A DNA stretch of 64,000 nucleotides from Pseudomonadaceae bacterium (lineage in GTDB: Bacteria > Pseudomonadota > Gammaproteobacteria > Pseudomonadales > Azotimanducaceae), in the NCBI GenBank assembly GCA_024743175.1, contig JANSXA010000001.1, positions 1 through 64,000 of the forward strand, given 5' to 3'. A program made the translations under genes and the position numbers. Shown here in pieces: positions 1-64,000 of this stretch. How positions within the stretch are numbered: the stretch's first letter is position 1; each line of letters starts with the position of its first letter. The notes under the pieces were generated by a model that saw only the letters and a program-made list of their open reading frames with translations, made no database searches and had not been told where the DNA came from.

Positions 1-148
1 CGATCAGTTTAATCAGTTGATAGGAGGCGTGCTGGATACTGGCATAGAGGTTGATGATCTCAGCTTTCAGGTGTGGGGTATCGTACTGAGATACGCGCGG
101 AGCTGGATTTTGGGGTAGCTCGGGAGACAGTATAGCTGTGCCGTTCAT
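1..148 (-). CDS. 5' end of a DUF222/13E12-like (HNH endonuclease family) protein, cut by the window edge
   Basis: An open leftward frame starts at ATG 148 and runs off the left edge, giving 49 residues. After a proline-rich start it contains a helix (KAEIINLYASIQHASYQLI) that resembles the opening helix of DUF222, the N-terminal domain of 13E12/REP-type HNH proteins. The HNH motif itself would lie outside the window, so the family call rests on one short helix plus context. A GTG at 163 is an in-frame alternative start with a stop just upstream. A strong LexA-type palindrome sits 55-75 bp upstream of the ATG, which fits the DNA-damage control known for several mycobacterial 13E12 genes. It could instead be another SOS gene that I do not recognise. 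Confidence 0.45.
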   Translation of the reverse strand, partial: MNGTAILSPELPQNPAPRVSQYDTPHLKAEIINLYASIQHASYQLIKLI

Positions 149-202
149 GAGACTGGCCTTCACCGCAGACAGGGTCTGTTAGTTTATCATAGGACGCTTA
201 AT

Positions 203-222
203 AACTGTATATAAATACAGTT
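203..222. promoter_or_regulatory. LexA-type SOS box
   Basis: The core CTGTATATAAATACAG at 205-220 matches the gammaproteobacterial LexA consensus (CTG-N10-CAG with an AT-rich centre). It lies inside a perfect inverted repeat with 11-bp arms, 200-210 and 215-225. It is placed to repress the leftward gene starting at 148. The decayed transporter on its other side is transcribed toward the box, so that gene is not the target. Confidence 0.8.
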
Positions 223-258
223 ATTTTAATGGTTTCACACGCCGTTGCTGCAGCCAAT

Positions 259-932
259 TCATGACGACCTGGATCGTAATTCCACCAGAAGAACCAAACC
301 CATCAGGATGACACTGCAACCCACCATAGCTGCGGGGATGATTGAATTGTTGCCCGTACTTCGTTGGACGCGTTTTTGTTGGCCCACACAACGCTAACGG
401 TTCGCATTACTGACATCGCGATGCCACCAATCAGCAATATGGAATTTGCATGCAGTCGCCCGAAAGCCTCGTCTGCACCGTTCACCAGATAGGTGCATAC
501 CAGAATATGAACCAGTACCCGATGGAGACCTTGTTTTAAAGTGTGCATGGCTACCGAAAGCAATTCGCCCGGTTGTGCGCGTTCAAAGTTTGTTTCTGGA
601 AACCGCATTGACACTGCCGCGCCAAGGCACCACATGCCTATACCCGCAGAAACAATCGCCGTGGAAAGGTTAGTCATCCATGCAACATCAGCACCGGAAG
701 AGAACGTCCAGGATAGCCCCCAGATCATTTGAGTGAACACTAATGCAGGAAAAGAAAGAACCAGGCCCGTGCTGAATATACCCAGTCCCATGAGTGCATG
801 TGCAAGAACGAGAGACCACCTCCGACTGTAAGCGTCTGCGAAGACGCCAGCCGGAACCTCGGCTGCAATAACCGTGAGCCCCTGGGCTGTGCCTAAGATC
901 AGCAATTCAAGAGGTGAAAGCGACGCCTCCAC
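259..932 (-). pseudogene. decayed MFS transporter
   Basis: The leftward frame from 932 encodes typical major facilitator segments. These are a glycine/alanine-rich helix with an AGVFADAYSRRW loop (motif A-like), then helices ending at DVAWMTN, a PETNF linker, and a late STEVRAT-like segment (ASNEVRATIQS). The product is only 209 residues, where the family has about 400. Blocks that should be separated are joined directly: WMTN runs into a mid-protein helix, and FGRLHA into a late helix, which implies internal deletions. The frame stops at 303. The expected last helix (AAMVGCSVILMGLVLLVEL) continues in the +1 frame to a stop at 259-261, so a frameshift is also present near 335. A working transporter is very unlikely. 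Confidence 0.7.
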
Positions 933-960
933 ATCTAAATCAAGCCTTGTGGAAGTTATA

Positions 961-1047
961 TGGTGCCCGGAGCCGGACTCGAACCGGCACGGAGTTGCCT
1001 CCGAGGGATTTTAAGTCCCTTGTGTCTACCAATTTCACCACCCGGGC
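961..1047 (-). tRNA. tRNA-Leu (UAA anticodon)
   Basis: An 87-nt leftward tRNA with an encoded CCA end (961-963 on the complement). The acceptor strands GCCCGGG and CTCCGGGC pair. The D-arm GGTGAAATTGGTAGACAC is characteristic of leucine tRNAs. The anticodon loop reads TTAAAAT with TAA as anticodon, a long variable arm is present, and the T-arm contains GGTTCGAGTCC. Confidence 0.95.
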
Positions 1048-1061
1048 TTCGGGGATGTCAG

Positions 1062-1148
1062 TGGTGCCCAGGGTCGGACTCGAACCGACACGATATCTCT
1101 ATCACTGGTACCTAAAACCAGCGTGTCTACCAATTTCACCACCTGGGC
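1062..1148 (-). tRNA. tRNA-Leu (UAG anticodon)
   Basis: An 87-nt leftward tRNA with encoded CCA. The acceptor stem is GCCCAGG paired with CCTGGGC, and it has the same leucine-type D-arm as its neighbour. The anticodon loop TTTAGGT holds TAG, followed by a long variable arm and the T-arm GGTTCGAGTCC. It lies 14 bp upstream of the UAA isoacceptor, and the two are probably cotranscribed. Confidence 0.95.
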
Positions 1149-1227
1149 ACGCGAGGCGCGAATGTTACGGTGCCGGCGTCTCACCCGCAAGCTGTGCGGG
1201 CCGTTCCAACAGCATAAAAGTTGTTGT

Positions 1228-1908
1228 TCAGGTCTTAGCACTAGTTGGGTGACGCACATCTTTGCCCAGGACCTGGAAAATGACGTACTCAGCCATATTT
1301 TTTGCGTGGTCACCGATGCGTTCCAGCGAACGAGCCACCCAGATTGTACTCAGCAGGTGCGGTATGTTTGCAGTATCTTTCTGCATCTGGCGCGTGCATT
1401 GAGCAACAATGGCGTCGTAAATCTCATCCACGTCGTCATCAGAGCGAATCACCTGCTGCGCAACGTCTTCGTTGACCCTGGCAAAAGCATCAAGGGTTTC
1501 GGTCAGCATGATGTTGACTTTGTCATGCATCGAGCGCAAATCGCCATATTGATGTGTCGGAATTTCCATGCTGGCAATCTGGATCGACATTTTTGCAATC
1601 CTATTGGCTTCATCCCCGATCCGTTCCAGGTCAGTAATGGCTTTCATCACACCCACAATATTGCGTAAATCGCCTGCTGCGGGCTGGCGCCTTGCGATGA
1701 TACCCACACACTGATCATCCAGACGCAGTTCCATGCGATTTAATCTCTTCTCGTTCACACGCACATCTTCTGCCAGGGACAGATCGTGAGTGAAATATGC
1801 CAGGCAGGCGTCTTTGACCTGTTGCTCTACCAAACCACCCATCTCCATCAGCTGGTCGCGGATGCCGCCCAGCTCAAGATCGTACTGCTCTGAGATGTGT
1901 CTGCTCAT
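1228..1908 (-). CDS. phoU: phosphate signalling regulator PhoU
   Basis: PhoU is the cytoplasmic negative regulator that links the Pst transporter to the PhoR kinase. The product has 226 residues, normal for the family, and consists of two repeated three-helix bundles. The repeats carry the metal-binding-type motifs DLERIGDEANRIAK near residue 95 and SLERIGDHAKNMAEY near residue 200. It is the last gene of the leftward phoR-pstSCAB-phoU run, 33 bp downstream of pstB. The two tRNA-Leu genes follow it on the same strand. The assignment is secure. Confidence 0.96.
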   Translation of the reverse strand: MSRHISEQYDLELGGIRDQLMEMGGLVEQQVKDACLAYFTHDLSLAEDVRVNEKRLNRMELRLDDQCVGIIARRQPAAGDLRNIVGVMKAITDLERIGDEANRIAKMSIQIASMEIPTHQYGDLRSMHDKVNIMLTETLDAFARVNEDVAQQVIRSDDDVDEIYDAIVAQCTRQMQKDTANIPHLLSTIWVARSLERIGDHAKNMAEYVIFQVLGKDVRHPTSAKT

Positions 1909-1941
1909 TTGTTTGCCTCAGTTACCGCGTTTGTAGTGCGA

Positions 1942-2742
1942 CTACCCATAACGCCCGGTAATATAGTCTTCAGTGCTTTTTTCTTTTGGAAAGCGAAAAA
2001 TTGTGTCGGTGTCACCATATTCGACCAGTTCGCCAAGGTTCAGGAAGGCTGTGAAATCTGACACCCGGGCGGCCTGTTGCATATTGTGGGTCACAATCAC
2101 AATCGTGTAGTCATCTTTAAGCTGGTGGATGAGTTCTTCGATTTTCAAAGTGGAAATAGGGTCCAGCGCCGAAGCTGGTTCATCAAGTAAAAGCACAGAG
2201 GGTTTGACCGCGATGGCGCGAGCAATTACCAGCCGCTGTTGCTGGCCGCCGGAAAGGCTCAACGCAGACTCATGCAGCCGGTCACGTACTTCCTCCCAGA
2301 GCGCTGCGCTGCGTAGTGCCCATTCCACGCTCTGATCCAGTACAGCGGTAGATTTCTCACCCTGTATTTTCAAGCCGTAGGCAACGTTTTCATAGACGGA
2401 TTTGGGAAAAGGGTTGGGGCGTTGGAAAACCATGCCTACGCGCCGGCGAAGCTCTGCAACATCCACTCTGGGGTCATAGATGTTTTCGCCTTCAAGTTCG
2501 ATGCTGCCTTCAATCATTGCGCCAGTGATCAGATCATTCATGCGATTGAAACAACGTAACAGAGTTGATTTGCCGCAGCCTGAAGGGCCGATAAAGGCGG
2601 TGACCTTCTGCGCGGGTATATCAACGTTGATGTTTTTCAACGCCAGACTGTTGTCATACTGCATGCTCAGATTTTTTACGCTGAGACTGATATTGGTATC
2701 ACTTTGCGTATCTGAGTGTGCAGCGGGATCGTTTGCGGTCAT
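1942..2742 (-). CDS. pstB: phosphate ABC transporter ATP-binding protein PstB
   Basis: This is the ATPase of the high-affinity phosphate importer, 266 residues. Walker A is [12 protein letters not shown] near residue 52, the ABC signature is LSGGQQQRL near 163, and Walker B is [13 protein letters not shown] near 183, with the switch histidine in [23 protein letters not shown] after the Walker A motif is typical of PstB. The first 20 residues are a polar extension before the conserved core. It starts 6 bp after the pstA stop and precedes phoU. Confidence 0.97.
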
Positions 2743-2748
2743 GTTGTT

Positions 2749-4446
2749 CTACTCGTAGCTGCGATATCGCTTCTCCAAGCGATGCCGCAGGGTTATGGCT
2801 GCCAGATTCAAGCCAACGATAATGCTGATTAACAGCAGGGCGGTAGCGTACACCAGTGGTCGAGCAGCTTCGACATTAGGGCTCTGGAAACCCACATCGT
2901 AAATGTGAAAACCCAGGTGCATGAATTTACGATCCAGATGCAGAAAGGGAAATTCTCCATCAATTGGCAATGCGGGTGCCAGCTTAACAACACCAACCAG
3001 CATCAGTGGGGCGACTTCGCCTGCGGCACGCGCCACCGCGAGAATAACCCCAGTCAGAACTGCAGGAGTAGCCATGGGCAATACAACCTGTATTAACGTT
3101 TCGGCGCGGGTTGCACCGAGTGCCAGGCTGCCTTCGCGCAGGCTTCGGGGTATGCGGGCGAGCCCTTCTTCTGTCGACACGATGACGACCGGTACCGTCA
3201 GCAGTGCAAGCGTCAGAGACGCCCAGAACAGTCCCGGCGTGCCAAAGGTTGGAGCGGGAAGCGCATCGGCATAAAACAACTGATCAATGTTGCCGCCGAG
3301 GAAGTAGACAAAAAACCCCAGACCAAAAACGCCGTAGACAATCGAGGGCACGCCGGCCAGGTTGCTTACCGCGATGCGCAACATGCGCACGAGGGTTGTC
3401 TGGCTGGCGTATTCGTGTAAGTAGATTGCGGTAACCACGCCGATTGGGGTAACCACCACCGACATTAACAGAACCATCAACACGGTGCCGAAAATCGCCG
3501 GGAAAACACCGCCTTCAGTATTTGCTTCACGTGGGTTGTCGCTGAGAAACCGGCCGATATTGGCCAGAAAAGTACCCACCTTTTCCAACCCACCCATGTT
3601 GTTGGGATAGGTCACGTAGAGGGTGTCAGCCAGTTCAATCAGTCTGGCTGCATTGCTTTGTATCTCAAGTAGCAGGGCGCTGCCTTCAAGATTTTTCAGC
3701 AGACCGCTGAGGATCTGCTCCTGCTCCAGGTAAGTTTGCAGCAACACAGCTTCCTGGCTCGCCAGCTGTTGCAGACGAGCTTCGGCATCTGCGGGCGGAT
3801 CCAGATTCAGCGCGCGTTGCTGCAGGCGAATGGTTTTCAATTCCGCGTTGATCTGATTGATGGTGCCGTGCTCAAGGCTGGCGATGGCTTCTCGATTACT
3901 ATTGAGACGTGCCAGCGTGTTCTGTAGCAGGGGGTTGAGCTCAACATCATTGACAATTCGTTTACTGCCATCTGCGTTGTCGAAGCGTAGTTCGATAATG
4001 CGCCCGAATGCGGGCCCCCATTCTATACGCTCAACTTTGGCAAGTTCAGCGGGGGTTTCGATGAGAGTGACGTCATGGGCATATACCCAACGAAAGTCCG
4101 GTGGGTTGGTGCGTCTATTGCCGGTGTTGAACAGCCAGCGCTCAACTACCTGGGCATCGTCGGTCAGGCGCGATGCGTCACCACCAGACTCAATGTACTG
4201 AATCCGCGATAGCGTGTTGATGTCAACCCGTTCACCGATCAGCTTTTCTGTTTGTCCTGCTGCATTGGTATATTCAACGGCATAAATCGGGGTGGGCCAG
4301 AAGTGGATAAGACCATTGCGCATGATTAACAGAACAATAAACACAACGGCACATAAACTCAGAGCAAGGGCGCCGGCATTCAGCCAGATCCAGACTTCGT
4401 TACGGTCCAGTCGATTGCGGTTGGTTTTGTTAAGCAGATCTGCCAT
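2749..4446 (-). CDS. pstA: phosphate ABC transporter permease PstA, long form
   Basis: PstA is one of two membrane subunits that carry phosphate across the inner membrane. The 565-residue product is nearly twice the length of E. coli PstA. The C-terminal 270 residues form the permease core, with the coupling-helix segment EGSLALGATRAETLIQVVLP and the end APALPIDGEFPF..KFMHLGFHIYD. The extra N-terminal part has one membrane helix near residues 25-45 and then a periplasmic region rich in glutamine and leucine (about 190-250) that looks helical, possibly coiled coil. Its start overlaps the pstC stop by one base (TAATG), indicating translational coupling. Confidence 0.93.
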   Translation of the reverse strand: MADLLNKTNRNRLDRNEVWIWLNAGALALSLCAVVFIVLLIMRNGLIHFWPTPIYAVEYTNAAGQTEKLIGERVDINTLSRIQYIESGGDASRLTDDAQVVERWLFNTGNRRTNPPDFRWVYAHDVTLIETPAELAKVERIEWGPAFGRIIELRFDNADGSKRIVNDVELNPLLQNTLARLNSNREAIASLEHGTINQINAELKTIRLQQRALNLDPPADAEARLQQLASQEAVLLQTYLEQEQILSGLLKNLEGSALLLEIQSNAARLIELADTLYVTYPNNMGGLEKVGTFLANIGRFLSDNPREANTEGGVFPAIFGTVLMVLLMSVVVTPIGVVTAIYLHEYASQTTLVRMLRIAVSNLAGVPSIVYGVFGLGFFVYFLGGNIDQLFYADALPAPTFGTPGLFWASLTLALLTVPVVIVSTEEGLARIPRSLREGSLALGATRAETLIQVVLPMATPAVLTGVILAVARAAGEVAPLMLVGVVKLAPALPIDGEFPFLHLDRKFMHLGFHIYDVGFQSPNVEAARPLVYATALLLISIIVGLNLAAITLRHRLEKRYRSYE

Positions 4447-6674
4447 TACAGGTTGCCGTAGTGGCTGCGTAGCCGTTCACGAACAATCTCCGCAATCGTG
4501 TTGAAGAAAAAGGTGATCATGAACAGTACAAAGGCAGTCAGGAACAAAATCCGGTAATGGGAACTGTTGACTTCGGTTTCCGGTAATTCCACCGCGATAT
4601 TGGCTGCAAGGGTACGCATACCCTCAAACACGTTGAAGTCCATGATCGGGGTGTTGCCGGTGGCCATCAGCACAATCATGGTCTCACCCACTGCACGGCC
4701 CACGCCAATCATGACCGCTGAGAATATGCCGGGTGCTGCGGTCAGCAGAACAACCTGGCTCAAGGTCTGCCAGGGTGTTGCGCCCAGTGCCAGGGAGCCG
4801 TTAACCAGGTGTTGGGGTACACCGTGGATCGCATCTTCGGCGATGGAAAAAATGGGTGGGATGACTGCTAATCCCATCATCATGCCCACCACCAGTGCGT
4901 TCCTTTGAGCATAGTCAAGGCCCGCAACCTCCCGCAGCCAGGTGCGGCTGTCTCCGCCGAACCATGCGTTTTCAAACCATGGTCCGATCTGAAAACCGAG
5001 GATGATGGCTGCAATGATTGCGGGCACCACCAGCAGGGCATAACCGCCAGCGACGCGCTCTCGTTTTGAATTGGGCAGGACGGACCATAACAGGGCACAT
5101 GCCACAAGCGCGCAGGGCACCATAACAAATGCCGACAGGACGCTGGCCAGCTCCTGCTCAACGATAGGTGCAAGCCATAACCCACCAATAAAACCCAGGA
5201 TGACCGTAGGCAATGCAGCCATGACTTCGATACCGGGTTTAACCCAGGTTCTGATATGGGCTGGCATGAAGTAAGCGGTATAAATGGCTCCCATAACCGC
5301 CAGCGGCAGGGCAAACAGAAGGGCGTAGAAAGCGGCTTTCAAAGTGCCAAACACCAGCGGTACCAGCGAGAACTTGGGCTCAAAATCATTGTCTGCAGCT
5401 GATGACTGCCAGCTGTACACAGGCTCGCTGTAGCCTTCGTACCAGACCTCGTTCCACAATGCGGAAAAGGATAACTCCGGGTGCGGATTATCTAACTGGA
5501 ACAGGTGTAAACGACTGTTGTCAGCAGTGACAAACTGATCTGCCCGAGGAGAGATCGCGTTGACATGAGGTGTCGTTTGATCCGCTGCAAACTGAGTTTG
5601 TGTGTTTCCCGATGTGGGGTAAATCAGATGCAGGTAGCCATCAACGGTGGCGGCAAGAATACCTTTGCGCCGAGGCTCGCTGACCAGCGTGTGGATCGCT
5701 GAGCCCAGCTCAAAATTTCGAATGGGTTGCATGCGAAAGCCGAGATCGTCGCGTACCACAGTCCATTGCGTGATCACGCCGCGGTCGTCTGCTGCAAGAA
5801 TAGATTGACGTCCAAGTAGTGCGACAGTTGCCGTCAAGCTGCGGGTAGCAGAGGCCAGCTGGGTGTGGAACAACTCGCGCATGCGGTTGGGATCAGTGAT
5901 GTCGTAGACGTGCAGGCTGTTGTCGATATCCTGCAGGTATACCCATTCATTGCGCGGGCCGAGAATGATTTTCTCAATACTGTTATCCACTGTCAGATTG
6001 GCCTGGGCAGCGTTCAGTAGCGGCAAACCGAGTTCCGCGTTGTCATAACGCAGCATCGACATCTGTGTGTCGTTCATGCTGGCGATCACCAGGCTGTCAT
6101 TTGCCAGGTGCACGTCAAAAGAGTCGGTTTTACCGAGAGAAATAAACTGGTTGGAAAAAGCAGCCTCAAGGCGCGGTGTTACGCTGCGAACACCTGCCCG
6201 TATGGCCACGTCATAGCTGGCCCGCACCAGCCACAATCGCTGTTTCTCATCGAGAACGGCATAGATATCCAATGTTGGATAGACGCGCTGAGCCTGCGTG
6301 ACCTTAAAGCCAAGGTCATAAGCAACTAATGGCGCGCCGCTGTCTACCGCCACAAACTCAGTAATACCATCCGCAGCGACACGCATGAGAACATCACCGG
6401 CTTCATTGAAATCCACCAGACGAGCTTGCCGATCGACCAGTGCGATCTGCCCGTTATCACTAATGCCTGCTGGTGCAAAGGCGGGCGCTACAGTCCACAA
6501 CAGGTACAGAAAAATCAACACAATGGCGGCCAGTACTGTTGAACCACCCATGGTCACCAGGATGCGTAACGTCCGATCAAACAGGGTGCGGCGCGATGCT
6601 TTCCCGCTATCGAGCAGACTTGTGTTGAAGTTTGTCGCAACAGGGCTTTCGTGAGAGGTAGGCTCTAATGCCAT
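4446..6674 (-). CDS. pstC: phosphate ABC transporter permease PstC, long form
   Basis: This is the second membrane subunit of the phosphate importer, 742 residues against roughly 320 in E. coli. After a first membrane helix near residues 40-60 comes a soluble region of about 350 residues with repeated beta-rich segments, possibly a propeller facing the periplasm. The permease core then occupies the C-terminal 300 residues and contains NGSLALGATPWQTLSQVVLL. Long PstC proteins of this kind occur in Pseudomonas and other marine gammaproteobacteria. The gene overlaps pstS by one base (TGATG) at its start and pstA by one base at its end. Confidence 0.93.
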   Translation of the reverse strand: MALEPTSHESPVATNFNTSLLDSGKASRRTLFDRTLRILVTMGGSTVLAAIVLIFLYLLWTVAPAFAPAGISDNGQIALVDRQARLVDFNEAGDVLMRVAADGITEFVAVDSGAPLVAYDLGFKVTQAQRVYPTLDIYAVLDEKQRLWLVRASYDVAIRAGVRSVTPRLEAAFSNQFISLGKTDSFDVHLANDSLVIASMNDTQMSMLRYDNAELGLPLLNAAQANLTVDNSIEKIILGPRNEWVYLQDIDNSLHVYDITDPNRMRELFHTQLASATRSLTATVALLGRQSILAADDRGVITQWTVVRDDLGFRMQPIRNFELGSAIHTLVSEPRRKGILAATVDGYLHLIYPTSGNTQTQFAADQTTPHVNAISPRADQFVTADNSRLHLFQLDNPHPELSFSALWNEVWYEGYSEPVYSWQSSAADNDFEPKFSLVPLVFGTLKAAFYALLFALPLAVMGAIYTAYFMPAHIRTWVKPGIEVMAALPTVILGFIGGLWLAPIVEQELASVLSAFVMVPCALVACALLWSVLPNSKRERVAGGYALLVVPAIIAAIILGFQIGPWFENAWFGGDSRTWLREVAGLDYAQRNALVVGMMMGLAVIPPIFSIAEDAIHGVPQHLVNGSLALGATPWQTLSQVVLLTAAPGIFSAVMIGVGRAVGETMIVLMATGNTPIMDFNVFEGMRTLAANIAVELPETEVNSSHYRILFLTAFVLFMITFFFNTIAEIVRERLRSHYGNL

Positions 6675-7738
6675 CAGTTGAGCTTCTGCAGTTCGCGATG
6701 CGCAATTTGCGCTGACACAGGTATGTAACCATCCTTTTCAACAATGGCCTGTCCTTGAGACGACAGCACCATGCGGATGAACTCCTGTTCAACCGGCAGC
6801 AAAGGCTGGTTGGGTGGCTTGTTTACATAGATATAAAAATAGCGCGACAACGGGTAGCTGCCGTCCGCTGCAGTTTGAGTCGTAGCAGGGATGGGGAAGT
6901 TACCTCGACGGGCAATCGGCACAGATTTTATTCCGGAGGTTTTGTAGCCGATACCCGAATAGCCGATGCCATTGAGGGAAGAAGCTACGGCCTGGACTAC
7001 AGAAGCTGAGCCGGGTTGTTCGTTGAGAGAGTTTTTGTAGTCACCTGCACACAGCGCAACGCTTTTGAAGTAGCCGTAAGTGCCGGATACTGAATTACGT
7101 CCGTAGATCTGAATCGGGCGCTCCCGCCAACCACCAGACAATCCCAGGTCACCCCAGAAACGAATGTCGCTGCGACCACCACACCTTCGTGTTACAGAGA
7201 ACGTTGCATCTATCTGTTCAATAGACATCGCCTGCAGAGGATTGTCTTTATGTACATAAACCGCAACAGCATCGATAGCGACTCTGATCGCGGTAGGTTT
7301 GTAACCGTAGCGTTGTTGGAAGGCTTCCAGTTCATTGTCTTTGAAAGCCCGACTCATCGGTCCGAGGTTGGCGGTGCCCTCTGTCAGAGCTGGTGGCGCC
7401 GTGGATGAGCCTGCGGCCTGAACCTGAATATTCACGCTGGGGTACTCGCGCTTGAACGCATCACTCCAGAGTGTCATAAGATTCGCCAGGGTATCGGAAC
7501 CCGCACTGCTGATGTTACCTGAAAGACCGGTTATTCTCTGATAGCTCTGCAGCTGTGTTTGTCTGTTGGTTTGTTGTGCCTGGCTGAGCGCGAGTGGAAT
7601 GGGTTCGATTTCCGTCACGGGCAGGCCGCGTACGGCTGTCTCTTCTGCGGGTGGTTTGTCACATGCAACCAGCGTCAGGATCAGCCAGATCAGGATGTTC
7701 TGTCGGCGCATAATCCACGCACACCGTGATTTACGCAT
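6674..7738 (-). CDS. pstS: phosphate-binding lipoprotein PstS
   Basis: This is the substrate-binding protein that delivers phosphate to PstCA. It has a lipoprotein-like signal ending in LILTLVAC, then the PstS pattern [37 protein letters not shown] and [14 protein letters not shown], which holds the SGTY phosphate-contacting residues. I chose ATG 7738, which overlaps the phoR stop by 8 bases. ATG 7711 is a shorter option that keeps the signal peptide, and the frame stays open to 7801. The product is 354 residues, and its closest match in style is the marine PstS type with a C-terminal [14 protein letters not shown] segment. Confidence 0.92.
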
Positions 7739-9026
7739 TGAGACTTGCAGGCGCGTTTGCCTGTGCAGGCTCAGCGATGGCGAAGTTGCAGAAAAACTCA
7801 CTGCCCTGACCCACAGTGCTTTTCACAAAAAGTTCGGAGTGGTGACGGCGTAACACATGTTTGACGATAGCCAGACCCAGACCGGTACCCCCACGTGTGC
7901 GTGCATCTGCCATGTCCACGCGATAGAAGCGCTCAGTGATCCGATTAAGGTGCTCAGGGGCAATACCTACGCCCTGGTCAACCACACAAAGCTGGGCTTT
8001 ACCGTCAACTTCCTGCCAGCTGATTGTCACTGGTTTACCTTCCTGGCTGTAACGCAGGGCGTTGCTTAACAGATTTACACAAACAGAATAGAGCTCGGTT
8101 TCGATACCTTTGATACGGGCCTGTGTAGTTATCTTCACACTGATCTGGTCAGGCGACTGTGCAAGGCCGCGTACTTCATTAACGGCATTGCTGATCACTG
8201 TTGTCATGGCAACGGGGTCCAGCTGCGCAGGAACCGGCGTAGATTCCAGGCGTGTCAGCAGCAGCAGGTCGTCGACCAGTGATCGTATCCGGGCTAACGG
8301 CGACGTCAGCTTATCGATCAGGCTTAAGCGCAGATCGTCCGGCTGTTCTTTGTCGGCAATGGTTTCCAGATAACCGGCCACCACAGTCAAGGGTGTGCGC
8401 AACTCATGAGAAACGTTTGCGATGAAGTTCTGGCGCATGGTCAGCAGTCGATTGAGTTCTGTATTATCGCGTACCAGCACCACAAACCGGTCCTGCTCCA
8501 CGGGAAAGCTGCGTGCCTCCAGATTTCTGTCCTGATCAAAGGGCGACGTGAATTCCAGCAGGCTTTCGCTTGCGCCGGACTTCAAAAAGGCAATGAAATC
8601 CGGGCTGCGTACCACGGATGCGAGCCCAATGCCGCGGTCACTGTCTTTCAGGTAAAGCAGATTGCGCGCAGCGATGTTAAAGCCTTCGATCTCTCCCGCT
8701 TTGTTGAGGATAATCACCGCATCGGGAATCACCTGGACCAATGCCATCACTTCACGCAGACGCGTCATGAACAGCCTCGAGCGGGAGCGCTCCTGCTGCA
8801 GGGATCGAAACGGTGAGTTAGCCAGTTTGAACCACCCTCGTGAGGTGTTAGGCGGCGTGCGCAGAGGGCGCTTTGCCCAGCCCCGGATTTTTCTGTACTC
8901 ACGCCACTGCAGCACATACCACGTCACGGAACCTGCAAACAAGGCCCAGCCGTAAGCGTCTACGATACTGCCGAGAGCAAGCGCAAGCAGTAGCAGAACT
9001 GCCGCGCTGATCACTTCACGATTCAA
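7731..9026 (-). CDS. phoR: phosphate regulon sensor kinase PhoR
   Basis: PhoR phosphorylates PhoB under phosphate starvation. The 431-residue product has two short N-terminal membrane segments (about 6-38), a basic linker, a PAS domain (about 95-190), the HisKA box [13 protein letters not shown] with H207, and a C-terminal ATPase domain containing [20 protein letters not shown] and [14 protein letters not shown]. The start is a TTG at 9026 preceded by an AGGG ribosome site. No PhoB gene precedes it: the next gene upstream is an SDR on the same strand. No convincing Pho box is visible in the 38-bp gap. Confidence 0.93.
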
Positions 9027-9064
9027 TACCCTGGTCCATGCTGCATATGTTGGTCAGTGTGTGA

Positions 9065-9946
9065 TCAAACTTCCATGGGCTTAAGCAGCTTAGGCCATGT
9101 TTCCATCGACTGGGCCATGGCTTCACCCATTTCCTCGACAGTCCACGGTGTATCCAGCGCGTCCTTTTCAGCAACAACGTCTACCTGCCACGACAGCAGG
9201 GAAGTGCGATTGCCGCTGACACAGAACTGACGGCCGGTGACTTTGGCAGCATCATTGGTACATAGCCAGACAACTGTGGGTGAGACTTTCTCCGGCGCAA
9301 GCCGTTCTCCAAGATCCGGTACATCGGGCATAATGTCTTCAGTCATGCGGGAAAGTGCTGCCGGAGCGAGCACGTTCACAGTGATGCCGTATTTCATGCC
9401 TTCAAGTGCCAGCACCCGCATGAAACCTGCAATGCCTGCTTTGGCAGCGCCATAGTTTGCCTGTCCGAAGTTGCCAATCAGTCCGGAGGTGGAACTGGTC
9501 ATCACAATTCGCCCGCCTTCGCCCTGGTCTAACATTTGCTGCCACGCATGTTTGGTGACCAGGTAGGTACCGCGCAGGTGGACATCAATGACAATATCCC
9601 ATTCATCATCGCTCATGTTCTTGAATGATTTGTCGCGCAGAATGCCGGCATTGTTGATCAATATGTCCAGGCGACCAAAGTTGTCTACGGCGGTTTTAAC
9701 CATGCCTGCGGCGTCGGCGTCATCAGTCACAGACCCGTAGTGTGCAACCGCAGACCCGCCTGCTGCATTAATTTCGTCAACAACTCCGTCTGCCATACTG
9801 GTGCCGCCGCCGGCGCCGTGGCGATCGCCACCCAGGTCGTTAACTACAACCTGAGCGCCTTCCTGTGCCAGTAATAATGCGTGGGCTCTGCCAAGTCCGC
9901 CGCCTGCACCGGTTACGATGGCAACTTTTCCGTCTAATTGTCCCAT
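9065..9946 (-). CDS. short-chain dehydrogenase of the (3R)-hydroxyacyl-CoA dehydrogenase type
   Basis: A 293-residue NAD(P)-dependent oxidoreductase with TGAGGGLGRAHAL (cofactor loop), NNAG near residue 98, and the catalytic Ser with the YxxxK pair in SSTSGLIGNFGQANYGAAK. The insertion NDLGGDRHGAGGG..MADGVVDEI matches the SDR part of peroxisomal multifunctional enzyme type 2, so the likely reaction is oxidation of 3-hydroxyacyl-CoA to 3-ketoacyl-CoA. It lies 23 bp downstream of an acyl-CoA dehydrogenase on the same strand, so the pair would supply two steps of one beta-oxidation route. The acyl substrate is unknown. Confidence 0.85.
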   Translation of the reverse strand: MGQLDGKVAIVTGAGGGLGRAHALLLAQEGAQVVVNDLGGDRHGAGGGTSMADGVVDEINAAGGSAVAHYGSVTDDADAAGMVKTAVDNFGRLDILINNAGILRDKSFKNMSDDEWDIVIDVHLRGTYLVTKHAWQQMLDQGEGGRIVMTSSTSGLIGNFGQANYGAAKAGIAGFMRVLALEGMKYGITVNVLAPAALSRMTEDIMPDVPDLGERLAPEKVSPTVVWLCTNDAAKVTGRQFCVSGNRTSLLSWQVDVVAEKDALDTPWTVEEMGEAMAQSMETWPKLLKPMEV

Positions 9947-9969
9947 GACTTCTCTCTCCTAGTGGCTGG

Positions 9970-11166
9970 TTAGTATGATCGAGGCATGTCCAGAACATGC
10001 TCGGCAATGTAGCTCAACACAAGATTGGTTGAGATCGGCGCAATCTGATAAAGCCGCGTTTCACGGAATTTGCGCTCGATATGATATTCCTTAGCAAAAG
10101 CGAATCCGCCATGGGTCTGCATACAGACATCTGCTGCTTGCCAGGAGGCTTCTGAGGCGAGCATTTTCGCCATATTAGCCTCAGCGCCGCAAGGCAGGTT
10201 TGCATCAAAACGTTTTGCCGCCTTTTCAACCATCAATGCGGCAGCTTCGACCTGTGTATATGCACGTGCAATCGGAAACTGTACACCCTGATTTTTTCCG
10301 ATTGGACGCCCGAACACTTCGCGGTTACTGGCGTATTGACTTGCTTTATCGATGAAGTAGCGTCCGTCACCGACACACTCTGCACCGATCAACACCCGTT
10401 CGGCGTTCATACCATCAAGAATGACTTTGAAGCCCGCGTCCAGTTCACCAAGCAGATTTTCTGCAGGGATGCGCAGATCATCAAAAAACAGCTCACACGA
10501 ATGGTGATTGATCATGCTCTCTATCGGGTGAATGGTCAGGCCGTTGCCGATGGCCTGGCGTACATCGATGATGAAGGTTGAAAGTCCTCTGCTTTTGCTC
10601 GTTTGTTGCGCTGCCGGACTGGTGCGCGCCAGCAGCAGCATGAGATCTGTGTGTTCGATGCGACTGATCCAGACCTTCTGACCATTGATGACAAATTCAT
10701 CCCCGTCTCGACGGGCAGTAGTCGTGAGCTGGGTGGTGTCGCTGCCGGTGCCGGGTTCAGTGACACCAAAACTCTGCAACCGCAGCTCACCTTTTGCGAT
10801 TTTTGGCAGGTAATACTGCTTCTGCTGTTCACTACCGTGGCGCAACACAGACCCCATGACATACATCTGCGCATGGCAGACACCAGCATGGGCGCCGGAG
10901 CGACAGACTTCTTCCATGACGGCGGCGGCCTCCAGCAGGCCTAGACCGGACCCACCATATTGTGCAGGGATCAGCACGCTGAGAAATCCCGCGCGGGTAA
11001 GTTCATCAACAAAGTCTGCCGGGTAACCCTGCTCGCGGTCCATCTGCAGCCAGTACTCTTCGTTATAGCGGGCGCACAAGCTTCGGACAGCGCTTCTGAT
11101 GGCGTCCAGATCGCTCTGGTTGTCATCTTGCGCTGCTCGGTTTCGATCCTGGGATTCTGATTCCAT
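9970..11166 (-). CDS. acyl-CoA dehydrogenase
   Basis: A 398-residue FAD flavoprotein of the acyl-CoA dehydrogenase family, which makes the alpha,beta double bond of an acyl-CoA. It shows the flavin-contact segment SFGVTEPGTGSDTTQL, VWISRIEHTDL, the mid-domain GERVLIGAECVGDGRY-like helix (AERVLIGAECVGDG), and the C-terminal MQTHGGFAFAKEYHIERKF followed by ETRLYQIAPISTNL. The first 25 residues are polar and could be trimmed. Paired with the SDR downstream. The gene diverges from the secreted-protein operon starting at 11333. Confidence 0.88.
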   Translation of the reverse strand: MESESQDRNRAAQDDNQSDLDAIRSAVRSLCARYNEEYWLQMDREQGYPADFVDELTRAGFLSVLIPAQYGGSGLGLLEAAAVMEEVCRSGAHAGVCHAQMYVMGSVLRHGSEQQKQYYLPKIAKGELRLQSFGVTEPGTGSDTTQLTTTARRDGDEFVINGQKVWISRIEHTDLMLLLARTSPAAQQTSKSRGLSTFIIDVRQAIGNGLTIHPIESMINHHSCELFFDDLRIPAENLLGELDAGFKVILDGMNAERVLIGAECVGDGRYFIDKASQYASNREVFGRPIGKNQGVQFPIARAYTQVEAAALMVEKAAKRFDANLPCGAEANMAKMLASEASWQAADVCMQTHGGFAFAKEYHIERKFRETRLYQIAPISTNLVLSYIAEHVLDMPRSY

Positions 11167-11332
11167 TTAAGCGTCATTTACGGGTGGCGGCGCCATTGTA
11201 TAACCTCCAGGCAATAAACGCAGTCCGCAGCGCTTGACCACTGCTCCAGCTAATGGGACGATCTCAGGCTTTGCAGTTGTCAGACAAGACAATCCAGCGG
11301 AAAAAGCATTTCAGTTTTTTGGGGAGAGGGTG

Positions 11333-12184
11333 ATGCGTCTAAATTTAAAAGTGTTTGGGATGAGTTGGGCCTTGGCGTTGGCGCTGGTAACAGCAAGCGT
11401 TCAGGCAGAGACTTATAAGGCGCCGCGTGGTCCGGATGGTAAACACCCCGACTTGAACGGCATCTGGCAGGCGCTTAACACAGCGAACTACAACCTTGAG
11501 ATGCACACGGCCAGCCACTCGTTGCAGATGCGTGAAGGACCAATGGGTCCCTTACCTGCAGTTAAAACACTGTATCTGGGTGCGGTTGGCGCGGTTCCGC
11601 CAGGTTTAGGTGTTGTGGTTGGGGGTAAAATTCCTTATAAGCCTGAAGCGCTGGCGATCCGCGATGAAAACAAAGCGAACTGGATTGATCGGGATCTTGA
11701 GATCAAATGTTTCCTGCCTGGTGTGCCTCGGGCGACCTACATGCCACAGCCGTTCCAGATTTTTCAGAGTGAAGATTCCGTATTTATTGCTTACCAGTAT
11801 GCGGGCGCTACGCGGGAAATTTATATGGAAGACCCAGGCGAAGCTCCGGTAGACAGCTGGATGGGTTGGTCTCATGGCACCTGGGAGGGTGATACCCTGG
11901 TTGTGAAAGTCACCGGTCAGCTGGACAGCACCTGGTTTGATCGCTCAGGCAATCACCACAGCGCCTTCATGACCGTGACAGAGCGGTACACACCAATGTC
12001 AGATAACCATCTGATGTATGAAGCGACCATTGACGATCCGGTAACCTTCACTGAGCCGTGGACAATCCGCATGCCGTTGTATCGTCGTATGGAACCCAAT
12101 GCACAGCTGCTGGAATTCCGCTGCGTCGAATTTGTTGAAGAACTGATGTACGGCGAATGGCGTCGCGAACCGCTGCCACGATAA
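11333..12184 (+). CDS. exported protein of unknown function (paralogue 1)
   Basis: A 283-residue protein with a signal peptide (MRLNLKVFGMSWALALALV to VQAE). I chose ATG 11333, which has a GGAGAGGG site directly upstream; the frame itself is open from 11234. The mature part opens with RGPDGKHPDLNGIWQ and ends with a block SWMGWSHGTWEGDTLVVKV, then a VTERYTP segment, an EATIDDPVTFTEPW segment and EFRCVEFVEE. The same blocks recur in the next gene, so the two are paralogues. This family is common but uncharacterised in proteobacteria and acidobacteria, and I cannot assign a reaction. Confidence 0.8.
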   Translation: MRLNLKVFGMSWALALALVTASVQAETYKAPRGPDGKHPDLNGIWQALNTANYNLEMHTASHSLQMREGPMGPLPAVKTLYLGAVGAVPPGLGVVVGGKIPYKPEALAIRDENKANWIDRDLEIKCFLPGVPRATYMPQPFQIFQSEDSVFIAYQYAGATREIYMEDPGEAPVDSWMGWSHGTWEGDTLVVKVTGQLDSTWFDRSGNHHSAFMTVTERYTPMSDNHLMYEATIDDPVTFTEPWTIRMPLYRRMEPNAQLLEFRCVEFVEELMYGEWRREPLPR

Positions 12185-12213
12185 ACATTTGCTGCCCTAA
12201 GCAGGTGTTGCGT

Positions 12214-13308
12214 ATGCAAAGAATCAAGGCTCTATTGTTCAACGGCGCACCGCTGCGCGCCGTTGTACTGTTACCTTTTTGGTTTTTGTTGCTCGGTTTC
12301 AACGCCCAGGCCAGCGAGCTGCCTCGCACGGCAGAGGGTAAGCCAGACTTAACCGGGACCTATAACGTGGCTACTTTGACGCCGTTACAGCGTCCGGTGG
12401 AGTTTGGCAACAAACTGCTGATGACCCGCGAAGAAGCTGACGCGATTGCAGCAGAAGTTGCTGCAGTAAAAGCTGCGGATAACGAGCTCAGTGACCCTGA
12501 TCGCGAAGCGCCCCCTGCGGGTGGTGATGGTTCAGCTGGCGCGGCTGGAAATGTAGGCGGGTACAACACCTTCTGGATCGACAATGGCGATTCCGCCGTG
12601 GAGGTGGATGGTAAATTTCGTACTTCAATCATCACTTACCCGGAAAACGGACGCCGTCCGGAGATGACGCCAGCCAACCGAAAACGCATGGCACAATATT
12701 ATCGCCTGTTCGGCCAGAACACCGGCACCGCCTGGTGGCTGGGTCAACCTGGACCAGGTCCCTACGATCATATGGAAATGCGCCCTAATGGTGAACGCTG
12801 CCTGTTGAGCTTTGGCTCTACCAGTGGTCCGCCGATGCTTCCAGCGTTGTACAACAACATGAAGCGCATTGTGCAAACTGATGAGCACGTCATGATTCTG
12901 GCTGAAATGATTCACGATGCCCGGATCATTCGCCTGAACAGCAAACATACGCCGGAACACATCCGCAGCTGGATGGGTGACTCAATCGGTCACTGGGAAG
13001 GGGACACCCTGGTGGTGGATACGCGGAACTTCCGCGAGCGACCTGCGCTGTCCGGAGCGACACAGGATCTGCATGTGGTTGAACGATTTACCCTGCAGCC
13101 CGACGGTAACCTGCACTACGAATTTACCGTAGATGATCCCAGTGCCTGGCAGGAACCCTGGTCAGGTGAATACCCCTGGCCGGCGTCAAATGACAAAGTT
13201 TACGAGTATGCCTGCCACGAAGGTAACTATGCGTTGGGTAACATCATGCGGGGCGCACGCGTCCTGGAGCAGGATGTCGAAAGTGCACAGACCAGTAGTG
13301 GTGGATAA
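12214..13308 (+). CDS. exported protein of unknown function (paralogue 2)
   Basis: A 364-residue protein with a signal peptide ending near NAQA (start ATG 12214, 29 bp after the previous stop). The mature part begins ELPRTAEGKPDLTGTYNV. Its second half carries SWMGDSIGHWEGDTLVVDT, VVERFTLQPDGNLHYEFTV and DDPSAWQEPWSG, aligning block for block with its upstream neighbour. It has an extra alanine-rich stretch near residues 85-105. It is probably periplasmic and probably cotranscribed with the genes on either side. The function is unknown. Confidence 0.8.
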   Translation: MQRIKALLFNGAPLRAVVLLPFWFLLLGFNAQASELPRTAEGKPDLTGTYNVATLTPLQRPVEFGNKLLMTREEADAIAAEVAAVKAADNELSDPDREAPPAGGDGSAGAAGNVGGYNTFWIDNGDSAVEVDGKFRTSIITYPENGRRPEMTPANRKRMAQYYRLFGQNTGTAWWLGQPGPGPYDHMEMRPNGERCLLSFGSTSGPPMLPALYNNMKRIVQTDEHVMILAEMIHDARIIRLNSKHTPEHIRSWMGDSIGHWEGDTLVVDTRNFRERPALSGATQDLHVVERFTLQPDGNLHYEFTVDDPSAWQEPWSGEYPWPASNDKVYEYACHEGNYALGNIMRGARVLEQDVESAQTSSGG

Positions 13309-13390
13309 TTGCAACCTTCAACCCGAAGGATTGTTTGAGTATGATGAGGGTATGCAAAGCGTTCCTCAAAGCAAGGAAGGAGTATTGAAA

Positions 13391-13822
13391 GTGTTTTCAA
13401 TTAAACAAGTAGTCGCAGTCGCTGGCCTGGCCGGCCTGATGCTCAGTTCAACCCAATCGTGGTCACACCACGCCTTTGGTGCTGAATTTGATCCTAACAG
13501 ACCATTGGTTCTGCGCGGCCCTGTGACGAAGGTGGAATGGGTTAACCCCCATGCCTGGATACACATGGAGCACACCACTGAATCCGGTGAAAAGCAAAGC
13601 TGGATGGTGGAGGGTGGTACACCTAACACGCTGCTGCGTCGAGGTCTGAGTCGCAAGTCGCTGATGCCCGGCACAGTGATTGTGGTTGACGGATATCAGT
13701 CGAAAGACCGTTCCCAGCGAGCCAATGGCCGTGACGTGACCTTCGAAGATGGCAGCAAAATCTTCATGGGTTCTTCAGGCACCGGCGCGCCAAAAGATGG
13801 TCGGGATGCATCCGAACGTTAA
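13391..13822 (+). CDS. exported DUF6152-like protein
   Basis: A 143-residue exported protein. The start is most likely GTG 13391, eight bases after an AAGGAG site; TTG 13385 is too close to that site, and the frame is open from 13133. A signal peptide (IKQVVAVAGLAGLMLSS) is followed by SWSHHAFGAEFDPNRPLVL and VTKVEWVNPHAWIHME, the pattern of the DUF6152 family. Such proteins recur beside the two paralogues upstream, so the three probably act together in the periplasm. The C-terminal tail is polar. The function is unknown. A strong terminator follows. Confidence 0.78.
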   Translation: MFSIKQVVAVAGLAGLMLSSTQSWSHHAFGAEFDPNRPLVLRGPVTKVEWVNPHAWIHMEHTTESGEKQSWMVEGGTPNTLLRRGLSRKSLMPGTVIVVDGYQSKDRSQRANGRDVTFEDGSKIFMGSSGTGAPKDGRDASER

Positions 13823-13843
13823 ACTCTGGGTTTAATGTCTAAG

Positions 13844-13871
13844 AAAAAGCCGGGTTAACCCCGGCTTTTTT
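13844..13871. terminator. bidirectional rho-independent terminator
   Basis: An 11-bp stem AAAAAGCCGGG / CCCGGCTTTTT with a 5-base loop (TTAAC), flanked by A and T runs so that it can act in both directions. It separates the rightward exported-protein operon from the leftward hybrid kinase gene. Confidence 0.88.
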
Positions 13872-13902
13872 GTGCGTGATACCTGAAAGAACTTACAGGT
13901 GT

Positions 13903-16290
13903 TCAGCCGTCTGCAGTCTCTTCTGATCTCGTCAGGTCTGCCACCGCTGCAAGCATATCGTCGATGCTGAACGGCTTCTGCAGGTAGCGGTTCACTCCCA
14001 GTTTTGTCAGGGCTTTGCTGTCTGTACTCTGTGTGTAGGCAGTGATGTAGATAACCGGCAACTCACTGTTAAAGGTGCGCAATTTCTGGATCAGCTCAAC
14101 GCCGGTAATCAGCGGCATGGAACCGTCTGTGAGCAGCAGGGCCACATCGTCGATATTGCGTTCCAGGTAATCTAATGCCTGGGGACTTTCAGTGAAGACC
14201 AGGGTTGGATAGCCTTTATCGCGCAGCACTTCGCCGATGAAATTGGCGACAGACACTTCATCATCTACCACCACAATGCGGCCACTCATCTGCGGTGCCG
14301 GTACCTGCAGCAGTTGCTCCTGCGCAGCATCCACAGTAGCAGTCGGCAGGTAGATGCCAAAACTTGTACCTTTACCCGCAGTGCTTTCGACAGTGAGATG
14401 TCCGTGGTGTTCGTGTACCAGGTTGTTAATCATCCACAAGCCGAAACCCGTGCCTTGCCCCGGCTCTCGGGTGGTGAAATACATTTCGAAAACTTTTGCC
14501 ATCAGTTCTTCGGAGATGCCATGGCCATCGTCTGTGACACGAATAACAACGTTACCCGGGGAGATCGGCTCGCCGCAGGTGTGGCAGAGTGCAGGCCGGG
14601 TTTCCTCAAAAACGTTAATTGCAATTCGCCCGTTGCCGTTGATGGCATCTCTGGCATTAATGAGGAGATTGATGACCACCTGCTGAATCTGCACAGGATC
14701 AACGATAACTGCCGGCAAAGGGTCTGCAAACTCGGTGTCGATGGTAATCGAAGCGGGAATCGCAGCACGCAACATGCGTGAGACATCGGAGATGGTTTCG
14801 CGGATATCAACTGGGTGCGCTTCTCCGCGTTGCGCCCGGGTGAAGGTTAACATCTGAGAAATCAGGTCCCGTGCACGATGACCGGCGGTTACCACTTCTC
14901 CCAGATATTGATCCACCTGATCTTCAGTCAGGCGTGCGCGGGCATTCATGATGAGTTCAGCGTAGCCGATGATGCTGGCGAGGATATTATTAAAATCATG
15001 CGCAATGCCGCCAGCAACCTGGCCGATGGCCTCCATGCGACCCGCCTGCTGCATCTGTTCCTGCAGGGTCAGACGATCCTGCTCAGCGCGACGTTCGTGG
15101 GTACGGTCGCGCAGGGTTGCAATCATGCACTGCTCACCTTCAAGCTCCAGCTGGCGGGCGCGTACCTCGAAGAAGCGTGCCTCGCCTTGCACATCGCGCT
15201 CAAAAATCCAGTCGAAGTGTTCGGGGTTGGCAGCAAGACCGAGAATGAAATCACTGCGTGATTGCTGCTCTGTCCATAGAAAACTGTCATAGCGATCATC
15301 GGTAACACCCATCACCGCACAGATATTCTCAAAGTTTGGATTGCGCTCAATGATCAGGCCATCTTCGATACGGGCAATAAAAACAGCGTCCGGGCTGTCG
15401 ACAAACAGACTGTGAAATTTCCGTTGGCTCTGATGCAGTGCCTGGCGGGTACGTCGGGTTTCCGTGACGTCACGGATCACGCCATAGGTGCCGATAAACT
15501 TACCCGGTGAATCAGCTGAACCACCGTCGTAAAGGCCTATCGCTGACAGTTCAAGGGTATGCTGGTTGCCAACGCTTGAAGTGTAAGTGAACTCTTCGCC
15601 AACCGTCGCACGTATGCCGGTTCGACGTTCGTTGAAGTGGTGCTGCAGCTGATCAACCAGATGCGCTCTGCCGACAAACAGATGTTGCCAGTCCGTCTGC
15701 GTGAGGCTGTTGTAATCCGCATCAAAAACGCCATCGAGCTGGTGATTCAGGTATCTGAACTGCCCTTTTTCATCGAGCATGTAGATGAGGTCTGGAGAGG
15801 CATTCAGCAGGAACTGATACAGCCGTGCATTGCTGGCTGCTTCCAGCTGCATGCTTTTGTTTTCCTGTTCCAGCTGAAAGGCTGACAAGGCGTTGGCAAC
15901 ACTGGTGACCAGTTCGGGTACCTGAAACGGCTTGCGCAGATAATCGTAGGCGCCGAGTTTCAGAATCGGGGCAATGGTTGAGAGTTCGCTCTCGCCTGAG
16001 AGCACAACAGTCTTGACCGCTAAACCCTGGGTTTTGATAGCGTGTAGAACATCAACACCCATCAGATCCGGAATATGCAGATCTAAAATGAGCACCTGAT
16101 AAGGATTGCCTTCAGCATGAGCGTTGCGCAGTCGCGCGAGCCCGTCCTGCCCGGTGGTGGCGACGTCAGCTGGGTAATTGTGGGCCGCCAGAACGTCCCT
16201 TACACTGCGGCCGTGAACAACATCGTCATCGACTATGAGTATGTGCAGCGTGAACCTCGCTGGTAACACATTTCTTGAAAGGCTAAGCAT
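13903..16290 (-). CDS. hybrid sensor histidine kinase (REC-PAS-PAS-HisKA-HATPase-REC)
   Basis: A 795-residue cytoplasmic kinase from ATG 16290 (the frame is open to 16410). Order: receiver domain (about 15-130, phosphoacceptor D70 in VLILDLHIPD), PAS (about 155-275), PAS (about 285-400), HisKA with H431 in GGIAHDFNNILASIIG, ATPase domain with NLLINARDAI, DDGHGI and GTGFGLWMI, then a second receiver (about 675-790) with TDGSMP and the conserved YLQKPF. The ATPase domain carries a CHTCG pair ahead of the DDGHG box, which may bind metal or sense redox. No membrane segment is visible. No separate output regulator is adjacent. It diverges from rmuC. Confidence 0.9.
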   Translation of the reverse strand: MLSLSRNVLPARFTLHILIVDDDVVHGRSVRDVLAAHNYPADVATTGQDGLARLRNAHAEGNPYQVLILDLHIPDLMGVDVLHAIKTQGLAVKTVVLSGESELSTIAPILKLGAYDYLRKPFQVPELVTSVANALSAFQLEQENKSMQLEAASNARLYQFLLNASPDLIYMLDEKGQFRYLNHQLDGVFDADYNSLTQTDWQHLFVGRAHLVDQLQHHFNERRTGIRATVGEEFTYTSSVGNQHTLELSAIGLYDGGSADSPGKFIGTYGVIRDVTETRRTRQALHQSQRKFHSLFVDSPDAVFIARIEDGLIIERNPNFENICAVMGVTDDRYDSFLWTEQQSRSDFILGLAANPEHFDWIFERDVQGEARFFEVRARQLELEGEQCMIATLRDRTHERRAEQDRLTLQEQMQQAGRMEAIGQVAGGIAHDFNNILASIIGYAELIMNARARLTEDQVDQYLGEVVTAGHRARDLISQMLTFTRAQRGEAHPVDIRETISDVSRMLRAAIPASITIDTEFADPLPAVIVDPVQIQQVVINLLINARDAINGNGRIAINVFEETRPALCHTCGEPISPGNVVIRVTDDGHGISEELMAKVFEMYFTTREPGQGTGFGLWMINNLVHEHHGHLTVESTAGKGTSFGIYLPTATVDAAQEQLLQVPAPQMSGRIVVVDDEVSVANFIGEVLRDKGYPTLVFTESPQALDYLERNIDDVALLLTDGSMPLITGVELIQKLRTFNSELPVIYITAYTQSTDSKALTKLGVNRYLQKPFSIDDMLAAVADLTRSEETADG

Positions 16291-16308
16291 ACTCGTAATG
16301 CCCTGGGT

Positions 16309-17715
16309 TTGGGAGTCTTGCTGGGCGTCGTCTGTCCGTTTTGGAAAGAGGAGAACGAAGCCATCGAACAAATAGCAACCGCGCTGGCTACCTGGCTGCA
16401 CCAGCTGCATCCCGGCTGGCTGATTTTCTCCGGATTACTGGTGGGAGCGCTGTCTGCATATCTGTTTGCGCGGCGTAGATTTGATCACCTGCACCATGCA
16501 GCGCTGGCTGATATGAGCGCGCTGGAGGCTGCAACTGATGCACAGAACGCCGCCTACCAGGAGCAATTGCAATCTTATCGTGAGCAGATGGATACGTTAC
16601 GGCAACAGTTCAGTGACGCTCAGACAGCTGCGGCTACCGCAGCGGTGCGTCTGGATGAAACCAGCAAACACTTCAACGAGCGCGAACAGTTATTAAAGCA
16701 GAACAGCCTGCAGCTGCAGCAGGAATTTGAACGTCTTGCGACAAAGGTTTTTGCCACCCAGGAAGCCAGACAGACCTCTTCGCTGGTGCAGGTCATGGGT
16801 CCGCTGCGCGAACAGCTGGGTGAATTCAAGGCGCGGGTTGAAGAGGTCTACCATGCTGACATCAAAGAGCGGGCTACGTTACTGGGTGAAGTGAAAAATC
16901 TGCAACAAGCCAGTGAACGGATAAACGCTGAAGCCGAAAACCTGACCGCCGCGCTGAAGGGTGATAAGAAGCTGCAGGGTAACTGGGGCGAGCTGGTGCT
17001 TGAACGGGTGTTGGAGAACTCCGGGCTGCGCAGAGACCATGAATATTTTGTGCAGAGCAGCGAACGCAACCAGGCAGGCGACCTGAAACGTCCCGATGTC
17101 GTTGTCAGGCTGCCGGAGCAAAGGGATGTGGTCGTGGATGCGAAAGTCAGCCTGAACGCCTATGAGCAGGCACACACAGAAACGGATGATCAGAATCGCG
17201 ATCGGTTTTTGAAAACCCATGCGAACAATCTGCGCAGCCATGTGAAGCGTTTATCGGAACAGGACTACGACCAGCTGCCTAACGTGCGCTCACTGGATTT
17301 TGTGTTGTTGTTTGTGCCGATTGAGTCTGCCTTTGCCAGTGCCATGAAAACTGACGAGAATCTGTTTAATGATGCGTTTAATCAACGCATAGTCATTGTC
17401 AGCCCAACCACGCTGATGATGACCCTGCGTATCATCAATAACGTCTGGCGGGTTGAAAAACAGGGTGACAATGCCCAGGAGATTGCCCAGCGAGCCGGTG
17501 CACTCTATGACAAGTTGCGGCTGCTGGTTGACGACCTGGAGGCGCTTGGGCGGCAGCTGCAAACTGTGGAGCGTACCTTTGATGTGATGCAGAACCGGCT
17601 GGTATCCGGCAAAGGTAATCTGGTGCGTCAGGTTGAGCAGCTGCGCGAATTAGGCGCGGTGGTGAAGAAACCGATTTCTGCCAAGTTGCTTGATTCAATT
17701 CCTGAGGAAGAATGA
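16309..17715 (+). CDS. rmuC: DNA recombination protein RmuC
   Basis: RmuC is an inner-membrane-anchored protein with a PD-(D/E)XK-like domain that limits inversions at short inverted repeats. The product has an N-terminal membrane helix (WLIFSGLLVGALSAYLFA), a long coiled coil (about 55-190), and the conserved core LKGDKKLQGNWGELVLERVL, then PDVVVRLPEQRDVVVDAKVS, and VLLFVPIESAFASAM. No ATG exists near the front. TTG 16309 and TTG 16318 are candidates, and the best Shine-Dalgarno (AGAGGAG near 16348) has no normal start codon behind it. The start is therefore uncertain by about 15 residues. Confidence 0.92.
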   Translation: MGVLLGVVCPFWKEENEAIEQIATALATWLHQLHPGWLIFSGLLVGALSAYLFARRRFDHLHHAALADMSALEAATDAQNAAYQEQLQSYREQMDTLRQQFSDAQTAAATAAVRLDETSKHFNEREQLLKQNSLQLQQEFERLATKVFATQEARQTSSLVQVMGPLREQLGEFKARVEEVYHADIKERATLLGEVKNLQQASERINAEAENLTAALKGDKKLQGNWGELVLERVLENSGLRRDHEYFVQSSERNQAGDLKRPDVVVRLPEQRDVVVDAKVSLNAYEQAHTETDDQNRDRFLKTHANNLRSHVKRLSEQDYDQLPNVRSLDFVLLFVPIESAFASAMKTDENLFNDAFNQRIVIVSPTTLMMTLRIINNVWRVEKQGDNAQEIAQRAGALYDKLRLLVDDLEALGRQLQTVERTFDVMQNRLVSGKGNLVRQVEQLRELGAVVKKPISAKLLDSIPEEE

Positions 17716-17836
17716 GGCACGGTTCTCACTATTATCGCTCCGCGGGCGCATGAAACGTCTTAAAGGTCACAGAACACATCTGCAAGACACGGTAAATTTA
17801 CTTCCGTTGTAGAAATGGATTGCGAGAGGAAAGTCT

Positions 17837-18028
17837 ATGCTGGTGTTAACCAGACGAGCCGGCGAATCGATCATGATCGATAACGAAATCGAGCTTAAAG
17901 TTTTAAAGATTCGCGGTAGCCAGGTGCATTTGGGGATAGATGCGCCAAAGAAGTCGACTGTGCATCGCAAGGAAGTATGGTTGCGTATTCACGGTGAACC
18001 CCAGGCGGCGTCCGCGGCAAAAGCCTAA
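17837..18028 (+). CDS. csrA: carbon storage regulator CsrA
   Basis: CsrA is a small dimeric RNA-binding protein that blocks or stabilises target mRNAs at GGA motifs. The 63-residue product starts MLVLTRRAGESIMI with the RNA-contacting L4/R6 region, then IRGSQVHLGIDAPK and VHRKEV, all conserved, followed by a short alanine-rich tail. The ribosome site is GAGAGGAAAG, seven bases before ATG. It stands alone, 121 bp after rmuC, so it probably has its own promoter. Confidence 0.97.
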   Translation: MLVLTRRAGESIMIDNEIELKVLKIRGSQVHLGIDAPKKSTVHRKEVWLRIHGEPQAASAAKA

Positions 18029-18081
18029 CCCATCCCCTCCTTTTTGAAGCCGGGTTCAATCGGTTTCAATTTAAAAATAAT

Positions 18082-18558
18082 TCAGACAGATAATGCCTCG
18101 GCGATAAACGCCGGGGTTTCGCATATGGCGTACGGGTGAATATGATATTCATCCAGCGCCTGGCGATAGACCCGAATACCTTCGGTCTGTTCTCTGGCCA
18201 TCTGTTGCGCACTCGCCTTTATGAACACGCTGTCGATGGACTCAAAGATCGGATTGAACGGCTGCAACTGGCCAAAGCTGCAGCGCGTTAACCACTGTCC
18301 TCGATGGAGTTCGTCAACATCAATGTCTTCGATGGTGCTCCAGTGGCTGAAGTGGGCGTGACTGTCCGGACTTTTACTGGCAAACAGTATTGGCAGAAGC
18401 TGGTTCTGCTGCGCGGCTTTCTGCAGGATCTCTAGGGCGATCAGCCAGGGAGATTCATCGGTGTAGCTGCCACTGCCACTCCCTTCAAGCATGGCTTCAA
18501 TCGCTTTGTCGGTGACAATAGTGGCGATACAGAAAGGATGGCTTGCAGATCTGTCCAA
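18082..18558 (-). CDS. conserved-looking protein of unknown function
   Basis: I do not recognise this 158-residue protein. It starts with TTG 18558, about 12 bases after an AGGAAA. It has no signal peptide or membrane helix. The composition is ordinary and soluble, with a central segment DVDELHRGQWLTRCSFGQLQPF and a tail YRQALDEYHIHPYAICETPAF. The codon pattern matches the neighbours, and it fills the gap between csrA and the FAN1-like gene, so it is probably a real gene. It diverges from the FAN1-like gene with only 46 bp between the starts. Confidence 0.6.
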   Translation of the reverse strand: MDRSASHPFCIATIVTDKAIEAMLEGSGSGSYTDESPWLIALEILQKAAQQNQLLPILFASKSPDSHAHFSHWSTIEDIDVDELHRGQWLTRCSFGQLQPFNPIFESIDSVFIKASAQQMAREQTEGIRVYRQALDEYHIHPYAICETPAFIAEALSV

Positions 18559-18604
18559 GGAGTGATTTCCTAACTCAACTTTGTAAAGAAACTACGCTCA
18601 CGCC

Positions 18605-20239
18605 ATGGATGTCGCGAAGTCAGTGCCAGCGGCTATGTTAACGCCCGACAGGCCGCCTCCGGAAGACTATTACCAAAACAATTGCCGCGTCCTGATCAAT
18701 TTTGTTCTGCAGCGCTATGCGCACCTGTTGAATAACACTGAGCAACACATGCTCGAGCAGTTCCTGCGCTTAAGTGATGATGGCCAAAGACTGTTTGCAC
18801 GGCTGCTGACGCGTAAACCGCTGCTGCGTATTGATCAGATTGAGTATGCTGAAGTCACCGAACTTGCAGCCGCGCTTGAAGAACTCTCTACAGCCGGCCT
18901 GATTGAACTGAATCCACCTGTGGCGGCTTTAGAGGTACTTGATCTGCTGCGTAAAGCTGAATTGCACGCTGAGGTGAAAAACCTGCCCGGCAGCTACAGG
19001 AAGTTTGATCTGCAACTGGCCTGGCTCGATGGTTGGTCCGAGGCTCAGTTGCGGCTTTGCGCGCAGAAGAGCGTTAACTGGCTGCGGGTTGCACGGCGTG
19101 AGGTCTGGGATCTGGTTCAGCTGTTGTACTTCGGCAGTCGCAGGCATGACTGGTCCAGTTTTGTCATGCGAGACCTTGGCATGGTGGTGTATGAGCCTGT
19201 GGCCATGCACACCCATCAGTTTGCAGACCGTGCCGCACTGCAGCAGGCACTGCGCTTCCAGCGCCTGGGTGATCTCAGTCTGCGTCTTGATGAACATGCC
19301 AGTCTGGCGGACGCGTTGACCGCTGAGCTTATACCTGTGGTAACTGATCGTTTTCTACGCCGCAGACGGGCTCGCACGCTGATGCGGATCGCTCGCTGGC
19401 ATGAGCGTAATGAGTCGTGGGACGCGGCGGTGCAGATCTACCAGCAGGTTGAACAGCACCCGGCTCGGGAAAGACTGGTCCGTGTTCTGCATAAACAAGG
19501 TGACCAACAGGGGGTTGAAAAATGGCTGCAGACAATCAGCAACGCACCGCTGTGTGAAGAGGAAGCTCAGTTTGTACAACGTTTCGGTCGGCGCCAGGCT
19601 GGTTATCAGCCGCCAACAACGGTCATTGAAATTGATCAGGCAGAACCGAATATAGAAGAGCAGGCGTTGAACCTTCTGTTAACGCCCGGTGCCTGGGGTG
19701 TGCATGCAGAGAATACCTTGTTTAAAACGTTGACCGGCCTGATCTACTGGCCAGCGATCTTTGCTGACATTCCAGGTGCGTTTACCAACCCGTTTCAATC
19801 CGGACCTAACGATCTTTTTGATGACGATTTTGTGGATGCCCGCGCAGAGCTGATAGAGCGGCTCGAACAGCACCTTGCGGATGATGATCACCTCGCTTCA
19901 CATCTGCGAACGATTGTCGCCGAGAAGCAGGGCAGGGCTAACGCTCTGGTTTACTGGCCGCTGCTGGACTCTGTCACCCTTGATGACCTGCTTGAAGCGG
20001 TGCCTTTGGGAGATATCCGCAAACTTTGCGCGTACATGCTGCGAAATCTGGCGCAACGTCGCGCCGGGCTGCCGGATCTGTTCATTGCTTATGGCAAACA
20101 CGAATATGAGTTAGTCGAAGTAAAGGGTCCTAACGATCAACTTCAGCCTGGTCAGCGGGTCTGGCTCAAGCACCTGCAACGTCTGGGTATTCCTGCTCGA
20201 GTGGTCAAGTTGAAACTGGCTGCGCAGAAGCTGTCTTGA
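18605..20239 (+). CDS. FAN1-like structure-specific nuclease with VRR-NUC domain
   Basis: A 544-residue protein related to bacterial FAN1, a nuclease that cuts 5' flaps and helps unhook DNA interstrand crosslinks. The C-terminal VRR-NUC domain (about 435-540) carries RRAGLPDLFIAYG and YELVEVKGPNDQLQPGQ, which hold the D..ExK catalytic set. The N-terminal part is a helical region with YYQNNCRVLINFVLQRY near residue 22, as in the Pseudomonas enzyme, and a TPR-like middle (WDAAVQIYQQVEQHPARERL). Length and order match the Pseudomonas protein. Its stop overlaps the TTG of the helicase downstream (TTGA). Confidence 0.88.
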   Translation: MDVAKSVPAAMLTPDRPPPEDYYQNNCRVLINFVLQRYAHLLNNTEQHMLEQFLRLSDDGQRLFARLLTRKPLLRIDQIEYAEVTELAAALEELSTAGLIELNPPVAALEVLDLLRKAELHAEVKNLPGSYRKFDLQLAWLDGWSEAQLRLCAQKSVNWLRVARREVWDLVQLLYFGSRRHDWSSFVMRDLGMVVYEPVAMHTHQFADRAALQQALRFQRLGDLSLRLDEHASLADALTAELIPVVTDRFLRRRRARTLMRIARWHERNESWDAAVQIYQQVEQHPARERLVRVLHKQGDQQGVEKWLQTISNAPLCEEEAQFVQRFGRRQAGYQPPTTVIEIDQAEPNIEEQALNLLLTPGAWGVHAENTLFKTLTGLIYWPAIFADIPGAFTNPFQSGPNDLFDDDFVDARAELIERLEQHLADDDHLASHLRTIVAEKQGRANALVYWPLLDSVTLDDLLEAVPLGDIRKLCAYMLRNLAQRRAGLPDLFIAYGKHEYELVEVKGPNDQLQPGQRVWLKHLQRLGIPARVVKLKLAAQKLS

Positions 20240-22590
20240 TCAGAGGTGACTTATCGGTTCGCGCGCTTGCCGAGTTCACCTGTCGCGCCGGTGATCTGTA
20301 TCCGCCTCGGCAGGGTCGTGCCGTGGATGCGGACGAAGGCATCACCGCGCAGCGGGACCTGCAGAAATTGCGCAAGGCATCTGACCCGAACTATCAGCAA
20401 GAAGTAGCTGTTGAGCTCGTGTTTCAAACCCTGCTGGGAGCACGCAAGCTGCGGGGGCGAATAGATGGTCTGACCGCGGAAGCGGGTACTGTTGTTGAAG
20501 AAATCAAATGTCGCGGCGCCCTGCCGGATCAGGTAGATCCAGTGGACTACGCTCAGGCCTTGATTTACGCGGGGATGCTGGCATTACGCGACGATGACGC
20601 TGACCAGATCTTTAAAGTCCGTGTGGTTTATGTACACGTCGACACCCGTGAGACGGCGGAATTTACCCAGACGCTGGAGGGTGTGCAGGCTGCAGGCCGT
20701 TTACAGTTCATGGTGCTGTGCCTGGTCTGTCGTTTACAGCGCCATTTTGAGCGCAATCTGAAACGCCTGGAATGGGCAGCAGCACTGCAGTTTCCCATGC
20801 ACAGGTTCCGTGCTGCGCAACAGACAGTGGCACGACGGGTTTATCAGGCGCTTGCCAAAGGTGAGAACCTTCTGTTGGAGGCGCCCACAGGCAGTGGCAA
20901 GTCTCTGGCGGTACTTTTCCCTGCAGCAAAAGCGCAACAGTTGGAAGAGCAGTTGTTTTTCCTCACCAGCCGCAACGCAGGTGCAAGCGCCGCGTTGACG
21001 GCTTGTCGTCAGATTGATCCCGGGTCTGCCCACTGGGTTGTTGTGGAACTGACCGCCAAAGCAAAAGTCTGTGTCAGCGACGGCGCACCCTGCGAGCCTG
21101 AAAACTGCCCGCTGGCAAAAGGTTACTACGATCGGGTCAACCCTGCGGTGGACGCACTGCTGGAACACAGATTTGCCGATCGGACAACCATCCAACAGGT
21201 TGCGCAAGTGCATCAGGTATGTCCGTTCGAGTTGGCGCTGGATGTGGCGCTGTGGGCGGACGTCATTGTTGGTGACTACAACTATGTATTTGATCCGGTG
21301 GTGCGCTTGAAACGCTTTGCAGAACATCGACAGCTGCATCTGCTGGTGGATGAATCCCACCAGTTGAGTCCCCGTGTCAGCGATATGTTGACCGTGCGGT
21401 TCCCGCGCGCTCTGGTACGCGAGGCGAAATCCACCGCGCACGCCATCATGAAAAAGAAGGTCTTGTCCATCGACAGAGCGCTGCTGGCATTGAAACGGGC
21501 GTTTGGCGAAGGTGAACACGTGCTGTGCGGTGGGCATGTACAACCCCAGGCTGAGGCGGAAAAGCGTTTGGATTCGTTGCAGCGTGCCTGTACCCGCCTG
21601 CTGGAAGCTGTGGCTGAGCATGAGATAGAGCTCCCGTCAGATCCATCGCTACGTGAGCTTGTCTTTGCGGCATCTCGCTGGTTGCGATCTGAGCAGTGGG
21701 TCAGCGAGGCAGAATTTGTACACGTGCTGAATGCCGGTAGTTCAGAGATTGAGGTGTCACGGGTCTGTCTTGATCCTGGTCCATACCTTGAAGGTGTTTT
21801 TGCAGGCCATGGCGCGGCAGTGAGATTTTCCGGCACGGTAACGCCGCTGCCTCTCTACCAGCGTTTGCACGGACAATCGAACGCGGTTGCAGAACGTGCG
21901 CAAACGCCCTTTCAGGCCGCACAGACTGAAGTGGTAGTGGTCAGAGACATCTCCACGTACTTTAACCAGCGTGATCTCAGTTTGCCGAAACTGGTTAAGT
22001 TTCTGGTGGACCTGCTTACTGCAAAAAAAGGTCGTTATCTGGTGGCGTTACCTTCATTCACGTACCTGAATAAACTGATCAGTGCTCTGGCGACGACGGA
22101 TATTGTGACCCTGGCACAATCCCCGGGTCAGAATCAGACGCGCAGTGATGAACTCTTAGATCAACTCAGAGCTCTGGATGCGGGCATCATCTGTATTGTC
22201 ATGGGCGGTGTGCTGGCGGAATCGGTGGATTTTTCGGGTATCTCGCTGCAGGGCGTGGTGCTTGTTGGATTAGGGCTGCCACCGCCGTCTCTGGAACGAG
22301 ATCTGATGGCGCAGTTTTTTGAGCAGGCGGAAGGGCCGGGTTGGGGGCAGATGGTGGCTTATACGCAGCCGGCTCTGGTAAAAAATCTCCAAGCTGCAGG
22401 GCGATTAATTCGCAGTCCTTCCGATTTCGGCGTAATCTGTCTCGTTGATCCCAGATTCAGTGCGCCACATGTGCAGCGGTTTTTCCCCGTCCACTGGCAT
22501 CCGCGGATTATTGCTGCTGCCGATGTGCAGCAGCACGTAAAACAATTTTGGCAAACTACCGCAGATCACAAGGAAAGCGACTTGCAATGA
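20236..22590 (+). CDS. DinG/XPD-like helicase with an N-terminal nuclease-like region
   Basis: A 784-residue superfamily 2 helicase. The first 150 residues contain GRIDGLTAE and TVVEEIKCRG, a D..ExK pattern of a PD-(D/E)XK fold. Walker A is EAPTGSGKSLAVLFP near residue 218, and the DEAH box appears as LLVDESHQLS near 373. Cysteines in AKVCVSDGAPCEPENCPL and VHQVCPFEL lie where XPD/DinG proteins bind a 4Fe-4S cluster. Motifs V-VI are GGVLAESVDFSG and QAAGRLIRSPSDFG. It overlaps the FAN1-like gene by four bases and the pyruvate kinase gene by four (ATGA), so the nuclease and helicase are very likely made together for DNA repair. Confidence 0.88.
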   Translation: MIRGDLSVRALAEFTCRAGDLYPPRQGRAVDADEGITAQRDLQKLRKASDPNYQQEVAVELVFQTLLGARKLRGRIDGLTAEAGTVVEEIKCRGALPDQVDPVDYAQALIYAGMLALRDDDADQIFKVRVVYVHVDTRETAEFTQTLEGVQAAGRLQFMVLCLVCRLQRHFERNLKRLEWAAALQFPMHRFRAAQQTVARRVYQALAKGENLLLEAPTGSGKSLAVLFPAAKAQQLEEQLFFLTSRNAGASAALTACRQIDPGSAHWVVVELTAKAKVCVSDGAPCEPENCPLAKGYYDRVNPAVDALLEHRFADRTTIQQVAQVHQVCPFELALDVALWADVIVGDYNYVFDPVVRLKRFAEHRQLHLLVDESHQLSPRVSDMLTVRFPRALVREAKSTAHAIMKKKVLSIDRALLALKRAFGEGEHVLCGGHVQPQAEAEKRLDSLQRACTRLLEAVAEHEIELPSDPSLRELVFAASRWLRSEQWVSEAEFVHVLNAGSSEIEVSRVCLDPGPYLEGVFAGHGAAVRFSGTVTPLPLYQRLHGQSNAVAERAQTPFQAAQTEVVVVRDISTYFNQRDLSLPKLVKFLVDLLTAKKGRYLVALPSFTYLNKLISALATTDIVTLAQSPGQNQTRSDELLDQLRALDAGIICIVMGGVLAESVDFSGISLQGVVLVGLGLPPPSLERDLMAQFFEQAEGPGWGQMVAYTQPALVKNLQAAGRLIRSPSDFGVICLVDPRFSAPHVQRFFPVHWHPRIIAAADVQQHVKQFWQTTADHKESDLQ

Positions 22591-23993
22591 GCATCCATCG
22601 CACAAAAATTATTTGTACCATCGGCCCCGCAACAGCGAGCTACGACATGTTGCGTAAGCTCTACGATGCCGGGATGAGCATGGTGCGTTTGAATATGTCC
22701 CACTCGGATCATAAAAGCGCAAAACAGATTATCAACTGGGTGAAAACCCTTAATCGCAAGATTGACCACCCCATACCTGTATTGTTGGACACTCAGGGTC
22801 CGGAGATCCGTACTGGTGATCTTGAGCAGCCGATGGAGCTGGCAGAAGGTGAAATTGTCACCTTGTTTGTGCGCGACTCAAGTTTCGTCGAGACCAAATC
22901 GATAAAAGTAAACTATGACGAAATAGTCGATATTGTCGACGTGGGTAAAATTGTTACGGTAGATAATGGATTACTCAATTTTGAAGTGCTGGAAAAATCG
23001 GCAAACCGTCTGACCTGCCGGGTTGTTGATGGGGGTACTCTGGGTAGCCGCAAACACGTCAACCTGCCAGGTGTGCGGGTTAACCTGCCTGCCATCACCA
23101 AAAAAGATCGTGAAGATATCAGCTTCGGCATCGAAAATGAGGTCGATTTCATCGCTTTATCTTTTGTCCGCAGCCCCGATGACGTCACCGAACTGCGCGA
23201 GTTTCTGGGCAGCAAACAGAATACGATCAAAATTATTGCCAAAATCGAGGACCAGGAAGGGGTCACGCACATACACGACATTGCGCGTCTGGCAGATGGT
23301 GTGATGGTGGCACGGGGTGACCTGGGCATTGAAACAGACATTGCCGATCTGCCAAACGTGCAGCGCCGTATTGTGCACTCGTCAGCACAGTGGGGCCGCA
23401 GATGTATTGTCGCCACACACCTGCTGGAATCCATGATCGAAAACCCGATTCCCACCCGGGCGGAGGTCACAGATGTGGCCAATGCGGTTTATGAAGGTGT
23501 AGACGCGGTGATGCTGTCGGGTGAAACCAGCGTGGGTCATTATCCGATTCGCTGCGTTGAACAACTGCGTGCGATTACCACCAAGGCGGAACGCTATCCG
23601 GGGCTTGGTTATGAGAAAGACCTGATTGTTACCGACGATAAACAACATGTTGCGGTACACGCCGTGGCCCTGGCGGAAGCCATCAACGCCAGCGGTATTG
23701 TGGTGATCACGCGACGGGGTTTTGTTGCAGATTACGTCACTAACGCGCGGCCCATGCATGTGCCGATATTTGCGTTTACCAATCACAGCCAGACTCGCCG
23801 CCGCCTGTCATTAAATCGCTCGGTTTACGCCTATCGAACAGCATTCAGCTCTGACCCGGAAAAAACCCTGCAGCGTGCGTTTGATGTGCTGCGCGATCGT
23901 CAGGGTCTGGAGGATGATGCAAAGGTGGTGGTGATCTCGGATGTACTGGCGGACAAAGCCAGTGATGCCATTCAGATCAGACGTCTGACCTGA
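22587..23993 (+). CDS. pyk: pyruvate kinase
   Basis: Converts phosphoenolpyruvate and ADP to pyruvate and ATP. The product is 468 residues from ATG 22587, with AAGGAAAG upstream. It has TKIICTIGPATASYDML, the substrate-contact MVRLNMSHSD, DTQGPEIRTG, IIAKIEDQEG with the catalytic lysine, VARGDLGIE, and the signature VYEGVDAVMLSGETSVG. The C-terminal domain is present, so the enzyme looks complete. Its overlap with a DNA helicase gene is unusual company, and a promoter inside the helicase gene is possible. Confidence 0.95.
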   Translation: MSIHRTKIICTIGPATASYDMLRKLYDAGMSMVRLNMSHSDHKSAKQIINWVKTLNRKIDHPIPVLLDTQGPEIRTGDLEQPMELAEGEIVTLFVRDSSFVETKSIKVNYDEIVDIVDVGKIVTVDNGLLNFEVLEKSANRLTCRVVDGGTLGSRKHVNLPGVRVNLPAITKKDREDISFGIENEVDFIALSFVRSPDDVTELREFLGSKQNTIKIIAKIEDQEGVTHIHDIARLADGVMVARGDLGIETDIADLPNVQRRIVHSSAQWGRRCIVATHLLESMIENPIPTRAEVTDVANAVYEGVDAVMLSGETSVGHYPIRCVEQLRAITTKAERYPGLGYEKDLIVTDDKQHVAVHAVALAEAINASGIVVITRRGFVADYVTNARPMHVPIFAFTNHSQTRRRLSLNRSVYAYRTAFSSDPEKTLQRAFDVLRDRQGLEDDAKVVVISDVLADKASDAIQIRRLT

Positions 23994-23997
23994 GCAC

Positions 23998-24810
23998 CTA
24001 AAAAGACGCCGCTGAGTACAACATACGTACCGACACCACAACCAGCAGCAGGCCAAACAGCTTTTTCAGTTTTGCGGCTGGCACCTTGTGCGCAAAACGT
24101 ACCCCCTGGGGCGCTGCAATCAGCGCTCCGATAACAATGGGAACAAACGCATACAGGTCGATAAAACCCAGAGTGCCGGTGCCCCTGTCCAGTGTAAAGC
24201 CACTGCTGGAAAGATAGCCCATGGTACCCATCAGGGCGATTGGCACACCCAGAGAGCTGGCGGTGGCTGTCGCGTTGTGTATCGGCGTGTTGAAAAACAC
24301 CAGGGAAGGCACAATCACGTTACCGCCGGCAATGCCAGCCAGCCCGGCAGCGATGCCTCCACCTAATCCCAGTGAGGCGGAACCGACAAAGCCGGGAAAA
24401 CGTCTTTTTGGATCAGGCTGCCAGTTCGAGAGCATAATCAAGGCAACAATCGCCAGGAAAAGGCCGATAAAGCCGCGGAACACCTCAGGGGGCAGCAACG
24501 GCGCAATCCATCCCGCAAGGAAGCTGCCCAACAGTAAAAAAGCCAGCAACTTCTGAAACAGGTCCCAGCGCACCTTGCCGGCCCGGTACTGCGTATAGCC
24601 TGCAGATGCGGATGTGAAAATGATGCAGGCCAGGGATGTTGCAACAGCTATCAGCAGACTCTGCTCCGGTGCAAAGCGCCGGGTGAGGTCATAACTGATC
24701 ACCAGCGCTGGCACAATCACAACGCCGCCGCCAATGCCCAGCAGACCGCCAATAAAACCGCTGCCCAGACCCAGAACGATGTACAGGCAGATAAAGAAAA
24801 CTTGTTCCAA
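23998..24810 (-). CDS. TauE/SafE family membrane permease
   Basis: A 270-residue integral membrane protein with about eight helices. It has the two repeated halves of the TauE/SafE family, each opening with a glycine-rich motif: GFIGGLLGIGGGVVIVPAL near residue 19 and GIAAGLAGIAGGNVIVPSL near residue 155. Members export or import sulfite, sulfoacetate and related organic anions; the substrate cannot be told from sequence. It ends 4 bp past the pyruvate kinase stop (convergent) and diverges from the MORN gene with only 28 bp between starts. Confidence 0.88.
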   Translation of the reverse strand: MEQVFFICLYIVLGLGSGFIGGLLGIGGGVVIVPALVISYDLTRRFAPEQSLLIAVATSLACIIFTSASAGYTQYRAGKVRWDLFQKLLAFLLLGSFLAGWIAPLLPPEVFRGFIGLFLAIVALIMLSNWQPDPKRRFPGFVGSASLGLGGGIAAGLAGIAGGNVIVPSLVFFNTPIHNATATASSLGVPIALMGTMGYLSSSGFTLDRGTGTLGFIDLYAFVPIVIGALIAAPQGVRFAHKVPAAKLKKLFGLLLVVVSVRMLYSAASF

Positions 24811-24838
24811 TTGCAGTAATGTTCACTGTTGAGGAAAT

Positions 24839-25882
24839 TTGAGTCTATCGAAGTTGTTGACCAGGCAGAACATAATTAACCGAACCGTATTGATTATTAC
24901 GCTCGCCCTGTGCGCGGGCCCTGTATTTGCCCAGCGGGTAGAACTCGCCAATGGTGATGTTTATGAGGGTGAGCTCTATGACGGGCTGCGCAATGGCGCC
25001 GGCGTATACATCTGGTCAGACGGCAACCGGTACGAGGGCGAGTTTGTCAATGATCGGCTGCATGGGCAGGGTACCTATACCTGGAAAGATGGCCGCACCT
25101 ATGTTGGTGAGTTTGTTGCGGACCGTCGCGAAGGCGAAGGCGTTCTGACCTGGCCCAACGGCGACCGCTACGTGGGTGAATTCAAAAACAATCTGCTACA
25201 CGGTGAAGGTACTTTCACCTGGGCGAATCAGGATACTTATCAGGGTACCTTTGTTGAAGGTCAACGTACCGGCAAAGGCCGATTTGCCTGGCACACCGGT
25301 GAGGTTTACAAAGGTGATTTTGCCAACGGCGTTCTGCAGGGGCAGGGTAATTACACCTGGGTAGATGGCCGTCAGTATGTGGGGTTTTTCGAGGCTGGAA
25401 AGAAAGTCGGTCAAGGGGTGTTTATCTGGCCCAACGGCAACCGCTATGTGGGCGATTTTGCGGGTGATGTGCGCAGTGGTTCAGGCGTTTTCTACTGGCG
25501 CGACGGTACCGTATACCGCGGCCAGTTTGCGGACAACCGGATGCATGGCTGGGGCATCAAGCGGCAACCTGAAGGCGTACAGGTTGTGCAAACCTGGCGT
25601 CGGGGTGAGCTGATTTTCAGTCAGCCGCTGGTCGCACATAACCATTGCAGCCTGCGCTACCTGGAGCGTGACTGGATGTTCACCAGTGATCGTTGCATTA
25701 ATGGCATGGCGCACGGGTCGGGTGTGGCCGCCAGCCTTGATGGCCGCATGATTATTCCTGATGGGCGCTTTGTTCTCGGCCAGCTGGTCGCAGGTGAGGT
25801 GCTTGCTCTGCCCAGCGATGAGAATCGACTGGCGCAAAGTCAGACCCAGACCCAGGTCCAAACTCAGGTGAACAGTCGTTGA
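24839..25882 (+). CDS. exported MORN-repeat protein
   Basis: A 347-residue protein with a signal peptide (INRTVLIITLALCAGPVFAQ). Nine tandem MORN repeats of about 23 residues follow between residues 40 and 245, each with the pattern G-x-x-Y-x-G-x-F and an ending such as GEGTFTW. The C-terminal 100 residues hold three cysteines (HNCSLRYLERDW, DRCING) and a glutamine-rich tail. MORN repeats bind lipids or proteins. The start is TTG 24839 behind GAGGAAAT. Its stop overlaps the kinase start (TTGA), so the two are coupled. Confidence 0.85.
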   Translation: MSLSKLLTRQNIINRTVLIITLALCAGPVFAQRVELANGDVYEGELYDGLRNGAGVYIWSDGNRYEGEFVNDRLHGQGTYTWKDGRTYVGEFVADRREGEGVLTWPNGDRYVGEFKNNLLHGEGTFTWANQDTYQGTFVEGQRTGKGRFAWHTGEVYKGDFANGVLQGQGNYTWVDGRQYVGFFEAGKKVGQGVFIWPNGNRYVGDFAGDVRSGSGVFYWRDGTVYRGQFADNRMHGWGIKRQPEGVQVVQTWRRGELIFSQPLVAHNHCSLRYLERDWMFTSDRCINGMAHGSGVAASLDGRMIIPDGRFVLGQLVAGEVLALPSDENRLAQSQTQTQVQTQVNSR

Positions 25883-28152
25883 GCGACGGTCAACCGGGCC
25901 TGGAGATCCCCGGCGTCAGCCTCGGCGAAATTCTGGGCCGTGGCGGCATGTCGACAATCTACGCAGGAACACAGGCAGGCACTGAGCAGAAGGTTGCGGT
26001 AAAGGTGCTCAATGCCGGCGTTGCGGCATTACCTGCTGCACATCAGAGGTTCTTGAGTGGCGCTAAATTACACAGCCAGCTGAAACATCCGAACATTGTG
26101 CGGGTACTCGACTACGGAGAATCTGAGGGTAAAAGCTACGTTGTACAGGAGTATCTCAGCGGTGGTGATCTGAACCAGCAGCTGCAGAAGGGTCTGCATA
26201 TGCAGGCGGCGATCAAGATCATCAAGGACATCGCCAGAGCGCTGGATTATGCCCACGCGGTAGGGGTTATTCATCGCGATATCAAACCCGAAAACATTCT
26301 GTTCCGGAAAAACGGCAGTGCGGTGCTCACTGACTTTGACATCGCGGTAACACTGTCCGATGAAAGTACCAGAACTGACAAAGGCACGGTGTTTGGCACG
26401 CCGGAATACATCAGTCCCGAGCAGGCGGCGGGCCGCCCGGTAGATGGTCGTTCAGATCTGTACAGCCTCAGTGTTGTGATGTTTCATATGTTCACCGGCG
26501 ATCTGCCGTATCGAGCGGAAACAGCAATGGGTGTTGGGGTAAAACACCTGCAGGACCCGATACCCAAGCTGCCTAACTACCTGGCCGCGTTTCAGCAGGT
26601 CATTGATAAAGCTCTGGCTAAAAAGCCGGAAGCACGCTTTCAAACCGGTGAGGAACTGGTGGAGGCACTGGATCGTATCCGGTCGGAAGCAGATGTGCCG
26701 GAAGCGACAATAAAATCTCGTCCGATAGATACCCAGGAGATAGTCGCGGTAGGTGGGGATCTGTTATCGACCACAAGAGATCCAGCCCGTCAGGAACGAC
26801 AGTCTCTGCGTTTGAAACGCCGTCGCCGTGTCAGGTCTGCGCTGTTGGTTCTGTTGCTTGCGGCTATCGGCGCAGGTGGTTTTTATGCTGTTGAAATGCG
26901 GCTGATCGATCCTGACCGCCTGCTTGCGCAAATGGGCATTGGTGAAGATCCGCTGTTGATTGTCGCCTGGTCTGAGGCGCAATCCATGCGCCAGGACCCG
27001 AATCAGGGGCTGACCGCAATTGTTGCAGCTTACCGGCGGGTACTGTCTATTGACCCGGACCATGCCGGGGCGCGTTCGGAAGTGGCAAATCTCAATGCAG
27101 ACTGGAAGGCGAGTATTCGTGAGGCGTTTATGCAACGCAGTCTGCAGCGCGCGCAGACCCGCCTGGAAGAGGGTAAGTCGGTGTTCCCCAATGACCCGCA
27201 ATGGGTGCAGATGGATATTGAGCTGCAGAACCGTCAGCGCGCGGAACGCATTGTCAGCATGACCGAAGCGTTGCTGACCGGTAATGGAATTTCAGACCTG
27301 CCCAGTGCAACTGCTGCAATACAGTCTTATCAGGAAGTTCTGCGCCTGGCACCCGCTCACCCGGAAGCGCAGCAGGCATTGAGCGAAATAGCCCTGCATT
27401 ATGCAGGCCTTGCCAGTGCGGCCGCAGAAAGCGGTGAGGTCTCTAACGCAATAAATCTGTTGGAACGTGCAACTGCCGCGGATGCCACGTTAACCATGCT
27501 CGATGATGTGCGAAAACTGATTTCGCAAGCTACGACAGCGCGGGCTGCCATTGATGATCTGCTGCAGCAGGCGCGTCAATATCGAGCCGAGGGACAACTG
27601 ATAAAACCCTCCGGAGAGAACGCGGCAGAGTTGTATCATCGGGTTCTGGCAACCGACCCGGATAACGTTTTTGCGGCCCAGGGTCTGGATGAGGTCACCG
27701 CTCAGATCACTGCCAGTGCAGAACAACTGCTGGCGCAGGGCGATCTGGCTGCTGTGGATATGCTGGTTGCTCAAGCTGCAGCAGCCGGTATGAGTGAGTC
27801 TATAGTGAACGAGATCCGTGGGCGTATGGATACCGAGCTGGAACGTTTGAGTACAATTGAGCAGCGCCTTGCCCAGGCTGAAGAACTGATTGACGTGGGA
27901 TATCTCACCGCGCCAACAAACGAAAACGCCATCACCTACCTGCGCGAAGTGCAGCAGTTGGACCCAGGTAATGAAATGGCTGCTGCACTGCTGCAACAAT
28001 GTGCGCAACGCCTGGCAGAAGTTGCTCGTGAAGCCTACGAATTTGGTTTGGGTGATGCGGCAGAGCGCTACCTGAACCTGGCGCTGACAATTACCCCAGA
28101 AGTGGCGGAATGGGTGGCGTTACGTGAGCGTTGGGAGGCTGAAAAAAGCTGA
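25879..28152 (+). CDS. membrane-bound Ser/Thr protein kinase with a DFD variant motif
   Basis: A 757-residue eukaryotic-type kinase. Kinase domain at 13-275: glycine loop GRGGMS 20-25, ATP-binding K42 in VAVKVL, catalytic D134 in HRDIKPEN, metal-binding D152 in a DFD motif instead of DFG, and GTPEYISPEQ. A basic stretch and one membrane helix follow near 315-335 (SALLVLLLAAIGAGGFYAV). The C-terminal 420 residues are helical with TPR-like repeats (YRRVLSIDPDHAGA, YQEVLRLAPAHPEAQQAL, YHRVLATDPDNVFAAQGL) and probably face the periplasm. The gene overlaps the MORN gene before it and the FHA gene after it, so substrate and sensor may be neighbours. Confidence 0.9.
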   Translation: MSDGQPGLEIPGVSLGEILGRGGMSTIYAGTQAGTEQKVAVKVLNAGVAALPAAHQRFLSGAKLHSQLKHPNIVRVLDYGESEGKSYVVQEYLSGGDLNQQLQKGLHMQAAIKIIKDIARALDYAHAVGVIHRDIKPENILFRKNGSAVLTDFDIAVTLSDESTRTDKGTVFGTPEYISPEQAAGRPVDGRSDLYSLSVVMFHMFTGDLPYRAETAMGVGVKHLQDPIPKLPNYLAAFQQVIDKALAKKPEARFQTGEELVEALDRIRSEADVPEATIKSRPIDTQEIVAVGGDLLSTTRDPARQERQSLRLKRRRRVRSALLVLLLAAIGAGGFYAVEMRLIDPDRLLAQMGIGEDPLLIVAWSEAQSMRQDPNQGLTAIVAAYRRVLSIDPDHAGARSEVANLNADWKASIREAFMQRSLQRAQTRLEEGKSVFPNDPQWVQMDIELQNRQRAERIVSMTEALLTGNGISDLPSATAAIQSYQEVLRLAPAHPEAQQALSEIALHYAGLASAAAESGEVSNAINLLERATAADATLTMLDDVRKLISQATTARAAIDDLLQQARQYRAEGQLIKPSGENAAELYHRVLATDPDNVFAAQGLDEVTAQITASAEQLLAQGDLAAVDMLVAQAAAAGMSESIVNEIRGRMDTELERLSTIEQRLAQAEELIDVGYLTAPTNENAITYLREVQQLDPGNEMAAALLQQCAQRLAEVAREAYEFGLGDAAERYLNLALTITPEVAEWVALRERWEAEKS

Positions 28153-29279
28153 TGCAGACAGATATTTCTTACCTTTTGTACTGGGAAGACGACACTATTC
28201 CGATCAGTGGCAGCATGACGTTTGGCAACCACCTGGACAACGATATCGTTGTACCGGGTGAAGATGTTGCAGATTTCCATGCTCGTGTCGATCTTTCCGA
28301 ACGAGGACCGGTGGTCATCCCCCTGGGGGATGCAACGATCAGCGTCAATGGCCAGGAGCATGCATCACCCCTGCAGCTGATTATCGGCGACACTGTCGGC
28401 ATCGGCCAGGAGATGCTGCAGGTGGGCATAGAGGTTGAAACACGGGACCCTGATGCGGCGCAGAGCTGGGTATTGCGGGGCGACGATGATTCCCGTTTTG
28501 AGATTCGGGGTGAACTATCCATTGGGCGTGCGGCTAATGCTGACATCTCCATTGCCAAGGAGCACATCTCGCGTCATCACGCTCGCCTTATAGAACATGA
28601 TCAGATGATATGGATTCAGGATCTGAATTCAGCCAATGGCACCCGCCTGAACAATACACCGGTGATCGGTGGTGCGCGTATGTTTCACGGCGACTATATC
28701 TATTTTGACAAAGTGCGTTATCAGCTCATCGGCCAGGGTGGCGCCCTTACCCCGGTGCAGCATTTTGTTGATCCACTACGGGGTACGCGTAATCAGCCAC
28801 CGCCAAAACAACTGGACACCACTGAATTCAGCGCCGTTGAAGAACCCTTACTGGCACCTGCGGAAATTCCAGCATTGGATGAAACCGGCGCGTTTCTGAT
28901 AGGCGTTTCAGAATCAGTAGATGGTGAAGTGCTGCGTCTGGGCATCGGCGAATCGCTGCTGGGTCGTGGTGACCATTGTCATATCACCATTGCTGATGCC
29001 ACCGTATCCCAGGAGCATGCAAAAATCAGCGTGCGACCGGAAGGCGTTCGGGTGACCAATCTGATGTCCACCAATGGCACAAAGGTGAATGGTGCCGATG
29101 TCACGAGTGCAGAGCTGGTTGATGGTGATGTGTTAAGAGTTGGGCGCGTTTCGCTTGTGTTCAAAGATATTCCCGCCGCGCGGGTAGAAGAACATCCGGT
29201 GCTGAAACACCTGTCTGCCTGGCTGCTGGCAGCAGTGGTTGGGGTGGCGGCCCTGTTAGCCATAACACTAATTTTTTAG
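28152..29279 (+). CDS. tail-anchored protein with two clear FHA domains
   Basis: FHA domains bind phosphothreonine. This 375-residue protein has FHA domains near 112-185 (LSIGRAANADISI, EHISRHHARL, SANGTRLNN) and 255-330 (LLGRGDHCHITI, ATVSQEHAKI, STNGTKVNG). The first 90 residues resemble a third, degenerate FHA fold (FGNHLDNDIVVPG, DFHARVD). A single C-terminal helix (LLAAVVGVAALLAITLIF) would anchor it in the membrane with the FHA domains in the cytoplasm. It starts inside the kinase stop codon (TGATG) and is a likely phosphorylation-dependent partner of that kinase. Confidence 0.88.
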   Translation: MQTDISYLLYWEDDTIPISGSMTFGNHLDNDIVVPGEDVADFHARVDLSERGPVVIPLGDATISVNGQEHASPLQLIIGDTVGIGQEMLQVGIEVETRDPDAAQSWVLRGDDDSRFEIRGELSIGRAANADISIAKEHISRHHARLIEHDQMIWIQDLNSANGTRLNNTPVIGGARMFHGDYIYFDKVRYQLIGQGGALTPVQHFVDPLRGTRNQPPPKQLDTTEFSAVEEPLLAPAEIPALDETGAFLIGVSESVDGEVLRLGIGESLLGRGDHCHITIADATVSQEHAKISVRPEGVRVTNLMSTNGTKVNGADVTSAELVDGDVLRVGRVSLVFKDIPAARVEEHPVLKHLSAWLLAAVVGVAALLAITLIF

Positions 29280-29380
29280 CCTCAGTTTTTTTACAGAGTC
29301 CTACAAAAGACAGGTAAGGTTCTGTGTGACCCGCTAATGCCGAACTGATATATTTCGCCCGTTCAGAATCTGGAGCCGAC

Positions 29381-30286
29381 ATGGCAGTAGAAATACCCTT
29401 TCGACGCGAACTCGAATTTACCTATGGAACTGCGGAGGTTATTGCACCGGGCATTCGGCGTGTGATTGCTGAAAATCCCAGTCCGTTCACCCTGTACGGC
29501 ACGGGCACCTATATTCTTGGCACTGGAAAAGTTGCGGTCATTGATCCCGGTCCGGCGGACGCAGCCCATATTCAGGCAATACTGAATGCTGTGGAAGGAG
29601 AAACCATTTCCCACATTCTGGTCACGCACACACATATGGATCACTCTCCCGGTTGCCGCCTGTTAAAACAGCATACCGATGCACCCACCTATGCCTACGG
29701 TCCTCACGGCGCCGGCAAGCTGGAAGAAGGTGTACCTGTGGAAGAGGGTGGCGACATGGAGTTTGACCCGGACGTGCAGGTTCGCCACGGCGACATCATT
29801 GAAGGTGGTGATTGGTCGGTCGAGTGTGTTTATACACCCGGCCATACTTCAAATCATATGTGTTTTGCACTGCGGGAAGCTAAGGCGCTGTTCACCGGTG
29901 ATCACGTCATGGGCTGGTCGACCAGCATTATTTCTCCCCCGGATGGTGATATGGCAGCTTACCTGGACAGTCTGGCCCTGCTGCTGGATCGTGATGACGA
30001 AGTGTACTGGCCAACACACGGCGCGGCGATTACCGAACCTAAAGCGCTGGTCGAGGCATTTATCGAACATCGCAAAGAACGCGAAGATCAGATTCTGCAC
30101 TGTATCGACGAAGGGGTTGAAGTGATCACCGACATGGTGCCGCTGATGTATAAAGGAACCCCTGAATTCATGTATCCCGCTGCGGCGCGATCAGTTTTTG
30201 CTGCGGTTGAGTACCTGGTGGTACGCGGCGTGCTGCAAGCCAAAGGCGGTAACTTGAGTCTTGATGGGCAGTTTCAACGCGCCTGA
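29381..30286 (+). CDS. metallo-beta-lactamase-fold hydrolase (LACTB2-like)
   Basis: A 301-residue soluble hydrolase. It carries the dinuclear zinc motif THTHMDHSPG near residue 85, the histidine in YTPGHTSNHMCF, the bridging aspartate in FTGDHVMGWST, and the late histidine in YWPTHGAAI. The C-terminal helical part (FIEHRKEREDQIL) is typical of the LACTB2 / glyoxalase II-like group, which includes RNases and thioesterases, so the substrate is open. It is separated from the FHA gene by 101 bp and may have its own promoter. Confidence 0.85.
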   Translation: MAVEIPFRRELEFTYGTAEVIAPGIRRVIAENPSPFTLYGTGTYILGTGKVAVIDPGPADAAHIQAILNAVEGETISHILVTHTHMDHSPGCRLLKQHTDAPTYAYGPHGAGKLEEGVPVEEGGDMEFDPDVQVRHGDIIEGGDWSVECVYTPGHTSNHMCFALREAKALFTGDHVMGWSTSIISPPDGDMAAYLDSLALLLDRDDEVYWPTHGAAITEPKALVEAFIEHRKEREDQILHCIDEGVEVITDMVPLMYKGTPEFMYPAAARSVFAAVEYLVVRGVLQAKGGNLSLDGQFQRA

Positions 30287-30308
30287 TCCTGACCCAGCAC
30301 GACTGCCG

Positions 30309-32501
30309 CTAACCAGCAGATATACGCTCTGAGATAATCGGCGGCTTGCCGCTGTCTTCGTCTTCATCCAACAGCGCCAGCGGTAACTGCACCATTACAG
30401 CCACACCTGATCCGTCAGCTAGGTTCAGTGCGCGGACAAAACCGCCGTGGTACTCCGCGATGATGCGCACCACATATAGTCCCAGGCCAAAATGCAGGCG
30501 GTTCTGCTGGCCACGATGACTGACCATGGAATCAAAAACAGATTTTTCAACCGCGCTGGGTAACACCGGACCGCGGTTGGCGACGGTGATCTGCAGCTGA
30601 TCGCCAAACACGTCCAGCTGTACGCGGATGGGACTGTCGGCGCGGGAAAAATCGATGGCGTTATCAATGATTTTATCGAGCAGCTGTTCGATACGGAAAT
30701 CTGAGACCAGCGCAAAAGCGGGTCTGCCGGCACCTCGATAGACAAAGCTGCGCTGCTTGTGGACCAATTTGCAGTTGGCAACGTAGTTATCAATCAGTTC
30801 GTTCAGGTCAATCAGTTCAAGCTCTTCCGCTTCAAGGGAATCTTCCAGATTGGCTGCATCAGCCAGGTTCTGCACAATTGAGCCAATGCGGTTCACACCA
30901 CGCTTGGCGCTCTCGAGGTATTTTGATTCGGCAACGTCCGGATACTCCTGAGCCAGGTTCTGTAAAGATGTACTCAATGTGTTCAGAGGGTTGTTTATTT
31001 CGTGGCGCAGGGTGCGAGGCATGCTTTCAAGAAACGTGTTGTGTCGGTGCAGACGTGTCAACATATTTGATACGCTGCGTGCCAGGTCGCCGATTTCATC
31101 TCCCGCGTACATCTCGTGGGTCAGCTCGTTAGTGCGCAGGCGCCCGTAAGTATCAATAGCCGCACTGGCTTCCCGGCGTAAACCGCGGATGCGCCAGGCG
31201 AGCCGACCGGCAAAAGCCAGCAAGGCAATAAACACAGCAAACAGGCTGAGTACCGACAGCAGGATGACCTGTTCCAGCGCGGTGCGTTGAAAGGCCAGAA
31301 TGTCGTTGATGTTCTGTTCCACAACAACAGTACCGATCACCTCATCTTCAGTCACAATCGGGTGTGCGGCGAGTATTATTTCACCTTTCTCACCAAAGCG
31401 GCTGCGCAGCGCGATCGGTGCGCCGGAAAGACTTGAGCTGATGGCGCGGTCTGCCTCACTTTCTTCACTGTCGCCATAGTCCAGTTCGTTGTAGCTCTCA
31501 CCAATCACCAGGGCGTGAATCCAGGGTCGGATAGATTCAAAGATTCTTGCGATACGCTGAAATATTCTCGGGTCAGATTCAGGTGCCTGACTGACCTGGA
31601 TAGCACCGGTTTCAGCGCGTACGCGTCGTTGATCATCGATCACCATGATGCGCGCGCCGGAATAGCCTAATCCCCGGATAATGTTGCGCACTTCAGGGGT
31701 GCGTAGCACTACCAGATTGAAAGCACTCTGGCCGGCTTTAGGCAGTGTCTGGGTGGAGTTAACAATCTCGCGGTCAACCGGATCGTCCACATCAAACCAG
31801 CTCAAACCAAAATACCGTCGCGAGCCAAGCGGTTCCAGCGGGAAGCGGAACTCGATCAGCACTTCGCCGTTTTCCTGTTTAACAAACCCCTGCACGCGGT
31901 TGTCCGCTGCACCGGTTTCGGCATAGCGCCACTGCTCATCCATACTGAAACCAGACAGCTCTGAAGACTCCTGCAACACCAGCGTGTAACGGCCGTCTTC
32001 AGCATCCGCTTTAATGAATTTCAAGCGGATATGGTCAGCATTATCCAGGCGCAGATAGTCGGGGTCGCGAAGTACAAGGTTGTCATCCACAATGCGCAGA
32101 TGGGCATAAAGTTGGCCCGCACGTTCGCCTAACAGAATTTTGAAGTCGCCATCAGCAGTGCCGGTATCCGATCCAAAACTGAGGTAGTCGTCCAGCAGCT
32201 CGGCATCCCAGTCGTCAGCATTGCCGTCGAGGCGGATAGGACTGCTCAGAGGGTGGGCAAACAGGGGTTCAAAGTCGTCCAGATCGATGGGTAAGTCGTT
32301 GAACAGATCGGCGCGGCCGTTAAACAGCGTAGAGATACCTTCCGCGGTGAGCAGCTGTGCCTGGGACTGTCCCTGAATCAGCAGGCGCTCCATTTCTACA
32401 AGCTGTCGATAGCTGAACCAGGGCACAATCAGAAGTGCCATGCCAAGCAAGGCAAGCTTTGTGCCCAGCCTTGGCCCGCGGAAATTAGAGAAAAATTTCA
32501 T
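30309..32501 (-). CDS. sensor histidine kinase of the proteobacterial dedicated sortase system (PdsS-like)
   Basis: A 730-residue membrane kinase. A first helix (KLALLGMALLIVPWFSYRQL) is followed by a long periplasmic region containing a beta-sandwich like the carbohydrate-binding CBM9 fold (PIRLDGNADDWDAELL, YAHLRIVDDN, EFRFPLEPLG). A second helix lies near residues 415-435, then HAMP-like sequence, the HisKA box LRHEINNPLNTLSTSLQNL, and an ATPase domain ending GLGLYVVRIIAEYHGG. The order and the opening residues match the kinase of the marine dedicated sortase system. It starts inside the stop of the regulator gene (ATGA). No sortase is visible nearby. Confidence 0.82.
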   Translation of the reverse strand: MKFFSNFRGPRLGTKLALLGMALLIVPWFSYRQLVEMERLLIQGQSQAQLLTAEGISTLFNGRADLFNDLPIDLDDFEPLFAHPLSSPIRLDGNADDWDAELLDDYLSFGSDTGTADGDFKILLGERAGQLYAHLRIVDDNLVLRDPDYLRLDNADHIRLKFIKADAEDGRYTLVLQESSELSGFSMDEQWRYAETGAADNRVQGFVKQENGEVLIEFRFPLEPLGSRRYFGLSWFDVDDPVDREIVNSTQTLPKAGQSAFNLVVLRTPEVRNIIRGLGYSGARIMVIDDQRRVRAETGAIQVSQAPESDPRIFQRIARIFESIRPWIHALVIGESYNELDYGDSEESEADRAISSSLSGAPIALRSRFGEKGEIILAAHPIVTEDEVIGTVVVEQNINDILAFQRTALEQVILLSVLSLFAVFIALLAFAGRLAWRIRGLRREASAAIDTYGRLRTNELTHEMYAGDEIGDLARSVSNMLTRLHRHNTFLESMPRTLRHEINNPLNTLSTSLQNLAQEYPDVAESKYLESAKRGVNRIGSIVQNLADAANLEDSLEAEELELIDLNELIDNYVANCKLVHKQRSFVYRGAGRPAFALVSDFRIEQLLDKIIDNAIDFSRADSPIRVQLDVFGDQLQITVANRGPVLPSAVEKSVFDSMVSHRGQQNRLHFGLGLYVVRIIAEYHGGFVRALNLADGSGVAVMVQLPLALLDEDEDSGKPPIISERISAG

Positions 32502-33199
32502 GGCTGTGACCAGCGGTACCCGTAGCCGTATTCACTTTTAATACATGAAAACTCAGCATCAGTTTTCTCGAATTTTTTTCTGATGTTGCGCATATGCGTG
32601 TTGATGGTGTTATTGGTTACCAACGATTGCATTGTAGCGTTCATCAGTGTTTCGTAGCTGACCGCGTGCCCGGGCATGCGCACCAGTTTTGCCAGCATGC
32701 GGAACTCTGTACCGGACAGATCAATACGTTCACCTTTCCAGGAGGCGAGCAGTGCTTCCTGGTCTAAAGACAGATCGCCGATCAGTTTGGCGGCTGGATT
32801 GTCGGTCTGCGGTTCCTGGTCGCGCGCCTCATTGATGCGTAACAGGGAGGAAATACGTTCGGCGAGGTAATCGAGCGATATCGGTTTGGGCAGATAATCC
32901 CAGGCGCCCAGACGCAGACCGGAAATCTTGTCGATTTCATCAATTCGCTCGGTCAGGAAGATGACCGGCAGGTTGGGTGAACGGGCAAGCAGGTCCCGGC
33001 AGATCTGAAAACCGGCATCAACTTCTTCCCCCAGAATAATATCCAGGATCGCAAGATCCGGAAGTTGCTCATCAAACCCGGCTAGAGCCTCTTCGCGGCT
33101 GCCGTAGGCTTTAACCTCGTAACCTTTCTTGGTGATCGCGTCTTTGTAATTGGAGCGTTGATCCGGGTCATCTTCAACAATGGCAATGGTTTTAGCCAA
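32498..33199 (-). CDS. OmpR-type response regulator of the dedicated sortase system (PdsR-like)
   Basis: A 233-residue regulator with a receiver domain (IAIVEDD, phosphoacceptor in LAILDIILGEEVDAGFQICR, FLTER, and lysine in LPKPIS) and a winged-helix DNA-binding domain ending SCIKSEYGYGYRW. The GEEVDAGFQICR and SWKGERIDLSGTEF patterns are those of the sortase-linked regulator family. I chose the TTG at 33199, which has AGGAG six bases upstream and puts the protein at the family's AKTIAIVEDD start; the frame extends to 33286. It is coupled to the kinase gene by ATGA. Confidence 0.85.
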   Translation of the reverse strand: MAKTIAIVEDDPDQRSNYKDAITKKGYEVKAYGSREEALAGFDEQLPDLAILDIILGEEVDAGFQICRDLLARSPNLPVIFLTERIDEIDKISGLRLGAWDYLPKPISLDYLAERISSLLRINEARDQEPQTDNPAAKLIGDLSLDQEALLASWKGERIDLSGTEFRMLAKLVRMPGHAVSYETLMNATMQSLVTNNTINTHMRNIRKKFEKTDAEFSCIKSEYGYGYRWSQP

Positions 33200-33281
33200 T
33201 TTCTTCTCCTGGTCAAAATGGGCTTTCAGTTGACCCGATTCTAACGGTTTTTGGCCTGGCGAGCCGTAAAATGTGTCAATA

Positions 33282-33409
33282 GTCACACCCTGTATTCCTT
33301 ATTCCTCCATCATTGTTCCGGCATTTTCACTTTTTACTCAGGTGGGATTTGCGAATGCGATGATGAAATGTCGGACATGAAGTTAGACACTTGAAACACA
33401 GGATGTGAC
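33282..33409. promoter_or_regulatory. divergent control region framed by a 12-base inverted repeat
   Basis: GTCACACCCTGT at 33282-33293 and ACAGGATGTGAC at 33398-33409 are inverted copies of each other with one mismatch, about 105 bp apart, between the PdsR-like gene and a rightward small ORF. A second small palindrome, ATGTC-G-GACAT, lies at 33368-33378. Such spacing could allow a regulator, perhaps PdsR itself, to bind both ends. No function is proven. Confidence 0.4.
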
Positions 33410-33616
33410 GTGAAACAACGCTACGCAGAAGACCTAAACAACCAGAACAATAAAAACAGAATGTTTGTCCCTTTCAGTGAAGATCTGCTCGCTGCAGCAG
33501 GTAGCCCGCTGGGTGAACTGGTGCCGTTTCAACTTGAATATCGATGTGTACGTTTACTTGACGGTACCTGCGAGTTCGACAGCTTGAGCGAACCAATGGA
33601 CACAGCCGCGGCTTAG
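33410..33616 (+). CDS. small protein of unknown function
   Basis: A 68-residue acidic protein from GTG 33410, with AGGA seven bases upstream. It has no signal peptide, membrane helix or known motif. The middle (FVPFSEDLLAAAGSPLGEL and FQLEYRCVRLLDGTCEFD) looks folded, with two cysteines. Its placement behind a proper ribosome site and opposite the PdsR-like gene supports it being real. It is not a sortase or a sortase substrate, because it lacks a signal peptide and an LPXTG-type motif. Confidence 0.5.
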   Translation: MKQRYAEDLNNQNNKNRMFVPFSEDLLAAAGSPLGELVPFQLEYRCVRLLDGTCEFDSLSEPMDTAAA

Positions 33617-33686
33617 CGTCCTCACTGCTTGCATTTTGCCCCAGGTTTCGTGCAGGCTGCCTGAATTCCTTTCCGGGGCTTTGTGA

Positions 33687-34283
33687 TTGGCCTACCTGGC
33701 AGCCAACTGGCTTGAAATAATCGGTCTGATATCCGGCTTGCTGTGCGTCTGGCTGCTGATCCGCGAGAACGTTCTGACCTTTCCGCTCGGTTTGATTTAC
33801 GCTGTTGTGACCGTTGTGGTAGTGGCACGGGCAAATCTGTTTGCAGACGTCCTGCTTAACCTTTACTACGTCGTGATGAATGCTTACGGCTGGTATTTCT
33901 GGATCTATGGCGGCCGTGAGCGACGCACTTCAGACACACTTCTCGTGGCCTGGGTGCCGAAACAGCATTGGCTCGGCATAGTTGCAGTGATTGTTCTCGG
34001 TACGCTGTTGATGGGCTGGTATTTTGCGACCCAGACTCAGGCCTCGCTGCCTTATCCCGACAGTTTCACCACGGTTGCAAGCTTTGTCGCCATGTGGATG
34101 TCTGCCAGAAAGTACCTGGAAAGCTGGATATTGTGGCTGATTATTGATGTGATCCAGGTGGGTCTTTACATCGTGAAGGGTATCGAAGCTTACGCGCTTT
34201 TATATCTCATCTATCTGTTCATGGCCGTTTACGGCTGGTTTGCCTGGCGTCGGCATCTTGTTGCCCAGAATATGGCCGCGTGA
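33687..34283 (+). CDS. pnuC: nicotinamide riboside transporter PnuC
   Basis: PnuC lets nicotinamide riboside into the cell by facilitated diffusion. The 198-residue product has about seven helices and the family hallmarks FPLGLIYAVVTVVVV, LNLYYVVMNAYGWYFW and the late YLIYLFMAVYGWFAW with paired Tyr/Trp residues. The start is TTG 33687 without a strong ribosome site. It is followed after 3 bp by a nicotinamide riboside kinase-like gene, which would trap the imported nucleoside by phosphorylation. Confidence 0.92.
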   Translation: MAYLAANWLEIIGLISGLLCVWLLIRENVLTFPLGLIYAVVTVVVVARANLFADVLLNLYYVVMNAYGWYFWIYGGRERRTSDTLLVAWVPKQHWLGIVAVIVLGTLLMGWYFATQTQASLPYPDSFTTVASFVAMWMSARKYLESWILWLIIDVIQVGLYIVKGIEAYALLYLIYLFMAVYGWFAWRRHLVAQNMAA

Positions 34284-34286
34284 CAC

Positions 34287-34805
34287 GTGTTGTTTGTGGT
34301 CACGGGGACGGAATCCAGCGGTAAAACCAGCCTGGTAGAAGCGCTGGCGAAACATCTGAAAGCGCCCGGTGTAACAGAAACCTCGCGTGTTTATCTGCAG
34401 GGTAGGGTGGGCTATCAGCCTTCAGACCTTCTGCAGATTGCTCAGCAGCAACAGGCTGCGGAAGGTGCTGTTCTGGCCAGCGCACCAACCCTGGCGATTG
34501 CCGATACCGATCTGCAGGTGGTCTATATCTGGTGGCAGGAGCGTTTTGGTCCTGCGCCTGAGGTGTTGCAGGAGGCTTACGCGCAGCAGAGCCCCCGGCA
34601 TTACCTGCTGTGTAAACCAGATCTGCCCTGGGAAGCCGATCCGCTGCGGGAAAACCCTGCAGACCGTGAACGCTTATGGGAGGTTTATCGGCAGGACCTG
34701 TCTGCCCGGCAGTTAGCATTCTCTATCATTGAGGGGGTAGGCCAGCAGCGGTTGGATAATGCTTTGCGGGCTATCCGACAGGTCCTATCAGGCGCTGTGC
34801 AGTAA
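34287..34805 (+). CDS. NadR-type nicotinamide riboside kinase domain protein
   Basis: A 172-residue P-loop kinase. Walker A is TGTESSGKTSLVEAL at residues 6-20. VTETSRVYLQ and LAIADTDLQVVYIWWQERFG match the ribosylnicotinamide kinase domain of NadR, and the lid region RENPADRERLW is also typical. It lacks the adenylyltransferase and repressor domains of E. coli NadR. It sits 3 bp after pnuC, so transport and phosphorylation are coupled. The GTG start is at 34287. Its last 18 bases overlap the opposite gene. Confidence 0.85.
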   Translation: MLFVVTGTESSGKTSLVEALAKHLKAPGVTETSRVYLQGRVGYQPSDLLQIAQQQQAAEGAVLASAPTLAIADTDLQVVYIWWQERFGPAPEVLQEAYAQQSPRHYLLCKPDLPWEADPLRENPADRERLWEVYRQDLSARQLAFSIIEGVGQQRLDNALRAIRQVLSGAVQ

Positions 34806-35624
34806 CCCTTCCAGAGCTTCTTCGGCCATCTGCACCTGCGCAACAATTTCATCGCGCTGATTGCCTCGTTTCACCTGAAAGTGTGCCCAACCCAGTTCTC
34901 TTGACCAGTAAGCGGTCTGTACATCGTGCAGGCGCTCAGCCAGATCCGCGGGTTGATGACCCAGATATAGCTCTGCAAAAAGCAGCAGGGCACTTTGCGG
35001 CAATGTAAGACCGTGATGTAGGGCAACCAGATCAAACAACGGGTCATTGTTGCCGACAAACTCCCAATCAAGCGTGACCCAGCCCTGCGGGGTGACAATT
35101 ACATTCCACGGATTAAGGTCGTTATGGCAGTTTTTTGACCGCTCTTCGGGTGGATTAGCGATGCTGCGCGGGGGTGTTTCATTACCCCAGTAAGCTGCGT
35201 TGATTTCTGCCAGGTCGTAGACGCGATGTGCGTCCGGCAGACTTGTGTGCAGCGCTTTCAGGTAGCGCGCATACTGTTCCAGCGAAAATCGGGGATACAC
35301 GTCAGCCAGCAGCGGTCCTGCAATCCAGGGTGTTAACATCGCTCCGGTTTGAGTATCCAGCGCGAGCGGTTTGATACCGATACCTGCTGGTAGTTTGTTG
35401 TACCAGGACAGTTCGTGTCCACGATCAACAAAAGGTTGGTTGATCTGAGGAATGCGCAAGACATAGCGTTTTTGTTGATAATCCAGAGCAAAGTTGATGT
35501 TGCTGTAGCCGCCAGACAGGTAAGCCAGATTTTCAACCCCGGCAAAATCCCAATGTGGCATCAGTTTGCTTAACTGCTGTTCGATATCAGTATGGGGCAG
35601 CGGTGAATAGTTTTTGTCTGACAT
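34788..35624 (-). CDS. aminoglycoside/choline kinase-fold phosphotransferase
   Basis: A 278-residue kinase-like protein with the Brenner motif CHNDLNPWNVIVTP near residue 167 and the metal-binding LDWEFVGNNDPLFDL near 188. The N-terminal GGYSNINFALDYQQKRYVLRIP holds the ATP-binding lysine or arginine pattern. Among the family it looks most like thiamine kinase or choline kinase (COG0510) rather than an antibiotic resistance enzyme. It lies between the NadR-type kinase and the sirtuin, with 9 bp to the latter's stop, and could phosphorylate a vitamin or choline. The substrate is unproven. Confidence 0.8.
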   Translation of the reverse strand: MSDKNYSPLPHTDIEQQLSKLMPHWDFAGVENLAYLSGGYSNINFALDYQQKRYVLRIPQINQPFVDRGHELSWYNKLPAGIGIKPLALDTQTGAMLTPWIAGPLLADVYPRFSLEQYARYLKALHTSLPDAHRVYDLAEINAAYWGNETPPRSIANPPEERSKNCHNDLNPWNVIVTPQGWVTLDWEFVGNNDPLFDLVALHHGLTLPQSALLLFAELYLGHQPADLAERLHDVQTAYWSRELGWAHFQVKRGNQRDEIVAQVQMAEEALEGLLHSA

Positions 35625-35633
35625 CGAGATGGC

Positions 35634-36422
35634 TCAGTTCAGACCCACCAGTAACGCCATGGTTGGACCGATCTGTTCGCGCACCACGATGTCTGCGATA
35701 TCGTCTAACGGTGTTTCTTCGCGGTTGAGAATGGCCAGCGTCGCCCCCAGCCGTTTTGCATATTCAGGAAACCCTGCAGCCGGATATACGGTCAGCGACG
35801 AACCCATGACAATGCACAGATCACACTGCTCAATGGCCTGCTGGGATTGCTGCATCTGTAGTTCAGGCATCGATTGCCCGAAGGAAATGGTCGCGGTTTT
35901 CAGCAGGCCGCCACATTTTGCGCAATCTGACACTGTGCCTGTTTCTTCAAACTCCAGCTGTAAATCTGACAACTCGTAACGTTGATGGCAATCCAAACAT
36001 TTTGCATAAGTTGTATTGCCATGCAGTTCAATGACCTGGCTGTCCGGCACGCCGGAATTCTGATGCAGATTGTCCACGTTCTGGGTGATTACCGCGTGAC
36101 ATTTACCCATCTCAACCAGACGTGCAACGGCCTGGTGACCTAAGTTGGGTTGCGCATCTGCAAAGCTGCGATCACCGGAGAATTTCCTGCGCCAGGATTC
36201 CTGCCGAGCACTTTCGGAGGCGACAAAATCCTGAAACTGAATAGGCTGTATCTTGGTCCAGAGGCCCGTACCTGGACTGCGAAAATCAGGTATACCCGAT
36301 TCGGTGCTGATGCCCGCGCCGGTAAAACAGACAATCGCCTGGGCTGCGTCGATGGCTGCACCCAGAGCTTGTACGGATTCTTCGCTCATACGTCGTATTG
36401 CTCTCATGACAGGAGCGGCCAT
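35634..36422 (-). CDS. cobB: Sir2-family NAD-dependent protein deacylase
   Basis: Removes acyl groups from lysines using NAD. The product is up to 262 residues; ATGs at 36422, 36407 and 36389 are all possible and none has a clear ribosome site. Motifs: FTGAGISTESGIPDFRSPG (NAD site), TQNVDNLHQNSG with the catalytic histidine in ELHGNTTY, a four-cysteine zinc module (CLDC and CAKC), and MGSSLTVYPAAGF. The replacement of the class III Tyr/Arg pair is not obvious, so acyl preference is uncertain. It fits the NAD-salvage genes next to it. Confidence 0.9.
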   Translation of the reverse strand: MAAPVMRAIRRMSEESVQALGAAIDAAQAIVCFTGAGISTESGIPDFRSPGTGLWTKIQPIQFQDFVASESARQESWRRKFSGDRSFADAQPNLGHQAVARLVEMGKCHAVITQNVDNLHQNSGVPDSQVIELHGNTTYAKCLDCHQRYELSDLQLEFEETGTVSDCAKCGGLLKTATISFGQSMPELQMQQSQQAIEQCDLCIVMGSSLTVYPAAGFPEYAKRLGATLAILNREETPLDDIADIVVREQIGPTMALLVGLN

Positions 36423-36463
36423 GTTAACATTTTTGTTTAACTACTCAGCCTCCTGGGAGGCAT

Positions 36464-37504
36464 ATGAGCCTGCGAATTTTTAAGCGTCTCCTGATATGTG
36501 GCTTTGTTGCAGGCCTGTTTTTGCTCGGGCTGTTCAGTGTCTATGGATGGCAGCAGGGGTTTGCTGTGGGGTCTGGCCTGTGGCACCTGGTGCAGCCGAA
36601 ACGCGACCCGGTAGTTAGCAATCCACCGCTGCAGGATGTTGGCTGGCAGCAGGTGACCTGGCTGGGAGATATAGAGAACAGCAACCTGAAAGAGTCCAGT
36701 GGCCTCACTGCCAGCCCCCGACATGACAACGTACTCTGGTCGATCAACGACAGTGGCAGTGAACCGATACTTTTTGCGATGAGTGAAGAGGGTGTAGATC
36801 TAGGCGAATGGCAAGTGAATGTGGACAAGGCTGTCGATTGGGAATCGCTGGATTCTTTTGTCCTTGATGGTGTGTCATATCTTGTTATTGGCGATACGGG
36901 TGATAATTTCCGTTGGCGGCCCTTTGTCTGGCTGCTGATTGTGCCTGAACCCGCTGACCTAAATGGCAGTGATAAAACATTGGATGTCGCCTGGAAGCTT
37001 GAGTATTCCTATCCGGATGGTTTTCGTGATAGCGAAGCGCTGGCGGCAGACGTCAGCAGCAATCAGTTTTATGTGTTGAGCAAGCGCCACTATCCGCCAG
37101 AGCTGTTTCGCCTGCCGCTTCGATCAAGTGAACGAGTTGTTGCGGAACTGGTGCAGGAAATGAATGGGATACCACGGTACACCGAGGCGGAATACGAGAT
37201 TGATGATGACGCGTACTATCGACATATGCCCAGCGGTATGGATCTCGCGGGTGACTCGCTGCTGATCACAACATATCAGCATGCTTATCTCTATGATCTT
37301 GCAAGTCTGGCGAACGACCCTTTACGGGTGCAGCTGCCTTCAATAGGGCAGCGTGAATCGATTAGTTTTGCTCGTGGTTCGAGCAATCGAGCGTTTGTGA
37401 CTAAGGAAAGGTATGAGGGCAAGGGGGTGGCGGATGTGTTCCGGGTGGATTTTGCTAGTTCGCCTGATTCAATTTCTGTACAGCAAGGGAATCTAGAACA
37501 CTAG
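36464..37504 (+). CDS. membrane-anchored hypothetical protein, probably a beta-propeller
   Basis: A 346-residue protein with an N-terminal anchor (LLICGFVAGLFLLGLFSV) and an extracytoplasmic domain. Segments such as ESSGLTASPRHDNVLWSINDSG, YLVIGDTGDNF, DSEALAADVSSNQFYVLSK and MPSGMDLAGDSLLITTY have the strand-turn rhythm of propeller blades, with several DxG turns. I do not recognise a catalytic site. The ribosome site GGGAGG is only three bases before ATG. The 3' end overlaps rmlD (opposite strand) by 50 bases. Confidence 0.7.
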   Translation: MSLRIFKRLLICGFVAGLFLLGLFSVYGWQQGFAVGSGLWHLVQPKRDPVVSNPPLQDVGWQQVTWLGDIENSNLKESSGLTASPRHDNVLWSINDSGSEPILFAMSEEGVDLGEWQVNVDKAVDWESLDSFVLDGVSYLVIGDTGDNFRWRPFVWLLIVPEPADLNGSDKTLDVAWKLEYSYPDGFRDSEALAADVSSNQFYVLSKRHYPPELFRLPLRSSERVVAELVQEMNGIPRYTEAEYEIDDDAYYRHMPSGMDLAGDSLLITTYQHAYLYDLASLANDPLRVQLPSIGQRESISFARGSSNRAFVTKERYEGKGVADVFRVDFASSPDSISVQQGNLEH

Positions 37505-38333
37505 CCAGCCCTTCGATCCAGTTTGGAGGCTTCTCCAATAGTTCTGTGAGCGCGGCGCTGGGTGCCATTACACAGCGCATTGGTCTGTCGGCAGGCGTTG
37601 GATAGTCTTTGGTGGGGATAGCGGTAAGGTCTGGAATCCGCTTGATCAGTTTACGTTTCAGAGCCTGGTCGAAAATCTCCACTGCAAAATCATACCAGCA
37701 GCAGGCATTGCCGCCGGAAAGGTGGTAGGTGCCAGGCGTGAGGGTCGGCTTGCGACATACCTGCACAATGGCCTCAGCGAGATCCCCAGCATAGGTTGGC
37801 CGCCCAATCTGATCGCTGACCACCGATAAAGCTTCGCGTTCTGCAGCCAGACGCAGCATTGTCAGTACAAAGTTAGTGCCGTTATCACTGAATACCCAGC
37901 TTGTTCTGATAATGATGTGATCAGGACACATAGTGCTGACGGCCAGCTCGCCAGCTAGTTTTGTCGCACCGTAGACGTTAATGGGGCGTGTCGGGTCTGA
38001 CTCGGTGTAGTCGGATGTTGATTGGCCATCAAAAACATAGTCTGTTGAAACATGTATCAATCGGGTGCCAAGTTTAGATGCTGCTGCCGATAAAAGACGT
38101 GGTCCTTCGGCATTTGCCGACCAGGCAGCCTGGGGTTCACTCTGGGCCTTATCTACGGCAGTGTAAGCGGTTGTATTGACGATAATGTCAGGTGCAGCTG
38201 ATTGCAGCCTGTCATCTAAATTGGATGGATCATCCCACTCTAGGTGGTCGCGCCCCCAGAATTCGGCTTCGGGGAGCAATCGCTGCAGCTGACGTGCCAG
38301 TTGTCCCGTTTCTCCAATGACTAGAATATTCAT
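37455..38333 (-). CDS. rmlD: dTDP-4-dehydrorhamnose reductase
   Basis: Last step of dTDP-L-rhamnose synthesis: NAD(P)H reduction of dTDP-6-deoxy-L-lyxo-4-hexulose. The product has 292 residues with the Rossmann start [26 protein letters not shown], and the catalytic YGATKLAGE, then RTSWVFSDNGTNFV. It overlaps rmlC by four bases (ATGA) and is the last gene of the leftward rmlBACD operon. Also known as rfbD. Confidence 0.94.
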   Translation of the reverse strand: MNILVIGETGQLARQLQRLLPEAEFWGRDHLEWDDPSNLDDRLQSAAPDIIVNTTAYTAVDKAQSEPQAAWSANAEGPRLLSAAASKLGTRLIHVSTDYVFDGQSTSDYTESDPTRPINVYGATKLAGELAVSTMCPDHIIIRTSWVFSDNGTNFVLTMLRLAAEREALSVVSDQIGRPTYAGDLAEAIVQVCRKPTLTPGTYHLSGGNACCWYDFAVEIFDQALKRKLIKRIPDLTAIPTKDYPTPADRPMRCVMAPSAALTELLEKPPNWIEGLASVLDSLAVQKLNQAN

Positions 38334-38863
38334 TGTCGCAGCATTTCAAGCGTTGGCAGCTGTTTGTCTTTGGCTGATACCGTGGGCTGCTTCAAAGGCC
38401 ATTGCACGTTCAGTGTTGGGTCATCCCAACGTACACCGATTTCGTCTTGTGGGTCGTAGTAGGCTGTGCACTTGTATTCAAAATCAGCTGTTTCAGAAAG
38501 CACCTGGAATCCGTGTGCGTAACCTGGCGGAATCCAGAGTTGCCGCATGTTGTTATCGTTGAGCTCAACACCTACCCATTTCCCAAAAGTATCTGATGCA
38601 GGATTGATGTCTGCGGCGACGTCAAACACCGCGCCCTGGCTGACCCTGACTAATTTGCCCTGGGGGTTATTTTTCTGTGCATGCAGGCCACGCAGCACAC
38701 CTCGCTGAGATCGGGAATGGTTATCCTGAACAAAATCGAATTCGATGCCGATATCCTGGTAACGACTCTGTTGATACGTCTCCAGAAAAAAGCCCCTTTC
38801 GTCGCCAAATACATCGGGCTCTATTATCAGTACCCCAGGTAACTCTGTCTGAATCGCTTTCAT
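38330..38863 (-). CDS. rmlC: dTDP-4-dehydrorhamnose 3,5-epimerase
   Basis: Epimerises C3 and C5 of dTDP-4-keto-6-deoxyglucose. A 177-residue cupin with [34 protein letters not shown] (catalytic histidine), [18 protein letters not shown], and [16 protein letters not shown]. Complete and typical. It overlaps both rmlA and rmlD by four bases, so all three are translated together. Also known as rfbC. Confidence 0.96.
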
Positions 38864-39738
38864 AGGTTTTCAACTAAGTCTTGCAAATATCGACCATAGC
38901 CGCTTTTTAGTAGTTTCTTGCCGAGAAAGACAAGTTGTTGGTCATCTATCCAGTTGTTGCGCCAGGCTATTTCTTCCGGGCATCCAACTTTAAAACCCTG
39001 ACGTTTCTCCAGCGTCTGGATAAAGTGCGCCGCCTCAAGTAGAGAATCGTGAGTACCTGTATCCAGCCAAGCCATCCCACGCGCCATTTTTTCAACAGTT
39101 AGCGTATTGCTTTCCAGATAAACCCGGTTCAGATCGGTTATTTCCAGTTCACCTCGGGGTGAAGGCTTGATGGTCTTTGCGATCTCAACGACCTGGTTGT
39201 CGTAAAAATATAGGCCGGTGACAGCGTACCTGCTTTTGGGTTTTGCTGGCTTTTCTTCGATAGAAACCGCTTTGTTATTTTCATCGAATTCGACCACGCC
39301 AAACGCTTGCGGATCGACTACGCGATAAGCAAAGACAGTAGCACCTTCGTCTTGTTTAGCAGCCCTCTGTAATTGGCCGCCGAAACCGCTGCCAAAAAAC
39401 AGGTTGTCTCCCAGAACAAGGGCGCAGGGATCCTCTCCGATGAACGTCTCACCGATTAGGAAAGCCTGAGCCAGCCCATCCGGGGAAGGCTGTTCTGCAT
39501 AATTAAGCGTAATCCCCCACTCTTTCCCGTCTCCCAGCATAGTTTGAAAGCGAGGCAAATCCTCTGGCGTCGAGATGATTAGAATGTCTTTAATTCCTGC
39601 CAGCATGAGCGTGCTGAGCGGGTAATAGATCATCGGTTTGTCGTAAATCGGTAGGAGCTGTTTGCACACACCTAGCGTTATCGGGTGTAGTCGCGAGCCT
39701 GTGCCCCCAGCCAGAATAATTCCTTTTCTATTCATCAT
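38860..39738 (-). CDS. rmlA: glucose-1-phosphate thymidylyltransferase
   Basis: Joins dTTP and glucose-1-phosphate to give dTDP-glucose, the first step of the rhamnose route and its feedback-controlled enzyme. The product is 292 residues from ATG 39738 behind AAGGAAG (the frame is open to 39786). Motifs: [46 protein letters not shown], and [20 protein letters not shown]. Starts 13 bp after the rmlB stop. Also known as rfbA. Confidence 0.96.
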
Positions 39739-39751
39739 CGCGGGCTTCCTT

Positions 39752-40798
39752 TTATTGACCCAAGCGATCAAGTTGGTACGAGCCATCGAGCACTTGCTCC
39801 CACCATTTTCTGTTTGCCAGGTACCACTGAACTGTTTTCTTTAATCCCGTGTCGAAGCTTTCCTGTGGAACCCAGCCAAGTTCTTTTTCGATCTTTGTAG
39901 CGTCGATAGCGTAGCGGGTATCGTGGCCTGGCCGGTCTTTTACGAACTCAATCAAATTGTTTGCGTCGTATGTGGAATCTGTTTCCTCGCTGAGAATGGA
40001 GCATAAGTTCCTAACCACGTCGATGTTGGCCACCTCGTTGTGTCCGCCGATATTGTAGGTTTGACCAACAGTGCCTGTATTCAATACTCGCCATAGCGCA
40101 CGAGCGTGATCGTCTACATACAGCCAATCACGAATTTGTAGGCCATCCCCATAGACTGGTAGCGGTTTTCCTTTCAGTGCGTTGAGAATCATGTGCGGTA
40201 TTAACTTTTCAGGAAACTGATAGGGTCCATAATTGTTTGAGCAATTGGTCAGGAGTACGGGTAAACCGTAAGTGCGAGCCCATGCACGAACCAGGTGATC
40301 CGAGCTTGCTTTGGTGGCCGAATAGGGTGAACTGGGTTTGTAGCTTGTGGTCTCTGTGAAGAGTTCTTGTGGATTGGTCAAATCTCCAAACACTTCGTCA
40401 GTGGACACGTGCAGAAAACGAAAGTGATTCTGCTGCTCAGTATCCAGCTTTTCAAAGTAGTGGCGCGCTGCTTCCAGTAATTCGAATGTGCCAACCACAT
40501 TAGTTCGGATGAAATCTGCTGCTCCATCTATCGATCGATCAACGTGTGATTCGGCGGCCAGGTGGAGGACAGCGTCAGGCTTGTGGGTTGTCAGAACTGA
40601 TGCGACCAATTCCGCATCGCAAATATCGCCCTGAATGAAGGTGTGTCTTGGTGAGGTGATTGCTGTCCCCAGCGAATGCAAGTTGCCTGCATAGGTCAAC
40701 TTGTCAAGGTTGATGACCTCGGATTGAGTTTCTTGCAGTAAGTAGCGGACCAATGCGGAGCCAATGAAACCGGCGCCGCCCGTAATAAGAACTTTCAT
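39752..40798 (-). CDS. rmlB: dTDP-glucose 4,6-dehydratase
   Basis: Makes dTDP-4-keto-6-deoxyglucose from dTDP-glucose using bound NAD. The 348-residue product has the Rossmann start [41 protein letters not shown] with the catalytic Asp-Glu pair, and [15 protein letters not shown] holding the YxxxK motif. The C-terminal [21 protein letters not shown] is typical. First gene of the leftward rmlBACD operon; about 90 bp separate it from the next gene upstream. Also known as rfbB. Confidence 0.96.
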
Positions 40799-40888
40799 CG
40801 ATTGATTCTATTTAGAGTTGATTCAGTTTAATGCAAGCGCGGACTGTATTTGTCTTAGATACGTAATTCCTGTGCGTTAAGCATGTAT

Positions 40889-41509
40889 CTACTTCTGCCG
40901 TTTTGCTGCCATCAAGGCAAAAGCTTCAGGTGGCTGCTTCAGCCGCTCAATAACCTGCAGTGCCAGCTCCCTGGGTGAGGCTTCACTGGTATCCAGCTCC
41001 AGATCGTAGACCTCTCCATGGCCGTGAATCTGATCAAAATGTGCCGCGGCAGTCCCAGGAAAACGTCCGATGCGGGTCGCTTCGCGCGCTTCAACAACAT
41101 CAAGTTTGCATTTCACTCCGATGAACCAGACTTTTGCAGGATCCAGTACATCAACGTAATCATCGAGATATTCACGTTTGAAGAGCAGGTCATCAACAAT
41201 CACGTTGTTGCCCAGTTCACTGAACAGGGCGACTGTCCGTCTCATGGCTTTAAGGATATTTTCGCCATGAGGCCCAAATCGTATGTGGGTCACCCAGTTG
41301 CCATTATCGGTGTCAGGAACAACGTTCAGACCCGTTGAGCCGGAAGAATGTTCGGGTGCGTTCAGACCGCGGGTGCGGCTGGGCAACCCATCCCTGAACT
41401 GATCAAGAGCAATGTGCTGATACGGCTCATCAAGCAGCTGCTGCAGTTTAAGCGCGAGCGTAGTTTTGCCCGAACTGGAACAGCCGTTTAAAAAAATTAT
41501 CTTACCCAT
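40889..41509 (-). CDS. chloramphenicol phosphotransferase-like P-loop kinase
   Basis: A 206-residue P-loop protein starting GKIIFLNGCSSSGKTTLAL, with DEPYQHIALDQFRDGLP where chloramphenicol phosphotransferases of Streptomyces place their catalytic aspartate. VIVDDLLFKREYLDDYVDVL and WFIGVKCKLDVVEAREATR are also in register with that family. Most bacterial members are not proven resistance enzymes, so the substrate is unknown. It may be the first gene upstream of rmlBACD on the same strand, but the 90-bp gap leaves cotranscription uncertain. Confidence 0.75.
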   Translation of the reverse strand: MGKIIFLNGCSSSGKTTLALKLQQLLDEPYQHIALDQFRDGLPSRTRGLNAPEHSSGSTGLNVVPDTDNGNWVTHIRFGPHGENILKAMRRTVALFSELGNNVIVDDLLFKREYLDDYVDVLDPAKVWFIGVKCKLDVVEAREATRIGRFPGTAAAHFDQIHGHGEVYDLELDTSEASPRELALQVIERLKQPPEAFALMAAKRQK

Positions 41510-41578
41510 TAGAGACTTACGTTAAGAAGATGTAACGTCGCTTTAGCTTTCCGACCCCAAAAAGCGATACTATCGAGT

Positions 41579-42265
41579 TTGAGAAATGGATTCTATGTCT
41601 TTATGCATTGGCACTATCTGGACAGCGAGCTCGAAGGCTTTTCAGCACTGACACCGGCGCTGGAAGGTACAGCCCTTGTCCTTCAGAAAATTAGAGATTG
41701 TCGAACCGAACTGGACCCTCAGGAACTTGTAGAAATACAGCCGATGGCGCAGCGCCGCCAGTTCGAATTTGCCAGTGGCAGGCACTGTGCGCATGTGGCT
41801 CAGAAAATCGTGGGGCTATCGCCGCAGCCTGTTCTGCGCAAACGCCGCGCACCACTCTGGCCGGACACCTGTATTGGCAGCATTACACACAGCGACACAA
41901 TAGCCGGTGCGGTAGTCTCCACCACGCTGCGAGGTGTCGGGCTGGATATCGAAGCCGCGGATCGAGTGGAAGAAAAGCTGTACCGCGTACTGTTTAATGA
42001 CGCTGAAAAGGCGCAGATCAGCGCAGCGGATTTTGATGCTGCGACAGTGCTGTTTTCAGCCAAAGAAGCCGGTTACAAGGCGATCTACCCGATTGGCGAG
42101 AAATTTATCTCTTTTCTGGAGGCGGAAATCATCCTGCAACCCGCAGACCAGACGTTCACCATTCGCTATCTCGGTGACCACGAGCCCAACAGGGCTTTAG
42201 AAAACGGCTATGGTTTCTGGCGGGAAAATGACGGGCAGATCATGACGGTGTTTGTTATCGAGTAA
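41579..42265 (+). CDS. 4'-phosphopantetheinyl transferase (EntD/Sfp superfamily)
   Basis: Transfers the phosphopantetheine arm of CoA to a serine of carrier proteins. The product is up to 228 residues; TTG 41579 or ATG 41603 could be the start. It shows SGRHCAHVAQKIVG, GSITHSDTIAGAVV, the magnesium-binding GVGLDIEAAD, and FSAKEAGYKAIYP, the two diagnostic motifs of the family in the EntD arrangement. No NRPS or PKS is adjacent. The only carrier protein in the window is at 50934, which makes it a candidate substrate. Its end overlaps the threonine aldolase gene by 11 bases (convergent). Confidence 0.88.
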   Translation: MRNGFYVFMHWHYLDSELEGFSALTPALEGTALVLQKIRDCRTELDPQELVEIQPMAQRRQFEFASGRHCAHVAQKIVGLSPQPVLRKRRAPLWPDTCIGSITHSDTIAGAVVSTTLRGVGLDIEAADRVEEKLYRVLFNDAEKAQISAADFDAATVLFSAKEAGYKAIYPIGEKFISFLEAEIILQPADQTFTIRYLGDHEPNRALENGYGFWRENDGQIMTVFVIE

Positions 42266-43271
42266 ATGTACTGATCTGGGATTCGATCAGATCAACATCA
42301 CCGGGTGCAACATCCAGATGGAAGACCCAGCGCGGGCGACCGACCCGGATATCTGCGTTTTCCAGGTGTGCTGCCAGCTGCCTGTAAACATCCATATCAA
42401 TGTCCAGGTGCACCATGTTTGTGGCCTGGCGAATCGAAATATCACCAAACTTTTCGCGCAGCGCAGTGGCAATTCTCACAGCATGTTGATGATCTGTGGC
42501 CAGGCGCTTGATGTTGTGCTCAAGCGCATAAAGCCCGCCAGCTGCAATGATCCCAGCCTGTCGCATGCCGCCGCCGACCATTTTACGCCAGCGCCGGGCC
42601 TGGTTGATGAACTTGATTTCACCCACAAGAACAGACCCTACTGGAGCGCCCAGACCTTTGCTCAAGCAGACCGAGACGCTGTTAAAAGATGCTGCGAGCA
42701 CCTCTGGTTCAAGATTCTGCTCGACGATTGCATTAAAAAAACGCGCGCCATCCAGGTGCAGTTGCAAGCCAGTCTTATCACAGAGGTTTCGCGCTGCTTT
42801 GATGTAGTCCAGCGGCAGTACTCGACCACTGATCGTATTCTCGAGGCACAACAGGCGGGTTTTCGCAAAGTGGAAGTCGTCAGGTTTGATGTTGCTTTGC
42901 ACCAGATCGAGGTCCAGGGTGCCGTCTGCCTCACACGTCAGTGGTTGCGGCTGGATGCCGCCTAAGACCGCTGCGCCGCCACCTTCAAAGCGATAAGTAT
43001 GCGCCTCCTGGCCGACTATATATTCGTCACCGCGGCCACAGTGGGTCAGTAAAGCCAGTAGATTCGATTGTGTACCGCTGGGCACAAACAGTGCTGCGGG
43101 TTTGCCCAGCATCTTCGCCAGGGTCTGTTCCAGTCTGGTGACCGTGGGGTCTTCACCATAGACGTCATCGCCGACATCCGCGGCTGCCATGGCGGCGCGC
43201 ATTGCACTGCTGGGCTGCGTGACGGTATCACTGCGTAAGTCGATCATCGGGGCTTTAGCCTCGTGTTTCAT
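42255..43271 (-). CDS. ltaE: low-specificity threonine aldolase
   Basis: A PLP enzyme that splits threonine or allo-threonine into glycine and acetaldehyde. The 338-residue product has MIDLRSDTVTQPSSAMRAAM, VGDDVYGEDPTV, FVPSGTQSNLLAL, HLDGARFFNA, and the PLP lysine in SVCLSKGLGAPVGSVLVG. A GGAG site lies 11 bases before ATG 43271, and an internal ATG eight codons later is an alternative start. Separated from exbD by a terminator. Confidence 0.93.
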   Translation of the reverse strand: MKHEAKAPMIDLRSDTVTQPSSAMRAAMAAADVGDDVYGEDPTVTRLEQTLAKMLGKPAALFVPSGTQSNLLALLTHCGRGDEYIVGQEAHTYRFEGGGAAVLGGIQPQPLTCEADGTLDLDLVQSNIKPDDFHFAKTRLLCLENTISGRVLPLDYIKAARNLCDKTGLQLHLDGARFFNAIVEQNLEPEVLAASFNSVSVCLSKGLGAPVGSVLVGEIKFINQARRWRKMVGGGMRQAGIIAAGGLYALEHNIKRLATDHQHAVRIATALREKFGDISIRQATNMVHLDIDMDVYRQLAAHLENADIRVGRPRWVFHLDVAPGDVDLIESQISTFTR

Positions 43272-43304
43272 TAGGAATTCATCTCCAGAGAGAATTGCCA
43301 GGCC

Positions 43305-43330
43305 AAAAAAAAGGCCGGATACCGGCCTTT
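43305..43330 (-). terminator. rho-independent terminator after the ExbD gene
   Basis: Read leftward, a 9-bp stem AAAGGCCGG / CCGGCCTTT with loop TAT is followed by eight Ts in total. It lies 20 bp past the ExbD stop and upstream of the threonine aldolase start, so it ends the ExbD transcript. Confidence 0.88.
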
Positions 43331-43349
43331 CTGAGTCTGATGTGCCGCG

Positions 43350-43760
43350 TCACTGCGCGGCGAGAGACACGTTGAACACGCCCGCCTGCCTGGCCGAGTC
43401 CATGATATGGATCATCAGGTCAGTGGTTGAATCCGGGTGTGGCTGGATGATTACCGGTGCTTCCGGGTTTTCAGCATGTAAGCGCTCGATATTTGCGCGT
43501 ACCGCACGCCGGTCGACATCACGCGAAGCAATGATGATACGGTCGCGGTTGGTGATGCGGACCACGATGCTTTTCTTATCCGGGTCTACGGTTTTAGGCT
43601 TTTCGTCATCAGGCTGGTTGACGTCCAAACCCACTTCTTTGACAAAAGTTGCTGTCACAATGAAGAAAATGAGCATGATGAACACCACGTCCAACATCGG
43701 CGTAAGGTTTATCGCCTCTTCACCTTCCTCTTCCCGTCCCCGTCCAAATGGTCTACGCAT
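43350..43760 (-). CDS. exbD: ExbD/TolR-family energy-transducing protein
   Basis: A 136-residue protein with a short cytoplasmic start, one membrane helix (MLDVVFIMLIFFIVTATF) carrying the proton-pathway aspartate in INLTPMLDVVF, and a periplasmic domain ending in FNVSLAAQ. ExbD works with ExbB to power TonB-dependent uptake. No ExbB, TolQ or TonB gene is in the window, so the partner must be elsewhere. The gap to the hydrolase upstream is 44 bp. Confidence 0.9.
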   Translation of the reverse strand: MRRPFGRGREEEGEEAINLTPMLDVVFIMLIFFIVTATFVKEVGLDVNQPDDEKPKTVDPDKKSIVVRITNRDRIIIASRDVDRRAVRANIERLHAENPEAPVIIQPHPDSTTDLMIHIMDSARQAGVFNVSLAAQ

Positions 43761-43804
43761 TCCTGCCCCTCGATGCTGGTACTGCTTTTATTCTGTTGGC
43801 TAGT

Positions 43805-44575
43805 TTATGCGAGCTTTTGCAGAAAGCCAACAACACTCTTGTTGAACAATTCCGGATTGTCGATGTTCGCCACGTGGCCCGCATCAGGGAGGATGACCAG
43901 TTCAGCCCCGGGGATCTTGGAAGCCATATACTCACTGGGTTGGATAAAAGGCGTGTCGTTCTCGCCAACAATCACCAGAACAGGCACCTTTATTTCCGGT
44001 AGTGACGCCATCACGTGGCCATCGTGCTGCACAAGCAGGTGTTCAGCCGCCAGCGCCAGCCCTTCTGCAGAACGGTGGGTATCCCCATGTGCAGGGTCGC
44101 CAGCTTCGAGTTCATCCAGACCCCGCAGGCGAAAATACTTAGCACGACCTCTGGCCATTTTATTCCACTGTTCCCGCGCTTCGTTTTTACGGTAGCCGGG
44201 ACCTGTATCCGCAAGTATCAGCGCCCGGGTGCGATCAGGAAAGGCGGCATGAAAGGCCAATGACAGGTAACCGCCCATGGATAGACCGCCAATAACCGCC
44301 TGTTCAACGCCGACTTCATCTAATATTGCCGACATATCTTTCAGGGTTTCTGTGCAGGAATATCGCTCCGGGTTTGGGGGGCTGTCTGATGCGCCATGAC
44401 CCACTGCATCCCAGGTGATCACCTGAAAATTCTCAGCCATCGCGGCCAGTTGTGGATCCCACATCGTCTGCGTACCGCTGTAGCCGTGAGTGAATAGCAC
44501 TGACGTAGACCCCGAGCCATAGACGTTGTAGTCAATGGTTGCATTGTTTCTTTTAAGCTGCATGTGTGTACTCAC
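43805..44575 (-). CDS. alpha/beta hydrolase
   Basis: A 256-residue soluble hydrolase. The nucleophile serine is in IGGLSMGGYLSLAF near residue 98, the oxyanion-side motif is LFTHGYSGTQTMWDPQ, and the acid and histidine are in VGENDTPF and PDAGHVANIDNP. It resembles 3-oxoadipate enol-lactonase-type esterases. The GTG start at 44575 overlaps the stop of the SMP-30 gene (GTGA), so the two are coupled and could handle lactones in succession. The substrate is not known. Confidence 0.85.
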   Translation of the reverse strand: MSTHMQLKRNNATIDYNVYGSGSTSVLFTHGYSGTQTMWDPQLAAMAENFQVITWDAVGHGASDSPPNPERYSCTETLKDMSAILDEVGVEQAVIGGLSMGGYLSLAFHAAFPDRTRALILADTGPGYRKNEAREQWNKMARGRAKYFRLRGLDELEAGDPAHGDTHRSAEGLALAAEHLLVQHDGHVMASLPEIKVPVLVIVGENDTPFIQPSEYMASKIPGAELVILPDAGHVANIDNPELFNKSVVGFLQKLA

Positions 44576-45498
44576 TTGTTTAAGAAATTCAGGGCAAGGC
44601 CTGGTGTCTGCCAGGGCATGCTGACCAGCTGGCCCGTTGATGACAATGTGATCAACGCGGTAGACAGATTTTCACCACCAAAACAGATGTTGGTGGTGAC
44701 GCGATCTGGCAGTGGCACAAAAGAGGGTGCACTGCCATCCGGCATCAGTGTGGTAATGCCGCCATCGATTATGGTTGCTACACAAACACCGCCGGCGCTG
44801 TCGACAGCCAGGGAGTCATACATGTGATAACCCGGCCGATCGTTGAGCAAACGGCGTGTTCGACCTTGTTCAGCCAGCTGGCCCGGGCCTGCCAGCGGGA
44901 AAGCCCACACGCGACCTGGTATGGTCTCTGCTATATACAGTTCTGTCTCATCCGGCGATAAACCAATACCGTTAGGACCCTCCATAGGGAAAATGACTTC
45001 TTCGATAAACGATGCATCCGGCTGGGCGTAGTAGACGCCAGTGCGGTCCCGCTCACGCGCGCGGCTTTTGCCGTGATCGGTAAACCAGAAACCACCCGTC
45101 TGGTCGAAGACAATATCGTTAGGTCCGCGCAGAGGTTGACCCTGGCAATCGGTGTAAACAATCTCAACTTCGCCGGTTTGCAGATTGACCCGCTCAATAC
45201 GACCACCGCTGTAGTCTGCGGGTTCGTCACCCGGGTAAAGCTTGCCGTCGCTTTTATGCCAGGAAAAGCCGCCGTTGTTACAGATATAACAGAACCCGTC
45301 AGGTCCGATAGCCGCACCGTTGGGGCCGCCACCCAGGTCGGCAACCACCTCGCTTTTGCCGTCTGCAATGCGCGTCAGAGTGCCCCGTGCAATCTCTACA
45401 AGCAAAACGCTGCCATCATCCAGCGCGATAGGCCCTTCCGGAAACTGCAGACCCTCAGCAATCACATTAAACGGCTGGTCGACTTGATTCTGTTGCAT
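44572..45498 (-). CDS. SMP-30/gluconolactonase family protein
   Basis: A 308-residue six-bladed propeller hydrolase with the metal-site motifs of the family: LQFPEGPIALDDGSVLLVE (Glu), LRGPNDIVFDQTGGFWFTD (Asn), MEGPNGIGLSPDETELYIAE (Asn) and YDSLAVDSAGGVCVAT (Asp). Such enzymes open sugar or other lactones. No signal peptide is present, so it is cytoplasmic. Coupled to the downstream alpha/beta hydrolase by a four-base overlap. Confidence 0.88.
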   Translation of the reverse strand: MQQNQVDQPFNVIAEGLQFPEGPIALDDGSVLLVEIARGTLTRIADGKSEVVADLGGGPNGAAIGPDGFCYICNNGGFSWHKSDGKLYPGDEPADYSGGRIERVNLQTGEVEIVYTDCQGQPLRGPNDIVFDQTGGFWFTDHGKSRARERDRTGVYYAQPDASFIEEVIFPMEGPNGIGLSPDETELYIAETIPGRVWAFPLAGPGQLAEQGRTRRLLNDRPGYHMYDSLAVDSAGGVCVATIIDGGITTLMPDGSAPSFVPLPDRVTTNICFGGENLSTALITLSSTGQLVSMPWQTPGLALNFLNK

Positions 45499-45563
45499 CC
45501 CCTGGGTTCCCTTGATTGAATCACTCCTTCATACCACAGGACTTCTTACCATAGGAGAGTTGC

Positions 45564-45875
45564 GTGTCAAAAATATGGGTTACATTCGGCCTGGTCGTGT
45601 TGCTGGCAGGCTGCCAGAGCTATCGAGATGGCAGCGCTCGAACCGTTGGTCAGTTTACTGATGACGTGGTCATGGAATCAGCGGTGAAAGCGAAACTCAT
45701 CGCGGACAATGAAATCAAAGCGTTCAAGATAAACGTAGAAGTTAACCGCGGTATCGTTTCACTATACGGTCGGGTGCCTTCTGAAGCCGCGCGCAGCAAA
45801 GCCCTGCGTCTGGCAGGGGAGGCCAGAGGGGTGGTTCAGGTCGTTGACCGCCTGACGCTGATTGCACCTGAGTAG
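45564..45875 (+). CDS. BON-domain lipoprotein
   Basis: A 103-residue lipoprotein. The signal ends in the lipobox LVVLLAGC, followed by one BON domain (DVVMESAVKAKLIADNEIKAF to VVQVVDRLTL) like half of the outer-membrane protein DolP/OsmY. BON domains bind phospholipid and support envelope integrity. The GTG start at 45564 has AGGAGAG five bases upstream. It stands alone between divergent and convergent neighbours. Confidence 0.88.
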   Translation: MSKIWVTFGLVVLLAGCQSYRDGSARTVGQFTDDVVMESAVKAKLIADNEIKAFKINVEVNRGIVSLYGRVPSEAARSKALRLAGEARGVVQVVDRLTLIAPE

Positions 45876-46016
45876 TTTATACACAGACGTCCAGCATCTT
45901 TATTTGGACGTTAAACCAAAAAAAAGGCTGCGAAAAGTTGTGTAAGCTATTGATTACTAAAGATTAGTCCAGTTTTGAGCTGGGATTTGCAAAATCTGCC
46001 CAAAATGAGTCAACGA

Positions 46017-46934
46017 TTAATCCCCAGACTTATCCACAGCTTCGAGCCAGTTCTTAGGTTTCAGATAGTACTCGGTTAACTCGGCTTCTCGAGAGCCCGC
46101 TGGTGGCTGATAGTTGTACAACCACTTCGCCAGCGGGGGCAGGGAGGCGAGCACAGACTCGATGCGCCGGCCGCTCTGCAGGCCATATTTGGTGCCGCGG
46201 TCGATGGCCAGATTGAATTCCGCGTAACGTCCGCGGCGATACAGCTGGAAATCGCGTTCTGCCTCGGTAAACGGGGTGTCTTTACGACCGTTAAAGATGG
46301 GCATGTAGGCGGGTAAAAAGGAGTCGCCAATTTTCTTAACCAGAGCGAAGCTGGCGTCAAAGCCACCTGTGGTCCAGTCATCAAAGAAAATACCCCCGAT
46401 GCCACGGCACTCCTGACGATGTCCGAGGTAGAAGTACTCATCACACTCTTTTTTGAATGCGGGATAGTGTTCGCCGCAGGCATCAGCCGCTGTCTGATGC
46501 CAGTGCCGGCAGTCCTCAATGACGCCATAGTAGGGTGTCAGATCGTAACCGCCGCCGAAATACCAGACAGGCTCATCAGCATCGACAATGAAGAACCGCA
46601 GATTCATATGTGTGGTGGGTACATGTGGATTCTGCGGGTGCACAATCATGGAGATGGCGGTGGCCTGGAACGGTGAGCCTGCCAGGTGCGGGTTTCGCTC
46701 GGTAGCTGCCGGTGGCAGCGAGTCCCCAAGTGAGTGAGTGAACTGTACGGCGGCTTTCTCTATGTGCGCGCCATCTGCAAGTACCCTGGGTTGTGCCAGA
46801 CCACCATTAGGCGCCTCAATCTGCTCAAGGCTGAAAGTGGCTCCTCCATCAGCTTGTTCGAGCGTCGAACAGATCTGAGTTTGTAAATCGATAAAATAGT
46901 CGCGAACGGTCAGCACCGTCTCGTTGGTTTGCAT
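46017..46934 (-). CDS. hemF: oxygen-dependent coproporphyrinogen III oxidase
   Basis: Haem synthesis step using O2 to convert coproporphyrinogen III to protoporphyrinogen IX. The 305-residue product has the family signature FIVDADEPVWYFGGGYDLTPYY, FKKECDEYFYLGHRQECRGIGGIFFDDW, and EFNLAIDRGTKYGLQSGRRIESVLASLPP. Complete and typical; indicates aerobic life. It diverges from the acyl-CoA dehydrogenase at 47037. Confidence 0.97.
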   Translation of the reverse strand: MQTNETVLTVRDYFIDLQTQICSTLEQADGGATFSLEQIEAPNGGLAQPRVLADGAHIEKAAVQFTHSLGDSLPPAATERNPHLAGSPFQATAISMIVHPQNPHVPTTHMNLRFFIVDADEPVWYFGGGYDLTPYYGVIEDCRHWHQTAADACGEHYPAFKKECDEYFYLGHRQECRGIGGIFFDDWTTGGFDASFALVKKIGDSFLPAYMPIFNGRKDTPFTEAERDFQLYRRGRYAEFNLAIDRGTKYGLQSGRRIESVLASLPPLAKWLYNYQPPAGSREAELTEYYLKPKNWLEAVDKSGD

Positions 46935-47036
46935 GTTATGGCACTTATCAGCGTTGCTCTGGGTGGCCGCTTTATATCACACCGTCCCATGCGGGGTGGT
47001 ATTAGTAATATCCGAAAGGCGTTTATAATCGCAGCC

Positions 47037-48623
47037 ATGAATACTTTAGAAAACGATGAATTGACCCAGCTTCAGCAGCTGGTCACCCGCGGCGCTGCAC
47101 ACCTGGGTGGTGACCTGAATGAAGAACAGATTGAACTTTATGACCTGACCTTCTGCCAGGCCAACCTGCATGCGGCAACCGCGCTGCGGCGCCTGGCGGC
47201 AGCCAGCAGCAGCGGGTTGTTGAAAGATCTTTCTGCTTATTACAGCGCGGAAGTTGGCGCCGAGGTGCGCTACCGGTTAGGCATACGACCGCAGGCTTAT
47301 GGATTGGGTGCGGCCGAGATTTACAATGCAACGAATCACAGTGACAGCCTGCTCCCCCGGAACATCACTGAATTAGGCAGAGCACTGCTTGCACAGGGAT
47401 TGCCGGAGCAACCGTTAAACGATTCCCAGCGCATGATTTGCGATACGTTCAGAAAATTTGCAGACGATGTAGTTAAGCCGCTGGCTGAAGATATTCACCG
47501 CCAGGACAAACTGATTCCGGATGAGATTCTGCAACCTTTGCGTGAGATGGGTTGTTTTGGTCTGTCGGTGCCGGAACGTTTTGGCGGGCTGAAACCTGAT
47601 GATCGCGAAGACAGCGTAGGCATGGTGATTGTCACGGAAGAGCTGTCGCGCGGTTCTCTGGGCGCCGCCGGTAGTCTGATTACACGACCTGAAATCATGG
47701 CGCGCGCCATTATGGAAGGCGGCACCGATGCACAACAGGCCCGGTGGCTGCCGGATATTGCGGCGGGTGATCCGCTCTGTGCGATCTCAGTGACTGAACC
47801 CAACACAGGTTCAGATGTGGCCTCTGTTGCCTTGAAAGCCACGAAGACAGAAGGCGGCTGGTTGCTTAACGGCGGCAAAACCTGGTGCACGTTTGCAGGC
47901 AAAGCGGGCGCGATCCTGGTGCTGGCGCGCACGGAACCCGATGCAAAACCACCACACAAAGGCCTGTCGCTGTTTGTGGTTGAAAAACCCGTACACGATG
48001 GCCACGAGATCGAATACATCCAGGAAGGTGGCGGCAAGATGAGCGGTCGGGCCATCGCGACGCTGGGCTATCGGGGCATGCATTCCTTTGAGATGTTCTA
48101 CGATGATTTTTTTGTGCCGGACGACTGTCTGATCGGCGAAGAAGGTGGCCGCGGCAAAGGCTTTTATTTCACCATGCGCGGCTTTATGGGCGGTCGATTG
48201 CAGACCGCGGCGCGGGCCTGCGGGTTGATGCGTGCCGCCTTCGAAGATTCGGTGAGCTATGCATCAGATCGAAAAGTGTTTGGCCAGGCGGTGGCGCAGT
48301 ATCCGCTGTCGCTGGCAAAGATTGTGAAGATGGCCGCCAATATTGTTGCCTGTCGTGCGTTTACCCATGAAGTTGCTGCGCTGATGGATCGAGGTGAAGG
48401 CGCGATGGAAGCCAGCCTGGTGAAGCTCATTTCGTGTCGTGCGGCTGAGTGGGTGACTCGTGAGGCGCTGCAGATGTATGGCGGCATGGGTTATGCCGAA
48501 GAGTCTCCGGTGAGCCGCTACTTTGCTGATGCCAGGGTGCTGTCCATTTTTGAAGGCGCTGAAGAAACTCTGGCGATTCGAGTGGTGGGCAAGGCTCTGG
48601 TGGAACAGGGCAGGGTGGCATAG
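47037..48623 (+). CDS. long acyl-CoA dehydrogenase, methylsuccinyl-CoA dehydrogenase-like architecture
   Basis: A 528-residue flavoprotein from ATG 47037. About 130 N-terminal residues form a separate helical domain (EEQIELYDLTFCQANLHAATAL), then the usual acyl-CoA dehydrogenase fold follows: AISVTEPNTGSDVASV, KTWCTFAGKAGAIL, GRLQTAARACGLMRAAF, and a catalytic-glutamate region FEGAEETLAIRVVG. The size and the N-terminal domain recall (2S)-methylsuccinyl-CoA dehydrogenase of the ethylmalonyl-CoA pathway. The other pathway enzymes are not in this window, so it may be another enzyme of the same shape. Confidence 0.82.
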   Translation: MNTLENDELTQLQQLVTRGAAHLGGDLNEEQIELYDLTFCQANLHAATALRRLAAASSSGLLKDLSAYYSAEVGAEVRYRLGIRPQAYGLGAAEIYNATNHSDSLLPRNITELGRALLAQGLPEQPLNDSQRMICDTFRKFADDVVKPLAEDIHRQDKLIPDEILQPLREMGCFGLSVPERFGGLKPDDREDSVGMVIVTEELSRGSLGAAGSLITRPEIMARAIMEGGTDAQQARWLPDIAAGDPLCAISVTEPNTGSDVASVALKATKTEGGWLLNGGKTWCTFAGKAGAILVLARTEPDAKPPHKGLSLFVVEKPVHDGHEIEYIQEGGGKMSGRAIATLGYRGMHSFEMFYDDFFVPDDCLIGEEGGRGKGFYFTMRGFMGGRLQTAARACGLMRAAFEDSVSYASDRKVFGQAVAQYPLSLAKIVKMAANIVACRAFTHEVAALMDRGEGAMEASLVKLISCRAAEWVTREALQMYGGMGYAEESPVSRYFADARVLSIFEGAEETLAIRVVGKALVEQGRVA

Positions 48624-48630
48624 AGCCGGC

Positions 48631-49356
48631 TTAGAGCAGGGTATATCCGTAGAAGGATACCAACTCGGTATCGAGCGCCTGGTTGATCAGCGCGATGGCT
48701 TCGTCCGAAAGCTCCGACCGCCATCGCTCATTCAGGTAGTAATCACGATAATAGTCGCCGTCGCGGTCCGCTCGCTTTTTTGTTGAACGGGCAAAGTCGA
48801 CAAACTCTTCCTGCAATCGAGTAACGTCAAACTTCTCTGCAATTTGAGTGATCACCGCAGCTGCATCAACAAAGGTGGCCTCGGTGGTAAGGTGCAATGT
48901 CTGCGCGTCAGGTAGCTTGCGAAAACTCGCGTTCTTAATATTCCACAGTGCAATCGGGTTTGCCGCTGGACCATCCATGTTTTCACGCCCCAACGTCTGC
49001 CAGGGCAATTGCAGGAATTCTTCCAGTGTCGGTGGGGTGGTGTACTGCTGGTGGTAAGGCCGCCGATACATCGACAACAGCCAGGCATAGGGGTTTTTCG
49101 TCAACGTCACAAAGCCGATGTCAGCAGGGATTGCAAAGTCGCCCACGGCACTGTGTTTCCAACCCAGATTGTCTTTCCTGTGGCGTTCGAACCAGGCATC
49201 GCGTAACCACTGCTTACCCAGTAGATTTTCGATTGTACGAATGTAGGTGGGTACAACACCTTCAACCAGCTCACAATCAAGATTGAGCTCAATCAGTTTG
49301 CTTAGATAATTGGTGTTGGTGTGGCGCTCACCGAATATTTTCAGCTTTTCGGGCAC
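48631..49356 (-). CDS. sulfotransferase-like protein
   Basis: A 241-residue soluble protein from GTG 49356. The opening KIFGERHTNTNYLSKLI resembles the PAPS-binding loop of sulfotransferases (ERHTNTNYL). VTLTKNPYAWLLSMYRRPYHQ corresponds to the 3'-phosphate-binding strand and helix, where a serine or arginine contacts PAPS. Similar genes occur with capsule and surface-glycan loci. It is convergent with the acyl-CoA dehydrogenase gene, seven bases apart. The acceptor is unknown. Confidence 0.65.
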   Translation of the reverse strand: MPEKLKIFGERHTNTNYLSKLIELNLDCELVEGVVPTYIRTIENLLGKQWLRDAWFERHRKDNLGWKHSAVGDFAIPADIGFVTLTKNPYAWLLSMYRRPYHQQYTTPPTLEEFLQLPWQTLGRENMDGPAANPIALWNIKNASFRKLPDAQTLHLTTEATFVDAAAVITQIAEKFDVTRLQEEFVDFARSTKKRADRDGDYYRDYYLNERWRSELSDEAIALINQALDTELVSFYGYTLL

Positions 49357-49472
49357 GTCTGATGGTCTGAATCTGCAAAAGCCAAAGCGTAAAGCAGCGG
49401 TTTCAAATAGCTAGTGCAATTTCAATGAGTTCTTTAAACTAGGCGGCTGAGAAATAAGCAAAGGCAAGACCC

Positions 49473-50687
49473 TTGGATTTAACGTTTAACGAAGCAGACA
49501 GAGAGTTTCAACAGGAAGTACGCAGCTGGCTGGAGACGGCCTGGCCGCAGGAATTGCGCGATAAACAGGCACGCAGTGCGCTGGGTAAGTTGTCGAAAGA
49601 GGACCTTGTCGGTTGGCAGAAACGTCTCGCCGAGAAAGGCTGGGCAACCACGAACTGGCCTTCGGAATACGGTGGTTCAAGTTTCAGCCCCACCGAAAGC
49701 TACATTTTTGATCTGGAACGCGCGCGTGTGGGTGCGCCGGGTGTTGTGCCTTTTGGCATCACCATGGTGGCACCCGTGATCATGAAGTTTGGTACTGAAG
49801 AGCAGAAGAAGAACTTCCTGCCGAAGATCCAGAACTCTGATATCTGGTTCTGCCAGGGTTATTCAGAGCCTGGCTCCGGTTCGGATCTGGCATCTTTGAG
49901 TACAAAAGCTGAAGATAAAGGTGACCACTATCTGGTTAACGGCGTGAAAACCTGGACCACGCTGGCCCAGTATGCGGACTGGATGTTCTGCCTGGTGCGT
50001 ACCAGCCAGGAAGAGATTCGTCAGCTGGGTATCAGCTTCATTCTGATTGACATGAAGACACCTGGCATTGAAGTGAAACCGATTATCACCCTGGATCAGC
50101 CGGGTGAAGGCTTCCAGGAAATCAACATGGTGTACTTTGAAGACGTCAAAGTACCCAAAGAAAACCTGGTTGGTGAAGAAGGCAAAGGCTGGACCTGTGC
50201 CAAGTACCTGCTTGAATTTGAGCGCGGAAACGCTTATTCGCCGGCGCTGAAAGGTGCGATGAATCACCTTAAGACTTTTGCCAAGGCAGAGCAGAACGGC
50301 GCGGGTCAGAGTTACGCCGAATCAGCTGACTTCCAGCGTCGGTTTAATGACGTGGAGATTCAGATTCTGGCAATGGAATACACAGAGCTGCGCATTCTGG
50401 GCGCCCTGGCTGCAGGGCAGAATGTAGGGCCGGAGAGTTCCATGTTGAAAACCCGGGGCACAGAGCTGCAGCAGGCGGTGACAGAACTGGCTATGGAGAT
50501 TTCGGGCAATTACGCACTGCCGCTGGATCAGTCTACTCCTTATCCGGGAGATAATTTTCAGGCGGTGGGACCGCAGGATGCCAATGGGACTGCGCAGGAA
50601 TACTTTAACGCTCGCAAAGTGAGTATTTATGCGGGGTCTAATGAGATTCAGCGGAATATCATGAGTAAGTTGGTTTTGGGGCTTTAG
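49473..50687 (+). CDS. acyl-CoA dehydrogenase (pimeloyl-CoA/steroid-type large subunit group)
   Basis: A 404-residue flavoprotein. It has FCQGYSEPGSGSDLASLSTKA (flavin side), VKTWTTLAQYADWMFCL, VPKENLVGEEGKGWTCAKYLLEFERG and a C-terminal RKVSIYAGSNEIQRNIMSKLVLGL. The pattern matches the large subunit of heteromeric enzymes such as PimC or FadE28-29-like proteins, which usually pair with a small subunit. No partner gene is adjacent. The TTG start at 49473 follows AAGG. Its end is 246 bp from the carrier-protein operon. Confidence 0.85.
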   Translation: MDLTFNEADREFQQEVRSWLETAWPQELRDKQARSALGKLSKEDLVGWQKRLAEKGWATTNWPSEYGGSSFSPTESYIFDLERARVGAPGVVPFGITMVAPVIMKFGTEEQKKNFLPKIQNSDIWFCQGYSEPGSGSDLASLSTKAEDKGDHYLVNGVKTWTTLAQYADWMFCLVRTSQEEIRQLGISFILIDMKTPGIEVKPIITLDQPGEGFQEINMVYFEDVKVPKENLVGEEGKGWTCAKYLLEFERGNAYSPALKGAMNHLKTFAKAEQNGAGQSYAESADFQRRFNDVEIQILAMEYTELRILGALAAGQNVGPESSMLKTRGTELQQAVTELAMEISGNYALPLDQSTPYPGDNFQAVGPQDANGTAQEYFNARKVSIYAGSNEIQRNIMSKLVLGL

Positions 50688-50804
50688 ACAGCCCCTCTGC
50701 CGCTGATTGTGACGTTTCGCAAAGGCTGATTCGATACAGAAAACTCACACAGCGGTTACAAGAATTGTTCCGTTTTGGTGCATCAGGTATGGGATACTTC
50801 ACGT

Positions 50805-50824
50805 CATATTTTGTTCACAATATG
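50805..50824. promoter_or_regulatory. imperfect palindrome upstream of the carrier-protein operon
   Basis: CATATTTTGTTCACAATATG is a 20-base palindrome with 8 of 10 pairs matching. It lies 110-130 bp before the carrier-protein ATG in an otherwise AT-rich gap, the usual place for an operator. No regulator gene is next to the operon, so the binding protein is unknown. Confidence 0.35.
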
Positions 50825-50854
50825 CTGCTAACGCGACATTGAACAAGGACTTGG

Positions 50855-50884
50855 GTAAGCCTTCAGATTTAGGCTAAGGCTTAC
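50855..50884. promoter_or_regulatory. perfect 8-base inverted repeat (stem-loop or operator) before the carrier-protein gene
   Basis: GTAAGCCT (50855-50862) and AGGCTTAC (50877-50884) form a perfect inverted repeat around 14 bases, 50 bp before the ATG at 50934. Without a following T run it is not a terminator. It may be an operator or a leader-RNA hairpin. Confidence 0.4.
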
Positions 50885-50933
50885 GTAAATTACAATGACG
50901 TTGTCGGTTGCCGCGCACCCGCTGGATTAATAA

Positions 50934-51173
50934 ATGGAACAAACAGTACGCGATGTGATCACCCGTCTGGGCGTGCTTCAGGACGTTGCAGTGCTCTGCG
51001 CGGATACAGATCTTTATGATGCAGGCATGTCGTCTCACGCCAGTGTGAAACTGATGTTGAGCCTGGAAGATGCTTTTGATATTGAATTCCCCGACGAAGC
51101 GCTGGAGCGCGAAACCTTTGCCAGTATCGAAGCCATCACCCGGACCATAGCGGGAATTCAGGCCAGTGAGTGA
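50934..51173 (+). CDS. acyl/aminoacyl carrier protein
   Basis: A 79-residue four-helix carrier protein. The phosphopantetheine site is S34 in LYDAGMSSHASVKLMLSLED, and FDIEFPDEALERETFASIEAI is the usual helix II-III region. It is acidic and complete. It opens an operon that holds a SerRS-like ligase, so I infer that it carries an amino acid rather than a fatty acid, as do the carriers paired with such ligases in Bradyrhizobium and Agrobacterium. The phosphopantetheinyl transferase at 41579 could activate it. It overlaps the next gene by eight bases. Confidence 0.9.
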   Translation: MEQTVRDVITRLGVLQDVAVLCADTDLYDAGMSSHASVKLMLSLEDAFDIEFPDEALERETFASIEAITRTIAGIQASE

Positions 51174-52380
51174 ACTGCAGGCTGAGCTATCAGATGGTAT
51201 TCGAACCAGCTGGCAGCACTGCAATTCCTATGAGTCGCTGGAAGCAGCTGTAACTGAAATTGCCACCAATATCGCAGCGCTGCATGCAAATGATGTAGAT
51301 CAGAAAAGCAGGTTTCCTCAGGAAACCATCGACGCGCTTCGGGCATCGGGCGCTCTGGGTGCAGGCGTTCCTTTGGGCCTGGACGGCCTTGGTTGCTCTG
51401 TGTCGCAGCAGGCACGCTTATGCAGAGTGTTGGGTGCCAGTTGTGCCGCAAGCGCCATGATATTGGCCATGCACTACATTGAGGTTGAATCCATCGTTCG
51501 TCACTGCGGCGACAGTGAATCTTTGCGCGGCTACCTGCGCAGGCTCAACCACGAGCAGCGGCTGATTGCTTCCGTTACTTCGGAAGTCGGCACTGATGGT
51601 GATATGACACAAAGCATTGCTGCGTTGGAAATGAGCGGTGATAGTTTTGCTTTCGAAAAACAGGCAACAACCATCTCGTATGGTGTATATGCACATGACC
51701 TGCTGGTGACGCTGAGGAGGAGTCCAGAAGCGGCGCCTACCGATCAGGTTGTTGTGCTTGTGCTTAACGGTGACTACGAGCTAACCGTAACTGGAGAGTG
51801 GGACACCCTTGGTATGCGCGGCACCTGTAGCCCCGCAGCTAAAGTTAAGGCGCGGGGTAAAGCCTGGCAGGTACTGCCAAAACCTTTTGCCGATATCTCT
51901 TCTCATACCATGGTGCCGGTTTCACACATCCTCTGGTCTGCGCTGTGGCTTGGCATTGCCAGTGATGCGGTGAACAAAGTACGCCGTCTACTGGTTGAGA
52001 AGTATCGTAAACAGCCAGATGAAATCCCTGCCAAAGCAAATCACCTGGCAGTGCTCGATGGCAAACTGCAGCAGATGAAAGCAGAGCACGAACATGTAAC
52101 CCAGGCTTATGAAGCCCTGTTGGCCAGTGGCAAAAAAATTGATGTGTTCAACGTTGGCTTTGCCCTGCAGATCAATAATTTGAAACTCAACGCGTCTAAT
52201 CACGTAAAAGAGATTGTGACAGAGGCCATACAGGTTGCCGGTATCGCGGCATATCGGAACAATTCTGAATACAGCTTAGGGCGACATCTGCGGGACGCTC
52301 TGTCGGCAAGCCTGATGATCAGCAATGAGCGCATTGTTGAATACAACGCCACACTGCAAATGCTGTATCGCGATCGCTAA
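51166..52380 (+). CDS. acyl-CoA dehydrogenase-like flavoprotein of the carrier-protein operon
   Basis: A 404-residue protein with the three-domain acyl-CoA dehydrogenase layout: N-terminal helices (FPQETIDALRASGALGAGVPLGL), a beta domain with ASVTSEVGTDGDMTQ and EWDTLGMRGTCS, and a C-terminal helical bundle (IWLGIASDAVNKVRRLL-like, VFNVGFALQINNLK). The usual C-terminal catalytic glutamate motif is not obvious; the tail reads HLRDALSASLMISNERIVEYNA. By analogy with prolyl-carrier dehydrogenases of pyrrole pathways it may oxidise an aminoacyl group on the carrier. It starts with GTG overlapping the carrier gene. Confidence 0.82.
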   Translation: MSELQAELSDGIRTSWQHCNSYESLEAAVTEIATNIAALHANDVDQKSRFPQETIDALRASGALGAGVPLGLDGLGCSVSQQARLCRVLGASCAASAMILAMHYIEVESIVRHCGDSESLRGYLRRLNHEQRLIASVTSEVGTDGDMTQSIAALEMSGDSFAFEKQATTISYGVYAHDLLVTLRRSPEAAPTDQVVVLVLNGDYELTVTGEWDTLGMRGTCSPAAKVKARGKAWQVLPKPFADISSHTMVPVSHILWSALWLGIASDAVNKVRRLLVEKYRKQPDEIPAKANHLAVLDGKLQQMKAEHEHVTQAYEALLASGKKIDVFNVGFALQINNLKLNASNHVKEIVTEAIQVAGIAAYRNNSEYSLGRHLRDALSASLMISNERIVEYNATLQMLYRDR

Positions 52381-52404
52381 CCAGTACAATGAGGTGGGTC
52401 GACA

Positions 52405-53310
52405 ATGATTGCGTCTCAGGCTGAGCTGACCCAACAGCTCCTCAATTCCGGGCTCTGGATATCGTCGAAAGTGAATGGCGTCTTTGGTTGGGGGCAGGGT
52501 TTTGAGACAGTCATCTCTGCGCTGGACAGTCGAATTACGCAATTTTCAGAAGCGGATGCTGCTACCTCGATCAACTTTCCGCCTATCCTTGATCGCAGTA
52601 TTCTTACCCGTACCGGCTACCTGCATTCGTTTCCAGAGTTGTGTGGTTCGGTACACAGTTTTTGTGGCTCGGAGCATGAACATCAGGCATTACTCACGGC
52701 AGTGGAAGGTGACGCTGACTGGAGCCCGCACGTTAAACAGACTGATGTCGCGTTGACGCCGGCGGTTTGTTATCCCCTTTATCCCACACTCTCAGGAACG
52801 CTACCTGAAGACGGTGTGCTTTACAGTCTTTCATCGTATGTGTTTCGGCATGAACCCTCGCTTGACCCTGCGCGGCTGCAGGCTTTCAGAATGCGTGAAA
52901 ATGTTCGTCTGGGTAATCAGGCACAGGTGGTGGCCTGGCGCCAGTTGTGGATGGACAGAGCGCTATCACTTCTGACTAGTCTTGAGCTTGATGTTGAGCT
53001 GGATATTGCAACCGATCCTTTTTTTGGGCGGGGCGGTAAAATGATGAAAGCCAACCAGAAGCAGGATGAGGGAAAATTTGAAATCCTCTGTCCTATTACG
53101 TCTGCTGAAGAGCCAACTGCTATCGCTTCGTTTAACTATCATCAGAGCAAATTTTCTTCTGTGTTTGAAATTCTGTTAGCAGATGGTGAGCTGGCGCATA
53201 GCGCTTGCATTGGCTTTGGCCTGGAGCGATGTGCTCTTGCGCTGTTCTCCACTCACGGTATGGCATTGGAAACCTGGCCTGCTGCGGTCCGTCAAGAGCT
53301 AGGGCTTTAG
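52405..53310 (+). CDS. amino acid:[carrier protein] ligase (SerRS-like class II synthetase homologue)
   Basis: A 301-residue protein resembling the catalytic core of atypical seryl-tRNA synthetase without a tRNA-binding domain. Class II motif 2 is YVFRHEP..RLQAFRMREN, and motif 3 is IGFGLERCALALF with R275. Zinc ligands are expected at C122 (VCYPLYP), E165 (RMREN) and C268 (SACIGFG); their spacing matches the published ligands C131, E176 and C279 of the Bradyrhizobium enzyme to within two residues. These enzymes load glycine or alanine onto the phosphopantetheine of a carrier protein, here very probably the protein at 50934. Confidence 0.9.
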   Translation: MIASQAELTQQLLNSGLWISSKVNGVFGWGQGFETVISALDSRITQFSEADAATSINFPPILDRSILTRTGYLHSFPELCGSVHSFCGSEHEHQALLTAVEGDADWSPHVKQTDVALTPAVCYPLYPTLSGTLPEDGVLYSLSSYVFRHEPSLDPARLQAFRMRENVRLGNQAQVVAWRQLWMDRALSLLTSLELDVELDIATDPFFGRGGKMMKANQKQDEGKFEILCPITSAEEPTAIASFNYHQSKFSSVFEILLADGELAHSACIGFGLERCALALFSTHGMALETWPAAVRQELGL

Positions 53311-53315
53311 GTCAG

Positions 53316-54290
53316 ATGATGGCGCATGTTATTGATGTGGATGTACAGAGGTTTGCGCCCAGTCCACTGCATGCGCCGGACAGAAACTGGTATGAAGGCA
53401 ACTGTTACACAGATCTCTGGATTGCTGTACTCCATTGCCTTGGGCTCGAACCTCGCGCCTGCCTTGGTCCGACGTTGTCGTGCGGCTACAGCGCGGATCA
53501 GTGGACATTTTTCAAACCCTCTCCAGGCGATCTGCAACGCCTTTATGGTGGTGTTATTGAAGAGATGACCGTGTGGCGCAGTCTGCTGGCCCATTGTGAG
53601 GCACATGTAGCAGCAGGGCAGTTACCCCTTGTGGAAGTGGACGCGTTTTATCTTCCAGACACCGCGCAAACGGATTATCAGAAGAATCACAGTAAAACGA
53701 CGATTGCCGTAAATGCCGTAGATGCACAGAGAAAAACCCTTGAGTACTTTCACAATGCGGGTTACTTCGAGCTGACAGGAGGTGATTTCGACGGCATCTT
53801 CCGATTATCGGAAAAAGCCAGCGAAGGACATCTGCCACCTTATTGTGAAACGGTGAAACTGTCACATCTGATAAACCGACCCGATGTCGAACTTAAAAAG
53901 CTGGCTCGGGAGATGGCTGCTGAGCACATCAGAAGCAGGCCGCCTGGCAATCCAATAGCTGCGTTTGAGCAATCTCTGGAACAGGCTTTGCCTCAGCTGA
54001 TTGAGCGGGATGAAGACTATTTTCATGCCTGGGTGTTTGCTTCGCTGCGACAGCTGGGTGCGGGATTTGAGTTGGCAGCAATACATCTGCGCTGGTTAGC
54101 GGATGATCAAGAAACCGCGATAGATGAAGCAGCGCAACATTTTGATGCCATTGCAGAGACAGCAAAGATGCTGGTGATGAAAACCGCACGTATCGCGATG
54201 AGTGGTAAGACAAAGTCCCTTGCTGCGCCGTTAGCTCAAATGCAGGCAGATCTTGAAGCCGCTTATACGCTGGTCGACAGGCAGTTATGA
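53316..54290 (+). CDS. DUF1839 family protein
   Basis: A 324-residue protein from ATG 53316 (the frame is open from 53205). The family pattern is clear: NWYEGNCYTDLWIAVLHCLG, TLSCGYSADQWTFFKPSP, LVEVDAFYLPDTAQTDYQ, HSKTTIAVNAVD and YFHNAGYFELTGGDF. A conserved Cys near residue 27 and His-Lys in YQKNHSKT could form a catalytic site of papain or transglutaminase type; this is my reading and unproven. DUF1839 genes are regularly found beside SerRS-like ligases, so it may transfer the aminoacyl group from the carrier to an acceptor. It overlaps the GH2 gene by four bases. Confidence 0.85.
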   Translation: MMAHVIDVDVQRFAPSPLHAPDRNWYEGNCYTDLWIAVLHCLGLEPRACLGPTLSCGYSADQWTFFKPSPGDLQRLYGGVIEEMTVWRSLLAHCEAHVAAGQLPLVEVDAFYLPDTAQTDYQKNHSKTTIAVNAVDAQRKTLEYFHNAGYFELTGGDFDGIFRLSEKASEGHLPPYCETVKLSHLINRPDVELKKLAREMAAEHIRSRPPGNPIAAFEQSLEQALPQLIERDEDYFHAWVFASLRQLGAGFELAAIHLRWLADDQETAIDEAAQHFDAIAETAKMLVMKTARIAMSGKTKSLAAPLAQMQADLEAAYTLVDRQL

Positions 54291-56806
54291 ATACTCTGAT
54301 GACCAATCGACCTGAAAGAGTGGAATTGTCAGGTTGGGAGTACGCAAAATCTACGTTGGACAAATGTCTGACGCCAGCGGACTCACAGAATCTGGAATGG
54401 CATCCCGCCACGGTGCCTGGAACGGTTGCTTCTGAACTGCTGCGCGGGCAGTCAATCAACTACGACTCGGTTTTACCTCTGGATGATGATGACTTCTGGT
54501 ACCGCGGCAAGGTTGTTCTGCCGACTGATATGCCGGGCTCGGTTCAACTCCACCTTGACGGGCTGGCCACGTTTGCGGAAGTGTGGCTTGACGATAAATT
54601 GGTGTTACGCACGGATAACATGTTCTGCGCTCACGTGCTCGATGTTTCGAAACACGTGCAAGAGGCGGGTGTAGAACACTTCCTGAGCATCCGTTTCTGC
54701 GGCCTCAGCCCTTTTCTGGCACAAAAGCATCCGAGAGCAAAGTGGCGTACCGCTTTTGTACAGCACCGGAATCTGCGCTTTGTCAGGACTTCGCTGGTAG
54801 GGCGCACCCCTGGGATATCCCCACAGATACCTGTAGTGGGACCCTGGCGGCCTGTCTACTTCGAACTGAGGCAAGCGCCCTCGTTATCCGTCACTCGTCT
54901 TAATGCGATGCTCGTTGAAAACATTGGCGTGATTGATGTTGAACTTTCGGTGCGTGGTACGGAAGGTTTAGAGGCGGGTGACAGACTTTCTTTGAGGTGT
55001 GGAGACTGCACTACAGAACTGACCCTTGAGTCCACCATGGACGAGGTGTTAATCGCCAGCGGCCGCCTGGAAATAGATAAACCCGAGCTCTGGTGGCCGC
55101 ATACCCATGGGGCACCCCATACCTATGACATAGCGATTGATGGAACCGTAGGCGGGCGGGATGTCTCCCATAACCACAAGGGTATCGGCTTTCGCACAAT
55201 CGAATTTAAGGATCCTTTTGCCATTTGTGTAAACGGCTTGGAAATTTTCTGCAGAGGCGCCTGTTGGCGACCGATTGATTTTTTGTCGATGAATCCTGAT
55301 CCCGATGAAATGCGAAGAGTTCTGGATCTTGCTGTAGATGCAGGAATGAACATGCTGCGCATTACCGGTGAAACAGCATACGAAACAGATACGTTTTACA
55401 GCCTGTGCGATGAGCTGGGCATAATGGTCTGGCAGGACTTCATGTTTGCGCGGTTGGACTACCCGGTTGAGGATGAAAATTTTCTGAGCAGCATCACAAT
55501 CGAAGCTGCGCAACTGCTGCGGCGATTGTCGACTCATCCCTGTCTGACGATGCTGTGTGGAAACACAGAGGTTGCTCAAACTGCTGCTTTGTTGGGTCTG
55601 GATAAGGAGAAATGGTCGAACAGATGGTTTGATCAGTCTTTGCCATCACTTTGCCAGGAGCTTCTCCCGGCGGTTCCATACTGGCGCTCATCGCCTGACG
55701 GTGGCGATATGCCGTTTTATACAGATGAAGGGGCTTCACATTACTTTGGTGTGGGTGCGTATCGGCAGGAACTGGCAGACGCTGTTGTGAACGCACCTGT
55801 GTTTGCGTCAGAGTGTCTGGCGTTTGGTATTCCGCGCCTGGGCTCGCTGGACAAGTCGATAGATGTTCAAGCGCAAGTCAGTACACCAGCTGATGCCAAC
55901 GCCAGCTGGTCTTTTGGGGATGTTACTGAATATTATGCCTTACAGCGGTTCGGCTCAGATCTTACTGAGATGAAGGAATCGAATATAGATCGTTACCACC
56001 TGCTTTGTGGCATAGCCGTGGGTGAGGTAATGTACGACGTTCAGTCGCAGTGGCGTAGAAAAGGCATTGCTTGTAACGGTGCACTACATATTGCTTTGAA
56101 CGACGCAGCAGATGGTAATGGCTGGGGGCTGCTCGACAGCAGAGGCAATCCAAAGGCGCCGTACTTTTTTCTCAAGCGCGCCTGGAAGCCGCTGGCCTTG
56201 ATGATAGTTGATCAGGGTGTCAATGGACTGAAGCTGGTAGTGCACAACGATCGTCCAGAGGAATTTGTTGGGACCCTGAAACTGTCATTCTGTCGTTTAG
56301 ACGGCGTTGTTGTACATGGCGGTGAACTTGATCTCACGCTTGCTGCCAGAAGTACTCTTGAGTTGAGTGCTGAACATGTCATCGGGCACTTCATGGACTC
56401 CAGTTATACCTATCGGTTTGGTGCTCGGGCTTTTGATTACATAATTGGCGAGTTAGCCGGCGCGCAGGGAGACTTGGTTGGGGAGACATTCGTCTTAAGC
56501 GATGAGAGCCTGATTCTACCAGCCCAGAAGATCGAATTAGAGGTCGATGTGATCGAGCAAAAAAATGGAAGCCTTCACCTCGAACTACTGGCGTCTCGGT
56601 TCGTTCAATCGCTTACACTTGAATCCGACGGTTTCAACGTGAGTGATAACTGTTTTCACCTAGCACCAAACAGACCCAAAACTATCCAGGCCATACCAAG
56701 CCGTTCTGCTGGCAAGTTTCAATTGACTGCTAGAGGCTCTAACATGAACAACTCGGTTGTAGCTCCCGCTTCTATCGCAACTAGACGAATTCAGGTTTCA
56801 GGCTAA
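54287..56806 (+). CDS. cytoplasmic glycoside hydrolase family 2 (beta-mannosidase-like) protein
   Basis: An 839-residue protein with the GH2 plan: sugar-binding jelly roll (VPGTVASELL, FWYRGKVVLP), immunoglobulin-like domain, TIM barrel, and C-terminal beta domains. The barrel holds the likely acid/base Glu in MLCGNTEVAQ and the nucleophile Glu in VFASECLAFG, where beta-mannosidases have GNNE and SE(F/Y)G. Both glutamates are present, so activity is possible. No signal peptide is seen, which is odd for a degradative enzyme and suggests that it edits or transglycosylates an intracellular intermediate. Coupled to the genes on both sides. Confidence 0.85.
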   Translation: MNTLMTNRPERVELSGWEYAKSTLDKCLTPADSQNLEWHPATVPGTVASELLRGQSINYDSVLPLDDDDFWYRGKVVLPTDMPGSVQLHLDGLATFAEVWLDDKLVLRTDNMFCAHVLDVSKHVQEAGVEHFLSIRFCGLSPFLAQKHPRAKWRTAFVQHRNLRFVRTSLVGRTPGISPQIPVVGPWRPVYFELRQAPSLSVTRLNAMLVENIGVIDVELSVRGTEGLEAGDRLSLRCGDCTTELTLESTMDEVLIASGRLEIDKPELWWPHTHGAPHTYDIAIDGTVGGRDVSHNHKGIGFRTIEFKDPFAICVNGLEIFCRGACWRPIDFLSMNPDPDEMRRVLDLAVDAGMNMLRITGETAYETDTFYSLCDELGIMVWQDFMFARLDYPVEDENFLSSITIEAAQLLRRLSTHPCLTMLCGNTEVAQTAALLGLDKEKWSNRWFDQSLPSLCQELLPAVPYWRSSPDGGDMPFYTDEGASHYFGVGAYRQELADAVVNAPVFASECLAFGIPRLGSLDKSIDVQAQVSTPADANASWSFGDVTEYYALQRFGSDLTEMKESNIDRYHLLCGIAVGEVMYDVQSQWRRKGIACNGALHIALNDAADGNGWGLLDSRGNPKAPYFFLKRAWKPLALMIVDQGVNGLKLVVHNDRPEEFVGTLKLSFCRLDGVVVHGGELDLTLAARSTLELSAEHVIGHFMDSSYTYRFGARAFDYIIGELAGAQGDLVGETFVLSDESLILPAQKIELEVDVIEQKNGSLHLELLASRFVQSLTLESDGFNVSDNCFHLAPNRPKTIQAIPSRSAGKFQLTARGSNMNNSVVAPASIATRRIQVSG

Positions 56807-57753
56807 TGACTGTTACCAGCGAAAATGGAAGTAACATCGAATATCGGGCCGTTACAATCGTTATCGTATCGTACCAATCATTTGCCACTATCTTGTCTAC
56901 TTTAAGCTCAGTTTTTCGCTGCTATTCAGAAGGCCTGGCTGATTGCGTTGTCGTCGACAACTCCAGTACCGATGGTACGCAAGCGCTAATTCGCAAGCAT
57001 GCGCCTTGGGCGCAGTTTATCGAGGCCAACGAAAACTTAGGATTTGCCCGTGGGTGCAATCTGGGAGCACAAAGGGTTGAGACGCCATATACGCTGTTTC
57101 TAAATCCTGATGCAGAAATAGAACCTGTCGCATTGCAGGCCATGCTTGAATTCATCGAAGCCTCAGAAAATATCGGTATTGTAGGACCTGCAACCATCTG
57201 TAAACCGAATGGCTGCACTGAAGTACTTCAAATGACAGGTCCAATCCCAACACCTCGTTCGGTCTTACCTCCAAAAGTTGCAAAAGCTTTCGGTGAAGAC
57301 TTAGTCAAGCCGATCTACCCAGGTGACTCACCGTTTCAAACAGGTTGGGTGTGCGGCGCTGTGTTCTTGATACGAACAGATCTGTTGCAGAGACTGCAAG
57401 GATTCGACCCACGCTTTTTCCTGTATTGGGAAGAAACAGATGTGTGCCTCCGGGCGGCTGAAGCAGGATTCGAGGTTTGGGCAATGGGATCCGCTGTTGC
57501 CTATCATGTTGCTGGGGCTAGTTCGAAAGAAGATATGAATAAGATAAATGGGTGTATAGCTCGGCACTATTACCAGAGCCGACGCCTCTTCATGCTTAAA
57601 CATTATGGTTGGGGGAGTACAACTTCTGCGGAAATTGCTGAGTGGTTTTGGCTTTTGGGGCTGTCTTTGTTGGACTTCATTAGAGGTCGGGGGCTTTCGA
57701 GATTCAGAATAAGGCTACAAGCACCGCTGTTCAGTCTGCCGGGTGATGGTTAA
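56806..57753 (+). CDS. family 2 glycosyltransferase, rhamnosyltransferase-like
   Basis: A 315-residue GT-A enzyme with VTIVIVSYQS, VVDNSSTDGTQALI, NENLGFARGCNLGAQ, the DxD-type FLNPDAEIEP, and FYWEETDVCLRAAEAGFE (FFLYWEETDVCLR). This is the WbbL/rhamnosyltransferase subgroup, whose usual donor is dTDP-L-rhamnose; the rmlBACD genes 16 kb away could provide it. A hydrophobic C-terminal stretch (WFWLLGLSLLDFI) may touch the membrane. It overlaps the GH2 stop by one base (TAATG). Confidence 0.88.
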   Translation: MTVTSENGSNIEYRAVTIVIVSYQSFATILSTLSSVFRCYSEGLADCVVVDNSSTDGTQALIRKHAPWAQFIEANENLGFARGCNLGAQRVETPYTLFLNPDAEIEPVALQAMLEFIEASENIGIVGPATICKPNGCTEVLQMTGPIPTPRSVLPPKVAKAFGEDLVKPIYPGDSPFQTGWVCGAVFLIRTDLLQRLQGFDPRFFLYWEETDVCLRAAEAGFEVWAMGSAVAYHVAGASSKEDMNKINGCIARHYYQSRRLFMLKHYGWGSTTSAEIAEWFWLLGLSLLDFIRGRGLSRFRIRLQAPLFSLPGDG

Positions 57754-57758
57754 AGATT

Positions 57759-59675
57759 ATGACTGTGCGAATCACACCTGGCCCTTATAAACCTAGCTTT
57801 GGGCCAAACCAGATGCCTCTGTTTTTCGGAGAAGATGAAGAAAACATGGTTTTCGGTTGGTATCACAGCCCTGATTCGACCGCCGAAAATTCTCGTAAAG
57901 ATGTTGGTGTAGTTCTGTGTAACCCATTCGGATTTGAAGAAGTAGCAGCTCATCGAGGTATTCGCTCCTTCGCGTTGGAGTGTAGCGCGCTCGGTTTTCC
58001 GTGCGTGCGATTCGACTACCTCGGATGTGGTAACTCTGCGCAGGATGAATTCAAACCAGACCAGGTCGCTGACTGGATTGAGTCCATTAGGTTCGCAATT
58101 GAAACGACTAAACATTTAGGTGGAGTTGAGAAAGTTGTTTTGGTTGGTTTTCGTTTTGGTTTTTCACTAGCAGCAATCGCCAGTGTTGATAGGCAAGATG
58201 TTTTAGCGATGGTTGCCGTGTCTCCAGTTATCAGAGGGCGAGACTATCTAAGGGAACTGCGTTTGCTGACCTCGTTTGATGAAAACTCTTCTTGCGATTT
58301 GGCAGGAATTGCTTTAGCGCCCAACGGATTCATTGTTAGCAAAGCTACTGCTGTGGCTATTCAGAAAATAGACTTGGGGATGGTTAAACTAGGTACGAAC
58401 AAATTACATTTGATTGAGGAGTTGCGGATATCATCGAAAGTAGAAAAGTGGTTGCAAACTGTGCAAAGCACAGGAACGAGCATTGATACATCCCTTGCTG
58501 ATGGTTATCTGCAACTAGCGTCAGACCCCCAAACCTCGACAACACCACGTGTTCTATTCGACAGGATTCTTCAGTCTATAGAGAACTGGGGTGAGCTGGC
58601 TAACGATTATCATGTCGAATCAAGACAAGCTGCTGCTGGTCTGTTACCGAACCTGGTTTTGAGGCAGTCAAAACCCTGCAATTTTGCAGATAGAACTCAT
58701 TTTCCCTCGCTTAATGATGGAGCAGATCAATCAGATGATAGGTCCGAAACCGCTCTTTTAAAAGAGAGTATTGTGACTATTCCAGCGGGTCCAAATGGTT
58801 TGTTCGGATTGCTAACTGAACAGGATAACAGCACATCTCAGCGCGCGGTAGTTATTCTTAACGCCGGGGCGGTTCGTAATATCGGCCCTAACAGAATGTT
58901 TGTACTTCTCGCCAAAGCTTGGGCTGAAAAGGGTTATCGCGTTTTGCGATTGGATTTTTCTGGTATCGGTGATAGCCAAGATCGAGAAATTGATCAGAGG
59001 GGGGCATCATACGCAGAGAGTGTAGCTGAGGAATTGATTGGGGCAGTAGAATTTCTTCGGCAACAAGGTTGTTCAGAGATAACATTAGTCGGCCTATGCT
59101 CTGGTGCATACCACGCTTTCAGGGGTCTTGTTTCGGGTATGGATGTCCAGGCAGCTATTCTAATCAATCCCCTAGCCTTTGATCCGAAAGATCTTGATGA
59201 CTTGGAAGATAAAACATTTGCGACATACGAAGTCCTTAATCTCTTCGCGAACATCAAGCGTCAAATATTCACAAGGAAGTTTTGGTCGAAACTTCGGAAA
59301 GGTCAGCTCGACACCATTACACTTAGAAAGCTAGTTATCCGAAGAATTAAATTTTCCATTGATCTTGTAGTTAACGGTACTCTGAGAATGTTAAATCTAG
59401 GGCGCAGGAGCGACTTTGTAGAGAATGTGCGTAGTGTCTTGAGTTTGGGTAACTCGTTGCAGTTCTATTTTTCTGAATCCGATCCAGGACTAGAGCTCTT
59501 GGTTAAAAGGTCTGGAAAGACGCTGGCGGAGTTTCATGAAAGCAAGAATTTCGGTATTTGTTTGATACCTGACGCGGATCACACATTTACCAAATTCAAC
59601 GCTCGCACGCGACTCATAGAAGAGTTGATCAGATTATTGCAATTAGAACATCCGACAGTATCTAAAAACGAATGA
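57759..59675 (+). CDS. double alpha/beta hydrolase, related to exosortase-system hydrolases
   Basis: A 638-residue protein with two hydrolase domains in tandem. The first (about 15-230) has VVLCNPFGFEEVAAHRG, RFDYLGCGNS and VGFRFGFSLAA, where the nucleophile serine of GxSxG is replaced by phenylalanine (GFRFG). The second (about 345-625) has VVILNAGAVRNIGPNRM, RLDFSGIGDSQD and the intact-looking VGLCSGAYHAF (GLCSG), with a late DADHTFTK histidine. The half-domain patterns resemble the hydrolases attached to exosortase loci. So one half looks dead and one active. Five bases separate it from the glycosyltransferase gene. Codon use is more AT-rich than upstream. Confidence 0.8.
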   Translation: MTVRITPGPYKPSFGPNQMPLFFGEDEENMVFGWYHSPDSTAENSRKDVGVVLCNPFGFEEVAAHRGIRSFALECSALGFPCVRFDYLGCGNSAQDEFKPDQVADWIESIRFAIETTKHLGGVEKVVLVGFRFGFSLAAIASVDRQDVLAMVAVSPVIRGRDYLRELRLLTSFDENSSCDLAGIALAPNGFIVSKATAVAIQKIDLGMVKLGTNKLHLIEELRISSKVEKWLQTVQSTGTSIDTSLADGYLQLASDPQTSTTPRVLFDRILQSIENWGELANDYHVESRQAAAGLLPNLVLRQSKPCNFADRTHFPSLNDGADQSDDRSETALLKESIVTIPAGPNGLFGLLTEQDNSTSQRAVVILNAGAVRNIGPNRMFVLLAKAWAEKGYRVLRLDFSGIGDSQDREIDQRGASYAESVAEELIGAVEFLRQQGCSEITLVGLCSGAYHAFRGLVSGMDVQAAILINPLAFDPKDLDDLEDKTFATYEVLNLFANIKRQIFTRKFWSKLRKGQLDTITLRKLVIRRIKFSIDLVVNGTLRMLNLGRRSDFVENVRSVLSLGNSLQFYFSESDPGLELLVKRSGKTLAEFHESKNFGICLIPDADHTFTKFNARTRLIEELIRLLQLEHPTVSKNE

Positions 59676-59730
59676 TACAGACAATCGAGGAGATTCTTTC
59701 GCGGAGCCTCTATTAAATTAGGCGTTGTTA

Positions 59731-60837
59731 ATGTTGCGTATACGAAACTCATGTCTTTGGTTTGCTTCGACCTTAATAGTGCTAGTCACTGTTCTAGGAC
59801 TTAGTGAACTCCTACTCAGAAGCTCAGTATCGCTATCGTCCCTTGTAGATCCGAACGATCTCTATCCGAAGGTTTGGTATTTAGAAAATTTTGAGTCGGT
59901 GCAAAGTAGGGGGCGGCATCCTGTGCATGCTTCACACGAAGTACTCGGTTGGACCCATCGAAAAAACCTACGTGAGCCTGGCTTTTCTACCAACTCGTAT
60001 GGTTTGAGAGGTACTCGTGAGTATAGCTTCGAGCGGCAACCTGGAACCTCAAGAGTTGTTGTTCTCGGTGACTCATTTAGCGCTGGTTTCGGAGTAGAAG
60101 ACGAAGAAACGTTTTCTGCGCAGCTAGAGAGACTTATTCCAAATTCTGAGTTTCTTAATTTAGCTGTTAGCGGTTACGGAGTAGATCAGGCAGTCCTGAG
60201 GTGGGAAACGCTTGGCCGGCGTTTTCAACCTGACGTCGTTATTCTAGGTATTTTCATTCCGGATTTTCATCGCAATACAGGAACATGGTGGTTTGATGCC
60301 CCCAAGCCTCGCTTCTATATAGTGAATAATACACTGACAATTTCGAGCGAGGAGCTACCTCCGATGGAGGATGTAGAGGCAAATGTTCAACTAATACGAA
60401 ACGAACTCGATTCCTTGCTAAGACTTCCACGAGTTTGGATAGCCGGGCAATTTGTTTTCGATAGAGTCTTGCGGAAGCTACGGGGTTCGCGGGAAGCAGA
60501 TGCAACTTTTGTCGAGAAGCAAAACATCCTCGAATTGCTAATTTCGAGGTTAGCTGCTGATTGTGCAAAACGCGGAATTGATCTACTAATTCTAACAATA
60601 CCCACGGAATACTCCCCTTACCCGGATGAGGATCGGATCCTATCTTTCATAGTGAAGGCTGCTGAAAGCAATAACACGGCTTTACTTGCATTGGACCGTT
60701 TTTTGGGAACAAGTGCTGCTGAGCAGCGAAAAGAACCTGTTTTTGATGCTCAAACCGGTCACTGGTCTGCTTCGGGGCATAGACGCGTTGCAATCCAGGT
60801 GGCAGATTTTCTTAAGGCTGAGGGGCTTAGCGATTAA
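59731..60837 (+). CDS. membrane-anchored SGNH hydrolase-like protein
   Basis: A 368-residue protein with an N-terminal anchor (WFASTLIVLVTVLGLSELLL) and an extracytoplasmic SGNH/GDSL domain. Block I is VVVLGDSFSAGFGVEDEETF with the catalytic serine, block II-III is LNLAVSGYGVDQAVLRWE, and the C-terminal GHWSASGHRRVAIQVADFL holds the histidine. Such proteins O-acetylate or deacetylate exported polysaccharides. I prefer ATG 59731 (AGG eight bases upstream) over TTG 59725. It follows the double hydrolase by 55 bp and belongs to the AT-rich block. Confidence 0.82.
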   Translation: MLRIRNSCLWFASTLIVLVTVLGLSELLLRSSVSLSSLVDPNDLYPKVWYLENFESVQSRGRHPVHASHEVLGWTHRKNLREPGFSTNSYGLRGTREYSFERQPGTSRVVVLGDSFSAGFGVEDEETFSAQLERLIPNSEFLNLAVSGYGVDQAVLRWETLGRRFQPDVVILGIFIPDFHRNTGTWWFDAPKPRFYIVNNTLTISSEELPPMEDVEANVQLIRNELDSLLRLPRVWIAGQFVFDRVLRKLRGSREADATFVEKQNILELLISRLAADCAKRGIDLLILTIPTEYSPYPDEDRILSFIVKAAESNNTALLALDRFLGTSAAEQRKEPVFDAQTGHWSASGHRRVAIQVADFLKAEGLSD

Positions 60838-61450
60838 GTTTTCTCAGAATTATTTGGTAAATTTTTATTTCGTTCCCGTAGTTTAGGGTGGTATACGTCT
60901 TGGAGTTCTTTACCCAAGCCATCTGTCAGATATGCGATCACGATGAGAGTTTGAGTAGTCGGTTGTCACCTTCTTGTTACATTGTTGAACTTAGAGTGAT
61001 TCTGGACAATAGAAAATTTCAAATTAAGTGAGTGCCGGAGAGTAGTTTTGTAGTAAAAATGGAGAGCCTTGTCTTTGGACGATACGGCCAAGCTTCACTT
61101 TGATACAAACTTGAAGACCTCTTCGCTGCCTCCACCAATCTTTATGCGCAATTACATCTCTTAATAAACTGTTACCTTGTAGGTGTAGGTATTCTCAGCT
61201 TCCAACCCTATACTTGTGCTTCTGAAATGTTCCTAAATCTTCAAATTCATGGGCGCGTTCTGATGCTAGCCCATTTGTTGCAATCAGATGCAACATCTTC
61301 TGTAGAGTAAGGGAGACTACTAAGCGTGCGTCGGTTCAAATCCCTCGAAAAGACCTACTGGATTTAGTTGAATACATCCAATGCCTGTTTCTCAAAGAAA
61401 ATATTTGTTAAATCCGCCGCGTCGGTAAACAGGTAATTTGAAAGGCCATT
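60838..61450. other. 613-bp AT-rich gap without a recognisable gene
   Basis: No convincing ORF is visible on either strand. It holds a 7-base inverted repeat TGTTGCA / TGCAACA (61276-61282, 61289-61295) and a T-arm-like string GGTTCAAATCC at 61333-61343 whose flanks do not pair well. The gap probably carries the promoter of the GMC oxidoreductase gene and may contain debris of a former element. Confidence 0.5.
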
Positions 61451-63076
61451 TTGCAGCGAATGAGAAAAGAGCTAATTGAGACTATGAAAACAACTTCCCT
61501 TGCAGACGCGTGCGGAAAAAAATGGGACGCGGTTGTAGTGGGTGGGGGAATGGGAGGGGCAGCGATTTCGTTCTCACTTACCCGAGGTGGTTTTGATGTT
61601 TTGTTGATAGAGAGGGGGCTGGCTGAGCCTATTCGTGGTCAGCGATCATCCGACTATAATGCAGACGATGAAGATTGGAGGTTCCGATACGGGCAATGGC
61701 CTAAAAAGACTAAACTAACGATTGATGGTCGATCTAGTGAAGCCTGGCCGTCAATGGGGTGTGGATTGGGCGGTTCAACAAATCTTTATGCCGCAGCACT
61801 GTCGCGATTTGAAGCGAGCGACTTTCTGAGTAAAGAAAGTTCAGGTAGCTACACTGAATCTTGGCCTTTCGACTATCAAGATCTTGAACCTTATTATCTA
61901 GAGGCTGAAGAACTTTTTGAAATTAATGGGACACAAGACCCGTTGGACAATCTCTCGCGATATGAACTTCGAGATCCGCCGCCAATGGGGCCTCGGGATC
62001 AGCACTATTTCGATTGTCTGAAATCCACAGGGCTAAATCCCTATCGTATTCACAATGCTATCCGTTATGTGGATTCCTGCCAGGAGTGTGTTGGCAACAT
62101 TTGTGAGCGTGCTTGCAAGGGCGATGCTCGAAATCGTTTGATTGAACCCGCGTTAAGAACCGGATGTCTGACCATATTGGAGACAACTGAAGCCCTTTCC
62201 GTAGATGCAAGTAGGAGCCAGGCGAGTGGAGTTAGGGTTCGCAAAGATGGCGTTGAGTCGATTGTTCATGGCCATATTGTCGTACTTGCAGCAGGTTCTC
62301 TCGTAACACCGATATTGCTAAGGAATTCTATCAGTCCTGATTGGAGGCAGGGTATAGGCAATGACTTTGATCAAGTTGGTCGAAAGCTTATGTTCCACGC
62401 TACTGATTTTATCGCTGTTTGGCCTCGCAAGAAAATACAACATTCTGGCCCATCTCGAACAATAGCATTCAGAGATTTCTATTTATGTGGTGAAGACAAG
62501 TTAGGTGAAGTTCAATCCATGGGTATGAGCGCTGGATATGGAGAAATACTCACCTTCTTGCATCAGCAATTCGATCAAAGCATTTTCAGTAAAATCCCTT
62601 TTATACGCAGCTTGTTGAGAGTGCCAGCATTTGTGGCTTCAAAGATGTTTAGCGATGCAGCTGTATTCGCAACAATAGTTGAAGATTTGCCTTATGCTGA
62701 AAATCGAGTTGTTTCTGACCCTGATAGCCCTTCTGGATTTCGTGTTGAGTACGCAATAGCGCCAGAACTTCGAAGAAGGGTGATTCGAATGAGAGATTTA
62801 GTTAAAGGAAAGCTCAGAGATTTAAGGGTTCTAGTTGTAAACTCCGATGTCACTCTCAATCTTGGTCATGCGTGCGGTACCTGTGCGGTTGGCTCTGACC
62901 CGGAAACAAGCGTTCTAGATTCGAACTGTTTAGTTCACGGAATGAAGAATCTTTACGTCGTTGATGCATCGTTTATGAAGACCAGCGGTGGAACTAACCC
63001 AAGTCTCACGATCGCAGCAAATGCGCTTCGAGTTGGTCGTCATGCTTCCTCCTATTTGAGTCAAATGTATCAATGA
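61451..63076 (+). CDS. GMC-family FAD oxidoreductase
   Basis: A 541-residue flavoprotein. The FAD-binding start is DAVVVGGGMGGAAISFSLTR near residue 26 with LLIERG, then MGCGLGGSTNLYAAALSRF, and the C-terminal GMC domain has NLGHACGTCAVG with the catalytic histidine and YVVDASFMKTSGGTNPSLT. A cysteine-rich stretch DSCQECVGNICERACKG near residue 215 is typical of the cholesterol oxidase/GMC branch that may hold a metal or FeS site. Starts TTG 61451 (AAAGG upstream), ATG 61460 and ATG 61484 are possible. In this context it may oxidise a sugar or alcohol of the glycan. Confidence 0.85.
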   Translation: MQRMRKELIETMKTTSLADACGKKWDAVVVGGGMGGAAISFSLTRGGFDVLLIERGLAEPIRGQRSSDYNADDEDWRFRYGQWPKKTKLTIDGRSSEAWPSMGCGLGGSTNLYAAALSRFEASDFLSKESSGSYTESWPFDYQDLEPYYLEAEELFEINGTQDPLDNLSRYELRDPPPMGPRDQHYFDCLKSTGLNPYRIHNAIRYVDSCQECVGNICERACKGDARNRLIEPALRTGCLTILETTEALSVDASRSQASGVRVRKDGVESIVHGHIVVLAAGSLVTPILLRNSISPDWRQGIGNDFDQVGRKLMFHATDFIAVWPRKKIQHSGPSRTIAFRDFYLCGEDKLGEVQSMGMSAGYGEILTFLHQQFDQSIFSKIPFIRSLLRVPAFVASKMFSDAAVFATIVEDLPYAENRVVSDPDSPSGFRVEYAIAPELRRRVIRMRDLVKGKLRDLRVLVVNSDVTLNLGHACGTCAVGSDPETSVLDSNCLVHGMKNLYVVDASFMKTSGGTNPSLTIAANALRVGRHASSYLSQMYQ

Positions 63077-63110
63077 GTTTAGGGGGTCCAAACAGACAAG
63101 AGCACAGCCA

Positions 63111-64000
63111 ATGCAATTCGTGAATAAAGTATCAATCCGTCTGCGCACTTTCTTCGGGGGCGAGTCGCTAAGCGCCCGTGCTCGAAGTGGTGGAACGATA
63201 CTTCTGCTAGCAGAATTTTATTCGAATGGGCTTAGGTTGCTATCCAACTTAGTCATGACCAGACTTCTATATCCGGAAGCATTTGGATTGATGCTTATCG
63301 TAAATCTCGTCTTTTCGGCTCTTGGCATGCTTTCGGACGTTGGAATCAGAAGTGCGATTATTTCCCGCAAAGCGGACGTTGATGAAAAGTTTCTAAATGT
63401 AGCGTGGACAATCTCAATTGTTCGAGGTTTTTGTCTGTGTTTGATTGCTGTTTGTATCGCCAAACCGGTTGCTATTTTGTACGGAAGTAATGAGCTTTTC
63501 GGCTTAATACTATTGGCGGCAGTAGCTCCAGCCGTGCAGGGTTTTACTTCACCCATTCCATTGCTGTACGAGAAAAAACTTCAGTTTTTCAGGGTTGCCA
63601 TTTTTCGAGCTGCAGCACAATCACTAGCTCTGATTGTGACTTTGATATGGCTGTTTATTTCACCATCGATATGGGCTCTTGCAGCGCACGGAATTTTCGG
63701 AGCACTTTTCTTAGTAGGCTTTTCCTTTCTTCTATTTTCATCTGGCAAAATTTGGTGGGAATGGGACCGCACAATTGCGAAAGAATTGTTTCATTTCGGA
63801 AAGTGGGTCCTACTCGCAACAGCACTAACTTTCATGGGTCGGCAGGGTGATAGTTTGATAGTTAGTCGATTTTTGAGTATCGAAATGCTCGGAGTTTTCA
63901 GCATCGCAATTACTTTCGCTAAGCTAATTGAAATGGTGGTTGAAAAGCTAAGCTGGGGATTACTTTTTCCGCTCTTTTCTGAGGTCAAATCTGATCAGCC
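63111..64000 (+). CDS. polysaccharide flippase (Wzx/MATE-like), cut by the window edge
   Basis: An open frame from ATG 63111 runs off the right edge (296 codons seen). It encodes a membrane protein with at least seven helices, for example LLLAEFYSNGLRLLSNLVMTRLL, FGLMLIVNLVFSALGMLSDVG and WVLLATALTFMGRQGDSLIV. The opening ..LLSNLVMTRLLYPEAFGL.. and SDVGIRSAII match lipopolysaccharide/oligosaccharide exporters (WzxC/Wzx type), which move lipid-linked glycan units across the inner membrane. It lies 34 bp after the GMC gene, which supports an envelope-glycan role for the whole block. Confidence 0.88.
   Translation, partial: MQFVNKVSIRLRTFFGGESLSARARSGGTILLLAEFYSNGLRLLSNLVMTRLLYPEAFGLMLIVNLVFSALGMLSDVGIRSAIISRKADVDEKFLNVAWTISIVRGFCLCLIAVCIAKPVAILYGSNELFGLILLAAVAPAVQGFTSPIPLLYEKKLQFFRVAIFRAAAQSLALIVTLIWLFISPSIWALAAHGIFGALFLVGFSFLLFSSGKIWWEWDRTIAKELFHFGKWVLLATALTFMGRQGDSLIVSRFLSIEMLGVFSIAITFAKLIEMVVEKLSWGLLFPLFSEVKSDQ

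Follow-up and report, generated by a model that had tools for sequence, protein, structure and literature searches.

Six tightly packed open reading frames (ORFs) occupy the plus strand between positions 50934 and 57753 of the window, the 64,000-nucleotide stretch of DNA analyzed here. They encode, in order, a carrier protein (CP), a flavoprotein resembling acyl-CoA dehydrogenases (ACAD), a SerRS-like amino acid:[carrier protein] ligase, a DUF1839 protein, a GH2 enzyme and a family 2 glycosyltransferase (GT2). An earlier note on this DNA had described six packed genes, and an ORF check and family searches located all six, with their families, where the note had placed them. Its gene list was incomplete in one respect, having left out a fused double alpha/beta hydrolase (57759..59675, plus strand), a frequent member of such loci, which begins 5 bases downstream of the GT2 gene. 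Adjacent genes overlap by 8 bases (CP/ACAD), 4 bases (DUF1839/GH2) and 1 base (GH2/GT2) or are separated by 24 bases (ACAD/ligase) and 5 bases (ligase/DUF1839). The last of these gaps is counted from the ATG at 53316, the probable DUF1839 start from a by-eye reading of the bases; the mechanically called ORF opens at 53205. Compared with shuffled sequence, fewer promoters (4 versus 10.6) and more terminators (20 versus 11.4) were predicted, an uninformative outcome. The surrounding stretch holds Wzx-like, Wzz-like and dTDP-rhamnose-type genes, named by eye.

Enzymes encoded at the locus

The 79-residue CP (50934..51173) matches PF00550 and scores 95 bits against NF005480, for which the cut-off is 72. 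Its S34 is present in 100% of 81 aligned rows and is, by analogy, probably the phosphopantetheine serine. The ligase (52405..53310) has no Pfam match in the family search but scores 400 bits against the curated equivalog profile NF005479 (cut-off 357), a family to which Bll0957 of Bradyrhizobium also belongs. It matches the two Bll0957 structures, PDB 4h2w (E = 4e-71) and 3mey (E = 2e-70), over 285 alignable residues. Residues C122, E165 and C268, which are 98-100% conserved, align with Cys131, Glu176 and Cys279 of Bll0957, which we take to be its zinc ligands. The alignment with SerRS covers the catalytic half alone; the tRNA-binding domain is absent from the ligase. Related ligases that have been studied use Gly or Ala, as tabulated in a review (PMC9437257), and kinship with them predicts Gly or Ala as the substrate here.

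The flavoprotein (51166..52380) matches Pfam Acyl-CoA_dh, and its model (pLDDT 90.9) has the acyl-CoA dehydrogenase fold. Position 385, which we take by an alignment made by eye to be the equivalent of MCAD Glu376, the catalytic Glu of the dehydrogenases, carries Ile in 86 rows and Val in the remaining 13 of the 99. With the site matched in this way, the catalytic Glu of true acyl-CoA dehydrogenases is thus missing from 99 of 99 rows, and for this reason dehydrogenation of the aminoacyl group was set aside, although it is kept as a minor option. Foldseek matches of the model include KijD3, TdsC, DszC and DnmZ together with true dehydrogenases, and the ranking does not separate monooxygenases from dehydrogenases. 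The protein is predicted to be a monooxygenase or oxidase of a carrier-bound amino acid. No condensation domain occurs among the family matches of the cassette, and NRPS-like peptide synthesis was rejected.

The GH2 protein (54287..56806) carries GH2 domains, and its best PDB matches are beta-mannosidases. The acid/base and nucleophile glutamates are retained as E428 (90 of 91 rows) and E509 (91 of 91). Where beta-mannosidases have NE the window protein has GNTE, with Thr before the acid/base. This position is Ser in 85 rows, Thr in 3, Asn in 2 and Gln in 1, and Asn in the two beta-mannosidases aligned. The exo-glucosaminidase CsxA has GSD and so shares the Ser common in the cassette GH2 family, but its acid/base is Asp. 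A Pfam search of the window protein did not find Ig_GlcNase (PF18368). No hydrophobic N-terminal segment is present, and the enzyme is apparently cytoplasmic.

The GT2 protein (56806..57753) matches PF00535 (Glycos_transf_2) at 3e-18. In the hydrolase that follows, the N-terminal half lacks a nucleophile and the C-terminal half has Cys-His-Asp, of which Cys447 and His608 occur in 46 of 46 rows. It scores below the cut-offs of both TIGR03100 (95.0 versus 168.45 bits) and TIGR03101 (82.4 versus 202.75), families named as exosortase-A-associated hydrolases. A whole-genome search gave no TIGR03098 or TIGR03100 match over the cut-off, and a link to exosortase A was rejected.

Conservation of the cassette across genomes

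Eighty DUF1839 loci were fetched, those that scored as most similar to the query among 576; many come from closely related Rhizobiaceae. Among these best 80 of 576, the CP, flavoprotein, ligase, DUF1839 and GH2 genes occur together in 69 and GH2 is present in 78. In 54 of the 69 the five genes are collinear on one strand in the order of the window, and in the other 15 the CP, or CP and GH2, lie on the opposite strand. The hosts, as named in the sequence records, belong to seven phyla. All six annotated plasmid regions that were opened carry the five genes in order. In a separate sample of 299 genomes, the ligase and GH2 genes lie beside DUF1839, in conserved order, in 12 of the 12 genomes with DUF1839, the window genome among them. 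Exceptions include a relative (G356) with CP-ACAD-DUF1839-GH2 and no ligase between, and a locus (L122) without the flavoprotein. Mirror-tree correlations among four genes over 30 loci were 0.40-0.73; these values lack an outside control and are shaped by shared ancestry as well. The five genes form a real cassette: their recurrence together across phyla makes the grouping more than chance. The earlier note had proposed genome co-occurrence as a check, and would have abandoned its reading had ligase, DUF1839 and GH2 genes shown no conserved linkage; the linkage is strong and crosses phyla, both in the fetched loci and in the sampled genomes.

Five of the six genes listed by that note are therefore conserved members, whereas GT2, with profile matches in 17 of the best 80 of 576 loci, was rejected as a defining one. 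Only 1 of the 11 other sampled cassette genomes has a GT2 match, located 1 kb past GH2 and on the opposite strand. The usual sixth gene, in place of GT2, is the fused hydrolase, seen in 50 of the best 80 of 576 loci; ten of the 30 loci where it was not seen are stretches shorter than 20 kb. In the same best 80 of 576, 23 loci have an AcpS-type gene no more than 800 bases from CP. No glycosyltransferase is constant among cassette loci, which we count against a sugar conjugate as the product.

Nine further ligase genomes have the ligase and flavoprotein, with a carrier seen in seven, and both DUF1839 and GH2 are absent from these nine short-core loci. Their ligases form a sister clade that includes the crystallised Bll0957 type and a near-copy of Bll0957 (L136); in this the Bll0957 type differs from the window ligase. 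For GT, Wzx, AcpS and KamA, the profiles had been trained on the loci themselves, so their zero counts in the nine short-core and four divergent loci are biased. Pfam tallies, with 25 families listed for each set and hand-chosen ORFs, offer a fairer comparison; one short-core locus (L133), a near-copy of L131, was left out. Around full cassettes, glycosyltransferase families head the tally (8 and 6 of 102 ORFs typed, from 184 listed). They do not appear in the 25-family list of the short-core control (60 ORFs), which does contain glycan-type families (GINT1_N 2, GH43 2, Epimerase 2). A GT2, GT4 or Wzx profile match of any kind was found in 38 of the best 80 of 576 loci, 6 of the 12 sampled genomes and none of the six plasmid regions, one of which has an annotated GT9. 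Glycosyltransferases, Bac_transf and flippases occur near cassettes in unrelated phyla.

DUF1839 and its structural relatives

The DUF1839 protein (53316..54290) matches PF08893 with 347 bits (1e-103). PF08893 is its sole Pfam match at E <= 0.01; BtrH_N (PF14399) was not found at that threshold, and membership of the BtrH family was dropped. Its model is of high confidence (pLDDT 94.5), and all 17 Foldseek matches at E <= 0.001 are chains of AziU2/U3, CtaG or CcbD, with query-normalised TM-scores of only 0.53-0.61 and rmsd of 5.5-7.0. By fold, the solved structures nearest to this model are papain-like enzymes that act in carrier pathways. CcbD, CtaG and AziU2/U3 were not found by the DUF1839 profiles A1 and A2 in PDB sequences (E <= 10). 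As sequence homology to these proteins is lacking, DUF1839 is described as working like them, not as a member of their family. Four residues, numbered from the codon at 53304, are conserved over 92 rows: Cys34 (91), His129 (89), His150 (92) and Glu182 (92). These are column counts and carry no geometry; in the model the Cys lies at the start of a helix.

CcbD is described as using a Cys-His-Glu triad in celesticetin synthesis, where it transfers proline from its carrier to a thiooctose amine, and it accepts other amines; CtaG is a proposed peptidyl transferase between carriers. DUF1839 thus resembles CcbD/LmbD in overall fold, conserved Cys and a carrier-bound amino acid donor, with no detectable sequence similarity. 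The loading steps differ, by an adenylation domain in the CcbD/LmbD pathway and by a SerRS-like ligase in the cassette, and we know of no GH2 in the lincosamide pathway. The butirosin side-chain system (BtrH and partners) likewise has a carrier-bound amino acid and a flavin step; DUF1839 differs from BtrH in having no BtrH_N match in Pfam. The available text of PMC10318531 (2023) had already assigned DUF1839 to the papain-like enzymes, with a guess at glycan processing, and proposes a Cys-(Thr/Ser)-His site where CcbD has Cys-His-Glu. This different site, the modest TM-scores and the missing sequence match count against a CcbD-like reaction.

A predicted pathway and its alternatives

On balance we favour a carrier-protein pathway by which an amino sugar receives a modified amino acid, a reading in which reactions, acceptor and product are all inferred. 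The ligase would adenylate a small amino acid, Gly or Ala, and load it on CP. The flavoprotein would then oxidise the tethered amino acid, with oxygenation likelier than alpha-beta dehydrogenation. From the carrier the aminoacyl group would pass to the DUF1839 Cys and on to an amine, most likely that of an amino sugar, as in CcbD. The GH2 and the Cys-type hydrolase might trim or edit the conjugate, which could feed an exopolysaccharide or a small glycoside. Counting against this reading, a glycosidase would be an unexpected member of a biosynthetic route. The suggestion in the earlier note that the aminoacyl group ends on a sugar or glycolipid gains support, as to its glycan direction, from the CcbD-like fold of DUF1839 and the glycosyltransferase-rich surroundings of part of the loci. 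In a more specific and tentative version, spread over seven phyla, the product is an amino sugar bearing an amino acid that has been oxygenated; an N-hydroxyglycyl amide at C2 would be one example. Its enzymes would be a SerRS relative, a nitrososynthase-like flavoenzyme, a CcbD-like transferase and a GH2 acting on 2-amino sugars, working with a carrier protein. If true, oxygenated-aminoacyl amino sugars would be a new class of sugar conjugate, serving as a small protective metabolite or as decoration of an exopolysaccharide.

The acceptor might instead be another amine (a lipid, polyamine or peptide), with GH2 acting on an imported glycoside and the cassette serving detoxification or catabolism. 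The inconstant glycosyltransferases, the many soil- or plant-associated hosts and the tolerance of CcbD for other amines would fit; we consider it unlikely, given the glycan genes adjoining cassettes in unrelated phyla and the Ser that the GH2 family shares with the amino-sugar enzyme CsxA. Less probable still, DUF1839 would be a thioesterase freeing an oxidised amino acid, such as a hydroxylamino acid, as a metabolite, while GH2 and the hydrolase act elsewhere, for instance in activating a stored glycoside. Papain folds often hydrolyse, and the six plasmid regions have cassettes with no GT2 or GT4 profile match nearby. Yet, of the three solved folds that come closest, two have been described or proposed to form bonds to amines, and a single-purpose thioesterase would not need the near-constant GH2. 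Least probable is an ester linkage: the amino acid would go to a hydroxyl group on the repeat unit of an exopolysaccharide or lipopolysaccharide, the Cys-type hydrolase would be the actual transferase, and DUF1839 would have some other function. The strict conservation of the hydrolase's Cys-His pair and the names of its weak TIGR relatives speak for this reading, but the hydrolase is seen far less regularly than GH2.

The favoured amino-sugar pathway has related systems, known or predicted. MshC of mycothiol synthesis is a class I CysRS-like enzyme that needs no carrier protein. In the table of the 2022 review (PMC9437257) it appears as an aaRS-like enzyme that couples an amino acid with an amino sugar. 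The available text of that review, twelve years after these ligases were reported, still describes the biological role of their carrier aminoacylation as unknown. A note in proof (PMC2922099, 2010) had predicted for a SerRS-like/Atu2574 system the same reaction as here. That system likewise comprises an ACP, a redox enzyme, a SerRS-like ligase, a conserved ORF, a glycosidase and liposaccharide genes, to which the window adds GT2 and the fused hydrolase. Atu2574 is taken to be DUF1839 because of its place in the neighbourhood. The earlier note's "undescribed pathway" thus had a published forerunner in 2010, besides the guess of 2023. As far as its main text goes, the 2010 paper gives no structure, hydrolase, PPTase or division into full and short loci. 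No test of its prediction was found in the literature; the likeness of DUF1839 to CcbD now makes it directly testable, since it specifies which protein, which donor, what type of acceptor and which assay to use. Members of full cassettes are the ones to study, the crystallised Bll0957 being from the sister clade, where DUF1839 was not seen.

Conservation of the cassette

The cassette is real, well conserved and already predicted in print. The earlier note described an operon of six tightly packed genes, and a check of ORFs and gaps bears this out: all six lie on a single strand where it placed them, overlapping or with very short gaps. Profile matches identify a carrier protein (CP; NF005480) at 50934-51173, a flavoprotein of the acyl-CoA-dehydrogenase fold (ACAD) at 51166-52380, a ligase (52405-53310) scoring above the curated cut-off of NF005479, amino acid:[carrier protein] ligase, a DUF1839 protein (53316-54290), a GH2 of beta-mannosidase type (54287-56806) and a family 2 glycosyltransferase (GT2, 56806-57753). 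A double alpha/beta hydrolase of 638 residues (57759-59675) starts 5 bases past GT2. Genes named by eye around the cassette on contig C7 are Wzx-like, chain-length-like, carbamoyltransferase-like and several glycosyltransferase-like. A 4'-phosphopantetheinyl transferase gene (41579-42265; PF17837, PF01648), 9 kb upstream of the cassette, could be the activator of the carrier protein. Downstream, a GDSL-like gene (59725-60837) is succeeded by a GMC oxidoreductase gene (61451-63076) on the same strand.

Among 299 genomes of the window's phylum, the ligase profile matches 37 (21 above cut-off) and DUF1839 is found in 12. All 12 belong to the 21, and in each the CP, ACAD, ligase, DUF1839 and GH2 genes are present in this order, as expected if the linkage to which the note attached its proposal is conserved. 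One of the 12 (G255) has a second DUF1839 copy at a contig end, outside these neighbourhood counts. A tblastn search of plasmids with DUF1839 gave 59 records; the six opened all have the five genes in the same order, and the hydrolase comes next on the same strand in two, lies on the opposite strand in one and was not seen in three.

Scanning a genome collection for DUF1839 yielded at least 576 confirmed relatives, and the best 80 of these served as the set of loci. Profile searches found all five genes in 69 of these 80. The window's order on one strand is kept in 54 of the 69, CP is turned in 4 (Ktedonobacter kin), and CP and GH2 are on the opposite strand in 11 (Burkholderiales). The other 11 loci are incomplete: L052 and L078 run into contig ends, in L065 DUF1839 is followed by a Bac_transf gene and GH2 is missing, L122 lacks the flavoprotein, and seven are from Rhodococcus. 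Six of the latter show only DUF1839 and GH2 within the stretch examined; in Rhodococcus locus L087 the ligase and flavoprotein lie 5.5-7.5 kb past GH2 on the other strand. The hydrolase is present in 50 of the 80 loci (no more than 3.5 kb from GH2 in 47 of 78), and ten of the 30 without it are stretches shorter than 20 kb. An AcpS-like gene lies at most 800 bases from CP in 23 of 80. Record titles assign the loci to Pseudomonadota, Actinomycetota, Chloroflexota, Acidobacteriota, Myxococcota, Gemmatimonadota and Nitrospirota (a Troglogloeales MAG).

Within the window's own family DUF1839 occurs in just 2 of 61 genomes, that of the window included, which suggests that the cassette was acquired by transfer. 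In a genome of this family, G356, carrier, flavoprotein, DUF1839 and GH2 stand in a row with no intervening ligase (L170:1-4771), the carrier being at the contig end; the sole ligase-profile match of G356 is below cut-off and on a different contig.

Full and short forms of the ligase locus

In the remaining nine above-cut-off genomes the ligase adjoins a flavoprotein, and seven of them also show a carrier protein; DUF1839 and GH2 are absent from these nine short-core loci. Four loci were inspected from the 16 genomes with a below-cut-off ligase: none has a flavoprotein, DUF1839 or GH2 match, and two have a weak carrier-protein match 2-5 kb away. In a maximum-likelihood tree of 43 ligases, one branch (91/91; 92% of bootstrap trees) separates the 30 from full cassettes and another (97/98) sets off the nine short-core ligases. 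The ligase of short-core locus L136 is a near-copy (705 bits) of the crystallised Bll0957, which is thus a short-form ligase.

Homoserine O-succinyltransferase and Cys/Met-metabolism PLP genes lie near the core in three short-core loci (L131:6700-9010, L133:9905-12212, L138:4912-7190), two of them near-copies of each other and L133 searched with Pfam; these gene sets are perhaps another pathway for the same aminoacyl carrier.

A selection of 102 ORFs neighbouring full cassettes is led by the families GT4 (8) and GT2 (6) and includes two Bac_transf. The control consisted of 60 ORFs near eight of the nine short-core loci; GT4 and GT2 are outside the 25 families listed for them, of which the last have two members, so that up to two of each are possible. 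That list includes GINT1_N, GH43 and Epimerase, two each.

Predicted reactions

A 2010 note in proof (PMC2922099) states this gene neighbourhood, predicts that the conserved ORF forms an amide between an amino acid and a sugar amine, and regards the amino acid modification as probably a monooxygenation. Literature on DUF1839, bll0957 and Atu2571-2574, and since 2011 on Mocibob with carrier protein, as covered by a search with most subscription papers outside it, yielded no experimental test. What is new here is structural support for the predicted cassette, and a clear assay.

The DUF1839 model (mean pLDDT 94.5) has 17 PDB matches with E <= 0.001: three chains of AziU2/U3 entries, eight of CtaG and six of CcbD. 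CcbD is described in a 2025 review (PMC12945683) as taking carrier-bound proline onto its cysteine and passing it to a thiooctose amino group, and CtaG is proposed in PMC6772006 to be a peptidyl transferase between carriers. Residue 34 (numbered from codon 53304; four less from the ATG at 53316) is Cys in 91 of 92 rows and begins a long helix in the model, as in papain folds. All 92 rows have His150 and Glu182, and 89 have His129. PMC10318531 counts DUF1839 as papain-like in fold, gives it a Cys-(Thr/Ser)-His site and guesses a role in glycan processing. Judging from the model, DUF1839 may work like CcbD; since sequence profiles detect no kinship with AziU2/U3, CtaG or CcbD, we do not call it a family member.

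In the flavoprotein, the position of the dehydrogenase glutamate is Ile or Val in 99 of 99 rows, within a conserved motif, L-M-[IV]-[SN]-N-[DE]-R, that has a few exceptions at some places; His254, Trp257 and Trp261 are invariant. Structure matches of its model (pLDDT 90.9) include dehydrogenases as well as monooxygenases: by E-value the top places go to Tfu_1647 and an MCAD mutant, and KijD3 (3m9v), DszC and MsuC superpose with rmsd 2.9-3.3. Oxygenation is the better guess for the reaction, in agreement with that of PMC2922099.

Both catalytic Glu are kept in GH2. The residue preceding the acid/base is Ser in 85 of 91 rows, Thr in 3 (including the window), Asn in 2 and Gln in 1. Two aligned beta-mannosidases have Asn at this place, whereas the exo-beta-glucosaminidase CsxA also has Ser, followed by Asp, as does a relative from another genome. 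From the alignment, this Ser hints at a 2-amino sugar substrate. The window GH2 has no Pfam match to PF18368 and no hydrophobic N-terminal stretch, and over 40 residues counted from the window's start column, with longer N-termini trimmed, 0 of 91 rows show such a stretch.

Hydrolase and aminomutase-like neighbours

The window hydrolase is a fusion of hydrolase-2-like and hydrolase-1-like halves; in exosortase-A clusters, hydrolase 1 and hydrolase 2 are separate genes. The nucleophile place of the first half is Arg or Gly (Arg in the window), and across 46 rows the second half keeps Cys447 and His608 in all and Asp575 in 41.

Two Myxococcota loci (L074:5786-7162, L101:5198-7012) and many Rhizobiaceae loci (e.g. 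L090:6323-7399) carry a lysine 2,3-aminomutase/EpmB-like gene, identified by eye, just upstream of CP or its AcpS-like gene. Matches to such profiles occur in 22 of the 80 loci, those of Rhizobiaceae often with EpmA-like and EF-P-like genes as well; the synteny may have arisen by chance or may reflect a connection with beta-lysine.
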